IMG/VR virus record: IMGVR_UViG_3300025483_000021
Span: 1 to 45,176 of that record
Direction: 5' to 3' (one strand)
From: a virus
Length of the DNA stretch: 45,176 nucleotides
Positions within the stretch are counted from its first letter, which is position 1. Each line of letters starts with the position of its first letter. The notes beneath the pieces are model-generated. The model had not been told where the DNA came from and did not search any database. It worked only from the letters and a program-made list of their open reading frames with translations. The position numbers and the translations under genes are program-made. Shown here piece by piece: positions 1-45,176 of this stretch.

Positions 1-325
1 ATTCTGCGAAGGTGTAACCGTTGATGAATGTATCAGTGTGACCGTTGTCACGCACAAACCACTGATAATCCTTCTGAAATACTCCATCAGTGGCAGCATT
101 GCAGAAACGATCAATGAGAGCGTTTAAGCGTGATTTGGTGGTTACAGTCTGCCAACCGCCATCAAAGATGCGAAGGAAGTCATCACCAATCTCAGCAATC
201 TTGTTGCCGTGAAGTCTTACGATTGAGAGATTCTCCTCCTCATTGAAATGAACTGTGGTGTTGCCTGATGTCCAGTTTGTGGAGTTAGCAACCGCTTGAT
301 TCATTTGAGTTTCGATCTTACGCAT
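1..325 (-). CDS. Conserved cyanophage protein, N-terminal part (runs off the window)
   Basis: This open frame has no stop before base 1, so only the first 108 codons are visible. It starts at an ATG (325) and reads MRKIETQMNQAVAN, then a segment with VRLHGNKIAEIGDD and RIFDGGWQTVTTKSRLNAL. I recognise this pattern (LHGN, FDGG, TTKSRLNA) from small uncharacterised proteins that are common in marine T4-like phages, but I know no function for the family. A good sigma-70-like promoter lies 56 bases upstream. No strong Shine-Dalgarno sequence precedes the ATG. The full length and C terminus are unknown. Confidence 0.75.
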   Translation of the reverse strand, partial: MRKIETQMNQAVANSTNWTSGNTTVHFNEEENLSIVRLHGNKIAEIGDDFLRIFDGGWQTVTTKSRLNALIDRFCNAATDGVFQKDYQWFVRDNGHTDTFINGYTFAE

Positions 326-380
326 GAGTCTGATTTAGTAGAGTTGTGAGAGGCGGTCTTCTGTGCCCCTCGTTGTCTGT

Positions 381-408
381 ATTGTAGCAGTTTTGAGGCG
401 TGTGCCAA
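381..408 (-). promoter_or_regulatory. Sigma-70-like promoter for the leftmost gene
   Basis: On the minus strand TTGGCA (-35) is followed after 16 bases by TACAAT (-10). Transcription would start near 374, giving a leader of about 50 bases. A CTGTACCCAA box ends 15 bases before the -35, the same spacing as in the promoter at 3042-3069, and the -35 to -10 interval of the two promoters is also alike. Confidence 0.6.
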
Positions 409-415
409 CGTGCAA

Positions 416-429
416 ACCCAATATTGGGT
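416..429. promoter_or_regulatory. 14-bp perfect palindrome upstream of promoter
   Basis: ACCCAATATTGGGT is a perfect palindrome lying just upstream of the -35 element at 403-408, between the nuclease gene and the leftmost gene. Its left half overlaps the CTGTACCCAA box shared with another promoter. It could be an operator. It has no U-tract and does not look like a terminator. Confidence 0.4.
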
Positions 430-449
430 ACAGTTGTCGCACTGTCACA

Positions 450-965
450 TTATATCGTGTTTATGTACTGCATTATGAAATGATGCTTATCCTCGAAGAA
501 ATTGGTTGATGGTGTTGCTATCAGTGGCAGATGAATGAATTGATCAGGCAAAGGATTTGCAGAGGCAGTGATAGTGCTTCCATTGATTTTCACGTTATAG
601 AGTTGATGCCCATGACACCATGCGATCTTCATGTTTCTGTAATCAGTGAAGAGATAGTAATCAGCAGCGTGAAATCTATCTAATGATGGTGCTCCATATC
701 CATTCGCTACGATAACACCACGCACCGCATTCTTTGCTTTATTCTTGAATGTAATGCATTTAGATTCGTAGGTCATAGAGTCCTCAGCACCGATGAGATC
801 TACGCCCTTCTTGTTAACTCTGATCAACTGATCATCACTGTATTGTTGCCATGCAAACTCAATCATTCTACCTAAGTCGAAATACTCAGTGGGATCAGTA
901 TTACCGCTCAATGTGTGCATCAAGCGGGTCATCCTATCTGATTCAAAGCGAGAGAAATCAATCAT
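450..965 (-). CDS. PD-(D/E)XK nuclease-like protein coupled to SF2 helicase
   Basis: This 171-residue protein carries a PD-(D/E)XK-like signature: GVD at about residue 56 and YESK with E67 and K69, preceded by a helix with E36. That pattern fits the metal-binding core of restriction-type endonucleases. The ATG at 965 overlaps the stop of the upstream helicase gene (TGATG), so the two are probably translated together. A TTG two codons earlier in the open frame is less likely to be used. A helicase and nuclease pair suggests DNA degradation or restriction. The fold assignment is inference from motif and context, because the protein is short and otherwise unfamiliar. Confidence 0.6.
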   Translation of the reverse strand: MIDFSRFESDRMTRLMHTLSGNTDPTEYFDLGRMIEFAWQQYSDDQLIRVNKKGVDLIGAEDSMTYESKCITFKNKAKNAVRGVIVANGYGAPSLDRFHAADYYLFTDYRNMKIAWCHGHQLYNVKINGSTITASANPLPDQFIHLPLIATPSTNFFEDKHHFIMQYINTI

Positions 966-2248
966 CAAACGAGTGCAGTAGCGGGGACACCTTTAACAAA
1001 GATCTCATCAACAATACGCTGGAGACGCTTACAAACAGCGGCACCATAATTGCGATGCACAGGCACAGTCACAAAACCTGTGGGTTTGTTATACAAACTC
1101 CACTGCTGTGGTTGTAACTCACCTGACTGCAATCTGCTTGCATCATCACGATCGAGACGGATAACTCTGCCGATCGTTTGTGCCATCTCAACAACGTTAA
1201 GATTACGGAGTAAAATGCAATGAGTGAGACCAGGGACGTTGATACCCTCAGACAAAATAGAATAGTGGAAGATAACAAACTTGCGATCCTTTTCTTTGCC
1301 CCATTGTGTCAACGTGTCAAAGAATACCTCGCGAGATACCTTCGTGCGATTGACGTATGCACCGAATTTAGATGTAACATGAAGCACATCATATCCACGC
1401 TCAGACAACTCATGGAGGAGATCTGTGCTGCCTAGGATGTTACCCAGCACACGACTAGAGGGCACAGCAACTAACACCTTTGCAGCGTCAGTCTCATCGA
1501 GATTGTCGATGATATCCTGCACAGTGTTACTGTGTACGAGGTGTGGATTCTTCTTGTCTACGCTGTGATCTGTCTCGAAAGGGACAATCGTAGGGGGAAG
1601 AATGTGACCGCCTTGGACTAACTCAGGAGCAGGCACATTGCACAGCACAGGACCAAAAACCTCAACGTTATTCATGCCACGATCATGACGATTAGAGACA
1701 CGAGGTGTTGCAGTGAAAAAATACTTCATATCGGCATGAAGACTCATCGCAGCAACAGGAATGAAGAAATTACGTGTGCAAGCGTTGTGTGCTTCATCGA
1801 AATAGATAGCATCAACATCGATGCCACTATCTACAACACGGCGCAAAGAGTGATAAGTCGTGAATATAATGCAGGACTCATTTGCTGCTCGCGCAGTGTT
1901 ATTGAAGAGAGCAAGTTTGTCGCTCTTAGTAGTAGAGAAATGATGTGTTTCACCGCTGTGGCAGTGTGCCACATGCGTCCAGGTGCCGCTGATATGCTCC
2001 ATGAACTCATCGCTCAACTGATTAGCGAGCAGGATGCGCGGAGCAACCACAACGATCGTGCGAGGTCCGTGCGTCAACAGGTGCCGAGCGTGCTCGATCA
2101 TGATGATAGTCTTACCACCGCCCGTGGGGACGATCACCTGACCGTGACCAGTGGAGCAAAGCGCGTCGAGAGCGCGTGACTGGTGGGGACGGAGTGTGAT
2201 CAAAGTCTTGTTTGTTTGTCGATATAACAAGTATACAGGAAAACCCAT
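965..2248 (-). CDS. Superfamily 2 DEAH-box helicase
   Basis: The protein has the SF2 motifs in order: a Q-like LRPHQ at about 19-23, Walker A PTGGGKT at 41-47, DEAH at about 153, TATPR (motif III) near 178, and QTIGRVIR (motif VI) near 367. It resembles the type III restriction (Res) group of translocases rather than the larger cyanophage UvsW. It is expected to be an ATP-dependent DNA translocase or helicase in the cytoplasm. The ATG at 2248 lies directly after the T-tract of a terminator. A TTG at 2203 would give the more conventional start MITLRPHQ, so the true start may be 15 codons in. The stop overlaps the start of the nuclease-like gene. Confidence 0.85.
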   Translation of the reverse strand: MGFPVYLLYRQTNKTLITLRPHQSRALDALCSTGHGQVIVPTGGGKTIIMIEHARHLLTHGPRTIVVVAPRILLANQLSDEFMEHISGTWTHVAHCHSGETHHFSTTKSDKLALFNNTARAANESCIIFTTYHSLRRVVDSGIDVDAIYFDEAHNACTRNFFIPVAAMSLHADMKYFFTATPRVSNRHDRGMNNVEVFGPVLCNVPAPELVQGGHILPPTIVPFETDHSVDKKNPHLVHSNTVQDIIDNLDETDAAKVLVAVPSSRVLGNILGSTDLLHELSERGYDVLHVTSKFGAYVNRTKVSREVFFDTLTQWGKEKDRKFVIFHYSILSEGINVPGLTHCILLRNLNVVEMAQTIGRVIRLDRDDASRLQSGELQPQQWSLYNKPTGFVTVPVHRNYGAAVCKRLQRIVDEIFVKGVPATALV

Positions 2249-2249
2249 G

Positions 2250-2273
2250 AAAAAGCACCCCCTAGAGGGTGCT
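2250..2273 (-). terminator. Rho-independent terminator
   Basis: On the minus strand AGCACCC and GGGTGCT form a perfect 7-bp stem around a 6-base loop, followed by TTTTTC. It lies after the 53-residue gene and immediately before the helicase ATG, so it would end the small-gene operon or attenuate read-through into the helicase. Confidence 0.8.
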
Positions 2274-2302
2274 GGTGTGCAGGTTAGTGGATTGTCACAC
2301 TC

Positions 2303-2464
2303 TCAACGATAGTCTCTGCACACCTCATCGTAACTAGCACCAACTGGTACAGATTGACAGAAACGTGTCATCTTAGTCTCTTGAAATTGTGATACCTTGT
2401 TAACAGCACTGATGCCTATATTAGCACCAACGATGACAACAATAGCGACGAGGATAAGTCTCAC
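2303..2464 (-). CDS. Small membrane-anchored or secreted peptide (53 aa)
   Basis: This short gene starts with GTG at 2464, overlapping the upstream stop (GTGA), and ends at TGA 2303. The product begins MRLILVAIVVIVGANIGISA, a hydrophobic segment typical of a signal anchor, followed by about 30 polar residues with two cysteines. It is the last gene before a strong terminator. The coupling and the hydrophobic start argue that it is real, despite the GTG start. I recognise no family. It may be an inner-membrane protein with its tail in the periplasm. Confidence 0.6.
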   Translation of the reverse strand: MRLILVAIVVIVGANIGISAVNKVSQFQETKMTRFCQSVPVGASYDEVCRDYR

Positions 2465-2802
2465 TTAAGTGCCTCCAATGCGTTGCGGTGCTGATCATCG
2501 AAGATCGCTTGAGATACCGAGTCGTTGATATACTCAAAGATGAATTGTTTGCACTCGTCAATGGTGTCAAACGTGGTGATTTGTGGGAAAATGTACAACA
2601 ACTGGTTGTCCACTGTGTATTGTTGACGACGTGCATTCACTCTATACTTTGCACCATCGCTGCTGTTTTCAGTGATCTGAAATGCAGGGACTTTGATGCC
2701 TGCATCATTATAAATGCAGTCAAATTGAATGAATACGTCCTCACTGTAGAGGATAGAAGTGCCACTCACTGTGGTGTAATCAATGTCGATAGTCTCAATC
2801 AT
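2461..2802 (-). CDS. Hypothetical protein (113 aa)
   Basis: The product begins MIETIDIDYTTVSG, is acidic, and ends NALEALK. I chose the ATG at 2802. The frame is open to a TTG at 2841 that overlaps the upstream stop, so a 126-residue form is possible. It is followed by the 53-residue membrane peptide with a 4-base overlap. No domain is recognised. Regularly spaced hydrophobic stretches suggest a small globular alpha/beta protein. Confidence 0.7.
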   Translation of the reverse strand: MIETIDIDYTTVSGTSILYSEDVFIQFDCIYNDAGIKVPAFQITENSSDGAKYRVNARRQQYTVDNQLLYIFPQITTFDTIDECKQFIFEYINDSVSQAIFDDQHRNALEALK

Positions 2803-2837
2803 GATGTTGTTAGATAGTGTGATTAGGTTAGACTCAA

Positions 2838-3035
2838 TCAAGCGTCGAAAGTCTCGTTGTAAACATCATAAAAGAGATCGAAGGCAGCGGGATCGCCTGC
2901 GAAGGGACGGGACTGATCACACACCCAATCGTATGCCATGTCGAGATCAGCGTCGGTGCTGAGGAGGAAGGCAGGCAGGTCGCGCAGCGCCTGGATGAAG
3001 GAGGAGTCGGTCAGAAGGAATGCTTTGTTTGTCAT
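2838..3035 (-). CDS. Small acidic protein with a probably leaderless mRNA (65 aa)
   Basis: The protein starts MTNKAFLLTD and is rich in aspartate and aromatic residues towards its end. I recognise no family. The promoter at 3042-3069 has its -10 element only 6 bases from the ATG, so the predicted transcription start falls on the A of the ATG. This gene would head the short operon 3035-2303, which ends at the terminator at 2250-2273. Confidence 0.7.
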   Translation of the reverse strand: MTNKAFLLTDSSFIQALRDLPAFLLSTDADLDMAYDWVCDQSRPFAGDPAAFDLFYDVYNETFDA

Positions 3036-3041
3036 GTCCGT

Positions 3042-3069
3042 ATGATAGCAGTTCTGACGCCCTTTGCAA
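3042..3069 (-). promoter_or_regulatory. Sigma-70-like promoter, predicted leaderless transcript
   Basis: On the minus strand TTGCAA and TATCAT are separated by 16 bases. A CTGTACCCAA box ends 15 bases before the -35, as in the promoter at 381-408. Counting 7 bases from the -10 puts the start of transcription at 3035, the first base of the ATG. An inverted repeat, GTGCC with GGCAC around 6 bases (3094-3109), lies upstream and may be an operator. Confidence 0.6.
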
Positions 3070-3115
3070 CGGGTTTTCCTGATTTTGGGTACAGTGCCTC
3101 GATTGGCACACGGTC

Positions 3116-3301
3116 TCAGGTGTCGCTGGTGAGGTCGTCTGGATGTGCATTAGAGAGTGCAAGTTGTCTTTGAAGTTCATACTTAACAACGTTAGTATGC
3201 TTGAGGATATGCCTGCTGTGCATAAGATCCTCAGCAATGATCTCAACGTTTCTGATCTGCTGCAATGCAGTTCTCAGTTTATCAGTATTATTCAAAGACA
3301 T
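3116..3301 (-). CDS. Small helical hypothetical protein (61 aa)
   Basis: This product reads MSLNNTDKLRTALQQIRN at its start and looks all-helical and charged. Similar short proteins are, to my memory, widespread in cyanophages, but I know no function. It starts at an ATG 5 bases from the preceding stop and ends the operon that runs from 3969. Its stop is followed by an inverted repeat and the next promoter. Confidence 0.7.
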   Translation of the reverse strand: MSLNNTDKLRTALQQIRNVEIIAEDLMHSRHILKHTNVVKYELQRQLALSNAHPDDLTSDT

Positions 3302-3305
3302 TGCA

Positions 3306-3506
3306 TTAGTTAATCAAAGTGTTATTGGGGATGAAGATAAACTCATACTCACCATCTAGAGGATCGCGACCATCAACAACCCACTCATTTAAGATGCTTT
3401 TAGCATCAGTAGGACGTGAATCTTCGACGCAAAGTCTCATTGCCTCCAGCAATGTGTCACCCATGTTATCTAGTGAAGTTTCTTTTTCGTTGATGTCGTA
3501 ATTCAT
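3306..3506 (-). CDS. Small acidic hypothetical protein (66 aa)
   Basis: The product begins MNYDINEKETSLDNMGD and is strongly acidic. Its ATG overlaps the upstream stop by 4 bases (ATGA), so it is translationally coupled to the gene ending at 3503. I recognise no domain. The small size, acidity and location in a chain of coupled small genes fit a host-takeover protein, which is inference only. Confidence 0.7.
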   Translation of the reverse strand: MNYDINEKETSLDNMGDTLLEAMRLCVEDSRPTDAKSILNEWVVDGRDPLDGEYEFIFIPNNTLIN

Positions 3507-3703
3507 GAATTTAGGGGGTTTGAGTAAAAGTTGACGATTTCACGATATAGTGAAACCTGTGGATCTGGTGGTTGTTGTAACTGTGCTTCAATGATATCAA
3601 GAATCTCTGCACATTCGTCAGCAGAGTCCTCATCAATCAACACAGCATAGTCCTCTACAGCATCAGCAATTAACTCAAATTGTCGTTTAGTAAATGTTGT
3701 CAT
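3503..3703 (-). CDS. Small acidic hypothetical protein (66 aa)
   Basis: The protein starts MTTFTKRQFELIADAVEDYA and has a central helical DEDSADECAEILDIIEAQL stretch, which is highly acidic. It overlaps both neighbours by ATGA junctions (3700-3703 and 3503-3506). No family is recognised. Acidic helical proteins of this size in phages are sometimes DNA mimics or inhibitors of host enzymes, but nothing here proves that. Confidence 0.7.
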   Translation of the reverse strand: MTTFTKRQFELIADAVEDYAVLIDEDSADECAEILDIIEAQLQQPPDPQVSLYREIVNFYSNPLNS

Positions 3704-3969
3704 GCTGCCACCTTAAGTTGCTCTTCTGTTGCTTCATCCACTGCCTCTTGAATCACAGTGTAGATGTAATCAACGTTGCCTACATCATCAAAGATACGTG
3801 CAATCAGTGCAGGATCTTCTACATTGTTATCATAATCAGTGTTACCATCTTCATCCGTTAGATGACAATCATTCTTGGTATAGATCCATGCTCCACACTC
3901 TGCATCTTCGCCCTGTTGCTCAATCAGTTTGTTGACACGTTCTTGAAGTTGCTTGAGAGTGTAATTCAT
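3700..3969 (-). CDS. Acidic hypothetical protein (89 aa)
   Basis: The product starts MNYTLKQLQERVNKLIEQQG, a predicted helix, followed by an aspartate-rich middle and a C-terminal helix EAVDEATEEQLKVAA. The ATG at 3969 begins a run of three coupled small genes. The 42-base gap upstream holds no clear promoter, so it is probably co-transcribed with the gene at 4012-4284. No function is recognised. Confidence 0.7.
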   Translation of the reverse strand: MNYTLKQLQERVNKLIEQQGEDAECGAWIYTKNDCHLTDEDGNTDYDNNVEDPALIARIFDDVGNVDYIYTVIQEAVDEATEEQLKVAA

Positions 3970-4011
3970 GAGAAAAGTAAGTAAGAAGGGTTTGCAGTTA
4001 GTGAGGGGGAA

Positions 4012-4284
4012 TCACCCCACACATGACATCGGACGATATACATTAGCAGGGATCTTGTCGGTGTGGTAGTCAGTAACCGTAGCGCCTCCAGCGATACGCT
4101 CTGCCCACTCATTACGTGCTGTGAGTGCTGTCACTGTGGAATAAGACTGCTGTCCGTTAACACGAAAGGTGACACACTTAACGAAACGACGAACTGTGAC
4201 CTTCATGCCTTTGACTTCATCAGACTCAGCGATGAATGCCTCAGGGAAGAAATCAACGATACAGATGGAGTTTGTGAGTTGCAT
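4012..4284 (-). CDS. Hypothetical protein (90 aa)
   Basis: The protein begins MQLTNSICIVDFFPEAFIAE and has a basic middle part (KVTVRRFVKCVTFRVNGQQ) that reads as beta strands. No domain is recognised. It is preceded by a promoter and leader that resemble those of the restriction-like gene at 8342: both read TATATTAAG, then GAGT, then end CCAAACATG. Confidence 0.7.
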   Translation of the reverse strand: MQLTNSICIVDFFPEAFIAESDEVKGMKVTVRRFVKCVTFRVNGQQSYSTVTALTARNEWAERIAGGATVTDYHTDKIPANVYRPMSCVG

Positions 4285-4313
4285 GTTTGGAGGTGTTTTC
4301 CTTTGACTCTCTT

Positions 4314-4343
4314 AATATACACGGTTTTGGGGTGCTGTGCCAC
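4314..4343 (-). promoter_or_regulatory. Promoter with conserved leader
   Basis: On the minus strand GTGGCA is followed after 18 bases by TATATT, then AAGAGAGT and a short leader ending CCAAACATG. The same arrangement is found at 9051-9080. The -35 element is weak, so the call rests mainly on the conserved layout. Confidence 0.45.
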
Positions 4344-4356
4344 TATGGTGGACACT

Positions 4357-4572
4357 TCACGAGGTGGTTAGTTTTGAGAGACTGATCACGAGCAGGAACG
4401 AAAGCATGATAACAACGTCCCACGCTCTAGTTCTTACAAAATAGGGCACACTGATTAAATCAGCAATAAGTTGAATACTTACACCGAGTAAGATATTCAC
4501 ATGGAGGATGATAAAATAGGCAGTGATGACACCAACGCTGCCTAATACTCTTGCTTTACTATCAATTGGCAT
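4357..4572 (-). CDS. Small integral membrane protein (71 aa)
   Basis: The product begins MPIDSKARVLGSVGVITAYF and has two or three long hydrophobic segments, around residues 9-30, 30-47 and 54-68. It is therefore a small inner-membrane protein. The ATG at 4572 overlaps the end of the upstream gene. A TTG three codons earlier is possible. It lacks the ExxNGRxAM signature of phage high-light-inducible proteins, so I do not call it Hli. Function unknown. Confidence 0.7.
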   Translation of the reverse strand: MPIDSKARVLGSVGVITAYFIILHVNILLGVSIQLIADLISVPYFVRTRAWDVVIMLSFLLVISLSKLTTS

Positions 4573-4816
4573 AAGAAACAATTTTGTAGTTGTTGAGATT
4601 GTCTTTGATGACTCGCTCGTTTGGTGATAACAAACTACGCTCTAGTCGTAGTTGCCAACCCTCCACAATGTCATTCTCAGCAATAACAGCGAAACCGAAA
4701 CATCCTGGAGTTGGCATCATAAACAGACCATGCTTTTCTGCCTCTTGAGTGTTAGCGAAACCTCTCGCAGTGATAGTCCAGTCTTTACCAAAGTAGGCAC
4801 AAATAAAGTCAGTCAT
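4562..4816 (-). CDS. Hypothetical protein (84 aa)
   Basis: The protein starts MTDFICAYFGKDWTITARGF. The phrase NTQEAEKHGLFMMPTPG and a later ERSLLSPNERVIKDNLNNY give a small mixed alpha/beta impression. It overlaps the downstream membrane protein gene by 11 bases and follows the 64-residue gene by 20 bases. No family is recognised. Confidence 0.7.
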   Translation of the reverse strand: MTDFICAYFGKDWTITARGFANTQEAEKHGLFMMPTPGCFGFAVIAENDIVEGWQLRLERSLLSPNERVIKDNLNNYKIVSYAN

Positions 4817-4835
4817 TGTTGTTAATTAAGGGTGA

Positions 4836-5030
4836 TCAGAAAGGGTTAGACCATGACTCGTACTTGCTCATGGTGATATAACCTTCACGACAAAGTGAGT
4901 CAGTAAAGTATGACCACTCTAGACGCTTTGCAACGGCATCACCACGTAGGCGAGGATTCTGTTTTGTGTCAACTTTCCAGTTGTAACGGAATTGCTCTAG
5001 CGCCTGTGCTTTGGTGATAGTCCTGATCAT
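4836..5030 (-). CDS. Small basic hypothetical protein (64 aa)
   Basis: The product starts MIRTITKAQALEQFRYNWK and ends SKYESWSNPF. It is basic and rich in aromatics, which would fit nucleic-acid binding, but no domain is recognised. I recall similar short proteins in other cyanophages, with no known role. Its own promoter (5053-5081) overlaps the end of the upstream oxygenase gene. Confidence 0.7.
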   Translation of the reverse strand: MIRTITKAQALEQFRYNWKVDTKQNPRLRGDAVAKRLEWSYFTDSLCREGYITMSKYESWSNPF

Positions 5031-5052
5031 CGTGTCCTTTGCTTATGAATCA

Positions 5053-5081
5053 ATTATAAGGGGTCAGGGTGCCCCTGTGCC
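5053..5081 (-). promoter_or_regulatory. Sigma-70-like promoter
   Basis: A consensus TATAAT on the minus strand is preceded after 17 bases by GGCACA. It lies over the last codons of the oxygenase gene at 5064-5615, and the expected start point is about 15-20 bases from the ATG at 5030. An AGGGG/CCCCT inverted repeat falls inside the spacer. Confidence 0.5.
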
Positions 5082-5615
5082 GTCAATTGATACCAGTTTG
5101 CGGATTGGCACACTAGGATAGACTGCTCCCAGACTCACACGATATCCGCTCTCAGGTCCATCACCGCGATGGATCACGCTTGAGTTGAATATAACTAAGC
5201 GACCTAGTTTCCATTCTACAGTATCATCCTCAAACACAGTATTGCCACTGTTACCATGTCCCATGTAGATAACACTGAGATAATTGTCACTATCAGCATC
5301 AGTATGATCACACCCTGATTGACCTGCAATCTGAGCATTTAAGAGCACACGATGACAATGACCCACAGTCCATTCTTTACACAAATCATTCCACATGCAG
5401 TGATTGAAATATTCAATAAACCACCATGGTTGAATGTCAATGAATCGATCATCCTGCACTAACATCGACCCGAAGAATCGTGCCTTCTCAAAATCTGCAT
5501 ATGGTGAGTTATTATACCTAACAGGCATAAACTCTAGATCTTGTGATACTTTCTCCACCATCCATGGTGGAAAGTAATCATCAACTATCGTTATCTCGTC
5601 CTTGGGATGCATCAT
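5064..5615 (-). CDS. 2-oxoglutarate/Fe(II)-dependent oxygenase
   Basis: This 183-residue protein has the double-stranded beta-helix signature of prolyl-4-hydroxylase-like oxygenases. The iron ligands are CDHTDADSDN (HxD, about residues 100-110) and the later His in SSVIHRG, with the 2-oxoglutarate-binding Arg in GYRVSLGAVY. Such enzymes use O2 and 2-oxoglutarate to hydroxylate proteins or small molecules. The substrate is unknown. The gene overlaps the upstream 69-residue gene. It is separated by about 3.8 kb from the six-gene oxygenase cluster at 9436-13475. Confidence 0.85.
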   Translation of the reverse strand: MMHPKDEITIVDDYFPPWMVEKVSQDLEFMPVRYNNSPYADFEKARFFGSMLVQDDRFIDIQPWWFIEYFNHCMWNDLCKEWTVGHCHRVLLNAQIAGQSGCDHTDADSDNYLSVIYMGHGNSGNTVFEDDTVEWKLGRLVIFNSSVIHRGDGPESGYRVSLGAVYPSVPIRKLVSIDGTGAP

Positions 5616-5790
5616 ATGCTGAGTCTAATAATTCGTTTAATTCCTTACACTTGTTGACACGCTCACTGATACTACCCTCAAGGGATTCACCATCCAATGT
5701 AGTATCAGAATAACGTGCCATCATGTCCTTAAGTTGCTCTAATGCCTTGGCAACTTTCTCTCCTTCAGATCTACCATCTTTCATCATCAT
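5581..5790 (-). CDS. Small charged hypothetical protein (69 aa)
   Basis: The protein starts MMMKDGRSEGEKVAKALEQL and is predicted to be mostly helical with heptad-like leucines, so it may form a coiled coil. It overlaps the oxygenase gene downstream and the gene upstream. Three consecutive ATG codons open the frame, so the exact start is uncertain by two residues. No family is recognised. Confidence 0.65.
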   Translation of the reverse strand: MMMKDGRSEGEKVAKALEQLKDMMARYSDTTLDGESLEGSISERVNKCKELNELLDSAYDASQGRDNDS

Positions 5791-5983
5791 CTGCCTCCCT
5801 GTTGATAATCTCTCGCAATCCTTCTGTGATCATGAGTTGAATCTGCTCTTCGGTTAAACCCTTAAACATACTATATCTAGGGTCATTCTCATCCCATTGC
5901 ACTTCAAACGTGCCATCATCATTTGTTGTGATGGAGAGACCATCAACGTCATTGAAATCCTTTGGGTTGTTGTTGTTTTGCAT
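5771..5983 (-). CDS. Small acidic hypothetical protein (70 aa)
   Basis: The product begins MQNNNNPKDFNDVDG, has a short beta-like TFEVQW stretch, and ends in an acidic helix. The central KGLTEEQIQLMITEGLRE looks like a single amphipathic helix. It overlaps both neighbouring genes. No function is recognised. Confidence 0.65.
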   Translation of the reverse strand: MQNNNNPKDFNDVDGLSITTNDDGTFEVQWDENDPRYSMFKGLTEEQIQLMITEGLREIINREADDDERW

Positions 5984-6161
5984 CGATTACCTCAATAGTT
6001 TTAATGAATTGGTGATAATTCCACCATGCTGTTTGTGCTTCCTCCCATGAGGATACGATCTTCACACTGTTATCGTTGCACCATATCTTATAACGGTGAC
6101 GGTCATAAGGGGCATCGCTGGTCTGTGTGAAATAGGGTGGCAATTCGTTAATTGATTTCAT
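5949..6161 (-). CDS. Hypothetical protein (70 aa)
   Basis: I chose the ATG at 6161 (MKSINELPPYF), which gives a 14-base overlap with the upstream gene. The ATG at 6182 would add seven residues and a longer overlap. The sequence HRYKIWCNDNSVKIVSSWEEA resembles short cyanophage proteins of unknown function that I have met before. Aromatic residues are frequent (WWNYHQF). Confidence 0.65.
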   Translation of the reverse strand: MKSINELPPYFTQTSDAPYDRHRYKIWCNDNSVKIVSSWEEAQTAWWNYHQFIKTIEVIDAKQQQPKGFQ

Positions 6162-6351
6162 GATAGTCCCAGTCATTGTCATGTGGATAGTCTACCCAAA
6201 ACCAGAAGTCAACGTTGTCGATAGCACTGAAAAACCAGCGATCAGCACGTTTGTGCTCAAGATAGACTAATGTTTTAGAGTTTAGATCGTTGGCAAAGAT
6301 AGTCTTTGCCTTATCACTCTTAGGAGTGACTTTGCACTTACCTCTTAACAT
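6148..6351 (-). CDS. Hypothetical protein (67 aa)
   Basis: The product starts MLRGKCKVTPKSDKAK and ends in a very aromatic tail (VDFWFWVDYPHDNDWDY). It is basic at the front and acidic at the back. Coupled by overlap to both neighbours. No family is recognised. Confidence 0.65.
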   Translation of the reverse strand: MLRGKCKVTPKSDKAKTIFANDLNSKTLVYLEHKRADRWFFSAIDNVDFWFWVDYPHDNDWDYHEIN

Positions 6352-6632
6352 AGTATACCTGCAAGTGGACCTAGATCGAGTTGCATTGATGTATACGGGC
6401 GAGTGTCAGCAAAGTCAACTACTTTGCCTGGTTTCTTGTGATTGATTGGAGCAATGTAGGTGTGCTTTCTTGTGTTGTAAAAACCCCAGATAGATTTAAC
6501 AGGAGCACCACCGTTGTAAACGTATTCAGAATGATCGCAAATCCAAATAGATAGGATACTCTGCTTATGTTGTTTAACCTCATAGGAATAACCTTTTGGT
6601 GGAGTGTGTGTGAAACTTTCAGGTAGCATCAT
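6345..6632 (-). CDS. Hypothetical protein (95 aa)
   Basis: The protein begins MMLPESFTHTPPKGYSYEVK and reads as beta-rich. It overlaps the stop of the ParB-like gene by 4 bases and so may still belong to the restriction-modification transcript. No domain is recognised, and I see no catalytic motif. Confidence 0.65.
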   Translation of the reverse strand: MMLPESFTHTPPKGYSYEVKQHKQSILSIWICDHSEYVYNGGAPVKSIWGFYNTRKHTYIAPINHKKPGKVVDFADTRPYTSMQLDLGPLAGILC

Positions 6633-7516
6633 AATGATAGAAACTTACGATAACAACCACGATTCTTGAGTTTGTCGTGGTGCATGTCAGCAACTGTGAC
6701 ATTTAACTCAATCCTACCATCTTCACTGGTGATGATACGATCAAGACCAATACACAATAGTTGATAGAATAGAGTCAATCGACCCTCATTACTCATGTCA
6801 ACTGAATTTGTATTCCAGTAAGTAATTATATCAGATGTTAGTTTAGTAGTTTTACCCTCAAGGCGAGCAAGAATCTCCTCCTCTAATAACTCAAGGAAAG
6901 TTAGAGCAGATTGATTATACTTGTGTGAGCAAGCAAGTGTTGCCCATGCACCTAATACTTTCGACTGAGATGAAAACTTGTCAGTATTTGTGAGGAAAGT
7001 ATCAACCAATGCAACACCCTCACGAATGTCATCAGACCACAATTCCCACTCTCTCACAGCATTATTGATTGTGAGTTTAACACCACGACGCCGACGTAAT
7101 ACGTCACCAAGAATAGCAACTTCACTGGCAAGTGCAGTCTTATCTTTACGTTGGATCTCATCACATGCTCGTCTAGGTTTAGCGAGCACAGTATTTGAGA
7201 AGCAGTTAAGGGCAACACCAGTCGCAACAATACACTCAAATGTATCATCAGCATCATGCCATTTAGCAATAGCACTGAGACGATATTGTCCCTCAGTTAG
7301 GTTACCTTGCTCATTGAATGTGATCGGTTGACCATCATACAACCAACCTGTTTCTCTGATACCAGAATAGATCTCATTGATGTGATTCTTACAGATCTTT
7401 CTGTTATCAAAATTGTGGTTGTCGATGACATATTGGGCGTGATCTCTATTCAAATGATAGATGCCAACTGTCTTCTCCTTTGTGATGTCAAATGGCAGTG
7501 TGTTTGGGATTGTCAT
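6629..7516 (-). CDS. ParB/sulfiredoxin-fold-like protein in restriction-modification operon
   Basis: The N-terminal 110 residues of this 295-residue protein look like a ParB-type domain: a helix INEIYSGIRETGW, then DGQPITFNEQGNL and the box-II-like EGQYRLSAIAK, then ECIVATGV. The remaining part is helical and unfamiliar. ParB-like folds bind DNA or act as CTP switches or nucleases. Which applies here is unknown. I start it at the ATG at 7516, whose ATGA overlaps the methyltransferase stop. An earlier in-frame TTG at 7546 is less likely. The coupling to a methyltransferase and a nuclease suggests an accessory or targeting role. Confidence 0.65.
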   Translation of the reverse strand: MTIPNTLPFDITKEKTVGIYHLNRDHAQYVIDNHNFDNRKICKNHINEIYSGIRETGWLYDGQPITFNEQGNLTEGQYRLSAIAKWHDADDTFECIVATGVALNCFSNTVLAKPRRACDEIQRKDKTALASEVAILGDVLRRRRGVKLTINNAVREWELWSDDIREGVALVDTFLTNTDKFSSQSKVLGAWATLACSHKYNQSALTFLELLEEEILARLEGKTTKLTSDIITYWNTNSVDMSNEGRLTLFYQLLCIGLDRIITSEDGRIELNVTVADMHHDKLKNRGCYRKFLSL

Positions 7517-8349
7517 AATAAACGAGTGAATACATTGTCTGTCCATGGTAGCACACGCTCCTCACACATCTGATGATATGTTTCATCGATCTCGAAACCG
7601 ATAAAATTGCGATTCTCTTCTAGGCACACCTGGGCGGTGGTCCCTGCTCCCATGAAGGGATCAAGAATAACATCATTAACATCAGACCATGTAAGTACGT
7701 GTCCTCGTGCTAACTCTTCAGGCATAGTTGCTGGATGTTTGTAACTTGCCTTGGATGATTGTCCGAAACCTCCTGAGTTTTTGATCCTCCAAATGTTAGT
7801 CCTGACACCATACTCACGAATGACTTTAGACTTCTTGCCTGGGTCATTCATGGTGCCATCTTGATTACGAGTCTTGGCATTGCCATAACTTGTCCAACCT
7901 GCCCATGCATTCTTCTTGTCTTGAATGAGGTTGATCGTCTTGGGTTTACCCTTGGAGAGTATGAAACAATACTCAAAGATTTGAGTATATCTTACACTCT
8001 TAGGACCAGATGCAAAGGCAGTGCCTGTCTTTTCATATATCATGGTGTCATGTAGTCTAAGACCACATTGATCCATAAAGTATAAACATTGACGGAAACT
8101 ACTGCCAGTCTCTGATCCTTTGACTGTAGCGTCGTTAACATTCCACATGATAACTCCACCCTGCTTTAACACACGAGTGAGGTTATCTGCCACCTGCATG
8201 AATACATTGTGATCCCATTGACTACTGTCGTTGTATGTCCGCAGGTCATCATAGGGAGGAGAGGTGACAACTAGGTCAACACTCTCCTCATCCATTTGTT
8301 GCATCCCATCGATGCAATTCATGAAGTGTGTGGTGTTAATATCAAGCAT
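7513..8349 (-). CDS. Beta-class DNA methyltransferase (N6-adenine or N4-cytosine)
   Basis: The catalytic motif IV TSPPYD is near residue 30 and the AdoMet-binding motif I DPFMGAGTT is near residue 230, followed by NFIGFEID. This IV-before-I order is that of the beta group (DNA_methylase, Pfam PF01555), which methylates exocyclic amino groups of adenine or cytosine. The length of 278 residues is normal for a stand-alone type II enzyme. Its start overlaps the stop of the upstream nuclease-like gene by 8 bases. The target site cannot be read from sequence. It could protect phage DNA from the paired nuclease or from host enzymes. Confidence 0.9.
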   Translation of the reverse strand: MLDINTTHFMNCIDGMQQMDEESVDLVVTSPPYDDLRTYNDSSQWDHNVFMQVADNLTRVLKQGGVIMWNVNDATVKGSETGSSFRQCLYFMDQCGLRLHDTMIYEKTGTAFASGPKSVRYTQIFEYCFILSKGKPKTINLIQDKKNAWAGWTSYGNAKTRNQDGTMNDPGKKSKVIREYGVRTNIWRIKNSGGFGQSSKASYKHPATMPEELARGHVLTWSDVNDVILDPFMGAGTTAQVCLEENRNFIGFEIDETYHQMCEERVLPWTDNVFTRLL

Positions 8350-9022
8350 TGATTGTTTCTTTAATGAATTTGACCCAGGTAGAATTCTTCTTTAGTCTAC
8401 CAGAATAGCACACAATGTCCTGATAGTCACTATCAGACTGACAACGTAATCCACTGAAGTTAGAAGACTTAGACTCACCAGTCTTAGGATCAAACTTACC
8501 TTTGTTGTATGCTTTCCACTTGTAAGCAGAGTTTTCAATCGTGAGAGTCTGACGCTCACTGATACGATTGCCTTCGAGTTTGTAACGACAAACAAGGGTC
8601 AATTCACATTTGACATTGACACCTAGGTTGCCAAGACATGCTGATGATCCATCCTTACCTCCAGCAGACTTATACTCAATTGGTATAGGTTGAGTGATTA
8701 GTTTACCTTGGTATGAGTTACCAACGTAAGCATAATCCTGACCAGCACCACAACCATCAACAATCGGTAAGTTATAACGATCGATGATGATTGATAATGC
8801 TTCAGCAAACCAATACTGGAGAAACTTAGTGACTGTTTGTGTCTTCTGCTTCTCGTCAGTTTCAAATGATTTTAGATACGATTCAAACGTAATGTCAGAG
8901 TTACGAAGTGCAATAGGACGACGTGCTGATGTGCGATAGTCATCAACAGTTAGTTGTACTTCAGTATAGATCTCTTCGTTAATGATTTCAACGCAACGCT
9001 CGAAGGAAATAGTTTTGTCCAT
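8342..9022 (-). CDS. Probable restriction endonuclease (PD-(D/E)XK-like) paired with methyltransferase
   Basis: This 226-residue protein carries GQDYAYV (D96) and, 20 residues later, IPIEYKSAGG (E116 and K118), which fits a PD-(D/E)XK nuclease core with a preceding helix containing E74. I start it at the ATG at 9022 because the promoter at 9051-9080 lies inside the longer open frame that begins at 9070. The gene overlaps the methyltransferase start by 8 bases, the classic layout of a type II restriction-modification pair. The motif and context support a nuclease. No restriction family is recognised by sequence. Confidence 0.65.
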   Translation of the reverse strand: MDKTISFERCVEIINEEIYTEVQLTVDDYRTSARRPIALRNSDITFESYLKSFETDEKQKTQTVTKFLQYWFAEALSIIIDRYNLPIVDGCGAGQDYAYVGNSYQGKLITQPIPIEYKSAGGKDGSSACLGNLGVNVKCELTLVCRYKLEGNRISERQTLTIENSAYKWKAYNKGKFDPKTGESKSSNFSGLRCQSDSDYQDIVCYSGRLKKNSTWVKFIKETINA

Positions 9023-9050
9023 GTTTGGGTGCAGTGCTTTCAACTCCCTT

Positions 9051-9080
9051 AATATAGAGCATTTTTGCATGTAGTGGCAA
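9051..9080 (-). promoter_or_regulatory. Promoter of the restriction-modification operon
   Basis: On the minus strand TTGCCA is followed after 18 bases by TATATT, then AAGGGAGT and a leader ending CCAAACATG, matching the promoter and leader at 4314-4343. A CAGTT/AACTG inverted repeat with a 5-base loop lies upstream near 9091-9105. It fixes the nuclease start at 9022. Confidence 0.5.
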
Positions 9081-9109
9081 AACAGTGGACAGTTTACCCA
9101 ACTGGCACA

Positions 9110-9439
9110 CTACCTCTTGTTGAGATCAGGCAGCATATCGTTGCCTGGATGATCATCAGTCGTGCCCCTAAATGCTTTGTGATCATAGAAGTGCTCATCC
9201 TCGATCTCTAGATCGTCCCAATATTGGGGATAGATGCACATACAGCATTTGTTGTATGGTTGTCTAAATCCTGGTGGATTAGGTCTCTGGGAGACGCATA
9301 GAGTGATATATTCATCACCCACGAATTCAATCGTGCCCTCGAATTCTTTATACCTTGCAGGCATACCTTTTTCGAGAGATCGTAGGATGTTGCTTATTTC
9401 TTTAGGCACAGATTCAGAGATAAAGAGTGGGATAGTCAT
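9110..9439 (-). CDS. Hypothetical protein ending the oxygenase cluster (109 aa)
   Basis: The product begins MTIPLFISESVPKEISNILR and has a central beta-like part (EFVGDEYITLCVSQR) and a cysteine pair in NKCCMCIYP, which might bind a metal. The ATG overlaps the upstream oxygenase stop (ATGA), so it is part of that operon. No family is recognised. The end of the gene is separated by a promoter from the restriction-modification operon. Confidence 0.65.
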   Translation of the reverse strand: MTIPLFISESVPKEISNILRSLEKGMPARYKEFEGTIEFVGDEYITLCVSQRPNPPGFRQPYNKCCMCIYPQYWDDLEIEDEHFYDHKAFRGTTDDHPGNDMLPDLNKR

Positions 9440-10056
9440 AAGGTTAATGCGGTGTCTTCATAACCAAATGGACCTTTAAGGAAATAATTAAAGGCACATG
9501 AGTAGCGATCTTCTTCAGTGTCACTGGGTGACACATAGTGAGGCAAGTGAGATGGGAAGATAATAATAGTCCCCTCACATGGTTCGATTGGAAACTCCCG
9601 TTGATTAAGGTAGTTGCTCTCCATGATATCAGGTTGCACAGTGCTTGTCAAGTAAGTCGGAAACATGCTAGGCATCCTCAGGCGAAACTCACCACAATTC
9701 TCAGGCACCTTAATATACAAACAACCGCTAAACATACTATTGACATGAGTATGCTCAGCGGCGCTGTCACCAATACCATGGTGATTAATCCATGATGATT
9801 GATGTTGTAATCTGTGTTTACGACTGATTGTTAATGCTTCATGCACATATATGTCCATGTGTTGATCAACAATATCTTTGACATCTAAGTGATTAGATAA
9901 CCACTGTGTGTCCTGTGACATGGATCCATTCTTCTTGTATGCACCATCTAGGGACATATCTTGCATAGGTGTTCTTTCTGCTCTCCTCAATACATCGGAG
10001 TCTAGATTAACAACGTCAATATAAACTGGTTGTGAGAAGAGAGGTAAGATTTCCAT
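9436..10056 (-). CDS. 2OG-Fe(II) oxygenase family protein (2OG-FeII_Oxy_5 type)
   Basis: This 206-residue protein has the layout of the family: an N-terminal LFSQPVYI, a metal-site region AAEHTHVNSMFSGCLYIKVP, and the second half-site IIFPSHLPHYV with an Arg (DRYSCAFNYF) that would hold 2-oxoglutarate. Members hydroxylate unknown substrates in many bacteria and phages. It overlaps the 51-residue gene upstream (TAATG) and the 109-residue gene downstream. The classical HxD is replaced by HTH, as in its paralogue at 12825. Confidence 0.8.
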   Translation of the reverse strand: MEILPLFSQPVYIDVVNLDSDVLRRAERTPMQDMSLDGAYKKNGSMSQDTQWLSNHLDVKDIVDQHMDIYVHEALTISRKHRLQHQSSWINHHGIGDSAAEHTHVNSMFSGCLYIKVPENCGEFRLRMPSMFPTYLTSTVQPDIMESNYLNQREFPIEPCEGTIIIFPSHLPHYVSPSDTEEDRYSCAFNYFLKGPFGYEDTALTL

Positions 10057-10211
10057 TACAAATGTAGTGTGTCAACTATACTTTTGAGTGATTCATTCTG
10101 CACGATCGTCATGTGACCGTGTTTTTCATGTGCATTCTTCTGATATAAGAAGAGAGCGTGCTTCAACAATGATTTTTCTTGTTGAGATAGGATGGCAGAC
10201 TTATTAAACAT
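10056..10211 (-). CDS. Small helical protein between two oxygenases (51 aa)
   Basis: This short gene starts at ATG 10211 (MFNKSAILSQQEKSLLKHAL) and its stop overlaps the ATG of the next oxygenase as TAATG. The product is basic, helical and histidine-rich (HEKHGHM). The tight coupling argues that it is translated. I recognise no family. A regulatory or scaffold role beside the oxygenases is only a guess. Confidence 0.6.
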   Translation of the reverse strand: MFNKSAILSQQEKSLLKHALFLYQKNAHEKHGHMTIVQNESLKSIVDTLHL

Positions 10212-10249
10212 GAGTGATACTCCGACATGAGTATGTTAACGTATTAAGA

Positions 10250-10954
10250 TCATTTGTCCATGGATTGCCAAATCTTTTTCACGGTTTCAACATTTAATCC
10301 AGCGATACCTTGATCTTCAACGGGTGGCATATTATTTATTTCGTGATCAACAAACAGTTTATGTCTTGTCTCACTATCCATATATTTGAATGCCATGATG
10401 TATCTATTAAACATATACTTGGGCGTTGGTGGTCTACCAGTGTGAGGAATACGCCCGTCAAACATAACAACACGCCCTGGTTTGGGTTGCACAATACGTT
10501 GTGGTTCTAAATCACCATCATAGAATATAGTTTCACCACCCCAGTTTGGATTCCACTCTGCATTGAGATATACCAACACAGTCTTATTATCATCTACATG
10601 ATATGGTGCATCACAATGAATACCTGGGTTATCATTATACTTAAGCACGTTAATATATGCTGCATAACATTCTTCGCGTGGTGGCATATCAGGTAACTTT
10701 GCTTCAAGATATGTCAACACATCTTTCCACAATGGATTCTCACTACCATGTAATCCTGGAGATTGTAACTCATCAGGATCATCAACTGGACAATAGTTAT
10801 AAAACTGGTGTGTCCAATACATCCCTGCTAGATCTAATTCAGGTTGTGATCGTGTGGGTGGCACATCAACTCTAGTGTAATAATATGGGAGATGCACTAC
10901 TTGAGAGAATAACTCCTCACTCACTACCTTAGTATCAAATACTTTAATTGACAT
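10250..10954 (-). CDS. 2-oxoglutarate/Fe(II) oxygenase, prolyl-4-hydroxylase-like
   Basis: This 234-residue protein contains NPGIHCDAPYHVDDN (the HxD ligand pair), VLVYLNAEWNPNWGGET (the strand typical of P4H enzymes), DGRIPHTGRPP (the distal His ligand) and an Arg in NRYIMAFKY for 2-oxoglutarate. All catalytic residues are therefore present. The start ATG overlaps the end of the upstream oxygenase gene by 11 bases. The substrate is unknown. The homologues I recall are common in T4-like cyanophages. Confidence 0.9.
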   Translation of the reverse strand: MSIKVFDTKVVSEELFSQVVHLPYYYTRVDVPPTRSQPELDLAGMYWTHQFYNYCPVDDPDELQSPGLHGSENPLWKDVLTYLEAKLPDMPPREECYAAYINVLKYNDNPGIHCDAPYHVDDNKTVLVYLNAEWNPNWGGETIFYDGDLEPQRIVQPKPGRVVMFDGRIPHTGRPPTPKYMFNRYIMAFKYMDSETRHKLFVDHEINNMPPVEDQGIAGLNVETVKKIWQSMDK

Positions 10955-11561
10955 AGTTACCCATCACATTCATACTCATGACATATCTATCTTTGTTTGT
11001 GTTGTTAACTTCAGTCTTATGTGTCAACCATCCTGGGAAGAATAGCACATCATTAGTTTGCACCTCGATATACTCCCAGTCCATACCCATGTCATAATAA
11101 TTATAATCAAGAGGTTCTGATAGTTTATACTGGCAGTATGGATTCTTCACCATAAATCTACCACTACCCTCAGGTACTGATAGATAAGCAGCACAGGCAA
11201 CTGTGACATTTTGATGATGATGCTCTGATGTCCATGCACCATTGGGATGCACATTGATCCATGATTCTGACAGCATTTTATTCATTGGAGTGAGATGCCA
11301 TAGGTCCCATATCCTATTAACACGCTCATAAAACCATGGCATAAAATCTTCAAACTCCTCCCATATATGAGGTGGAGTGATTCTATTAATGACTACACTT
11401 GTAGTGCCACCACCTTTCTCGTGGGTTTCATATTTGTTATCGTCGATCACTTGTTGTGCTGCTACCATGTGACCCATGGTCCTTGCTTGTAGTTTTGAAT
11501 CTTCAAAACCAAAGTCATACTTACATCGGTGAATGATGGGAAATGGATTATACGATTTCAT
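10944..11561 (-). CDS. 2OG-Fe(II) oxygenase family protein (2OG-FeII_Oxy_5 type)
   Basis: The 205-residue product has the paired signatures SEHHHQNVTVACAAYLSVPE and LFFPGWLTHKTEV with a downstream DRYVMSMNV, which are the double-stranded beta-helix core of this family. It is related to the genes at 9436 and 12825 but clearly divergent. Fusion or truncation is not evident. It overlaps both neighbours by 11 to 14 bases, so it is translated as part of the cluster. Substrate unknown. Confidence 0.8.
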   Translation of the reverse strand: MKSYNPFPIIHRCKYDFGFEDSKLQARTMGHMVAAQQVIDDNKYETHEKGGGTTSVVINRITPPHIWEEFEDFMPWFYERVNRIWDLWHLTPMNKMLSESWINVHPNGAWTSEHHHQNVTVACAAYLSVPEGSGRFMVKNPYCQYKLSEPLDYNYYDMGMDWEYIEVQTNDVLFFPGWLTHKTEVNNTNKDRYVMSMNVMGNYVN

Positions 11562-12237
11562 GCCATCTCCTGTCTTTACGTTTCAAAGGACACATATGTT
11601 GCATTGGAATAGATACACTCAAACGTTTACCGCTAGGTTGTGCTTGGTGATAACATCTAGCGGGGATGTATAACATATCACCTGGCGTCATTATAACATC
11701 AATGGCACAATCTAGATAGTCATGCTCTGGGTTGTCATGTCTCTGTGACATTAGATTAGAGCAACGGTTATTATATACTTTCCAGTGTGTCTCTCCCTCT
11801 ACTTGAATAATAAAATTGTTAGCAAAGTCTTCATGAATTCTGAATGACTTAGTTTCACCTATACCAGCATATATGTGCATACTTGCCTGCACTGGAGGAA
11901 ACATCTCCTCTACACTTTGCATGATATTCTGCCTCTTTTGATCAATGAAATCAAACTCATTGATGATAAGATTATGACCATCATTAAACATATTAACTAA
12001 TGTCTCAGCATCAGGAGTTGGTTGACCCCATGCTCTCTCAAATACTGGGTAGTTTTCAAACGTTGCAACAATTCTATTAATAAACTGCATCTTAAAATAC
12101 TCAGGATGATTGAGACAATACTCTACATCTTGCCAAGTGCAGTAATAGTGAGGATCCTCAATTACTCCCTTCCAATAGTGTGGCGTGTCATCAAGTGACC
12201 AGTCTTTGTTAAGACTTTGTAAAATCGAATAGATCAT
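11548..12237 (-). CDS. JmjC/cupin-type Fe(II) oxygenase
   Basis: This 229-residue protein shows FRIHEDFANNFIIQVEGETH (an HxD iron-ligand pair followed by the strand typical of cupin_4/JmjC enzymes) and PGDMLYIPARCYHQA (the distal His). Such proteins are 2-oxoglutarate-dependent hydroxylases of proteins, for example of ribosomal proteins. I used the ATG at 12237. A GTG two codons upstream is also open. It overlaps both neighbouring oxygenase genes. It belongs to a different subfamily from its neighbours, so the cluster is not a simple tandem array. Confidence 0.85.
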   Translation of the reverse strand: MIYSILQSLNKDWSLDDTPHYWKGVIEDPHYYCTWQDVEYCLNHPEYFKMQFINRIVATFENYPVFERAWGQPTPDAETLVNMFNDGHNLIINEFDFIDQKRQNIMQSVEEMFPPVQASMHIYAGIGETKSFRIHEDFANNFIIQVEGETHWKVYNNRCSNLMSQRHDNPEHDYLDCAIDVIMTPGDMLYIPARCYHQAQPSGKRLSVSIPMQHMCPLKRKDRRWHEIV

Positions 12238-12862
12238 ACTCACAATAAAAATTAAGATTCAATATAACCCTGAATGGATTAGTTGTCGGGTTAGATGATG
12301 AGTGGAATCGATGACCATCAAATGCAAATAGTTTGTTTGCTTTCGGTGTTGATCTGAAGCACTCATTATATGACTGTGTTCTTGCTTTTGTCCAGCGTTG
12401 GTTAACATCACCATACATTGGATCATCATACTCATGAAAGAATACAGTGTCACCACTGCTGTCATGTAAGTAAAATAATGCTGCATAGTGATCACTCTCA
12501 TGATCAGTATGTGGTCCGTTGTGTGAGTCTTTACCGTTTGCTAGTTGTAATGCCAACCTAGCACGAAAGAATTCAACAGGATAAGGTAATGCATCACTCA
12601 CACTATCTAGTAGTGGTTGAAACATAGGCAGAAATGGACTCTCTACGCCCTCCTGATCTAACAGTACATGAGTAAATCCCAGAGTCTTTTGCTCATCTGG
12701 GATATCACCTAGTGGCACATCACCAAACTGTCCCAACGTAGGTTGGTAACTGATATCTTCAGATAGAAAAAACCATGGGAATCCATTCATCCCCGATGTC
12801 AATGTGCATAACCTCTGAAGGTAACTAGGTGTCAGTAGATCGTCTACTTGGATATATTTCAT
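12209..12862 (-). CDS. 2-oxoglutarate/Fe(II) oxygenase, prolyl-4-hydroxylase-like
   Basis: The 217-residue product begins MKYIQVDDLLTPSYLQRL. It has NGPHTDHESDHYAALFYLHD (HxD) and, later, FAFDGHRFHSSS (distal His) with FRVILNLNF (2-oxoglutarate Arg), so the active site looks complete. I chose the ATG at 12862. The open frame extends 26 codons further inside the upstream oxygenase gene, which is unlikely to be used. The substrate is unknown. Confidence 0.85.
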   Translation of the reverse strand: MKYIQVDDLLTPSYLQRLCTLTSGMNGFPWFFLSEDISYQPTLGQFGDVPLGDIPDEQKTLGFTHVLLDQEGVESPFLPMFQPLLDSVSDALPYPVEFFRARLALQLANGKDSHNGPHTDHESDHYAALFYLHDSSGDTVFFHEYDDPMYGDVNQRWTKARTQSYNECFRSTPKANKLFAFDGHRFHSSSNPTTNPFRVILNLNFYCEYDLFDFTKS

Positions 12863-13475
12863 GATAATGATTAGAAAATGCTGTGATATTAAATGATAGA
12901 GAGATCCTGTCACCTTCACCAGATGATGTGCCGACAGCATGTTGTAACCATGCTGGAAAGATTACGAGTTGATCTTCTACTGGAAACACATCATGCTCGG
13001 TCTCATTCATATGCTCCCATCGATGCACGTTGTTACCATCACCCCAGTATTCTTTCATCTGTGAGTAACTAAGGTCACGAATGAATGAGAGGTTACCATA
13101 ACAACAGTCAGGTAGTTTCAAATAATATACACCAGACAACACACCACCAGGATGTGTGTGGACGTGATTAGATGCACCCTTGTTATTGATATTGATCCAC
13201 ATGTTGATCATCTTCAACGTGTAGTCACTGAATCCAAACTCATCAGCAGCAGCATATGCTCGCTCCATGATGGCGTTTCTAATATCTTTGAGTGGATTGA
13301 TATCCATGACACTATCGATAAAGTCATGTGATTGCCATCCACCCATGTTGGATTGTTTACGACCCTCAGGGTCTTCATCCTTCACATGATATACAAAATC
13401 AGTGAGAGATTCTCGGTCTATGCCTACATTATCAAACTTCCAAACAGGTGTTGGAAATATCAATTCAGTTTTCAT
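12825..13475 (-). CDS. 2OG-Fe(II) oxygenase family protein (2OG-FeII_Oxy_5 type)
   Basis: This 216-residue protein starts with LIFPTPVWKF, typical of the family. It has the metal-site stretch SNHVHTHPGGVLSGVYYLKL and the distal part VIFPAWLQHAV followed by DRISLSFN. It fits the TIGR02466/PF13759 pattern well. The start overlaps the coiled-coil gene by 4 bases (ATGA-type) and the end overlaps the next oxygenase by 38 bases. It is the first oxygenase of the cluster in the direction of transcription. Substrate unknown. Confidence 0.85.
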   Translation of the reverse strand: MKTELIFPTPVWKFDNVGIDRESLTDFVYHVKDEDPEGRKQSNMGGWQSHDFIDSVMDINPLKDIRNAIMERAYAAADEFGFSDYTLKMINMWININNKGASNHVHTHPGGVLSGVYYLKLPDCCYGNLSFIRDLSYSQMKEYWGDGNNVHRWEHMNETEHDVFPVEDQLVIFPAWLQHAVGTSSGEGDRISLSFNITAFSNHYHEIYPSRRSTDT

Positions 13476-13849
13476 TCAGCAAAAGTAAACTCACGATCAG
13501 TAACTTCTGGATCCACATGATTTTTGTAGAGAGACAATGCTTCAACAGCACCTGATAGTTTATTCATCATATCTCTCTTGATTTGCAATTCTTCCAGTGA
13601 GATCTTTGTGATCGTAGAAGTGTAATGCATGTTATCAAGTGCTTCCTGCAGTTTGATATACTCTTCCTTGATATCATCATACTGTTGGATGAAATTCATG
13701 ACGAGTTGATCAAAAGAGATAAGTCCTTCGATCTCTTCTAATACTCCTTTCTTTTCTTCTTCAGTAGCAACTCCTGCCTGTGTGGCAAGATTCACTTCAA
13801 GCACATCTTGCCCGTCTTGGGTAACAATCTGCGATTCTTCTTTTGCCAT
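13472..13849 (-). CDS. Coiled-coil protein of the halogenase/oxygenase operon (125 aa)
   Basis: The product is acidic and almost entirely helical. The part from about residue 33 to 110 (for example QQYDDIKEEYIKLQEALDN) has heptad-like spacing, so it probably forms a coiled coil. I recognise no family. A late-type promoter (13875-13882) lies 26 bases before its ATG. Its position between the halogenase genes and the oxygenases, with a 4-base overlap to the latter, suggests it could serve as an assembly or scaffold factor, which is inference. Confidence 0.7.
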   Translation of the reverse strand: MAKEESQIVTQDGQDVLEVNLATQAGVATEEEKKGVLEEIEGLISFDQLVMNFIQQYDDIKEEYIKLQEALDNMHYTSTITKISLEELQIKRDMMNKLSGAVEALSLYKNHVDPEVTDREFTFAE

Positions 13850-13851
13850 AG

Positions 13852-14739
13852 TTACATAAACCTCTTGATGTTTTTATTTAGTGCAAGGATTACCTTGTGG
13901 GATGCGATACGCTCCTTGAGGGTTACCATCTCCATAAAAGATTTATGGCGTTGGTATTCCATGATAGCATTGTTTTCAAAGTCTGCCTCATTAGCAGTCT
14001 CGCAATGAAAATCAATGTTCCTATTACTTAGGAAACTTCTATGCACTGGCACCCATTGACAGAGTGGAGTGCCTGCTTTAATTATATACTCACCCTCCTC
14101 AATCTTATGCCAAAATAGTTGTAAGTTAATCTCGTATGAATACGATGGATCAACTACACCTGTAGGTGGTGTGAATCTATCCTCATCCCAGTAGGGAATA
14201 GGCATTTGAATAAACACTATATCAGGATGTGCTTGCACTCTCCATGGCAACTCTAGTTTAATTGTCCAGTCAAGTACATCTTTCTGTGGGTTAACCAACT
14301 GACGCACACCTTCAGTTTGTTCAGGTATATGTGCTGACACATATTTGCCTGGGTTACCTGGACCACCAGTCTGTGTGCAGAATCTCATTTGTGAGATCCA
14401 CTGAAAGTTTACACCAGTGCCATCAGTATGGATCAGAATATCAGCAGGACATTTTAACACATAACCTGAGTCCATAACATCACGCAATGCAGGGCATGTT
14501 ACGGCATGTTCGTATAACTCATGGATGCCCTCCTCTCCTCTCAATTCAGCAGACATTCTCTCCCAGAGTTTAGTTACCCTGAGATATGGGCAGCGTTTCT
14601 CTTTACTGGCAGTATTCTTTAGTGCTTCTGTCCGCCATTTACGGTGCAGTTTTGCTGCGGGTATCCATGGTTGCAATTCAGCAACTCCAGGATCAACGGA
14701 ATAGAATCTAACCCACGGTTTCTTCTTCTTGAAGATCAT
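13852..14739 (-). CDS. Unrecognised 295-residue protein linked to halogenases
   Basis: The protein starts MIFKKKKPWVRFYSVDPGV. Notable parts are an HTDGTGVNFQWISQ stretch, the proline-rich IPYWDEDRFTPPTG, and PLCQWVPVHRS near residue 225. I know no family with certainty. Its gene overlaps the second halogenase by 32 bases and leads directly into the coiled-coil and oxygenase genes, so it very likely acts with them. It could be a carrier, substrate-binding or oxygenase-like protein, but only one HxD-like site (HTD) is visible and I see no matching distal motif. Confidence 0.75.
   Translation of the reverse strand: MIFKKKKPWVRFYSVDPGVAELQPWIPAAKLHRKWRTEALKNTASKEKRCPYLRVTKLWERMSAELRGEEGIHELYEHAVTCPALRDVMDSGYVLKCPADILIHTDGTGVNFQWISQMRFCTQTGGPGNPGKYVSAHIPEQTEGVRQLVNPQKDVLDWTIKLELPWRVQAHPDIVFIQMPIPYWDEDRFTPPTGVVDPSYSYEINLQLFWHKIEEGEYIIKAGTPLCQWVPVHRSFLSNRNIDFHCETANEADFENNAIMEYQRHKSFMEMVTLKERIASHKVILALNKNIKRFM
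13875..13882 (-). promoter_or_regulatory. T4-type late promoter (ACTAAATA)
   Basis: ACTAAATA on the minus strand matches the cyanophage variant of the T4 late promoter core (TATAAATA). It lies in the last codons of the 295-residue gene, 26 bases before the ATG of the coiled-coil gene, and would start an oxygenase-cluster transcript late in infection. Confidence 0.5.
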
Positions 14740-16321
14740 AAATGTTGTCCCTCAGGTACTCATAGTGTGATGGTAGTTGATCAACCCAGTCGATCATAAC
14801 TTTGCGGTCTTGTTGGTATTTAGTATGGATATCATGGATGTCATCCATCCACTCATCTAATTCAGGGGTAGTAGACTTCTTCTCGTGATACATTCCTTCT
14901 GAGAATGGACGATAACCCTGACCAGCAGCAATGTAGATAGATCCACTATGTTGCTCTAGGTTATTGAATGCATTCTCCATACCTTCAAGCATTACAACTG
15001 TATTACCATGAGCAACCCTAGTTGAATGTCTCCATGCAGGGTCAATATCAAAGTTAATGTTAGTGCAATCTCTCCAGTATTGGTTGTCATCACGTTGACT
15101 GAGTGCATAGTGAAGTGCAACGAAACACTTCATTGCTTCAATCATGTTATCACAACTGTAGTTAAATGCATCCTGCTCCATTCTAGCATAGAATCCCTGT
15201 CTTTTCTCTAAAACATCACACAACAGCAAGACATTCTCGTGTGTTGTCATCAGTCCAGTAGATTCTAGAGGTTCTAAGAATGCATAGGACAATCCAATGC
15301 CCACAACATTCTTAACCCATGCCCTATCACGTTTACCATGTTTGATATCAATCTTTCTTAACTGGCATTCTTGGGCAATTTCAGGCGTATATCTCTCACT
15401 GAGATACTTCCTAAACTCTACCTCTGCCTCACACTCATTGATATAATCTGATGAGTAAACATATCCTGTGCCAACACGATTCCATAGTGGGATATTCCAT
15501 ACCCATCCTGCATCCATTGCAACACAGTCAGTATATGTTTCCATCTGATTCTCACGATCAGAGTATGGAATCTGTGTTGCTAGTGCTGTATCATTGAATA
15601 GTTTATCCTTAAATGATATAAACTCACTACCCATGTGCTGCTCAAGTAACAGTGACTTGAAACCTGTGCAGTCAATGTATAGATCAGCACGAATCAATCC
15701 ATCCTGATCAGTAACAAGTGAGTCAATACTACCATCAGGATTCTTCATTACCTTCTCAATTGTGCCCTTGAGGTGTAACACACCATTAGGAATACAGATG
15801 GTATCTCTTAGATAGTTACCAAACAATCCTGCATCAAAATGATATGCAGTATCCTTATCAAAATTATAGATGCAGTCAGGAATAGCATCAACAGAGATCT
15901 TACATTGATCTGCTAAGTATGTCTGACTGTTGGCAAAGTTAGCAAATTGCTCTGGTGGATACTTATCCATACCATACTCACATTGCAACTCAAAGTATCT
16001 CATCAATGAGTCTTTATAATCAAATAGATCAAACTCTCCGAATGGATATTGGAATCTCTCCCCCTTACCATCTCTGAAATTCTTAAATGCAATTGATGTC
16101 TTGTAAGTTGCATTACATGCAGGCATCCAGTCTTTATCTTTCAATCCCAATCTTCTTAGGAATCGATTAAAGTGACCCAATGTAGATTCACCCACACCAA
16201 TTGGTCCCTCAGCACCTTCAATCAGACCAATCTGCATCTTAGGGAATGTCTTGGATAACATTGCTGCTGTCATCCAACCACTGCTACCACCACCAACAAC
16301 AACAATAGATTCAACTCGCAT
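14708..16321 (-). CDS. Flavin-dependent halogenase (tryptophan-halogenase-like), copy 2
   Basis: This 537-residue enzyme has the FAD-binding GGGSSGWM near the start (GxGxxG type), the catalytic lysine in ATYKTSIAF, the halogenase signature GWVWNIP (WxWxIP), and the catalytic-site PLESTGL. All features of functional FAD-dependent halogenases are present. These enzymes use reduced flavin, O2 and halide to make a hypohalous acid that the lysine passes to the substrate. Homologues include VirX1 of cyanophage Syn10, which prefers iodide (established literature). The length is normal. Its start overlaps the upstream copy by 11 bases. A flavin reductase is not seen in the window. Confidence 0.92.
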   Translation of the reverse strand: MRVESIVVVGGGSSGWMTAAMLSKTFPKMQIGLIEGAEGPIGVGESTLGHFNRFLRRLGLKDKDWMPACNATYKTSIAFKNFRDGKGERFQYPFGEFDLFDYKDSLMRYFELQCEYGMDKYPPEQFANFANSQTYLADQCKISVDAIPDCIYNFDKDTAYHFDAGLFGNYLRDTICIPNGVLHLKGTIEKVMKNPDGSIDSLVTDQDGLIRADLYIDCTGFKSLLLEQHMGSEFISFKDKLFNDTALATQIPYSDRENQMETYTDCVAMDAGWVWNIPLWNRVGTGYVYSSDYINECEAEVEFRKYLSERYTPEIAQECQLRKIDIKHGKRDRAWVKNVVGIGLSYAFLEPLESTGLMTTHENVLLLCDVLEKRQGFYARMEQDAFNYSCDNMIEAMKCFVALHYALSQRDDNQYWRDCTNINFDIDPAWRHSTRVAHGNTVVMLEGMENAFNNLEQHSGSIYIAAGQGYRPFSEGMYHEKKSTTPELDEWMDDIHDIHTKYQQDRKVMIDWVDQLPSHYEYLRDNIYDLQEEETVG

Positions 16322-17756
16322 ATAATGTCCTCAAATAATACTTAAGCGGTGTTGTCATAGTATCTATACCGTTGAAAGGAGGGATCTCAAATGTATTTGC
16401 ACGAGCATTAGTAGGCACACCACCAAAGAATTCCATCTCATCTAGTATAACATCATTGAATGGATTCCATCCATGTCCTGCCATCACACACAACAATGAA
16501 TCACTCTCCCATGTAATCTTGATCGGGAAGTGAATCGATTGCTCCATGTAATTGATCTGAGCAGACTTAAACAGATTATCATATGGATATCTGATATTAG
16601 AAACTGCTCTCCAATATGGTGAGTCATTGCGTTGAGTCATTGCATAATGCAGTGCAACGAAAGATGCAAACCCATCAAAATTATAGTTGGAGTTGTTATT
16701 GAAGGTGTCTCTCATAAACTGAGTGACATGATCCTTACCTGCCATTACTCGGCAGAATTGTGTCAAGAATGTATGTGTAGATAGCAGACCATTTGACTCT
16801 AGAGGTTCGATAAATCCTGCACTCAAACCAATAGAAACAACCTTACCATTCCATATCTCTTTCTTACGTCCTGTCCTATATTCTATCAGTCTGAATCCAT
16901 GCTCATCGGGATTAACCTTGAGGTGAGTTGCAAACTCCTGTAGTGCATCATCTGTAGAGATATACTTATCACAGAAATTATATCCTGTGCCAATTCTCTC
17001 CCATGTCGGCACATTCCACACCCATCCTGATGACAATGCAGTGCAATCAGTGACAGGTTTCATCTCCTCCTCTTTATTAGTATAAGGGAGACGTGTTACC
17101 CATGCTCTATTGTTAGGTAGATAGTCACTGTAATCAATCCACTCACTATCATTCAGCAGTGATTTGAATCCAGTGCAATCAAAGAATAGATCATAGTCTT
17201 CATTCAATATATCCCTAGTTATATGCTCTTGCTCATACCTTACACCACGAGGAATTGCATAGTTTTCCTTCAACCAGTTTGCAAACTTAACTGCATCAAA
17301 GTGAAATCCTGTCTGCCTATTAAGGTTGAAGTATTTGTGAGCAACAGGCAGCAGATTCTTTTCAGCACAATATGCTGTCACATAAAAATCTTTGGCAAAC
17401 TGATCATTAGTCCACCCACGTTGTGACTGAGCATACCACCACACATCTGGTGGGATATCAATATCAGTCCTCGGCAATCCAAAAGGATACTGCCAAGGTT
17501 TATCACCAATTTTATTAAAATTATGAAACCTTACACTAATCTTATAAGTTGCATCACATGCAGGCATCCACTCTTCATCTTTAAGATCTAAGAAATGCAA
17601 CCACTGTCTAAACAATTGCGTTGTGGATTCACCCACGCCAACACTGGCAACCTTGGGCGATTCAATCAGGGTTATATCCCAATCTGGAAATGCTTTTACA
17701 AGAGTAGAGGCGGTCATCCAACCAGACGATCCGCCACCAACAATACAAATTTTCAT
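16311..17756 (-). CDS. Flavin-dependent halogenase (tryptophan-halogenase-like), copy 1
   Basis: The 481-residue protein shares all key motifs with the neighbouring copy: GGGSSGWM at residues 7-14, the catalytic lysine in ATYKISVRF, GWVWNVP (a conservative variant of WxWxIP), and PLESNGL. The two are diverged paralogues, not a recent duplication. Both are expected to be cytoplasmic and need reduced FAD from the host. The substrate may be free tryptophan, a peptide or another aromatic, and cannot be decided here. This gene opens the cassette, 35 bases after the 142-residue gene and its hairpin. Confidence 0.92.
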   Translation of the reverse strand: MKICIVGGGSSGWMTASTLVKAFPDWDITLIESPKVASVGVGESTTQLFRQWLHFLDLKDEEWMPACDATYKISVRFHNFNKIGDKPWQYPFGLPRTDIDIPPDVWWYAQSQRGWTNDQFAKDFYVTAYCAEKNLLPVAHKYFNLNRQTGFHFDAVKFANWLKENYAIPRGVRYEQEHITRDILNEDYDLFFDCTGFKSLLNDSEWIDYSDYLPNNRAWVTRLPYTNKEEEMKPVTDCTALSSGWVWNVPTWERIGTGYNFCDKYISTDDALQEFATHLKVNPDEHGFRLIEYRTGRKKEIWNGKVVSIGLSAGFIEPLESNGLLSTHTFLTQFCRVMAGKDHVTQFMRDTFNNNSNYNFDGFASFVALHYAMTQRNDSPYWRAVSNIRYPYDNLFKSAQINYMEQSIHFPIKITWESDSLLCVMAGHGWNPFNDVILDEMEFFGGVPTNARANTFEIPPFNGIDTMTTPLKYYLRTLYAS

Positions 17757-17765
17757 ATAATAAAG

Positions 17766-17780
17766 AAAGTCTTAGACTTT
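17766..17780 (-). terminator. Possible weak terminator or hairpin before the halogenase genes
   Basis: On the minus strand AAAGTC-TAA-GACTTT is a perfect 6-bp stem with a 3-base loop, followed by CTTTATTAT. It lies between the fibre-region gene (17792) and the first halogenase. The stem is AT-rich and the U-run is broken, so it is at most a leaky terminator or an mRNA processing site. Confidence 0.35.
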
Positions 17781-17791
17781 AGATCACTATT

Positions 17792-18220
17792 TTACAGAGG
17801 ATTGGTCCAATTGTCAACCCAGTTATCCCATGCTTTACGTCCTTCTAGTTGCTGATGCTTAGGATTAGGCACGTAGTCAGGAATACTACTAGGTGAAACT
17901 GTGGTTGCTCTTACATTAGCAATGTGATCTTTCCAACGTGTGCCACCATCACCAGCATCCAAATACTGCATCTCTAGTTGCTCACCAGTGGTGCCATATC
18001 CTAGGACACGAGTAACAGTTGCACGCTCTCTGTGATCCTCAAGGTCATCCCTGTGGACACATACGCCATTGATCATACTGTGCTCATATGTAACATCATC
18101 AGGTACTGGCACCCACTTCATGTTAGCGTCTGGACCTTCATAGATCTCAAACTTATCTTCTTCATCGCAGATGTCGTTTAATTGACCTGTCGCTGCGTCG
18201 CAGATTGCCCATTTAGCCAT
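17792..18220 (-). CDS. Hypothetical protein downstream of fibre genes (142 aa)
   Basis: The product begins MAKWAICDAATGQLNDICDE and contains a C-terminal KHQQLEGRKAWDNWVDNW stretch. The start (an opening beta strand, then VPVPDDV) has the feel of short fibre-associated or fibre-assembly proteins, but I cannot assign a family. A Shine-Dalgarno (GAAGGAG) is found about 14 bases before the ATG, and a late promoter (18245-18252) lies just upstream. It is probably a virion or fibre-assembly protein. Confidence 0.7.
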   Translation of the reverse strand: MAKWAICDAATGQLNDICDEEDKFEIYEGPDANMKWVPVPDDVTYEHSMINGVCVHRDDLEDHRERATVTRVLGYGTTGEQLEMQYLDAGDGGTRWKDHIANVRATTVSPSSIPDYVPNPKHQQLEGRKAWDNWVDNWTNPL

Positions 18221-18244
18221 GATAGATTAAAACTCCTTCGTTGT

Positions 18245-18252
18245 TATTTATC
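18245..18252 (-). promoter_or_regulatory. T4-type late promoter (GATAAATA)
   Basis: GATAAATA lies 25 bases before the ATG at 18220. It overlaps the TGA stop of the third fibre paralogue, whose last two bases are the first two of the motif. Confidence 0.65.
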
Positions 18253-19060
18253 AACTGTAGTATTCGTAAACTACAACTACACCTTCACGACCTCTAGCAC
18301 CTCTGTTACCGTGCATAGATCCGTTACCACCTGCGCCCCATGCGGCGTGTGATTGGTGTCTGTGTGAATAGTTACCTTGGTTGTGTGATGATGGTTGAGA
18401 TCCACCCATGAATGATGATCCACCAGAGTGGTTGCCATAACTATGGTGAGATCCGTGACCGTTGCCACCTCCACCATAGATATTCAGGTTACCACCTGAT
18501 CCATTGCCGCCAATTCCACCAGAATGTTGTTGACGGCAGTTTGCGCCATATCCGCCCGATGCTGAGCAGAATGATCCAAAACTTGATGAGTTACCGTTAC
18601 CACCACATCCAGCGTAGTTTGTGCCACCGCCAGGACTACCGATAGTAACTGCAACACTCGTAGTGTTAGTTACATCAATAACTCTCTCAGATGTGCCCCC
18701 AGCGCCTGCTGATTCACAGTGTCCAGATCCACCACCTCCTGCTCCAGTAACAGTGACTTTAATTGATGCAACGCCAGCAGGTCTATTCCAAGTGCCATTA
18801 GATGTCCACACTTGCATGGACCTGAATCCACCTGTAGCGGAAACACCTGACCATTGCAGATTACTACCATTGGTAGATAGATACTTACCACTTTGTCCCG
18901 AAAGCGACGGGATCACATAAGTAGATGATCCAGAAATACTACCGTTGATGTTAAGGTTGGTGACCTTTAATTCACCGTTCGCAGTAATAGATCCACTGTT
19001 GAGGGTAAAACCTCCAACACCAGAAGGATCTCGTACTGTAGTAACTTTTAAGACGCTCAT
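18251..19060 (-). CDS. Gly/His-rich tail-fibre tip protein, paralogue 3
   Basis: This 269-residue protein shares its layout and length with the two genes upstream. A divergent N-terminal half (MSVLKVTTVRDPSG) is followed by SMQVWTSNGTWNRP and then a glycine-rich tip with a repeated GGNGSG/GGGGNGHGSHHS pattern. The cysteines in GHCES, GCGGN and FCSAS are retained in all three copies. Such glycine-rich domains (as in phage S16 gp38) pack into polyglycine-II sandwiches and bind host receptors. Histidine-rich loops (HGSHHSYGNH, HRHQSH) recall the metal-binding HxH tips of T4 gp37. It has its own late promoter. Receptor identity unknown. Confidence 0.85.
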   Translation of the reverse strand: MSVLKVTTVRDPSGVGGFTLNSGSITANGELKVTNLNINGSISGSSTYVIPSLSGQSGKYLSTNGSNLQWSGVSATGGFRSMQVWTSNGTWNRPAGVASIKVTVTGAGGGGSGHCESAGAGGTSERVIDVTNTTSVAVTIGSPGGGTNYAGCGGNGNSSSFGSFCSASGGYGANCRQQHSGGIGGNGSGGNLNIYGGGGNGHGSHHSYGNHSGGSSFMGGSQPSSHNQGNYSHRHQSHAAWGAGGNGSMHGNRGARGREGVVVVYEYYS

Positions 19061-19080
19061 TTCGTAATGCCTTGACTTAG

Positions 19081-19088
19081 TATTTATC
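19081..19088 (-). promoter_or_regulatory. T4-type late promoter (GATAAATA)
   Basis: GATAAATA, 21 bases before the ATG at 19060. The TAA inside it is the stop codon of fibre paralogue 2. Confidence 0.65.
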
Positions 19089-19893
19089 CGAAGAATTCTT
19101 GGACTACAACTACACCCTCACGACCTCTAGCACCTCGGTTACCGTGCATAGATCCATTGCCACCAGCACCCCATGCAGCATGAGATTGGTGATTATGGGA
19201 ATAGTTTGATTGACTATGAGATGATGGTTGTCCACCACCATAATATGATCTACCAGAGGAATGGTTACCGTAACTGTGGTGTGATCCATGACCATTACCA
19301 CCGCCACCGTATACATTTAGGGTGCCACCTGATCCATTACCACCAATGCCACCTGCGTGCTGTTGACGACAGTTAGCACCATATCCACCAGATGCAGAGC
19401 AATAACTACCGAAAGAAGATGAGTTACCGTTACCACCACATCCTGCATAGTTTGTGCCACCACCAGGACTACCAACAGTAACTGAAACTGATGATACATT
19501 GGTCACATCAATTACTCTTTCAGATGTGCCACCAGCACCAGCAGATTCACAGTGACCTGATCCTCCTCCACCAGCACCTGTAACAGTTACGATGATAGAT
19601 TTGCAGTTAGCAGGTCTATTCCAAGTGCCATTAGATGTCCACACTTGCATAGATCTGATACCAGATCCACCACCAGCACCTGCCCACTCAAGACCAGATG
19701 CACCTGCTCTCAGAAATTTATCATTGTTACCATCCATATTAGGGATAATATAGTCACTGTTACCACTAATCTTGCCGTTGATGACAATGTTAGAGACAGT
19801 CAACGTCCCGATAGCATGGATTTTACCTGTGGAAAGGAGAAACCCAGAGCTATCAGAAAGATCTTTAATAGATGATACTCTAATCTGTGACAT
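19084..19893 (-). CDS. Gly/His-rich tail-fibre tip protein, paralogue 2
   Basis: Second of three tandem 269-residue copies. From about residue 80 (IRSMQVWTSNGTWNRP) to the end it is nearly the same as paralogue 3, apart from a variable stretch around residues 215-225 (SSGRSYYGGGQPSSHSQSN) and the last residues (VVVQEFFG). The first 75 residues differ more. Glycine, histidine, serine and cysteine dominate the tip. It is flanked by late promoters on both sides, so each copy can be expressed on its own. A receptor-binding role is inferred from composition and position. Confidence 0.85.
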   Translation of the reverse strand: MSQIRVSSIKDLSDSSGFLLSTGKIHAIGTLTVSNIVINGKISGNSDYIIPNMDGNNDKFLRAGASGLEWAGAGGGSGIRSMQVWTSNGTWNRPANCKSIIVTVTGAGGGGSGHCESAGAGGTSERVIDVTNVSSVSVTVGSPGGGTNYAGCGGNGNSSSFGSYCSASGGYGANCRQQHAGGIGGNGSGGTLNVYGGGGNGHGSHHSYGNHSSGRSYYGGGQPSSHSQSNYSHNHQSHAAWGAGGNGSMHGNRGARGREGVVVVQEFFG

Positions 19894-19910
19894 AATAGTC
19901 TCTTTTTTAG

Positions 19911-19918
19911 TATTTATC
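19911..19918 (-). promoter_or_regulatory. T4-type late promoter (GATAAATA)
   Basis: GATAAATA, 18 bases before the ATG at 19893. The TAA of the stop codon of fibre paralogue 1 lies inside the motif. Confidence 0.65.
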
Positions 19919-20723
19919 CGTAGAATTCGTGGACTACGACCACACCCTCACGTCCTCTAGCACCCCTGTTAGAGTGTTGAGCACCATTACCACCAGATCC
20001 CCAAGCAGCATGAGATTGGTGATTATGAGAGTAGTTTGATTGACCGTGGGATGATGGTTGTGCGCCACCGAAGTAACTTACTCCTGAAGTGTGGTTACCG
20101 TATGAGTGGTGAGATCCGTGTCCGTTACCTCCACCACCGTAGATGTTAAGGGATCCGCCACTTCCGTTACCACCGTATCCACCAGCGTGCTGGGTACTAC
20201 AGTTTGCACCGATTCCACCACTGGCACTACAGTAGGATCCAAAGGAAGATGAGTTACCGTTACCACCACAACCAGAATAGTTTGTACCGCCACCAGGATT
20301 ACCGATACTAACTGTAACTGATGATACATTGGTCACATCAACTTGTCTCTGTGAAGTGCCACCAGCACCCCCAGATTCACAGTGTCCGCTACCTCCACCA
20401 CCTGCACCTGTTACTGTAACCATGATGGTTTTAACACCAGATGGTTTATTCCAAGTACCATTAGAAGTCCATACTTGCATGGATCTGACACCAGCAGCAC
20501 TGCTCAGATCACCCCATTGAAGTGATGATCCGTTAGTGGTTAAAAACTTACCCTGATAACTAGAAGGGTTTGGAATAATATAGTTGGAAGATCCAGAGAT
20601 CGTGCCATCCACCGAGAGATTAGTAACGGTTAATGTGCCGTTAGCGGTCAATCCACCACTCGACAAGGTGAATCCACCGATCCCACCTAAGTCTTTAATA
20701 GCGTTTACATTTAGCTGTGCCAT
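19914..20723 (-). CDS. Gly/His-rich tail-fibre tip protein, paralogue 1
   Basis: First of the three tandem copies in the direction of transcription, again 269 residues. It begins MAQLNVNAIKDLGGIGGF. It is the most divergent in its glycine-rich part (ESGGAGGTSQRQVDV, GGAQPSSHGQSN, GNGAQHSN), yet the cysteines and the GSHHSYGNH and SHNHQSHAAWG motifs are kept. The conserved GREGVVVV end suggests a common trimer or docking strand. It probably encodes a fibre tip or adhesin variant. Confidence 0.85.
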   Translation of the reverse strand: MAQLNVNAIKDLGGIGGFTLSSGGLTANGTLTVTNLSVDGTISGSSNYIIPNPSSYQGKFLTTNGSSLQWGDLSSAAGVRSMQVWTSNGTWNKPSGVKTIMVTVTGAGGGGSGHCESGGAGGTSQRQVDVTNVSSVTVSIGNPGGGTNYSGCGGNGNSSSFGSYCSASGGIGANCSTQHAGGYGGNGSGGSLNIYGGGGNGHGSHHSYGNHTSGVSYFGGAQPSSHGQSNYSHNHQSHAAWGSGGNGAQHSNRGARGREGVVVVHEFYG

Positions 20724-20746
20724 GCTACTTTAATTCCTGCCTCTTG

Positions 20747-20754
20747 TATTTAGT
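20747..20754 (-). promoter_or_regulatory. T4-type late promoter (ACTAAATA)
   Basis: ACTAAATA on the minus strand, 24 bases before the ATG at 20723. The stop codon TAA of the 72-residue gene lies inside the motif. A purine-rich AGAGGCAGG follows. Confidence 0.55.
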
Positions 20755-20968
20755 CGGGATAATAGTGAATGATGCGTCCCCTAATATAATTTAGGGTCGG
20801 AGCATCTTCCAACTCAGTTACTTTTGCAGCAAACTCATCAATAGTTTGTCTACCCATCTCAACTTCATAGATTTCATCTGCCATTTTCATAGCATACTGG
20901 GATACATGGGTACCTGCTTGGGTGCCGATCCACTTCTTTGCATTAACAACATAGTTTTGATATGTCAT
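20750..20968 (-). CDS. Small hypothetical protein in the fibre region (72 aa)
   Basis: This helical protein begins MTYQNYVVNAKKWIGTQAGTH and ends LNYIRGRIIHYYPD. It starts with an ATGA overlap onto the stop of the fibrinogen-like gene, so it is probably translated together with it. It could be a chaperone or an assembly partner of the fibre protein, which is inferred from the coupling. No family is recognised. Confidence 0.7.
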   Translation of the reverse strand: MTYQNYVVNAKKWIGTQAGTHVSQYAMKMADEIYEVEMGRQTIDEFAAKVTELEDAPTLNYIRGRIIHYYPD

Positions 20969-21753
20969 CTCACCCAGATCTCCGCACGAATTGTTCTGTT
21001 AACACCAGTTGTGGATTGACAGCAATAGATATGATCTCCTGCAGATGAATCTGTCCTACGATGACCTATACCACTACAAACATCATTAGATCCTTGACCA
21101 CCTTCGTTATTCCAACCAAATCCCCAACGCATAGCATTGCCACTGTCTCCAGTGTAGTTAAATCCATACCATTGGAAACCACCTTGTGCAGAGAATCCAG
21201 ATCCACTCCACATACTTTCACCACGAGGGTTGCCACTAATCTGACCCTGTGATTGGAATCTACTTAAGCAAGTTTGGTTTACATTTGGTTGATACCAACT
21301 CCAACCATTACCATAACCAGATGCCTGACCGCCATTATTTAGATCAGGGAAGATTGCCATAAAATCAGTCCCTGTATAATAGTTAAAGGTATGATACTTT
21401 GCATCGGAATCATTCCGAGTCATATCACTCTCAGCGTATGTATTTGCACTGGTCCAGTAGTTAGTATCGTAGTGGAATCTGCTTCCTCGTGTGCATTTCC
21501 ATGCAAGCATCCAACCACCACCCTGGAAATTAGATTGTGGAGCACAATATATCTGTGTTGTGCCTACAGTAGGCAAATTGATATAATATGCGCCCTGAGT
21601 GGAAATACCGCTGTCTCTTAGTTGACGGGCACTCGTGGCAGGATTGCTAGCAGTGCCAAGATTATCACCTCCTCCGCCACCACCACCGCCAGCACCCTTG
21701 CTAGCAACAGTTGCGCCAAGAGCACCAAACATCCCAGACATACCGAGACTCAT
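20965..21753 (-). CDS. Fibrinogen-C-like domain virion protein (receptor-binding candidate)
   Basis: The protein has a glycine-rich N-terminal linker (GAGGGGGGGGD) and then, from about residue 38, NPATSARQLRDSGISTQGAYY, QIYCAPQSNFQGGGWMLAWK and HTFNYYTGTDFMAIFPD. These match the opening of fibrinogen-related domains (GxYxI, vyC, GGWxxxxK). The rest is rich in tryptophan, glycine and aromatic residues (GWSWYQP, FQWYGFN), like intelectin or ficolin-type lectins. It is 262 residues long. The start has a strong Shine-Dalgarno (GGAGGAAA) 8 bases upstream and overlaps the preceding gene by ATGA. Probable carbohydrate-binding role on the host surface. Confidence 0.75.
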   Translation of the reverse strand: MSLGMSGMFGALGATVASKGAGGGGGGGGDNLGTASNPATSARQLRDSGISTQGAYYINLPTVGTTQIYCAPQSNFQGGGWMLAWKCTRGSRFHYDTNYWTSANTYAESDMTRNDSDAKYHTFNYYTGTDFMAIFPDLNNGGQASGYGNGWSWYQPNVNQTCLSRFQSQGQISGNPRGESMWSGSGFSAQGGFQWYGFNYTGDSGNAMRWGFGWNNEGGQGSNDVCSGIGHRRTDSSAGDHIYCCQSTTGVNRTIRAEIWVR

Positions 21754-22604
21754 GAGAAGTTTCCTCCGCTACCCAATACTGTATACTGACCCGTGGATCC
21801 AGTGTTGAATGCAATGAATGAGAAAGATACAACACAAATACCACCGCCACCGTGAGCAGGGGCAAATCCACCAGACCATTTAATTGTCTGTTGTTGACCA
21901 TCAACGTTAACTGTTGTTGGGACACCTGTGCCACCAGCGTCGTTAATGACGACAGTAATTGTATATGCCGCAGAGTCCGTGGGCATATTGTTAATACTTA
22001 AGGTGAAGTTACCACCACCAGTTTTTTCAACAAAGATAGCATTATTGTTATTATAATCGTGCGTGATATCACCAGTGGTGTTGTAGAAGGTTACACTTTC
22101 TTTAATTTCAGAGAAGTGGAAAGTCCCTGTGCTGGTCATGTGACCAGATGTGATCTCTACAAATTCTGCAGTGCTAGAGTCTTCCTCACCGATAATGTTC
22201 CATGCAGCACCATTTTCAACGGTAACTGTGAAACCATTGTCAATATTAACAGGACCAATCGTGGCACCGTTGGCAAATTCATTACCACCATTAGCAGTCA
22301 CACCAACAGTAATATTCTCTTGAATATTCTTACCGTTTGTCCTAATGATAGAGTCTTCACCTAGTGAAGGACCACCACCACCCACATCATCCCAACCAGC
22401 AACACCTTGAGCAGCATCTGCTTTATAGATCTGCGCCATGTCTTCGGTGGTGTTATACACCAACGTGCCGAAGGCAGGTGTGCCTAAGGCAGTAACTGCT
22501 GCTTGATTAAGTGCAGGCAGGTTAATCTGCTCGGTTACCTGTAGTGCCTCCATAATGGCACGGGTAACCTGATCAATCTGATTGCCTATAATTTTGGTGG
22601 ACAT
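21750..22604 (-). CDS. Tail-fibre-like structural protein (284 aa)
   Basis: The product begins MSTKIIGNQIDQVTRAIMEA and has an N-terminal domain that is followed by a long, Thr-, Asn- and Gly-rich, beta-strand-like region (for example GPVNIDNGFTVTVENGAAWN), as in trimeric fibres. The C-terminal part is predicted to be a beta domain. The gene lies between the 1192-residue virion protein and the fibrinogen-like protein, to which it is coupled. It probably forms the shaft or the connecting part of the fibre. I cannot name a specific family. Confidence 0.7.
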   Translation of the reverse strand: MSTKIIGNQIDQVTRAIMEALQVTEQINLPALNQAAVTALGTPAFGTLVYNTTEDMAQIYKADAAQGVAGWDDVGGGGPSLGEDSIIRTNGKNIQENITVGVTANGGNEFANGATIGPVNIDNGFTVTVENGAAWNIIGEEDSSTAEFVEITSGHMTSTGTFHFSEIKESVTFYNTTGDITHDYNNNNAIFVEKTGGGNFTLSINNMPTDSAAYTITVVINDAGGTGVPTTVNVDGQQQTIKWSGGFAPAHGGGGICVVSFSFIAFNTGSTGQYTVLGSGGNFS

Positions 22605-22629
22605 TCTAGACCCCGATTAGTTTATTATT

Positions 22630-25600
22630 TTAGATAACCAATTCACGGATTTGAATAGCGTCTCCAGTCTGAGGCACTGTGCCGACTGAGAAGTCAACTG
22701 CGTTAGCAGTAACTGTGTAGTCAGTCCCAGGACGTTGACAAACACCATTCAAGAATACTAATAATGAATATGCATTATGACCAGGCGAGATAGCAAAGGA
22801 TGACGTTGATCCATTGCCTGTATACATCACACCATTGTTTCCATTATTAATGCCAGTCGCCAATGAGTATTTATCAGCGCAACCATATTTACCAGTAACA
22901 TCAATATCACCAGTAACTTCGACGTTACCAGCGATTCTCATTCTATTTGCAGCATCAGGAGCGATGCCAATACCATAATGTGTTACACCACTGAATCTAT
23001 TAGATGTGATAGGTGTAGTATCACTTAGACCAAACTTATACCATACACCTGAGTCGTAGATCCAACCCAAGGCAAGACCTGGAGCCCAGTCAATGTTGTA
23101 GCAGAGATCACCGCTGTTGTATGCTTCACCAGCATCAACTTCAGGGTTACCTGAGGAATCCTCTTCTGCCATGAGGATGTTTCTTAGCACTGTGCCATCC
23201 TGGTTGGACAGTGTAAAGTTAACAGTCTGCACTGTATCCTGTGATGTAATCTTCTTCTGGAAGGTTACAGGACCAGAGAATACAGATTCCAACTGGTTAG
23301 ATGCACCACCAATAACAGTTAGTTTATCAGTCAGCACCAACTCAGAGAATGTCTCAATAGTTGTGCCTTCTTCACCCAACACGTTAAGTTGTGCAATATC
23401 TTCGTTAGTGATCTGACCTGTAACTGGGTTGATAACTTGGTTACCAACAAACAACTCACCGTCAGAGTTAACACCAGAGTAGTATGCAACACCTGCTGCC
23501 TCTTTCAGTGACTGAGACAGGCGAACTTGGGCAGGACTGAGCACTTCCACCTGTGTAGATGGGAATGCAGTTGAGTAGTTACCAGGACCGAAACCAAGAT
23601 ACTCAAACGTGTGACCAGATGCTCTAAGAATAGAGTATCTTCTCAACTCACAGAAAATAGGTTGGACACTATTGTCAGCGTTAAGTTTCAGTGGGATCTT
23701 ACGATCTTCTGCTTCACCCAGGCGTGCAGTGACAGAAATGCCATTCAGCACGTTAGATGTAGTATTATAACCTAAGTTATTCTCACTCTCAAGCAGGAAG
23801 AATTGTGATGATTCCTTTGTAATAGATCTCTCTGTATCCTTATTAGGGACAGGAGATGCGCCATCAGTTGTAGTAACTAGACCTAAAGTCTCGTTATCGG
23901 CAATAGACACCGCTGCTGCAGGATCAGCGACAGGATTATCTCTGTCGAATGCTGGATATAGATCAACTGTCTGCTGTGAGAAGAAGAAGTCGTTAAAGTT
24001 AGAGGTAGATGGTGATACTGACGCATTCAATAGTGTCAGATAGTAGATACCATCGGTAACACCCCTTTCAAATGTTTGGTATGTTTCAGTAGCATAGACA
24101 TAGTATGTCTTACTATATGCAGGGGAGTTTGTCTCACTAGATCTAGGTTGTAATACGAAACCAGTGATAGGTTCTCTAGGCACTGGGAATGAATCTTTGT
24201 CCAGCACATAGCGGTAACGATATACTCTATCAACCAAGTTACGGGCATCAGGCACACGACGAATGTATGTCGTGGGTGAGAATCCCAGGTTTTGATAGAG
24301 GGAGTTTGCTTGTAACGTAGTATAAATGGTATTCTGTGCTGCGTTACCATCAACCTGAATATACCATTGGTTGTTGCTACTATCCCACTTGAGTGGTGAT
24401 TCATCATCACCAGCACGGGTGCCAGTTACATCCTTACCAGAAGGATTGATGTCTGCATAGTGTGCAGTGGATTCAACCGCTCCAGATGCAAGCAAGAGGA
24501 CATATAGACGGTCAGGAGTATTAACGTCGTCTCTTCTCGCACCAACAGTATAACCTTGGACCTTACTTGGTGGTCTTCCAGTTTCTACTGTGTATCCATA
24601 TATGAATAGTTTAGTTGGGTCTGCTACAGATCTGGTCTTGGTAATATCAATTGTGACCCAGTTGATCGAAATTTCATCAACATCTGACAGCGACTTGGGA
24701 GGAATAACGTGGGTAATTTGCCCAGCTTTATCCTTAGTAAATGATGTTGCTTTGAAACCTTTGCTTCGCAGCGATGTATTTCCGAAGTTAGAGTTTGAGT
24801 TAGTAATGGATAAGTCACCACCAGACTCACTAAAGAAATGGTCACCAAATCCCACAGCAAACACAGACACAACCTGAATGAATGAATCATTGGATGCGTG
24901 GATATGGACGTGACGCCACCCTTTACGATACTTACATAGTCCGTTAATATGTGCGCCAGATCCAGAAGCTTGTGCTTCATAGTTTCCTGTATTGGGGTTA
25001 TACAGCACGAATGCACGGTCATCCTTTTGAAGGGAAATGCCAGTGAATTGAGCCACAACCATGGACTTAAATCCAGTTGCTTCACTACCATCAGCGTGCA
25101 TTCCATTGATGCCCCAAACTGATCTCAGTGAGAGGTTGAAACAATATGGTGATGCAGAGTCAACGGTATCGATCTCAACTTTAACCAGGACATTACTACC
25201 TAATGCATTACCTGAGGGCTCTGCTGACATCTGATAAGTAAACTGGTTACCTTGTGCAGATGTTACCAGGAATGATCCATTGTAGAGGAGAGCATCTTGG
25301 TCAGTAGGACCTGTAACGCCAGAAATATTAACAGCGACACCCACGGAGAATCCATGATTCTTCGGGTTACCAAGTTCATCAACGGTGAATGCTGTGGCGG
25401 TTTGTCCATTTCGGATGATCTGTGAGACTGCAAATTCGTCGGAAATAGGACCAACGATCCTATTTTCCTCAACCCTTGCTTGCAACTGGTCTTGTGATGG
25501 CAAACCTGAAGTATCAGGAATAACTGCATAACCTTTAGAGATCTTCTGATAGTAGAGCTCTAGATCTGCACCATTTGCATACTCAAAACAAGTAATCTTA

Positions 25601-26208
25601 TGGTGTGAGAAGTTAGGTGCAATCTGACTCAGGTCATCTCTATAATAGACACCAGTATTGTCCCCATCAAAGAAGGACATCTGCCAGAAATAACAACCAC
25701 CAGTTAACCTAAAGATAGCAGTAGGGCCAGGTTCATTAGCAGCAGTAATACCGAGACTACCCTGTACCGTGGGATAAGGGACGTATTTCGGAATGATTTT
25801 GGTTCTACGAAGGTCCGAACCAACAACAGAGACACCACGAGGACAAATAACACCACCACGAGTTGAATTAAATTTATAAAGCTCATTACTCGCTGAGGTT
25901 AGATCAAAGTTGGTGTTTTCATTAAACGGTTGAATCTGGTTGTAGTCCGCAAGACCAGGACGGTTATCAATAACATACTCTGATGGATACAGGTAGATAC
26001 TGAATGCGTCAAATTCGTCATTACTTAGACCAACACGATATGAGAAACGTGCCACCTCAAGGAAAGCACGTTGCAACGACTTAAATGGACGCAATGCCGA
26101 GTTACCTCGGTTATCAAATGCGTCCGATGCATCAAAGTCATCAGGGTTGACGTAAATAATACGCCCAGTCCTTGACGTGATTATATTTTTAAGACGTGTT
26201 AATGCCAT
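22630..26208 (-). CDS. Large virion structural protein with parallel beta-helix-like features
   Basis: This 1192-residue protein starts MALTRLKNIITSRTGRIIYV, then FDNRGNSALRPFKSLQRAFL and PSEYVIDNRPG. I recognise this as a conserved cyanophage structural protein of unknown exact location. The early GAGxxP-like repeats with periodic short strands (for example GGVICPRGVSVVGSDLRRTK) look like a right-handed beta-helix, as in pectate-lyase-type fibres. The C-terminal tail ends NAVDFSVGTVPQTGDAIQ, a fibre-tip-like domain. A late promoter lies 27 bases before the start. It may be a fibre or baseplate wedge-associated protein. Confidence 0.75.
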   Translation of the reverse strand: MALTRLKNIITSRTGRIIYVNPDDFDASDAFDNRGNSALRPFKSLQRAFLEVARFSYRVGLSNDEFDAFSIYLYPSEYVIDNRPGLADYNQIQPFNENTNFDLTSASNELYKFNSTRGGVICPRGVSVVGSDLRRTKIIPKYVPYPTVQGSLGITAANEPGPTAIFRLTGGCYFWQMSFFDGDNTGVYYRDDLSQIAPNFSHHKITCFEYANGADLELYYQKISKGYAVIPDTSGLPSQDQLQARVEENRIVGPISDEFAVSQIIRNGQTATAFTVDELGNPKNHGFSVGVAVNISGVTGPTDQDALLYNGSFLVTSAQGNQFTYQMSAEPSGNALGSNVLVKVEIDTVDSASPYCFNLSLRSVWGINGMHADGSEATGFKSMVVAQFTGISLQKDDRAFVLYNPNTGNYEAQASGSGAHINGLCKYRKGWRHVHIHASNDSFIQVVSVFAVGFGDHFFSESGGDLSITNSNSNFGNTSLRSKGFKATSFTKDKAGQITHVIPPKSLSDVDEISINWVTIDITKTRSVADPTKLFIYGYTVETGRPPSKVQGYTVGARRDDVNTPDRLYVLLLASGAVESTAHYADINPSGKDVTGTRAGDDESPLKWDSSNNQWYIQVDGNAAQNTIYTTLQANSLYQNLGFSPTTYIRRVPDARNLVDRVYRYRYVLDKDSFPVPREPITGFVLQPRSSETNSPAYSKTYYVYATETYQTFERGVTDGIYYLTLLNASVSPSTSNFNDFFFSQQTVDLYPAFDRDNPVADPAAAVSIADNETLGLVTTTDGASPVPNKDTERSITKESSQFFLLESENNLGYNTTSNVLNGISVTARLGEAEDRKIPLKLNADNSVQPIFCELRRYSILRASGHTFEYLGFGPGNYSTAFPSTQVEVLSPAQVRLSQSLKEAAGVAYYSGVNSDGELFVGNQVINPVTGQITNEDIAQLNVLGEEGTTIETFSELVLTDKLTVIGGASNQLESVFSGPVTFQKKITSQDTVQTVNFTLSNQDGTVLRNILMAEEDSSGNPEVDAGEAYNSGDLCYNIDWAPGLALGWIYDSGVWYKFGLSDTTPITSNRFSGVTHYGIGIAPDAANRMRIAGNVEVTGDIDVTGKYGCADKYSLATGINNGNNGVMYTGNGSTSSFAISPGHNAYSLLVFLNGVCQRPGTDYTVTANAVDFSVGTVPQTGDAIQIRELVI

Positions 26209-26234
26209 CTTCTATAAGAGTCCTGCTATATGGT

Positions 26235-26242
26235 TATTTATT
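26235..26242 (-). promoter_or_regulatory. T4-type late promoter (AATAAATA)
   Basis: AATAAATA on the minus strand, 27 bases before the ATG at 26208 and after the stop of the 745-residue gene. Confidence 0.65.
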
Positions 26243-26253
26243 AAGGGTCAAGA

Positions 26254-28491
26254 CTATGGAGCTGCAGCAGCACCACCACCATCAGTTACGATCTTACTCA
26301 ACTGGATAACCTCAAGGTCATCAGAAGCAGACTCGAAACCATTAACAACGTAACTTAGATCAGCAGCAGAGGAATAGACGAGTATATTCTGCCCAGGACC
26401 CACTACGATACCAGAAATCTTTTCTGTATCATTTGCTGCAATAGCGTTATCATAGTAAAGATAGTCTTCTGCGCTATAAAGACCTGTCTGACTTGTTTCC
26501 TCAGCGGTAGAGATAGTAGCAGCATTAAATGTTAATGCAGCACCACCACCGTTGCCTAGTTGTGAATCATTGATCTGAATAGTTTCAGCAGCGGCAAAAT
26601 CTTCGCCACCATCAACAATAGTAACAGTTGCAGCACCAGACCCGTCAACAACTACAGTGAATTTTGCCTTAGCAATATCACCTGATCCAGCAGTGGCATT
26701 TGCGGTCAAATTGCTATATGTGTTAGCAACACGAGCAGCATCAGCAGCAGAAATAGTATCAACAGCCAGAATCTTACCAGTGACTGCTTTAGTCATGATA
26801 CGAGTGCCATTATTTAATGTTGGAGTGTCCAGGAATTCAGTGTTATCTGCAAATGCAGGAGATCCTTCACCTAAAGCAACCTTCAGGTGTGCTTTTGCAG
26901 GATCCCAATCCAATACAAAACCATAAGGACCAACGCTAACACCACCTGGCTGGACAGTCTGGGTCACGCTGTTGATCGTGAAGGTGTCACCTGCAATCAG
27001 GGGCTCACCAGCAACATCATAGATGAAGATATCTTCATACTGTGGATTAGTTTGGACACCAACACTGAAACCAATACCAGTTGTTGCTTCAGTAGCAGGA
27101 GGAGTGCCAATGATGCCATCTGCATATACAAACAGTGAGATTCCAGTATTCTCATCGATAGAAATCGATGTGTATGCACCTGCTTGACCTGCAGTACCTA
27201 CCTTACTAACACCCTGAGTATACTCTGTGCCAGGAGTAGCATCGTTAGGACCTTCAAGGGCATCACCCGAGAATTTCAGAGGATAGTTTGCAACGGTAGC
27301 ATCTGATAGATCAAATCTATAAGTGCGGTCAATGTTAAGTTGCAACTGACCGATATAAACATGATCGGTAGCAGAAGGTCCAGTGTCAGTAACAACATAC
27401 TTAGTGAGAATAGTTGCACTCACGTTAGTTGTAAAGTTAAGACCAGCAGAAGCATTAGATGTGCCACCAGCAATTGTTTCACCTTCACTGAAGTAGTTAA
27501 CCAGATAGGTACCGTTATCAATCAGCAGAGTAACATTAACACCATCGTTGTGATCAACATCAGCAGTGCCGTAGATACCACGCACTAGGGTAAGATCGTT
27601 ACCGTTAACCTGATCAATAGTGCAGAGCTCGTTATCAATTACGACAACACCACCAGATACAAATCCAGTAGAGTCAGTAACAGTTAGAGTTGAGTCACCA
27701 GAAGCGAAAGTTGCACCCTCGTTAATAGTTGTAACGGTAGCAGATGCAGACCATGCATTAGATGCAAGACCAGCAGGGACTACACGAGCAGTTGTGCCCA
27801 GTCCAGAGCGACTAACTGTGACGACATTAGTAACAGTGTCAATACCAGATGCATCGATAGTGACAACTTCAGCAGCAGCATCGTCTGTGCTGCCTAGAGT
27901 CACATACATGCCATCAGCAAGACCCGTTGTGCGGGAGAATGCCATCGCCGTGACACCAGTAGCATAATTTCCAAATTCTAGATCTGCACCAGTAAGTGAT
28001 CCACCACGATATGTTGCAGTATAACCAGATACTCCACCAGTTACAGTCTCACCACCCACAAATATACCCGCTTGGGAGTCCGCTTGGAATTGGGTGGTAG
28101 AAATATCTCTTACTTGGGTGTAATAGATGACCTCACCCGTTGCCTTGAAGATGTCAAGGATCTTACCAGTTGATGCGTTGGTAGAGATAAACTCTCCTCC
28201 AGGGATGGCATCAGCATATGAAAACCCAGGGTTAACAGTGACTTTATATGCACTGATTGGGTTTCCTTTAGTAAACTTATAGGTAGATGCCGATCCACCA
28301 TTCTCGGATTCGGGTCCATCTAGGTGCAGCACCTGATCGTAGTCCCGTAATGCCATCCGATAGGATGCACCAGTACCAGACTGGTTGCACACACTAACAA
28401 CGGTGCTGCCAGTTACGGTAGGGGGACAACGATAGAGGACCGTATTTGTGGTCGCTCCTGGTTTTTTAGCTGCGAGTCTTCCTGCTGTCAT
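26254..28491 (-). CDS. Conserved cyanophage virion structural protein (745 aa)
   Basis: The product begins MTAGRLAAKKPGATTNTVLY and contains MALRDYDQVLHLDGPES. I recognise it as a conserved large structural protein of T4-like cyanophages with no characterised role. It is rich in Thr, Gly, Val and Ala and is predicted to be nearly all beta, with repeated units of the kind SGVSGYTATYRGG, consistent with a fibre-like or baseplate-attached protein. It is 8 bases downstream of the gene at 28499, so they form one transcript from the late promoter at 29864. Confidence 0.75.
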   Translation of the reverse strand: MTAGRLAAKKPGATTNTVLYRCPPTVTGSTVVSVCNQSGTGASYRMALRDYDQVLHLDGPESENGGSASTYKFTKGNPISAYKVTVNPGFSYADAIPGGEFISTNASTGKILDIFKATGEVIYYTQVRDISTTQFQADSQAGIFVGGETVTGGVSGYTATYRGGSLTGADLEFGNYATGVTAMAFSRTTGLADGMYVTLGSTDDAAAEVVTIDASGIDTVTNVVTVSRSGLGTTARVVPAGLASNAWSASATVTTINEGATFASGDSTLTVTDSTGFVSGGVVVIDNELCTIDQVNGNDLTLVRGIYGTADVDHNDGVNVTLLIDNGTYLVNYFSEGETIAGGTSNASAGLNFTTNVSATILTKYVVTDTGPSATDHVYIGQLQLNIDRTYRFDLSDATVANYPLKFSGDALEGPNDATPGTEYTQGVSKVGTAGQAGAYTSISIDENTGISLFVYADGIIGTPPATEATTGIGFSVGVQTNPQYEDIFIYDVAGEPLIAGDTFTINSVTQTVQPGGVSVGPYGFVLDWDPAKAHLKVALGEGSPAFADNTEFLDTPTLNNGTRIMTKAVTGKILAVDTISAADAARVANTYSNLTANATAGSGDIAKAKFTVVVDGSGAATVTIVDGGEDFAAAETIQINDSQLGNGGGAALTFNAATISTAEETSQTGLYSAEDYLYYDNAIAANDTEKISGIVVGPGQNILVYSSAADLSYVVNGFESASDDLEVIQLSKIVTDGGGAAAAP

Positions 28492-28498
28492 TTGTTAA

Positions 28499-29836
28499 TT
28501 ACCAACCTGCTTGGAAAAATGATTGTAGTCTTAATTGCCCACCTAACACAGGTGCGGCAAGTGCTCCACCGAAACTAATTGCAACATCACTAATGTTATT
28601 AGTAGATAGAAGTGTTGCATCAGCGTCAGGGAACTGAATGGAGCGTGCTCCAGTCAAGTTGCTGGCATCAATAGTAATGATACCGTTAACGTCATCTGGG
28701 TTATTTATCTTCGCCAGTTCTAACGTTTTATTATAAAGAGTTTGTGTCTTCCTTTCAGCAACCAGCATATTAACTGCTGTGCCGTTATTCAACGGTGCTG
28801 CTGGATCATCATCAGGGAAACTAAACACATAGGTTTGGTTGTCCTCAATGTTGCTGAGATCCAATTGGATCTTTCTGGTATCATCACCAACATCAGCAAA
28901 GATTGCACCTTTGTATATCTTGTTAGTGAGTGTCTGTGACGATGCTTCACCAACTACCTTGACATTCAAATCAGGGAAAGTAACCGTGCGGTTATTGCTC
29001 AGTAATGAAGAGTCAAAGATCACATATCTTGTGGGGTCATTCTCTTCATCTGTTGAGGGAGTGTTAGAGAATGTGGGATTGACCATGTTTTTGTTGAAAA
29101 CATTTTGGTCAGTGATGTCGTCCAACAAAGTAGACTGAGTATTAGCAGCACCAAAGTCAGGCAACTTGTAAGTGTGCTGACCAGGACTCTCCCAAGCGTC
29201 ACACTCAAATTTTGCGATCTTATCAGTTGAAGTAGATCCTGTGATCTGCAACTCACCGTCTTTAATAATGATCGTCTTATTTGTGACAGTCTGGAAAGTA
29301 TCATTCGCCAGCAGAGTGGTGCTTGTGTTTGTACCTACGTTAGGTAGATCGAAACGACGGGTGCCAGACTGGGTTGAGATTGTATCAACGTTGAATTGCA
29401 CTCTCTTTGCAGGGTTTTGATCACCTTGCAAGAAGAATTGTGCATCAGTCTGAATGATAGGACCATTAACAGTAAAAAATCCACTACCCTGTGGAGTCAT
29501 TTCCATGCTTGACGTTGCAGATGCACTGTCAACAGCACGAATGATCAGGGTAGAGGATCCATCAGTGTTTTCTCTTCTAGTATTATAGAGAGATGCTGAT
29601 CCAAATGCTAGACCAATCTCATTAATCGCTGACTGATATATCCCACTATCTCGGTCCAAGTCAAACGCTAATCCAGGTGCTGTTGCGCTACCTGCGCTCA
29701 CACCACGGAATAGTTGATTGACCTTTGCCTTACGGTTTGGAATCAGAGGGTCGGAGATAACGATAGGCAGAATTGCCTCGCCAGTAACGAGGGCATCTGC
29801 AATCGTATCTAATTGGGATATACGTTTAGTTGCCAC
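28499..29836 (-). CDS. Virion structural protein, fibre-like (445 aa)
   Basis: This protein starts at a GTG (29836) and reads MATKRISQLDTIADALVTGE, a conserved N-terminal that I know from cyanophage fibre-related proteins. The rest has several repeats of about 50-60 residues with the pattern TxTLTNK or TVTNKTI followed by FPD or LPD (for example DTFQTVTNKTIIIKDGEL and SSQTLTNKIYKGAIF), typical of phage tail-fibre shaft repeats. The strongest late promoter of the window lies upstream. It is the first of the fibre-region genes in that transcript. Confidence 0.75.
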   Translation of the reverse strand: MATKRISQLDTIADALVTGEAILPIVISDPLIPNRKAKVNQLFRGVSAGSATAPGLAFDLDRDSGIYQSAINEIGLAFGSASLYNTRRENTDGSSTLIIRAVDSASATSSMEMTPQGSGFFTVNGPIIQTDAQFFLQGDQNPAKRVQFNVDTISTQSGTRRFDLPNVGTNTSTTLLANDTFQTVTNKTIIIKDGELQITGSTSTDKIAKFECDAWESPGQHTYKLPDFGAANTQSTLLDDITDQNVFNKNMVNPTFSNTPSTDEENDPTRYVIFDSSLLSNNRTVTFPDLNVKVVGEASSQTLTNKIYKGAIFADVGDDTRKIQLDLSNIEDNQTYVFSFPDDDPAAPLNNGTAVNMLVAERKTQTLYNKTLELAKINNPDDVNGIITIDASNLTGARSIQFPDADATLLSTNNISDVAISFGGALAAPVLGGQLRLQSFFQAGW

Positions 29837-29862
29837 GAAATCTCAGCACAATTGCTACATTT

Positions 29863-30540
29863 TTATTTATAACCGTTTTTCTCTAACCATTCATTTGTCA
29901 TGGGTGTAGGAGGATAAACTTCCCACATATTACCCCGCGCACATGCTTGGAGAGCATTCGCTGTCATTCCTTCAGTCTTACCTGCCCAGAATGCTTCTTT
30001 CTCCCAGGGAATTGCTCCTGGTTGAAATCTGTAGGTGTCAGCAGCAATCTCTTGCCAGATCTTGGGCACCTTGTCCTCATCCATAATGATAGCGATCATG
30101 GAGTTGTCGATAGTGCCTGCCATGCAATCCTGTGCGGCGTGCCATCCTTCATGACGCATTACACTCATCAAAGTCTCAGGACGATGCATGAATGCTCGGT
30201 TGAGATAGAAGTTGTTGCTCACAGTGTGATATACACCACGATGTCCAACAGGGAAGTATTTTGAATCTGCAAGATGTACTTTGACTCCAACCTGATTCAA
30301 TGCTACAAGCATTTGGTTGAATTCATTAGAAGCGAAGGTAAACCTATCGGGACTATCATACTGATTCGAGACATCTAGAAGTGAAAAGACTTCAAATACC
30401 CCTTCAGTACACTCTTGTAGGAGCATACAACCCATAGAATGATTAGTGAAGTATTCACTATCTTTGAGTGGTTTGGCATTGACTGGCAATGTTGCCAATC
30501 CTAGCAGTGCTCCTGCCAATAATACATTGCGAAATTTCAT
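29863..30540 (-). CDS. Secreted HExxH-type putative metalloprotease
   Basis: This 225-residue product has a clear Sec signal peptide (MKFRNVLLAGALLGLATLPVNA, cleavage after VNA) and a zinc-binding HEGWH at residues 130-134, with a candidate third ligand in IWQEIAADTY. It fits a small zinc-dependent peptidase exported to the periplasm or cell surface. Other known elements of M48 or M4 families are not visible, so the family is uncertain. It overlaps the 108-residue gene by 4 bases. A role in lysis, spanin-like wall processing or superinfection control is only a guess. Confidence 0.75.
   Translation of the reverse strand: MKFRNVLLAGALLGLATLPVNAKPLKDSEYFTNHSMGCMLLQECTEGVFEVFSLLDVSNQYDSPDRFTFASNEFNQMLVALNQVGVKVHLADSKYFPVGHRGVYHTVSNNFYLNRAFMHRPETLMSVMRHEGWHAAQDCMAGTIDNSMIAIIMDEDKVPKIWQEIAADTYRFQPGAIPWEKEAFWAGKTEGMTANALQACARGNMWEVYPPTPMTNEWLEKNGYK
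29864..29871 (-). promoter_or_regulatory. T4-type late promoter (TATAAATA)
   Basis: A perfect match to TATAAATA, 27 bases before the GTG start at 29836. It contains the last codons and part of the stop codon of the metalloprotease gene (TAT AAA TAA). Confidence 0.75.
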
Positions 30541-30863
30541 ACTAATAACCGTTTAAGTTTACCTTCAACAAAATGTAGCATTATCCTAGGAAAGGGTGCA
30601 TAATATGCATTCCAGACTGCAGGATAGACTTCAATACTCTTTGTAGCATAGTAGGGTCTAACACTACCATGCAAACCGTTGGATACATAACCCTTAGGAT
30701 CTTCTCTTGAAAAGTCCTGAGTGTCTGTGTAATCAACTTCCCATAATTGCCCTGCAGGATCTAGGAAAAATGTATATGCCCATCCGTCAAGATCTTTTGT
30801 TTGTAGAGGTCTTTTGTAAAAACCTGCACCAAGATCAAAGTGACATAGGATGGTGTCATACAT
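30537..30863 (-). CDS. Hypothetical protein (108 aa)
   Basis: The product begins MYDTILCHFDLGAGFYKRPL. It is rich in aromatic residues (Tyr and Trp) and reads as beta-strand, with no recognised domain. It is coupled by a 4-base overlap to the metalloprotease gene and 10 bases after the cupin-like gene. I recall similar proteins in other cyanophages without assigned function. Confidence 0.7.
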   Translation of the reverse strand: MYDTILCHFDLGAGFYKRPLQTKDLDGWAYTFFLDPAGQLWEVDYTDTQDFSREDPKGYVSNGLHGSVRPYYATKSIEVYPAVWNAYYAPFPRIMLHFVEGKLKRLLV

Positions 30864-30873
30864 TATAAAATCC

Positions 30874-31359
30874 TCAAGAAAAACTCAATGTTGCTCTTGG
30901 TCCAAATACCAAAGGCTCATGATGCAGGTATTTAGGTATGAATAGTGCATCGCCTGGCTCCATAAAAACTTCACCAAGACCATCTACACCATAACCTATA
31001 TCTCCAATAATAGGCACAATCATGACATCTACTGTATCATTGTGCCTACCAAAGGTGCTAGATCCACCACTCAGTGAAACATACTGGTGGAATTCTTTCA
31101 TACCATAGTTGATCTTCATATGATCTGCAAGAGGGCGCATACTCCATGGAATATACTTCCCCTCGGAGATCATAGTATTCATACCACCCCTATGTAAGAC
31201 AAGTGTCCTTGTTTCGTTAAGGATTTCTTCAGGTTTGATTTTCGGTGCGATCACCGTGAAATCTTTTTGTTGCCTGTCGGTTTCCAACTTATCAAATACG
31301 TCTTCCCAGGTGATATTACTTACGTCAACTATTCGTTTTGACAGCTTTGCTTGACTCAT
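30874..31359 (-). CDS. Cupin/JmjC-like Fe(II) oxygenase (161 aa)
   Basis: The visible core is GGSSTFGRHNDTVDVMIVP (an HxD ligand pair: HND) and EPGDALFIPKYLHHEPL (the distal His region), the pattern of cupin/JmjC-type 2-oxoglutarate oxygenases. An ending of ATLSFS is usual for these folds. The protein is short and may lack the N-terminal cap of larger JmjC enzymes, so catalysis is plausible but unproven. The start overlaps the 40-residue gene. It is the only member of the oxygenase class in the tail-side half. Confidence 0.7.
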   Translation of the reverse strand: MSQAKLSKRIVDVSNITWEDVFDKLETDRQQKDFTVIAPKIKPEEILNETRTLVLHRGGMNTMISEGKYIPWSMRPLADHMKINYGMKEFHQYVSLSGGSSTFGRHNDTVDVMIVPIIGDIGYGVDGLGEVFMEPGDALFIPKYLHHEPLVFGPRATLSFS

Positions 31360-31447
31360 GGAGTTTCTTAACTGCTTTGACTACTTCGGGTGTTTCTTCC
31401 CATTCCCAGGTGTCTCCACCCTTTGCAATGAATTGTTTCTTAGGCAT
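31325..31447 (-). CDS. Very small hypothetical protein (40 aa)
   Basis: The frame starts at ATG 31447 with MPKKQFIAKGGDTWEWEETP and ends at 31325. It overlaps the end of the gene above and the start of the cupin-like gene below, so the three are coupled. The product is basic and lysine-rich in its second half. No family is recognised. The evidence that it is real is the spacing and the absence of any other reading of this stretch. Confidence 0.5.
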   Translation of the reverse strand: MPKKQFIAKGGDTWEWEETPEVVKAVKKLHESSKAVKTNS

Positions 31448-31643
31448 TTTTCTCCTCCTTTTTTGTTTTGAAGTAGAGTTTATAATACCTCTTCTTCATT
31501 TCATTGATGGTGTCCATGTCCTCTTTGAATCCCATATATTTGAGATGTTGGGATGTGCCCTCCATCTCACTAATGAGTAGTAGGAGATTTACCGTTGCGA
31601 TAGGTCTCCCACCAAAGTCATATTCAGTCAGGGACTTCCTCAT
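31440..31643 (-). CDS. Small hypothetical protein (67 aa)
   Basis: I start this gene at the ATG at 31643 (MRKSLTEYDFGGRPIATVNL). The open frame extends upstream but lies inside the preceding gene. The product is helical with a lysine-rich end (KKRYYKLYFKTKKEEKNA), which suggests nucleic-acid or membrane contact. No family is recognised. It overlaps both neighbours. Confidence 0.6.
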   Translation of the reverse strand: MRKSLTEYDFGGRPIATVNLLLLISEMEGTSQHLKYMGFKEDMDTINEMKKRYYKLYFKTKKEEKNA

Positions 31644-31896
31644 AATTTTCAATCCAATCACTAAGATCAAACAAGATAGGATGACACCCTTCCAACACCA
31701 GATAGTCTGATGATGTGTAGAGATCATCCATCGTAAATTCTCGTGCAGTATCTGCATCGAGTTTGACTTCTTCTAATTCACTCATAAACTTCGGCAACTC
31801 TTCAAATGTAAACGGCATACCCTGGATGAAATACATCTGGACTATACCTATGTCTTCCAAATGATGAAAAGAGCTAGTGATCCGAACCTTCTGCAT
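31624..31896 (-). CDS. Acidic hypothetical protein (90 aa)
   Basis: The protein begins MQKVRITSSFHHLEDIGIVQ and is acidic with many hydrophobic residues. Its ATG overlaps or nearly touches the antitoxin-like gene stop (31898), so the two are probably coupled. It shows no toxin-like features (no ParE, Doc or RelE motif), so I do not call it the partner of the antitoxin. Function unknown. Confidence 0.65.
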   Translation of the reverse strand: MQKVRITSSFHHLEDIGIVQMYFIQGMPFTFEELPKFMSELEEVKLDADTAREFTMDDLYTSSDYLVLEGCHPILFDLSDWIENYEEVPD

Positions 31897-31897
31897 C

Positions 31898-32146
31898 TTA
31901 GAAACCTTGCGTCATTTCTCCTAGAGACTCTGCAACATATGCACTGACCGCAGCAGGGTCAGGCACAAATTCTTCAGGGTCTGGGATATTTATCTCAGAT
32001 CCTTTGTCCTTTGTGACCAGCGGTGTCATCATACAAACTCCTCCGTCATGAAGGATTTTGATGGTGTGACCTCTCTCAACAAGAGAGAATACGAAGTCAA
32101 AGTTTTCTTGGACTTCTGCACAGGATAACGTAATAATGCTATTCAT
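31898..32146 (-). CDS. Phd/YefM-like antitoxin (orphan)
   Basis: The first 50 residues (MNSIITLSCAEVQENFDFVF, then LVERGHTIKILHDGGVCMMT) match the Phd/YefM pattern: an opening strand, a helix with xNF, and a G-x-x-hydrophobic strand after a Glu-Arg-Gly turn. The C-terminal 35 residues are acidic and variable, as expected for the toxin-neutralising part. No toxin gene sits next to it (the neighbours are short and unlike ParE or Doc), so it may neutralise a host toxin. The evidence is pattern-level, not certain. Its stop overlaps nothing, and its start overlaps the previous stop by ATGA. Confidence 0.5.
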   Translation of the reverse strand: MNSIITLSCAEVQENFDFVFSLVERGHTIKILHDGGVCMMTPLVTKDKGSEINIPDPEEFVPDPAAVSAYVAESLGEMTQGF

Positions 32147-32334
32147 GCGAGATAAGTGATTAGATCTTCAGGGAGGTTTTTGTTGAATTCAGCGATAGTC
32201 TCACTGAAACCCTCGGCACCTTCTTCATCAAACTTCCATTTGATAACTTCATCCACACCCTCACTATCCATCATTTTGATGGAGCGTTGAGAGATGGTAA
32301 CCCAGATGTGCTCAAGGTAGGTATCGGTTTCCAT
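32143..32334 (-). CDS. Small acidic hypothetical protein (63 aa)
   Basis: The product starts METDTYLEHIWVTISQRSIK and is acidic with a helical end. Its stop overlaps the start of the Phd-like gene (ATGA), so it is upstream in a two-gene unit. I see no toxin motif. A role together with the antitoxin-like protein is possible, but unsupported beyond coupling. Confidence 0.65.
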   Translation of the reverse strand: METDTYLEHIWVTISQRSIKMMDSEGVDEVIKWKFDEEGAEGFSETIAEFNKNLPEDLITYLA

Positions 32335-32365
32335 GGGAGCATGATGAAGACTCCCATATCATACA

Positions 32366-35110
32366 TCAATTCAGCAGTAATGGCAAGCCATAGACCTGAT
32401 GGGGTCCGAGTCCGCAACCAGTTGCCATGTAACCCGTGCCAACACCGTTGTGGATCAGTCCAGTAGCAACCTGATTCAGCAGGGCACCAGTGGGCACAAA
32501 TTCAGCGATCACACCTGTAGGAGATGCGATGAAGGTTGAGTGGACACCTGCAGTAGATCCCATGATGATATCATTCATGGATGCAGGCATTGATGTGCCC
32601 AGACAGATCCTAGTCTGTGTTGGTGGTGCCAAACCAGGGATAGGAAGGTCAGTAGTGATATCAATGATCGCACCATTCACAAAGGTGAATTGACCAGACA
32701 ATGCTTTGAGTGGGTTGAATACTGCAACGATCTCAAATCTACCACTGTTGAGGAAAGAGGAGATCCAGTTTGCCTCGTTAGTGATCTCACCAGATGCCAC
32801 GTTTTCAATCGTGTTTGCTTCAGTCTTAATAGTCTGAGAGTTAAATGCTAGTGAGTTAATTGCAGTGATCTTAACCTTTGCACCCTGAATACTAACGTCA
32901 CCAGTGTATGCAATGTCATGGTCACCCTCTTTACGAGATGCAGACTTCTGCTCTTTCTTGTCTTCCAACTTACCAGATAGTTGACTACCCCATGGCACTT
33001 TACCCATCTCATCTGCTTCAGGATGGAAAGGAATCTCATCAACAGGATAGAAGTGACCACCAGGCAATGCCTTGAAGTATTGATCACGCTCTTGACGCTG
33101 AATATGGACCATGTTAACCATATTTTTCTTCCTAGTAGAAGACTTATCAGCACCACCAGTATCTAAACTAGAAGTAACATCAGTCCCTGCAGAAGCAATC
33201 TTAGTTGACTTTATACCAGTGCCAGTCTTGCTGTCGAAACGTTGAGTTGACTTGATTGCCTGAGCATCAAGGTCACTCCTTGCCTCAGCCTTATCTGCAT
33301 TCTTAGATGATCCCTTAGACTTTGCTTGAGGACCCTGAGAAGCATTATCATTCTTAGCTCCTGTTACTTCCTCTTGATAGTTACCCATGACCTTCAGATA
33401 GAAGTCACCCTCAACTGTCAACACATAGTTACCTTTAATGGTCTCACACTTATCTTTAGCAACGATCTTAGTTTCGTTGTTGGGGATATTCTTGTGCTCG
33501 TTACCATGTCCATCTTGGAAAGAAGTAACACCACCAGGACCCTGAGTGATCTGCTTCTCAATGCCAGGTGTTGCATCATTGATGACCTTAGCACCATTCA
33601 GTTGAGTAACAACCTCCATGAGGTTTACATTGATCTTAGTAAACATCTGATCGATGTAACTACCGCTGTTACCGCCTCCAGTGACAGCATCATCAAAACT
33701 GGAGTATGGTGTGCCAACGATTGCATCATTGACATTGCTACATTCCGTGGTCCCGATTAACGGATACCACGCCTTTGATTTCGGTCGTTTAATCTTCCTC
33801 CCGCAATCTTTCTTGAAGAACATCGACAAGATGGCAAAGAGGAGTTTGATTAGACCTGACCAGTTGAGTTGAGTAAAGTCAAACTCAAAGATTGATTGTA
33901 CTGTGTCACCAAGTGCTCTTGCTTGACCAGCAATACCCTTTGCCATATCAACAGCAGCGATCACATCTCCAGCAATGTCCTTAACACGATTCATTGTCTT
34001 GGTGATACCACTAAGGATACGATTAGTAACGCCCTTAACAGCAGAGTCAACACCTTTAAGTTTATCAGCAATCTTATCTACAATCTGCGTCGCTATATTA
34101 TTAGCGAACGCAGAGACATCCGATATTGCGGCTTGCACTAGCCCCAACCACATCGGTTTCTTCATGCAGAAGATATCAAAGATCATCTCAAGGAACATCA
34201 TGATTGTGGTGATCACAACCAGAGGGACAAAACTAGAGATGATTTGCACAATCTTACCAACAACCTCAGCAATGAGTTTGGCAAGTAATTCTTTCAATGG
34301 TGCAAGAATACCAGCGATACCACCAGCAAGGAAATTCATGATCTTACCCATGTGCTCCATCACCTTATCGCCTGCAACCTTCTTACCCGTTGCAAGGGAG
34401 ATGAATCCACCAGGACCACTGGCAAGAGTCGCTGCCATGTTGCCCAACTCTGTGAGCATACGCTCTAGGTCAGTCGAGAAACCGTCACCACTAGGACCAG
34501 CAACACCATCAGCAATAGACTGCTTCTCTACAGGAGGTTTAGTAGGATTAGTAACAGCATTACCAGGCAGAGTTTCTTCAGCGGCAGAGATAACGCCGCG
34601 AGCCTCTTCTCCACCCACTTGACCAGGAGCTCCAGGCGTGCCTGTCTGCTTCTTAGGCATTGGATGACCGTCATTTCTTTCATTACCTGCTAAGTCTTTT
34701 TTCTGTGGAGTCTCAGTCTTTAACTTTTCTGCATTTGTGCCATCAGCAGCAGTCGTTTTCTTCTTAGGATCTTCCTTTGTTTGGAATCCACGGAATGCAC
34801 CCATGACAATAGGCAACTGTGCCTCATCACCGTCAAGGAAGAAACCCATGACCCATGCGCCAGGTTGCAATCCAGTGGTGGATCCAACAGATTTAGTCTG
34901 TGCTTTATCCGTAGGCAGCAACACCTGTGCCCATGGGAGCACCTTTGTAGGCATCTCTTTCGTGTATGCCTGCTTTGCCTTGTGACCAGTATACCAACCG
35001 AGAATACGCACCTGGACACGACCTAACTCGGAGGGATCCTCGATATTCTCAACTTCCCCGATCCACCAAGTGTAACCGTCTCTTCCTAGGTAATCAGTGC
35101 GTTCTCTCAT
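32366..35110 (-). CDS. 5: Baseplate hub/spike protein gp5-like
   Basis: This 914-residue protein opens with the gp5 OB-fold pattern (GYTWWIGEVENIEDPSELGR then VQVRILGW). A low-complexity linker (about 115-210) follows, then a hydrophobic helical region (about 215-440, for example KIVQIISSFVPLVV), and a C-terminal beta-helix with VTG-like and VEGDFYLKVMGNYQEEVTG repeats (about 510-600), and a final beta part. T4 gp5 has a lysozyme domain between OB fold and beta-helix. Here I see none, but a hydrophobic insertion instead. It is the expected needle that pierces the outer membrane. It lies downstream of gp27-like and cpeT. Confidence 0.85.
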   Translation of the reverse strand: MRERTDYLGRDGYTWWIGEVENIEDPSELGRVQVRILGWYTGHKAKQAYTKEMPTKVLPWAQVLLPTDKAQTKSVGSTTGLQPGAWVMGFFLDGDEAQLPIVMGAFRGFQTKEDPKKKTTAADGTNAEKLKTETPQKKDLAGNERNDGHPMPKKQTGTPGAPGQVGGEEARGVISAAEETLPGNAVTNPTKPPVEKQSIADGVAGPSGDGFSTDLERMLTELGNMAATLASGPGGFISLATGKKVAGDKVMEHMGKIMNFLAGGIAGILAPLKELLAKLIAEVVGKIVQIISSFVPLVVITTIMMFLEMIFDIFCMKKPMWLGLVQAAISDVSAFANNIATQIVDKIADKLKGVDSAVKGVTNRILSGITKTMNRVKDIAGDVIAAVDMAKGIAGQARALGDTVQSIFEFDFTQLNWSGLIKLLFAILSMFFKKDCGRKIKRPKSKAWYPLIGTTECSNVNDAIVGTPYSSFDDAVTGGGNSGSYIDQMFTKINVNLMEVVTQLNGAKVINDATPGIEKQITQGPGGVTSFQDGHGNEHKNIPNNETKIVAKDKCETIKGNYVLTVEGDFYLKVMGNYQEEVTGAKNDNASQGPQAKSKGSSKNADKAEARSDLDAQAIKSTQRFDSKTGTGIKSTKIASAGTDVTSSLDTGGADKSSTRKKNMVNMVHIQRQERDQYFKALPGGHFYPVDEIPFHPEADEMGKVPWGSQLSGKLEDKKEQKSASRKEGDHDIAYTGDVSIQGAKVKITAINSLAFNSQTIKTEANTIENVASGEITNEANWISSFLNSGRFEIVAVFNPLKALSGQFTFVNGAIIDITTDLPIPGLAPPTQTRICLGTSMPASMNDIIMGSTAGVHSTFIASPTGVIAEFVPTGALLNQVATGLIHNGVGTGYMATGCGLGPHQVYGLPLLLN

Positions 35111-35131
35111 TTGAATAATAATTCTATGTGA

Positions 35132-35593
35132 TTATTTATCGATCAAGGTGAAGAGAAATTCACCCTCTTCTTCAGGTTTACCCCATGCTTGCTTATCAGT
35201 TTCGGTATCCCATCCTTGATCCAATGATCTATAGTCTAGTCCGTTGAATCGGATCCTAGACTTAATCAGAAACTTACCTACCTGACACCAACCATCAGGA
35301 ATACCTGTCCACCATTTACCATCCCAAGTCCATACAAAAGGACAACTGTCCTCTGTGCTCAAGTAGTTATAGATGTCAGTCCTGACAGTTGTCTCAGTCG
35401 TCTCAGTTATTCTGTATCTTAACCAGTTATATGCGTCCTTCTCGCCTTTATACTTGTACCAGGATTTGGATTCAAAAATTCCAGATGATGTTTGCCAAAT
35501 CCTGATATCTATCTGTGGCCATTGAGAGGGATTACTCTGTGCCTGCAGTTTATTACGATAGTGCCCATATAAGAGCTCTTCAAAGTTATTCAT
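35132..35593 (-). CDS. cpeT: CpeT/CpcT-like phycobiliprotein chromophore lyase
   Basis: This 153-residue protein begins MNNFEELLYGHYRNKLQAQS and has SNPSQWPQIDIRIW, ESKSWYKYKGE and SLDQGWDTETDKQAWGKPEE, the family pattern of CpcT/CpeT: a conserved start (xGxYxNKxQA), a DxGxD segment and an ending QxWGxxxxGxxxF. The product attaches or handles phycobilin chromophores of phycobilisomes. In cyanophages it is thought to keep host light harvesting going during infection. Its stop codon overlaps the late promoter of gp5. Confidence 0.8.
   Translation of the reverse strand: MNNFEELLYGHYRNKLQAQSNPSQWPQIDIRIWQTSSGIFESKSWYKYKGEKDAYNWLRYRITETTETTVRTDIYNYLSTEDSCPFVWTWDGKWWTGIPDGWCQVGKFLIKSRIRFNGLDYRSLDQGWDTETDKQAWGKPEEEGEFLFTLIDK
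35133..35140 (-). promoter_or_regulatory. T4-type late promoter (GATAAATA)
   Basis: GATAAATA on the minus strand, 23 bases before the gp5 ATG at 35110. It covers the last codons of cpeT (GAT AAA TAA). Confidence 0.65.
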
Positions 35594-35639
35594 CTCTTCA
35601 ACCCTTACATGGTTATTATAATAAATTATTAGATCTTTG

Positions 35640-35867
35640 TCAATCCTCGTAAACTAAACACTCAGGTTCTGAAGGATTCTGATCACAGAAGAGCTCTAGG
35701 TATGTGGGATCATGATGATCTCCTTCTTCAATCTCTTTCTTATGATGCTCAGCATAATCCTCCAATTCATGCAACTCGCCTTCAATGTGGCGACGTTGGT
35801 TGGGTGAGATCATAGGATTGTCTAGGATCTCTTTATCTTTTTGGATGTGCTTTTCGATGCTTTCCAT
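35640..35867 (-). CDS. cp12: CP12-like inhibitor of the Calvin cycle
   Basis: The 75-residue protein has a helical N-terminal half (MESIEKHIQKDKEILDNPMI) with a helix ELHELEDYAEHH like the core helix of CP12. Its C-terminal reads LELFCDQNPSEPECLVYED, which matches the CP12 signature of a cysteine pair eight residues apart and the YxD tail that docks into GAPDH. The N-terminal cysteine pair found in plant CP12 is missing. CP12 holds GAPDH and phosphoribulokinase together and inactivates them. Phage copies are reported to shift host carbon flow to the pentose phosphate pathway. It lies 5 bases after gp27 and 46 before cpeT. Confidence 0.85.
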   Translation of the reverse strand: MESIEKHIQKDKEILDNPMISPNQRRHIEGELHELEDYAEHHKKEIEEGDHHDPTYLELFCDQNPSEPECLVYED

Positions 35868-35872
35868 TTCAG

Positions 35873-37243
35873 TTACTTGTTGGGAATTGAGTCTCTAATC
35901 AAAAGCAATTCAGAAGTGCAACCTTTCTTGGTGTAGGTAAATGTATGGGCAGCAATGAGATACTTCCCGCTAAATTTCCTATCTTTGGTAACACTCTTAC
36001 CCTTCTCGCGAGATCCAGGTATGATGAGTTTAATAATGTCCCCCGCACAGAGTGCAGTGTTTCCAGGCACCTGAATGGTTAACTGAATTGCTTTCATTAG
36101 ATTATATCTAGCCGCTGCGTATTCTGCAACCGCCAAAGTGTCAAAGTTTTGAGTCCCATTGTCAGGATCTCCTTTCGGTTGACCTGTAGATCCTTGCTGA
36201 TGGGCAAGGGCTGGGATGATTCTCATCTTCTGTCTAGTAGGCGATGCACCCTCCCCCTTCACCTCTTCAGGCATATTGAATGGTGGTGAATCATGGAGGG
36301 TCTTAGCTCTCTTGAAGATAGCATCAAACGCTGTTTCTCTAGCAGGATATACCGTGCCTGAGGGCGCAGACTTCTTGTCATTACTAGCGCCTGACTGTGT
36401 AGCATTACTTAGTGTAGGCATAGTCATACAAATACCAGTGGTGACTGTTTTATATGTGCCCATTCTCATGTGTCTGAGATGGTTTGCCTTATCAGGATAT
36501 TGAATAGATTCAATATTGTAATACCCAGCATCTCCCTCTTCTAGTTGACCCTGCTGTTTGTATGTATATGAAAATTCAAACCCCTGCTCACACAACAGGT
36601 CAATAGATTTGAAGTTGTATCCTCTCTGATTTTCATAGAATAAGAATCCAGATTGCTTGTCGTCACCCCTACCAGATGTCACCCTAGTAACCTTGTCTGA
36701 GACATATGAGATAAGGTCTACAGGTCTCCAGTTAGGAGATACAACCATAACTCTAGAGTGGTCTTCAAAATTCTCTTCCTTAATTCTCTTGCCAGGTGCT
36801 TTCAGATATTTCTTACAGACATGCTTAGGAATGTTTTCAACGTCCTTGGATCCACCCTCATCAATAGGACCAAATGCTTTGAAGACTTTATATATTTCAT
36901 TGTTATACATCTCTGGTGAGCAACAGAAGAGTTTATACATCTGCCCTCTCTCAGATTTGATGATGTCACCAATCTTATAGACTTTGAATTCTAACTTTAA
37001 GATGCCTTTATCATTCGCTGCTAAGGTCTTTAGGTTGACTTCAACTTTCTCACCACCCTGCAAATTCAAGTTAAAGTCAACAGAGTCGATCATCGTCAAC
37101 TCTAAGCGTACAAATGGTGCCTCAATAGACTCATAGTAGAGAAAATTTCCCACCAGATCCTTAATGTCATACTCTTCCTCATTAGTGAGTGTAGTTAGAG
37201 AAATTTTGTTACACTTAAATTCTCTTGATGCGTTGTTTGCCAT
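35873..37243 (-). CDS. 27: Baseplate hub protein gp27-like
   Basis: The 456-residue product lies between the tape-measure-like genes and gp5. It has beta-rich N-terminal domains (for example RLELTMIDSVDFNLNLQGGEKV), as expected for the gp27/gpD hub fold, and a C-terminal beta region (NTALCAGDIIKLIIPGS and GKYLIAAHTFTYTKKG) of the hub type. T4 gp27 has 391 residues. Its start overlaps the upstream stop as TAATG. It probably forms the trimeric hub that carries gp5. Confidence 0.75.
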   Translation of the reverse strand: MANNASREFKCNKISLTTLTNEEEYDIKDLVGNFLYYESIEAPFVRLELTMIDSVDFNLNLQGGEKVEVNLKTLAANDKGILKLEFKVYKIGDIIKSERGQMYKLFCCSPEMYNNEIYKVFKAFGPIDEGGSKDVENIPKHVCKKYLKAPGKRIKEENFEDHSRVMVVSPNWRPVDLISYVSDKVTRVTSGRGDDKQSGFLFYENQRGYNFKSIDLLCEQGFEFSYTYKQQGQLEEGDAGYYNIESIQYPDKANHLRHMRMGTYKTVTTGICMTMPTLSNATQSGASNDKKSAPSGTVYPARETAFDAIFKRAKTLHDSPPFNMPEEVKGEGASPTRQKMRIIPALAHQQGSTGQPKGDPDNGTQNFDTLAVAEYAAARYNLMKAIQLTIQVPGNTALCAGDIIKLIIPGSREKGKSVTKDRKFSGKYLIAAHTFTYTKKGCTSELLLIRDSIPNK

Positions 37244-40200
37244 TACATTAAGTTACTAAGGGTGGTATTAAACTCAGTGAGGACACCAAATTTGGGCATT
37301 AGGAAGTCATCAGCGTCATTCTTATCCTTACCAGGGACAATAATTTCATTAGATTCACCACCCATGATAGGTGCTTCTTCTTGATTGGTAATAACGGGTT
37401 GCATTGCGGCATCACGTTGAGTAGTCAGTGACTTCAATTTATCTGCTTTACTTTCAGTCTTCTTCTGCTGACCCTCTTCTACCTTCTTACCACTGGTATT
37501 AGTGCTCGCAGTTTTAGGTAAAGATTTACCCAGTTCTCCGAGACCTTTACCCAAGACACCATCTGCGCCAAAGAGTCTCTCGATGATCTCAGCCTGAGTC
37601 TCTCCATCCTTCTTCCCTGTATCTGTCTTCTTAGATTCCTTTGCTGCTTTCTCTTCTGCCTTACGCTCTTTATCAGTTACGACAGCATCCTTCATAGTCT
37701 CAGGTGCTGCAAACTCATTATCAGCGCCAGGTTTGACAGACATCTTAGTTACAGGGTCAATCTGATAACCCGCTGCTGCTGCAGCTGCAGCATGTGCATC
37801 AGGAGCACCCTGATCTTTATGATCTTGGAATGATTTATCAAACCAGTATGCTGTATCTGCCTTGGGATGAATCTTAATCTCTTTGATATTTGCTGGTGTA
37901 GATGTCCCCTTCGTGCCTTTATTCTGATGCCTATTGGCAATGTCAGTCTTCAGACCACCTGAATTCATTACTGCCTTAAATTCATCACTGTCTGGTCTAA
38001 CACCAGCTCTCTTTTCACCCATTCCAAATAAGTTACCTGCCTCAGTCCTCTTGGACATTGACTTGATAGATACCGAACCATCAACATATCCATAAGTTAC
38101 ATAGTATGACTTGTCATTTAAGACAACTCTACTTGCTTGGAAACTATCTTTCTTATATTTTACAGGATCAAACTTACCACCCTCAGCAAACTTAGGCAGG
38201 AATCCACCCCTAGAGAAAGGCATGGAGTATCCACCACGAGATGCCTCACCTATTCTCTGATGAGTAAGACCAGGATTAGTTCTGGTTGCAGGAGTGTCAA
38301 ATGGCACAACAAATGCGCCACCACCTGCAAATCCTTTCATACCAACCCACTCAGTGCCATGACCAATGAATGACGTGCTAGCACCACCATCTAGTGACAC
38401 AGGGTAACCAGACTGAGGACCAGAGATCCATCCACCCATCGACTTCTGTGGTAACGACTGTGGCACCTGACCACCTTGAGCGAATCCAAAGAAGTTACCA
38501 ACAGCACCCAGGAGACCACCTGCTACTGCCTTCACACCCTTGAAGATAGGATGATCTACGATTGCTTTGAATAGTTTACCAATCAGTGAGATAGTGCCAT
38601 TATCACCAGCGATTGCCTCTAGGAGTTTCTCATCCCATGACATTCCTGTATCTTTTTCTGCCTTCCCTTGATCCCCACCCTTCATATCTTCTTTATTGGC
38701 AGCACTACCACCAATAACAGAAGTTGATACACCAAAGATCTTAGCAAGAGGTGCGATCATTGCACCTAGCATGTTTCTAATAGGTGCAGGGAGGAATGCT
38801 CCGAATACTTTACCAATACCACCGATGGCAGTCATAATGCCAACACCCAGTGCTTTGAATGGGAGTTGCATCAACTGACCGAAAGCTTTAGCAACCTTCG
38901 CAGTCTTGCGAAGTTGCTTTGCCATCTCATCTTGCAGGTTAAATGACCCACCAGATGCCATCTTAGGTTGGACCATCTTAGCGGTCTGGAAGGACCCTCC
39001 TGCTGCCTTACCTGCCTTACTCTTCTCCTTATCTACCTCATCTGTCTTAGGTGCAAAGAATTTCAGCACTGCAGTCAGTGCTTTGAGTCCTAAGAATAGA
39101 GGAGCAAACCAGACCTGGATGCCAACACCCAGGATCTTACTGATCATTGGGAGGTGGGGCTCGATGAAGTCAAGCACCTGAGTCATTACTGCCCCAAGGG
39201 TTTCAAAGAAACCACTCAGATTATCTTTAATAGGTGCCATCACCTGCTTAAAGACATCACCAATCATGTTGAAGAATCTACCGATTGGTTTGAAGATGGG
39301 TTCCATAAACCCACCGATTGCTTTACCTGCCTTACCACCAACGAATGCACCAGCAGCACCACCGATCATCCCACCAAGGGGACCACCGAGTTTATTACCA
39401 ATAGCTTCACCAACCATGGCACCACCAGCGGTGCCTACACCAGCACCAACTGCCTCTGCATTGCTAGCACCAGCACCTTTCTCGCCCAGGAATGCACCAA
39501 CACCTAGACCACCAGCAATCAAACCCTTACCGAGTTTACTACCTGCAAACTTCCTAATCTTGGCACCAGCTTTCGCTGCCTTACCAATGTTTAGGATACC
39601 TTTGATCAGACTACTGACAACCCATCCGACAGTCTTAGCAGTCGCTAATGGATTCTTGAGGAATGCTATCCCCAGGAATATGGGAGCAGCAGACAGCAGA
39701 AACTGTCCTAATCCTATAATCCCCTTCAGAGATATAGGATTCTCCATAAACTTCACCAGTCCATCAAACGCCGACCCTACAAGGAATGACGTTATCTTAA
39801 AGACAAACTTACCAATAGCAGCAAGTCCTTCTACAAGTTTCTGGACCTTATCTGGATTCTTAGAGATCCAATCCAATGCAGCAAATGCAATGAAGATCTT
39901 AAAGATACCACCTAAGAATCTAGCAATAGCACCAAGGAATCCACCAAAAGCACCTTTTGCTGCCTCCTTAAAATTCTGGACTACCTGAGATCCTGCCTTC
40001 TTTTCCTTCTTCTCGCTCTTATTTTCTAACTCTTCTCTCTTCTTCTTATTCTCTCTACGCTTCTCTTCAGCAGTTTTCTTCTTCTCTCGTCCTTCCTCTG
40101 CCTTATCTACAGCAATCTCTGCCTTCTTAGTAATGTTGTCGCCTTTGATCTTGGCAGAGACTCTATCCTTCATCGCTTGAGTCATTGCCTCTACTTGGAG

Positions 40201-40407
40201 AGCAATGCCATTCATCGATGCACCCAAGGAATTCATACCTGAGGTGATAGACTTAAATGCTTTATCCTGATCTTTGACAATCTTACCTAACTCATCAGCA
40301 GCAGTAAGAGGCGTAAACTTTTTGCCACCACCAGTGCCCTTATAAGATATCATCTTATAAAGTTTTGGTTTTGAGACCTTAGTTGCTGGTGCTTTTGGTG
40401 ATGCCAT
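37243..40407 (-). CDS. Tape-measure-like tail protein, copy 2 (1054 aa)
   Basis: The protein is made of a charged helical N-terminal region (coiled coil around residues 95-140), a hydrophobic helical segment (about 150-230, FIAFAALDWISKNPDKVQKL) and a glycine-alanine-rich segment with repeats like GNKLGGPLGGMIGGAAGAFVGG (about 315-370), then long amphipathic helices. This layout is that of phage tape-measure proteins. The gene is a diverged paralogue of the larger gene upstream. It has its own late promoter (40463-40470) inside the end of the upstream gene. The C-terminal part is rich in Gly and Lys and contains no wall-degrading domain that I recognise. Confidence 0.75.
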   Translation of the reverse strand: MASPKAPATKVSKPKLYKMISYKGTGGGKKFTPLTAADELGKIVKDQDKAFKSITSGMNSLGASMNGIALQVEAMTQAMKDRVSAKIKGDNITKKAEIAVDKAEEGREKKKTAEEKRRENKKKREELENKSEKKEKKAGSQVVQNFKEAAKGAFGGFLGAIARFLGGIFKIFIAFAALDWISKNPDKVQKLVEGLAAIGKFVFKITSFLVGSAFDGLVKFMENPISLKGIIGLGQFLLSAAPIFLGIAFLKNPLATAKTVGWVVSSLIKGILNIGKAAKAGAKIRKFAGSKLGKGLIAGGLGVGAFLGEKGAGASNAEAVGAGVGTAGGAMVGEAIGNKLGGPLGGMIGGAAGAFVGGKAGKAIGGFMEPIFKPIGRFFNMIGDVFKQVMAPIKDNLSGFFETLGAVMTQVLDFIEPHLPMISKILGVGIQVWFAPLFLGLKALTAVLKFFAPKTDEVDKEKSKAGKAAGGSFQTAKMVQPKMASGGSFNLQDEMAKQLRKTAKVAKAFGQLMQLPFKALGVGIMTAIGGIGKVFGAFLPAPIRNMLGAMIAPLAKIFGVSTSVIGGSAANKEDMKGGDQGKAEKDTGMSWDEKLLEAIAGDNGTISLIGKLFKAIVDHPIFKGVKAVAGGLLGAVGNFFGFAQGGQVPQSLPQKSMGGWISGPQSGYPVSLDGGASTSFIGHGTEWVGMKGFAGGGAFVVPFDTPATRTNPGLTHQRIGEASRGGYSMPFSRGGFLPKFAEGGKFDPVKYKKDSFQASRVVLNDKSYYVTYGYVDGSVSIKSMSKRTEAGNLFGMGEKRAGVRPDSDEFKAVMNSGGLKTDIANRHQNKGTKGTSTPANIKEIKIHPKADTAYWFDKSFQDHKDQGAPDAHAAAAAAAGYQIDPVTKMSVKPGADNEFAAPETMKDAVVTDKERKAEEKAAKESKKTDTGKKDGETQAEIIERLFGADGVLGKGLGELGKSLPKTASTNTSGKKVEEGQQKKTESKADKLKSLTTQRDAAMQPVITNQEEAPIMGGESNEIIVPGKDKNDADDFLMPKFGVLTEFNTTLSNLM

Positions 40408-43400
40408 TACTTAGTGAGAAGTGGCGAAGGTTTGGTATACACTGCGCTAGTGCTCCCTCCTGTATTTATCGTCTGTCTAACCTTTTGTACAACTAATTTC
40501 TCCATAACAACAGGCACAAAGTCTGATTCATCATCACGTCGTGCTTTTTCTTCAATTGCTTTGAGATTCTTGACAGCTTTAGCTTGGATAGATCCTAGTT
40601 GCTTAATCTCACCAGCGCCACCTGAGGGTGCTGTAGCAACAGGGTTTCCAGGGGTCTCTTTAGAAGATTTAACTGGATTATCTTTGGGCACATTGGTGCT
40701 GATCTTTGTCAAGGCAGATGTTAAACCTGTCTTGAATGCTTCCATCATCTCTTCAAGAGTCTTGGGTTTTTCAGGTTTGGCATCATCTCCACCGCCACCG
40801 TTGCCGCTGTTGCCACCGTTGCCGCTGTTGCCACCAGTAGTAGTAGTTTCTGCCATGCTGTCATCAAATTCTCCACCGAGTTGATGTGCAGCATATGCTC
40901 TATGATCTGATGGTGTCGCATCTAAGTGGACATGGACATCTCCACTAGGTTTGTTACCTTGTAAACCAAGAACAGTATTGGGGTTAACCGTCTGACCCAC
41001 AGCTACTTTGAGCGAATCAAAGTGGTGGAATTGCATACGGTCTTTACCGTTCTTGTTAATGACAACAGTATTGTGGGATCCACCTGCATGGGTTACTTTA
41101 CCATCCACACCAGCAACTACAGGTGATCCTCTATCTAAAGATTGGTTACTAAAGTCTCTAACAATCACATAGTCTCTAGGGACAATAGGATGTCCACCTA
41201 GTCTACTATTATTTTTTCTATGATTATCAGATAAGTTATGGTGGAGAGGATAATCGCTGAATGGTGTTTGAGGTGTCAGACGCACATCATTAACAGATCC
41301 ATTAGTGGCAAGCAGACCGCCTGCCGCATACCCCATAATCTCCTTTTTCTTCTGAATTTTTTCTGCTACGTCCTCATAGGCAGATAAGGTGGGCTCACCC
41401 ATACCGACGCGAGCGCCACGTTTGACCCTACCACCCTTTGCCAGTTGCTCGAAAGCATCATACATCATCTGAGGTTTGATGTGCGCTACATTGACACCAT
41501 CCCCAGCATAGAAACTAGCACCACCATCATTCTTTGGAATTGCAGCCCAAACTCTTGACAGTCTGAGCATTGCCTCCTTAGGATTCTCCTTCGCCATCTT
41601 CTTGGAGACATGTGCCTGACCAGGACCGATTAGATATTCAGCAATCAGTTGCTGATTCTCTGCATTGTATATGTCCTTTTTAGGGTCAAGACCTACTGCT
41701 ACTGCTCTCTGATTGAGATACTCTGGTAAGTTTTGCCATGCACCAACAGCACCTGTTGCCTTACGAGCAACGTCAGCAATGGGCATTCCAGATGCACCAG
41801 GCAATGTAGTGCTTGGATACATTGAATCATATCCACCGCTACCAGCTTCATACTTTAGGATTAGATTAAGTACTGGAGCCCATCCACCTTCAATCTCTCC
41901 TACAGGAGACCCACCACCACTACTGGTGCTTCTTGGACTTTGTGGAGTTTGACCCTTCTTATCCTCAATCTGCTTTGCCAATGCAGGATTGAAGATCTTG
42001 ATACCACTGAGAAGTAGTTTGTTTAACCCCTGATCAATCGCTTTGAAAGTGCCTTCTTTATAACTAAGACTCTTGACTGCATCAACCTTTTTCTTTTCAG
42101 TCTGAGTTGCTTGGAATTGTACACTATTACTTACACCACCACCAGCAGTGCCACCACCGCCAGTACTGACCTGCACACCTAGTCCACCAGCAATCTTTTG
42201 AATGTCAGGTGCTAGGACAGATTTTACTTTATTACCAACAAATCCAAATGCACCAAATGATCCTACTATGGTCTTAAGGTAGAGACCACCTACCATGCCC
42301 AGCATGTCAGGATGACTACCAAACTGTAGAGCACCACCCGCTGCCATCTGGACAGGACCGCCTGCTGCCTTCTTATTCTCTTTGTCGAAGTCAAACAGGT
42401 TGAATGTCAACGCATCAGCAACACCACCTGCCACAGAAGCAGGATTCATCAGACGCTTGGCATTATTGACGACAAATTGGACGGTGCCACCAATGGCATC
42501 CATCATTCCACCGAAGATAAACCCAGCGAATTCTGCGAGAATCTTAGCAGCATCCATTAGGACTTTGCCAAGTTGACCTATCATCTGGAAGATCAACCCC
42601 AGTGGCTCAGCAAGTTTCTGGAAGAGAGGTCCGATGGTCATCTTGACCACCTCAAACATCATCTTAAATGCTTTACCAATAGGTCCGAAGATAGGCTCCA
42701 TGATTGGACCTAACTCTTTACCTACCCACTCACCTAAGAAACTACCGATCGCATTACCAACGATAGGTGCAAAGGGTCCTAGGAAGGGTCCCAGGAGTGC
42801 TGTGCCAGCGATACCGCCAACTATACCACCAACACCCTGACCGACGCCAGCACCAATAGCAGAGGATGCCTTCTCACCACTCGCAAGACCTGATGCGATC
42901 CTTCCAGCGCCTCCTACGACGCTCATACCGACGTTTAACTTACCGCCTAGCTTACCAAATACTTTGTTAGCACCAGCACCAAATCTCTTGCGTGCTGCAG
43001 ATGCTTTTCCTTTGAATTTAGAGAAACGACTTTCTTTACCAAATCTATCCTCAAATGCTTTACCAGCACCAGGATTCTTGCGTTCTGCCTTTGCGGCAGA
43101 CTTCTTCATCGCTTCGTATTCTTCTTTGGAGTAGATAACTCCAGTCTTCTTATCTCTAAACCCGCTCTTTCTTACCTTCTGGTTAACATCCTGCTCTGCA
43201 GACTGCTGGTTGGACATGTTGAAGATCATTCTCAGACGATTAACGTCCTTCATCAACTTCCAAGGCATGATCAGATACTGTGCTGTCCTAAGCGCAGCAA
43301 GACCACCCATCATCTGCACGACTCCGAGTATACCTCGGAATGCACGTTTGATCGGACCTTCTTCCTTAAAATTACCAATTAAATTAGTCAGTCCATCAAG

Positions 43401-43955
43401 GAGCAGACCAACCCCAAATTTAGTAACTTTGAATGCAAACTTACCTATGGTGAATAGTATCTTGAATACCTTTACGGCACTCTCAGCATTCTTGGGGTTA
43501 CTTAACCAGTTTAATGCTCCAAATATAATCATATATTTGAAGACTTTGAATAGACCATTGAAAAGTCTACCAAGCATACTTAACTTGGGTTTCTGCTTCT
43601 CAACTGCCTTCCTGCCTTCCTCTTTGCCTTCTTCTACGCCCTTCTCTGCTTCGTCTTCTAACTTGCCACGTTTCTTCTTTTGGAAAGATTTCTTGAAATC
43701 CCGCATGGATGTAGTCCACTTGGTCTTATCCTTCTTATCTTTCTTCTTAATCGTCGTGACTTCTGTCTTGGAAGTGTCTGTAAGATAATCTTTCTCAAAC
43801 TTTAGAAGCTCAGTAGTGTCATAAAAACTCTTGGCAATGCCATCCGTCACGCTCCCCATGCGATTGATGCTCTTACGCACCTGATCCATGTTTTGGGCGA
43901 TACCTGATTTACCAGTTATCGGTTGAATTTTAACGAAACTACGGATTGCTGCCAT
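40407..43955 (-). CDS. Tape-measure-like tail protein, copy 1, with lysozyme-like and M23-like domains (1182 aa)
   Basis: The domain order is a helical N-terminal (1-130), hydrophobic helices (about 130-190), a Gly/Ala-rich region (about 340-420, for example SAIGAGVGQGVGGIVGG), further amphipathic helices, a lysozyme-like domain (about 693-805, LILKYEAGSGGYDSMYP with candidate catalytic E703 and GAVGAWQNLPEYL), and an M23-like domain (about 925-1025: GSPVVAGVDGKVTHAGG, FHHFDSL, VHVHLDA). The usual first M23 zinc ligand is not evident. The likely role is to set tail length and, on DNA injection, to cut host peptidoglycan. Start ATG overlaps the gp51-like stop (TAATG). Confidence 0.8.
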   Translation of the reverse strand: MAAIRSFVKIQPITGKSGIAQNMDQVRKSINRMGSVTDGIAKSFYDTTELLKFEKDYLTDTSKTEVTTIKKKDKKDKTKWTTSMRDFKKSFQKKKRGKLEDEAEKGVEEGKEEGRKAVEKQKPKLSMLGRLFNGLFKVFKYMIIFGALNWLSNPKNAESAVKVFKILFTIGKFAFKVTKFGVGLLLDGLTNLIGNFKEEGPIKRAFRGILGVVQMMGGLAALRTAQYLIMPWKLMKDVNRLRMIFNMSNQQSAEQDVNQKVRKSGFRDKKTGVIYSKEEYEAMKKSAAKAERKNPGAGKAFEDRFGKESRFSKFKGKASAARKRFGAGANKVFGKLGGKLNVGMSVVGGAGRIASGLASGEKASSAIGAGVGQGVGGIVGGIAGTALLGPFLGPFAPIVGNAIGSFLGEWVGKELGPIMEPIFGPIGKAFKMMFEVVKMTIGPLFQKLAEPLGLIFQMIGQLGKVLMDAAKILAEFAGFIFGGMMDAIGGTVQFVVNNAKRLMNPASVAGGVADALTFNLFDFDKENKKAAGGPVQMAAGGALQFGSHPDMLGMVGGLYLKTIVGSFGAFGFVGNKVKSVLAPDIQKIAGGLGVQVSTGGGGTAGGGVSNSVQFQATQTEKKKVDAVKSLSYKEGTFKAIDQGLNKLLLSGIKIFNPALAKQIEDKKGQTPQSPRSTSSGGGSPVGEIEGGWAPVLNLILKYEAGSGGYDSMYPSTTLPGASGMPIADVARKATGAVGAWQNLPEYLNQRAVAVGLDPKKDIYNAENQQLIAEYLIGPGQAHVSKKMAKENPKEAMLRLSRVWAAIPKNDGGASFYAGDGVNVAHIKPQMMYDAFEQLAKGGRVKRGARVGMGEPTLSAYEDVAEKIQKKKEIMGYAAGGLLATNGSVNDVRLTPQTPFSDYPLHHNLSDNHRKNNSRLGGHPIVPRDYVIVRDFSNQSLDRGSPVVAGVDGKVTHAGGSHNTVVINKNGKDRMQFHHFDSLKVAVGQTVNPNTVLGLQGNKPSGDVHVHLDATPSDHRAYAAHQLGGEFDDSMAETTTTGGNSGNGGNSGNGGGGDDAKPEKPKTLEEMMEAFKTGLTSALTKISTNVPKDNPVKSSKETPGNPVATAPSGGAGEIKQLGSIQAKAVKNLKAIEEKARRDDESDFVPVVMEKLVVQKVRQTINTGGSTSAVYTKPSPLLTK
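40463..40470 (-). promoter_or_regulatory. T4-type late promoter (GATAAATA), internal to the upstream gene
   Basis: GATAAATA on the minus strand, 56 bases before the ATG at 40407, within the coding sequence for copy 1 of the tape-measure-like protein. It may drive copy 2 separately. Because it is internal to a gene and sits farther from the ATG than the others, it could be chance. Confidence 0.4.
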
Positions 43956-44152
43956 TAGAGGGACATTCGTGACTGATCTTGTTGTTGCCTTCTTTCTTCC
44001 TCAGCAATGTGTGCGAGGAGAAGATTCACATATACATCACGTTCCCACGGTATCATATTCTCTAATTCTGTTAGCGAATACTTGTGGTGCTGCATCAAGG
44101 CAAAGTTTGTCTTATAGTAGTTTTCAAGACTATCATGCAGTAGGGCTATGCG
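43955..44152 (-). CDS. 51: gp51-like tail assembly chaperone, likely reached by -1 frameshift from gp26
   Basis: The stretch is an open frame in the -1 phase relative to gp26 and encodes about 65 residues from the frameshift point (RIALLHDSLENYYKTNFALM then MQHHKYSLTELENM and IPWERDVYVNLLLAH). The IPWERD-containing part looks like the second half of lambda GT-type tail assembly chaperones and of T4 gp51. The frame has no ATG until 44095. An alternative independent start there would give 46 residues. Upstream the frame is closed by a TGA at 44171. The gene ends at 43955 with TAATG, overlapping the tape-measure gene. Confidence 0.75.
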   Translation of the reverse strand, partial: RIALLHDSLENYYKTNFALMQHHKYSLTELENMIPWERDVYVNLLLAHIAEEERRQQQDQSRMSL

Positions 44153-44850
44153 AAAAAACTCGCTAGTCCTTCAAGCACAACATCGGATACGACTTTAGTG
44201 TTGGGGTTAACAACCTCAAGTGTGTATGACAGTTTGGGCATAGTCTCAAAGAATTTCTGGACTTTAGCAAACTGCTCGGAATTCAAGTCTTCCAAGAATT
44301 CAAGTGCTTCTTTCTTAGTGAAGTTGTCATAGACTTCTTCCTTATCGTAAACACTTTCAATACACCCTGCTGCCAACTCAAAGATATCCTCGATATTAGG
44401 ATCCTCCGACATATTTTGACTGATGAATACATCAATCGACGGATACTTCATAACAATACCTACATTATCATCGAGAAGCATTTTCTTCTCATGCTCTGCA
44501 GGAATAACCACCTCAACTTCATTGAGAGGGACCATCACTTCTACTTGGGTCTCATTATCATCAGGGCAGGTGATTTTGAATTCACTCGCTTCACCAACAG
44601 CAGTAGCACGAATGCGAAGGAAGATGTATTCGATCTCGAATGTTGCGAGATCTTCAACCTTACCTTTCAGGTTGGTGCAGTTTCTGATGATGGTCTTAAC
44701 TGCTTTGATCATCTGCTTGTCGTCTTGCGACTCCATAGCGAGATACAGCAGTTTTTCCTCCTTAACGAGGAAAGGTCTATATGTGATTTTAGTGCCAGTA
44801 ATAGGCAATGTCAAATCATACTCGGGGATAGCGAGCTTAGGTAAAGGCAT
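44146..44850 (-). CDS. 26: Baseplate hub assembly/tail protein gp26-like
   Basis: This 234-residue protein begins MPLPKLAIPEYDLTLPITGT and continues with TYRPFLVKEEKLLYLAMES, a conserved start of the T4 gp26 family (T4 baseplate protein, Pfam PF12322). The start ATG has GGAG 4 bases upstream. In T4, gp26 and gp51 are needed for hub assembly. In lambda-like tails the gene in this position (between tube and tape measure) encodes assembly chaperone G. Position and slippery sequence before its stop suggest the same function. Its late promoter overlaps the stop of the tail-tube gene. Confidence 0.85.
   Translation of the reverse strand: MPLPKLAIPEYDLTLPITGTKITYRPFLVKEEKLLYLAMESQDDKQMIKAVKTIIRNCTNLKGKVEDLATFEIEYIFLRIRATAVGEASEFKITCPDDNETQVEVMVPLNEVEVVIPAEHEKKMLLDDNVGIVMKYPSIDVFISQNMSEDPNIEDIFELAAGCIESVYDKEEVYDNFTKKEALEFLEDLNSEQFAKVQKFFETMPKLSYTLEVVNPNTKVVSDVVLEGLASFFA
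44152..44158 (-). other. Candidate -1 ribosomal frameshift site (T TTT TTC)
   Basis: The heptamer T TTT TTC has the exact X XXY YYZ form of a -1 slippery site in the gp26 frame (AGT TTT TTC GCA TAG). It is two codons before the gp26 stop. A -1 slip would read on to TTT TTT CGC ATA and enter the gp51-like frame, giving a fusion of 233 plus 65 residues. A short possible stem (ATAGT with ACTAT) follows about 20 bases downstream. Confidence 0.75.
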
Positions 44851-44871
44851 AATGCTCCATAACTATTAAAT

Positions 44872-44879
44872 TTATTTAG
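44872..44879 (-). promoter_or_regulatory. T4-type late promoter (CTAAATAA)
   Basis: CTAAATAA on the minus strand, 22 bases before the gp26 ATG at 44850. The first TAA of the motif is the stop codon of the tail-tube-like gene. Confidence 0.6.
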
Positions 44880-45176
44880 GTGCCAAAATAAGATGAATCT
44901 ATCTGATCGCTGGCAAATCCCAAACGCTCAAATATTTTATCAAAATTACGAATGACCTTATCATTTGCTTCAGGTTTGAAGGATAATACATCCTCTGCCA
45001 CCGTGTCAAATCTAAATCTTTCGTATTTGAAGTCAACATCGATCTTCAGTAGATCTGCTGGTCCATTATTAAGAGTCATTGCTGAGATGTCAAATGGATA
45101 TGCACCATACATCTGCCAGACTGCAGTAGATCTATTCATTCTCTGCTCAAACTGAACTGGACGCCCAACACCATTA
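44876..45176 (-). CDS. Tail-tube-like protein (gp19/gp54 family), C-terminal part
   Basis: The frame is open to the right edge of the window, so the N terminus is missing and the ATG at 45139 is internal (upstream residues read NGVGRPVQFEQRM). The visible 100 or so residues contain VWQMYGAYPFDISAMTLNNG and KIDVDFKYERFRF, which fit the C-terminal strands of myovirus tail-tube proteins (gp19, with gp54 as its relative). T4 order and the adjacency to gp26 support this. Which of the two it is cannot be decided from this end. Confidence 0.7.
   Translation of the reverse strand, partial: NGVGRPVQFEQRMNRSTAVWQMYGAYPFDISAMTLNNGPADLLKIDVDFKYERFRFDTVAEDVLSFKPEANDKVIRNFDKIFERLGFASDQIDSSYFGT

Follow-up and report, generated by a model that had tools for sequence, protein, structure and literature searches.

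Genes 26 and 51 of a marine T4-like cyanophage, carried on a viral DNA record of 45,176 nucleotides (IMG/VR IMGVR_UViG_3300025483_000021; the whole stretch is called the window here), are very probably one gene expressed through programmed −1 ribosomal frameshifting, with products that would work as tail assembly chaperones (TAC); the probability of this reading is put at about 0.93. The frameshift itself is strongly supported by the sequence, and the observations are best accounted for by a −1 frameshift chaperone pair like G/GT of phage lambda. The first-pass annotation of the window had already proposed that a −1 frameshift fuses gp26 to a gp51-like chaperone, and the proposal is borne out by an invariant heptamer, a −1 frame conserved ahead of any start codon, suitably spaced stimulatory elements in most relatives, and a T4 gp51 in which both domains are fused in frame.

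Under this reading, most ribosomes would read gp26 (TAC-N, 234 aa) and terminate at its TAG codon. In a minority, the tRNA-Phe in the P and A sites would slip back by one base on U UUU UUC, and these ribosomes would go on in the −1 frame to make the 298-aa TAC-NC. In most relatives, slippage would be helped by an upstream Shine-Dalgarno (SD)-like element and a downstream RNA stem. TAC-N would have the part that gpG plays in lambda, coating the tape measure protein, and the minority form, with its extra TAC-C domain, would recruit tail tube subunits as gpGT does.

The central claim is known in kind for T4-like phages, several groups of which reportedly conserve the frameshifting; what is added here is its conservation, together with helper signals, across cyanophages. 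According to the papers that cite it, the study of Vladimirov, Gautam and Davidson (2022, Virology 566:9-15) identified the TAC genes of T4-like phages, and one of those papers (PMC12846349) cites it as the source on poly-T frameshift signals in the TAC-N genes of T4-like phages. The window locus, with the same kind of gene and a poly-T slippery site, looks like a further member. The first-pass annotation was aware of no report for this group, but as cited the T4-like chaperone frameshift was already in print. In 2016, T4 was still listed as the exception to the conserved G-T frameshifting (PMC5009743). In the Vandenendeviridae and Andersonviridae, too, TAC-N ends in a poly-T −1 frameshift site beside the tape measure gene, and the downstream open reading frame (ORF) is often mis-annotated, but their motif is GTTTTT and they belong to a different phage family (PMC12846349). 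As far as could be found, the following are new for this group: the upstream SD-like element and the localised downstream RNA structure of most relatives, and the start codon of the putative tape measure gene at the stop of the fusion. In the open-access literature searched, no description of the SD-like element, of the 3' structure or of a coupling to the tape measure was found for this group.

The slippery site and the −1 frame

The features of the locus are collected in Table 1. On the minus strand, gp26 ends in GAA GGA CTA GCG AGT TTT TTC GCA TAG. An upstream TGA at 44173-44171 closes the −1 frame, which is open from the Phe-Phe (FF) pair to a TAA at 43957-43955, a total of 67 codons with 65 after FF. 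Much of this had been read correctly from the letters of the window: the 65 open codons as far as the tape measure gene, the lack of an ATG in this ORF before 44095 (the earliest ATG of the frame in the window) and the 298 residues of the fusion were all recovered on recomputation. The heptamer and the TGA closure also stand, with two distances corrected. The heptamer had been placed two codons before the gp26 stop, which is so only if TTC is counted, and the TGA lies 12 nt before the heptamer rather than 13.

Table 1. Features of the gp26/gp51 locus in the window
Feature	Position	Strand	Remarks
gp26 / TAC-N, 234 aa, 0-frame product	44146..44850	-	PF12322 T4_baseplate (E 4.7e-69), phrog_150
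SD-like element GAAGGA, about 8-14 nt before the slippery site	44167..44172	-	anti-SD pairing and Glu codon bias in relatives
Slippery heptamer T TTT TTC	44152..44158	-	phase correct for −1 slippage
gp26 0-frame stop TAG	44146..44148	-	one sense codon between heptamer and TAG
−1 frame ORF gp51 / TAC-C (FFRIALLHDSLENYY...SRMSL), C-terminal part of predicted 298-aa fusion	43955..44158	-	phrog_634 E 3.4e-31
Downstream RNA stem region, two nested stems, −8.6 kcal/mol	44090..44140	-	weak in the window phage, strong in most relatives
Tape-measure-like protein, 1182 aa, M23 peptidase domain	40407..43955	-	length, position, weak profile match

Profile searches with the 298-aa fusion gave matches to phrog_150 over residues 1-278 and to phrog_634 over 194-296. 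These matches, along with collinearity with T4 gp51, indicate that the long form is the whole short form with an extra C-terminal domain. The 45-kb record, which is a fragment, holds one copy of PF12322, and TAC-C can be reached in the −1 frame only, so the window does not follow the two-gene TAC arrangement of T4. The mere presence of the heptamer was rejected as evidence, since the bare motif occurs 7 times in the window against 7.0 expected; unlike its presence, its phase, position and conservation exceed chance.

Conservation and stimulatory elements among relatives

An initial set of 84 loci was made up of contigs from one IMG/VR scan, three isolates and the window. It includes four loci (L017, L018, L030 and L082) that were missed by the first motif search and have the same arrangement on inspection. 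With L101, L103 and the isolate S-PM2 added, the set came to 87 loci in 51 clusters (<80% amino acid identity). When the junction is compared across these cyanophage-type loci, a check that the first-pass annotation had proposed, the heptamer site and the reading phase are kept in 87/87, with the gp51 domain in the −1 frame. The pattern NNT TTT TT[C/T] is present in all 51 clusters, and most relatives have exactly T6 followed by C. The codon before TTT is AGT, TCT, GCT or AAT; the heptamer is thus fixed at the nucleotide level, as the third base of this codon is always T though the residue varies. Given how this gene otherwise uses codons, the invariant pattern has a P of ~10^-45 with the 51 clusters treated as independent; since the clusters share ancestry, the exponent is overstated but the conclusion is not. 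As an internal control, a second Phe-Phe pair in gp26 is encoded by TTT TTC in 1 of 55 cases. The 0-frame stop comes one codon after the heptamer in 49/51 clusters and directly after it in the other two.

Beyond the slip, the −1 frame carries a coding signature ahead of any start codon, as the first 20 codons show entropies of 0.91/0.61/1.30 bits at the three −1-frame codon positions. This frame is free of stops to the end of gp51, and the remaining two frames hold stops in 51/51 clusters. These observations bear on the view that gp51 is a separate small protein made from its own internal start, the heptamer being incidental. Many GenBank records do call gp51 as its own coding sequence with an internal start, and the window does offer an ATG at 44095, as do many relatives near codon 5-8. 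The position of this start is not conserved, however: the first ATG of the gp51 frame falls at codon 5, 6, 8, 11, 20, 21 or 34, and in 16 of the 87 loci, including the window, there is none until codon 20 or later. The −1 peptide ahead of the first ATG, by contrast, is conserved among relatives, and a start at 44095 would cut off RIALLHDSLENYYKTNFAL. The nucleotide-level fixation of the heptamer and the in-frame fusion of the same domain in T4 gp51 also argue against an independent start, which makes it very unlikely. Homologues with a conserved gp51 ATG and no slippery site, which would have spoken against the frameshift, were not seen among the 87 loci, in which the start is variable and the heptamer is kept.

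The SD-like element is GAGGGA in most relatives compared to GAAGGA in the window phage. In the 23 nt before the site, pairing with the anti-SD sequence amounts to −7.1 kcal/mol versus −5.2 kcal/mol in synonymous randomisations, and it is stronger in 39/51 relatives. The Glu codon of the element is GAG in 36 of 50 cases, compared to 33% elsewhere in gp26 (binomial 1e-8). On the other side of the heptamer, RNA structure is limited to the 50 nt directly 3' of the site, with a mean z of −2.24 at +5 and of about −0.2 in most other windows along the RNA. Against synonymous codon permutation, the mean z of this segment is −2.07, with 31/51 clusters below −1.65, compared to −0.3 to −0.5 in control windows. 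The downstream structure of the window phage itself is not significant (z −1.1). For its clade, RNAalifold gave no consensus stem, and a hand-written two-stem model has modest covariation; an Rfam search around the frameshift site gave no match. The downstream stems are clade-specific, and no consensus fold emerges because the stem sequence differs between clades. A three-part signal of SD-like element, heptamer and stem may be kept while the stem sequence turns over between clades, an idea offered tentatively. Judging by these sequence comparisons, the SD-like element and the stem likely aid slippage in most relatives.

The six-T homopolymer run ahead of the frame change could also point to slippage by RNA polymerase, producing mixed mRNAs, some of them in the gp51 frame. 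Transcriptional slippage in bacteria usually needs longer runs, and in most relatives T6 is kept exactly and followed by C. A heptamer in codon phase, SD-like spacing and 3' RNA structure are hallmarks of ribosomal frameshifting, and polymerase slippage has a negligible chance of being the explanation.

T4 and the wider family

T4 belongs to the same protein family. Matches to PF12322 and phrog_150 in each of its two proteins show gp26 and gp51 to be paralogues, and gp51 has the phrog_634 domain in frame as well. The cyanophage fusion aligns collinearly with T4 gp51, unbroken across the frameshift junction, and T4 gp51 is a natural in-frame fusion of the two domains, gp26-like and TAC-C, in a single reading frame. 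The divergent paralogues gp26 and gp51 are encoded on opposite strands in T4, 44RR, ZZ1 and G5211 (L084, L105, L107 and L108), where the heptamer has been lost at the Phe-Phe site of gp26 (GAG TTC TTT in T4 gene 26). T4 had been suggested earlier as a place to look for the heptamer; its absence there does not refute the frameshift reading, since T4 carries two genes instead. T4-type phages thus have two genes where cyanophages use one slip, and the PRFect paper (PMC10885494) cites Vladimirov 2022 for such a two-gene solution (TAC-N and TAC-NC) in T4-like phages. In an unrooted tree with long branches, gp26 (90/83), gp51 (100/99) and the single-gene set (98/95) each form a group; being unrooted, it does not give the direction of change between the one-gene and two-gene forms. 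A sequence search of solved structures with T4 gp51 gave no match. T4 gp51 is needed for assembly yet is absent from the particle (PMC3004832). The cyanophage gp51 was described as only about 20% of the length of T4 gp51, without its first ~200 residues (Sullivan 2010, PMC3037559), and this shortness is explained if gp26 itself supplies the missing part by way of the frameshift.

The slippery arrangement extends outside the cyanophages. The heptamer T TTT TTC is also found in Vibrio phage nt-1, Cronobacter phage S13, Aeromonas phage Ah1 (all three being Straboviridae members of the wider set), Stenotrophomonas phage Mendera and Desulfovibrio phage 7757. It takes the form T TTT TTT in Sinorhizobium phage N3, Ochrobactrum phage OC and Pelagibacter phage HTVC008M, and T TTT TTA in Pseudoalteromonas phage XG4; phage S-N03 has the same slippery gp26/gp51 arrangement. 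Among 93 further divergent contigs with a readable gene end, T TTT TT[C/T] lies <=24 nt from the stop in 85. In six others, the stop comes later, some eight codons past TTT TT[C/T], which the automatic search did not reach, and the last two (L130 and L132) were read by the script in a wrong frame. The 0-frame stop falls about eight codons past the slippery site, not zero or one, in L138, L164, L183, L184, L186 and L198, which shows that a stop close by, though common, is not a requirement. In the Synechococcus phage S-WAM1 (L081 5206-5395), no gene is annotated over the gp51 region, and the annotation of gp26 begins at a later start.

Pseudomonas phage Cygsa01 and Vibrio phage K445 (L091 4700-4911, L092 4550-4795) have gp26 and the gp51 domain with no heptamer, and a TAATG stop-start overlap stands in its place. 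This is possibly a third way of expressing the gp26/gp51 pair; a contig scan with a K445-based query found no relatives. A stop-start overlap (TAATG or TGATG) occurs in nt-1, Mendera and others as well, and it suggests another account of the window, in which ribosomes stop at the end of gp26 and restart in the overlapping frame, gp51 being a coupled but separate protein. In the window and in most cyanophages, the gp26 stop (TAG CCC TAC TGC) has no start codon beside it and the heptamer is kept, which leaves reinitiation extremely unlikely. For this locus, independent start, stop-start coupling and transcriptional slippage were all judged unlikely.

Probable chaperones and tape-measure-like genes

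By homology and gene position, the products of the slippery gp26/gp51 gene probably act as tail assembly chaperones. The AlphaFold model of gp26 has a mean pLDDT of 84.6, and its two best fold matches in the PDB are to the HK97 tail assembly chaperone 2OB9 (probability 0.85 and 0.87, E 0.6 and 0.7). The match to this protein, HK97 gp13, spans about 90 residues only, with a TM score (target) of about 0.5, and it is suggestive of a tail assembly chaperone fold rather than proof of one. As in lambda, two chaperones would come from one start, with the −1 slip late in the first ORF, and the gene would lie just ahead of the one for the tape measure. The protein family (PF12322 in the window) and the heptamer, which is G GGA AAG in lambda, are different, and here the stop comes one codon past the slip, and most relatives have 3' RNA structure and an SD-like element. 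The lambda proteins gpG and gpGT are described as −1 frameshift tail assembly chaperones (Levin 1993 and Xu 2004, as described in PMC5009743); the role of gpG is to coat the tape measure and that of the T domain of gpGT to recruit tube subunits (PMC5009743).

Downstream of the fusion are two consecutive long ORFs of 1182 and 1054 aa, identified as probable tape measure genes from their length, position and the annotation of HTVC008M; their matches to tape-measure phrogs are weak (phrog_973 E 3e-4 and phrog_167 E 8e-12). Their N-terminal ~200 residues are paralogous (37243-40407 and 40407-43955; 31% identity, E 3e-13), and the M23 peptidase domain is in the first-transcribed of the two. The ATG of the first overlaps the TAC-NC stop as TAATG at 43953-43957. 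In 48/51 clusters, the start of the tape-measure-like gene overlaps the fusion stop or is <=17 nt from it, usually with little SD; cyanobacterial genes are often without one. From this overlap or adjacency and the scarcity of SD in most cyanophages, it could be speculated that the frameshift also controls how much tape measure protein is made, with slipped ribosomes reinitiating on the tape measure gene and the synthesis of TAC-NC and tape measure being tied together.

The cyanophage gp26 and gp51 are likely chaperones of the tape measure rather than parts of the baseplate hub. In many records, gp51 is given a doubtful start or is missing entirely. For making the same two proteins, a single slippery gene and a pair of duplicated genes would be evolutionary alternatives.
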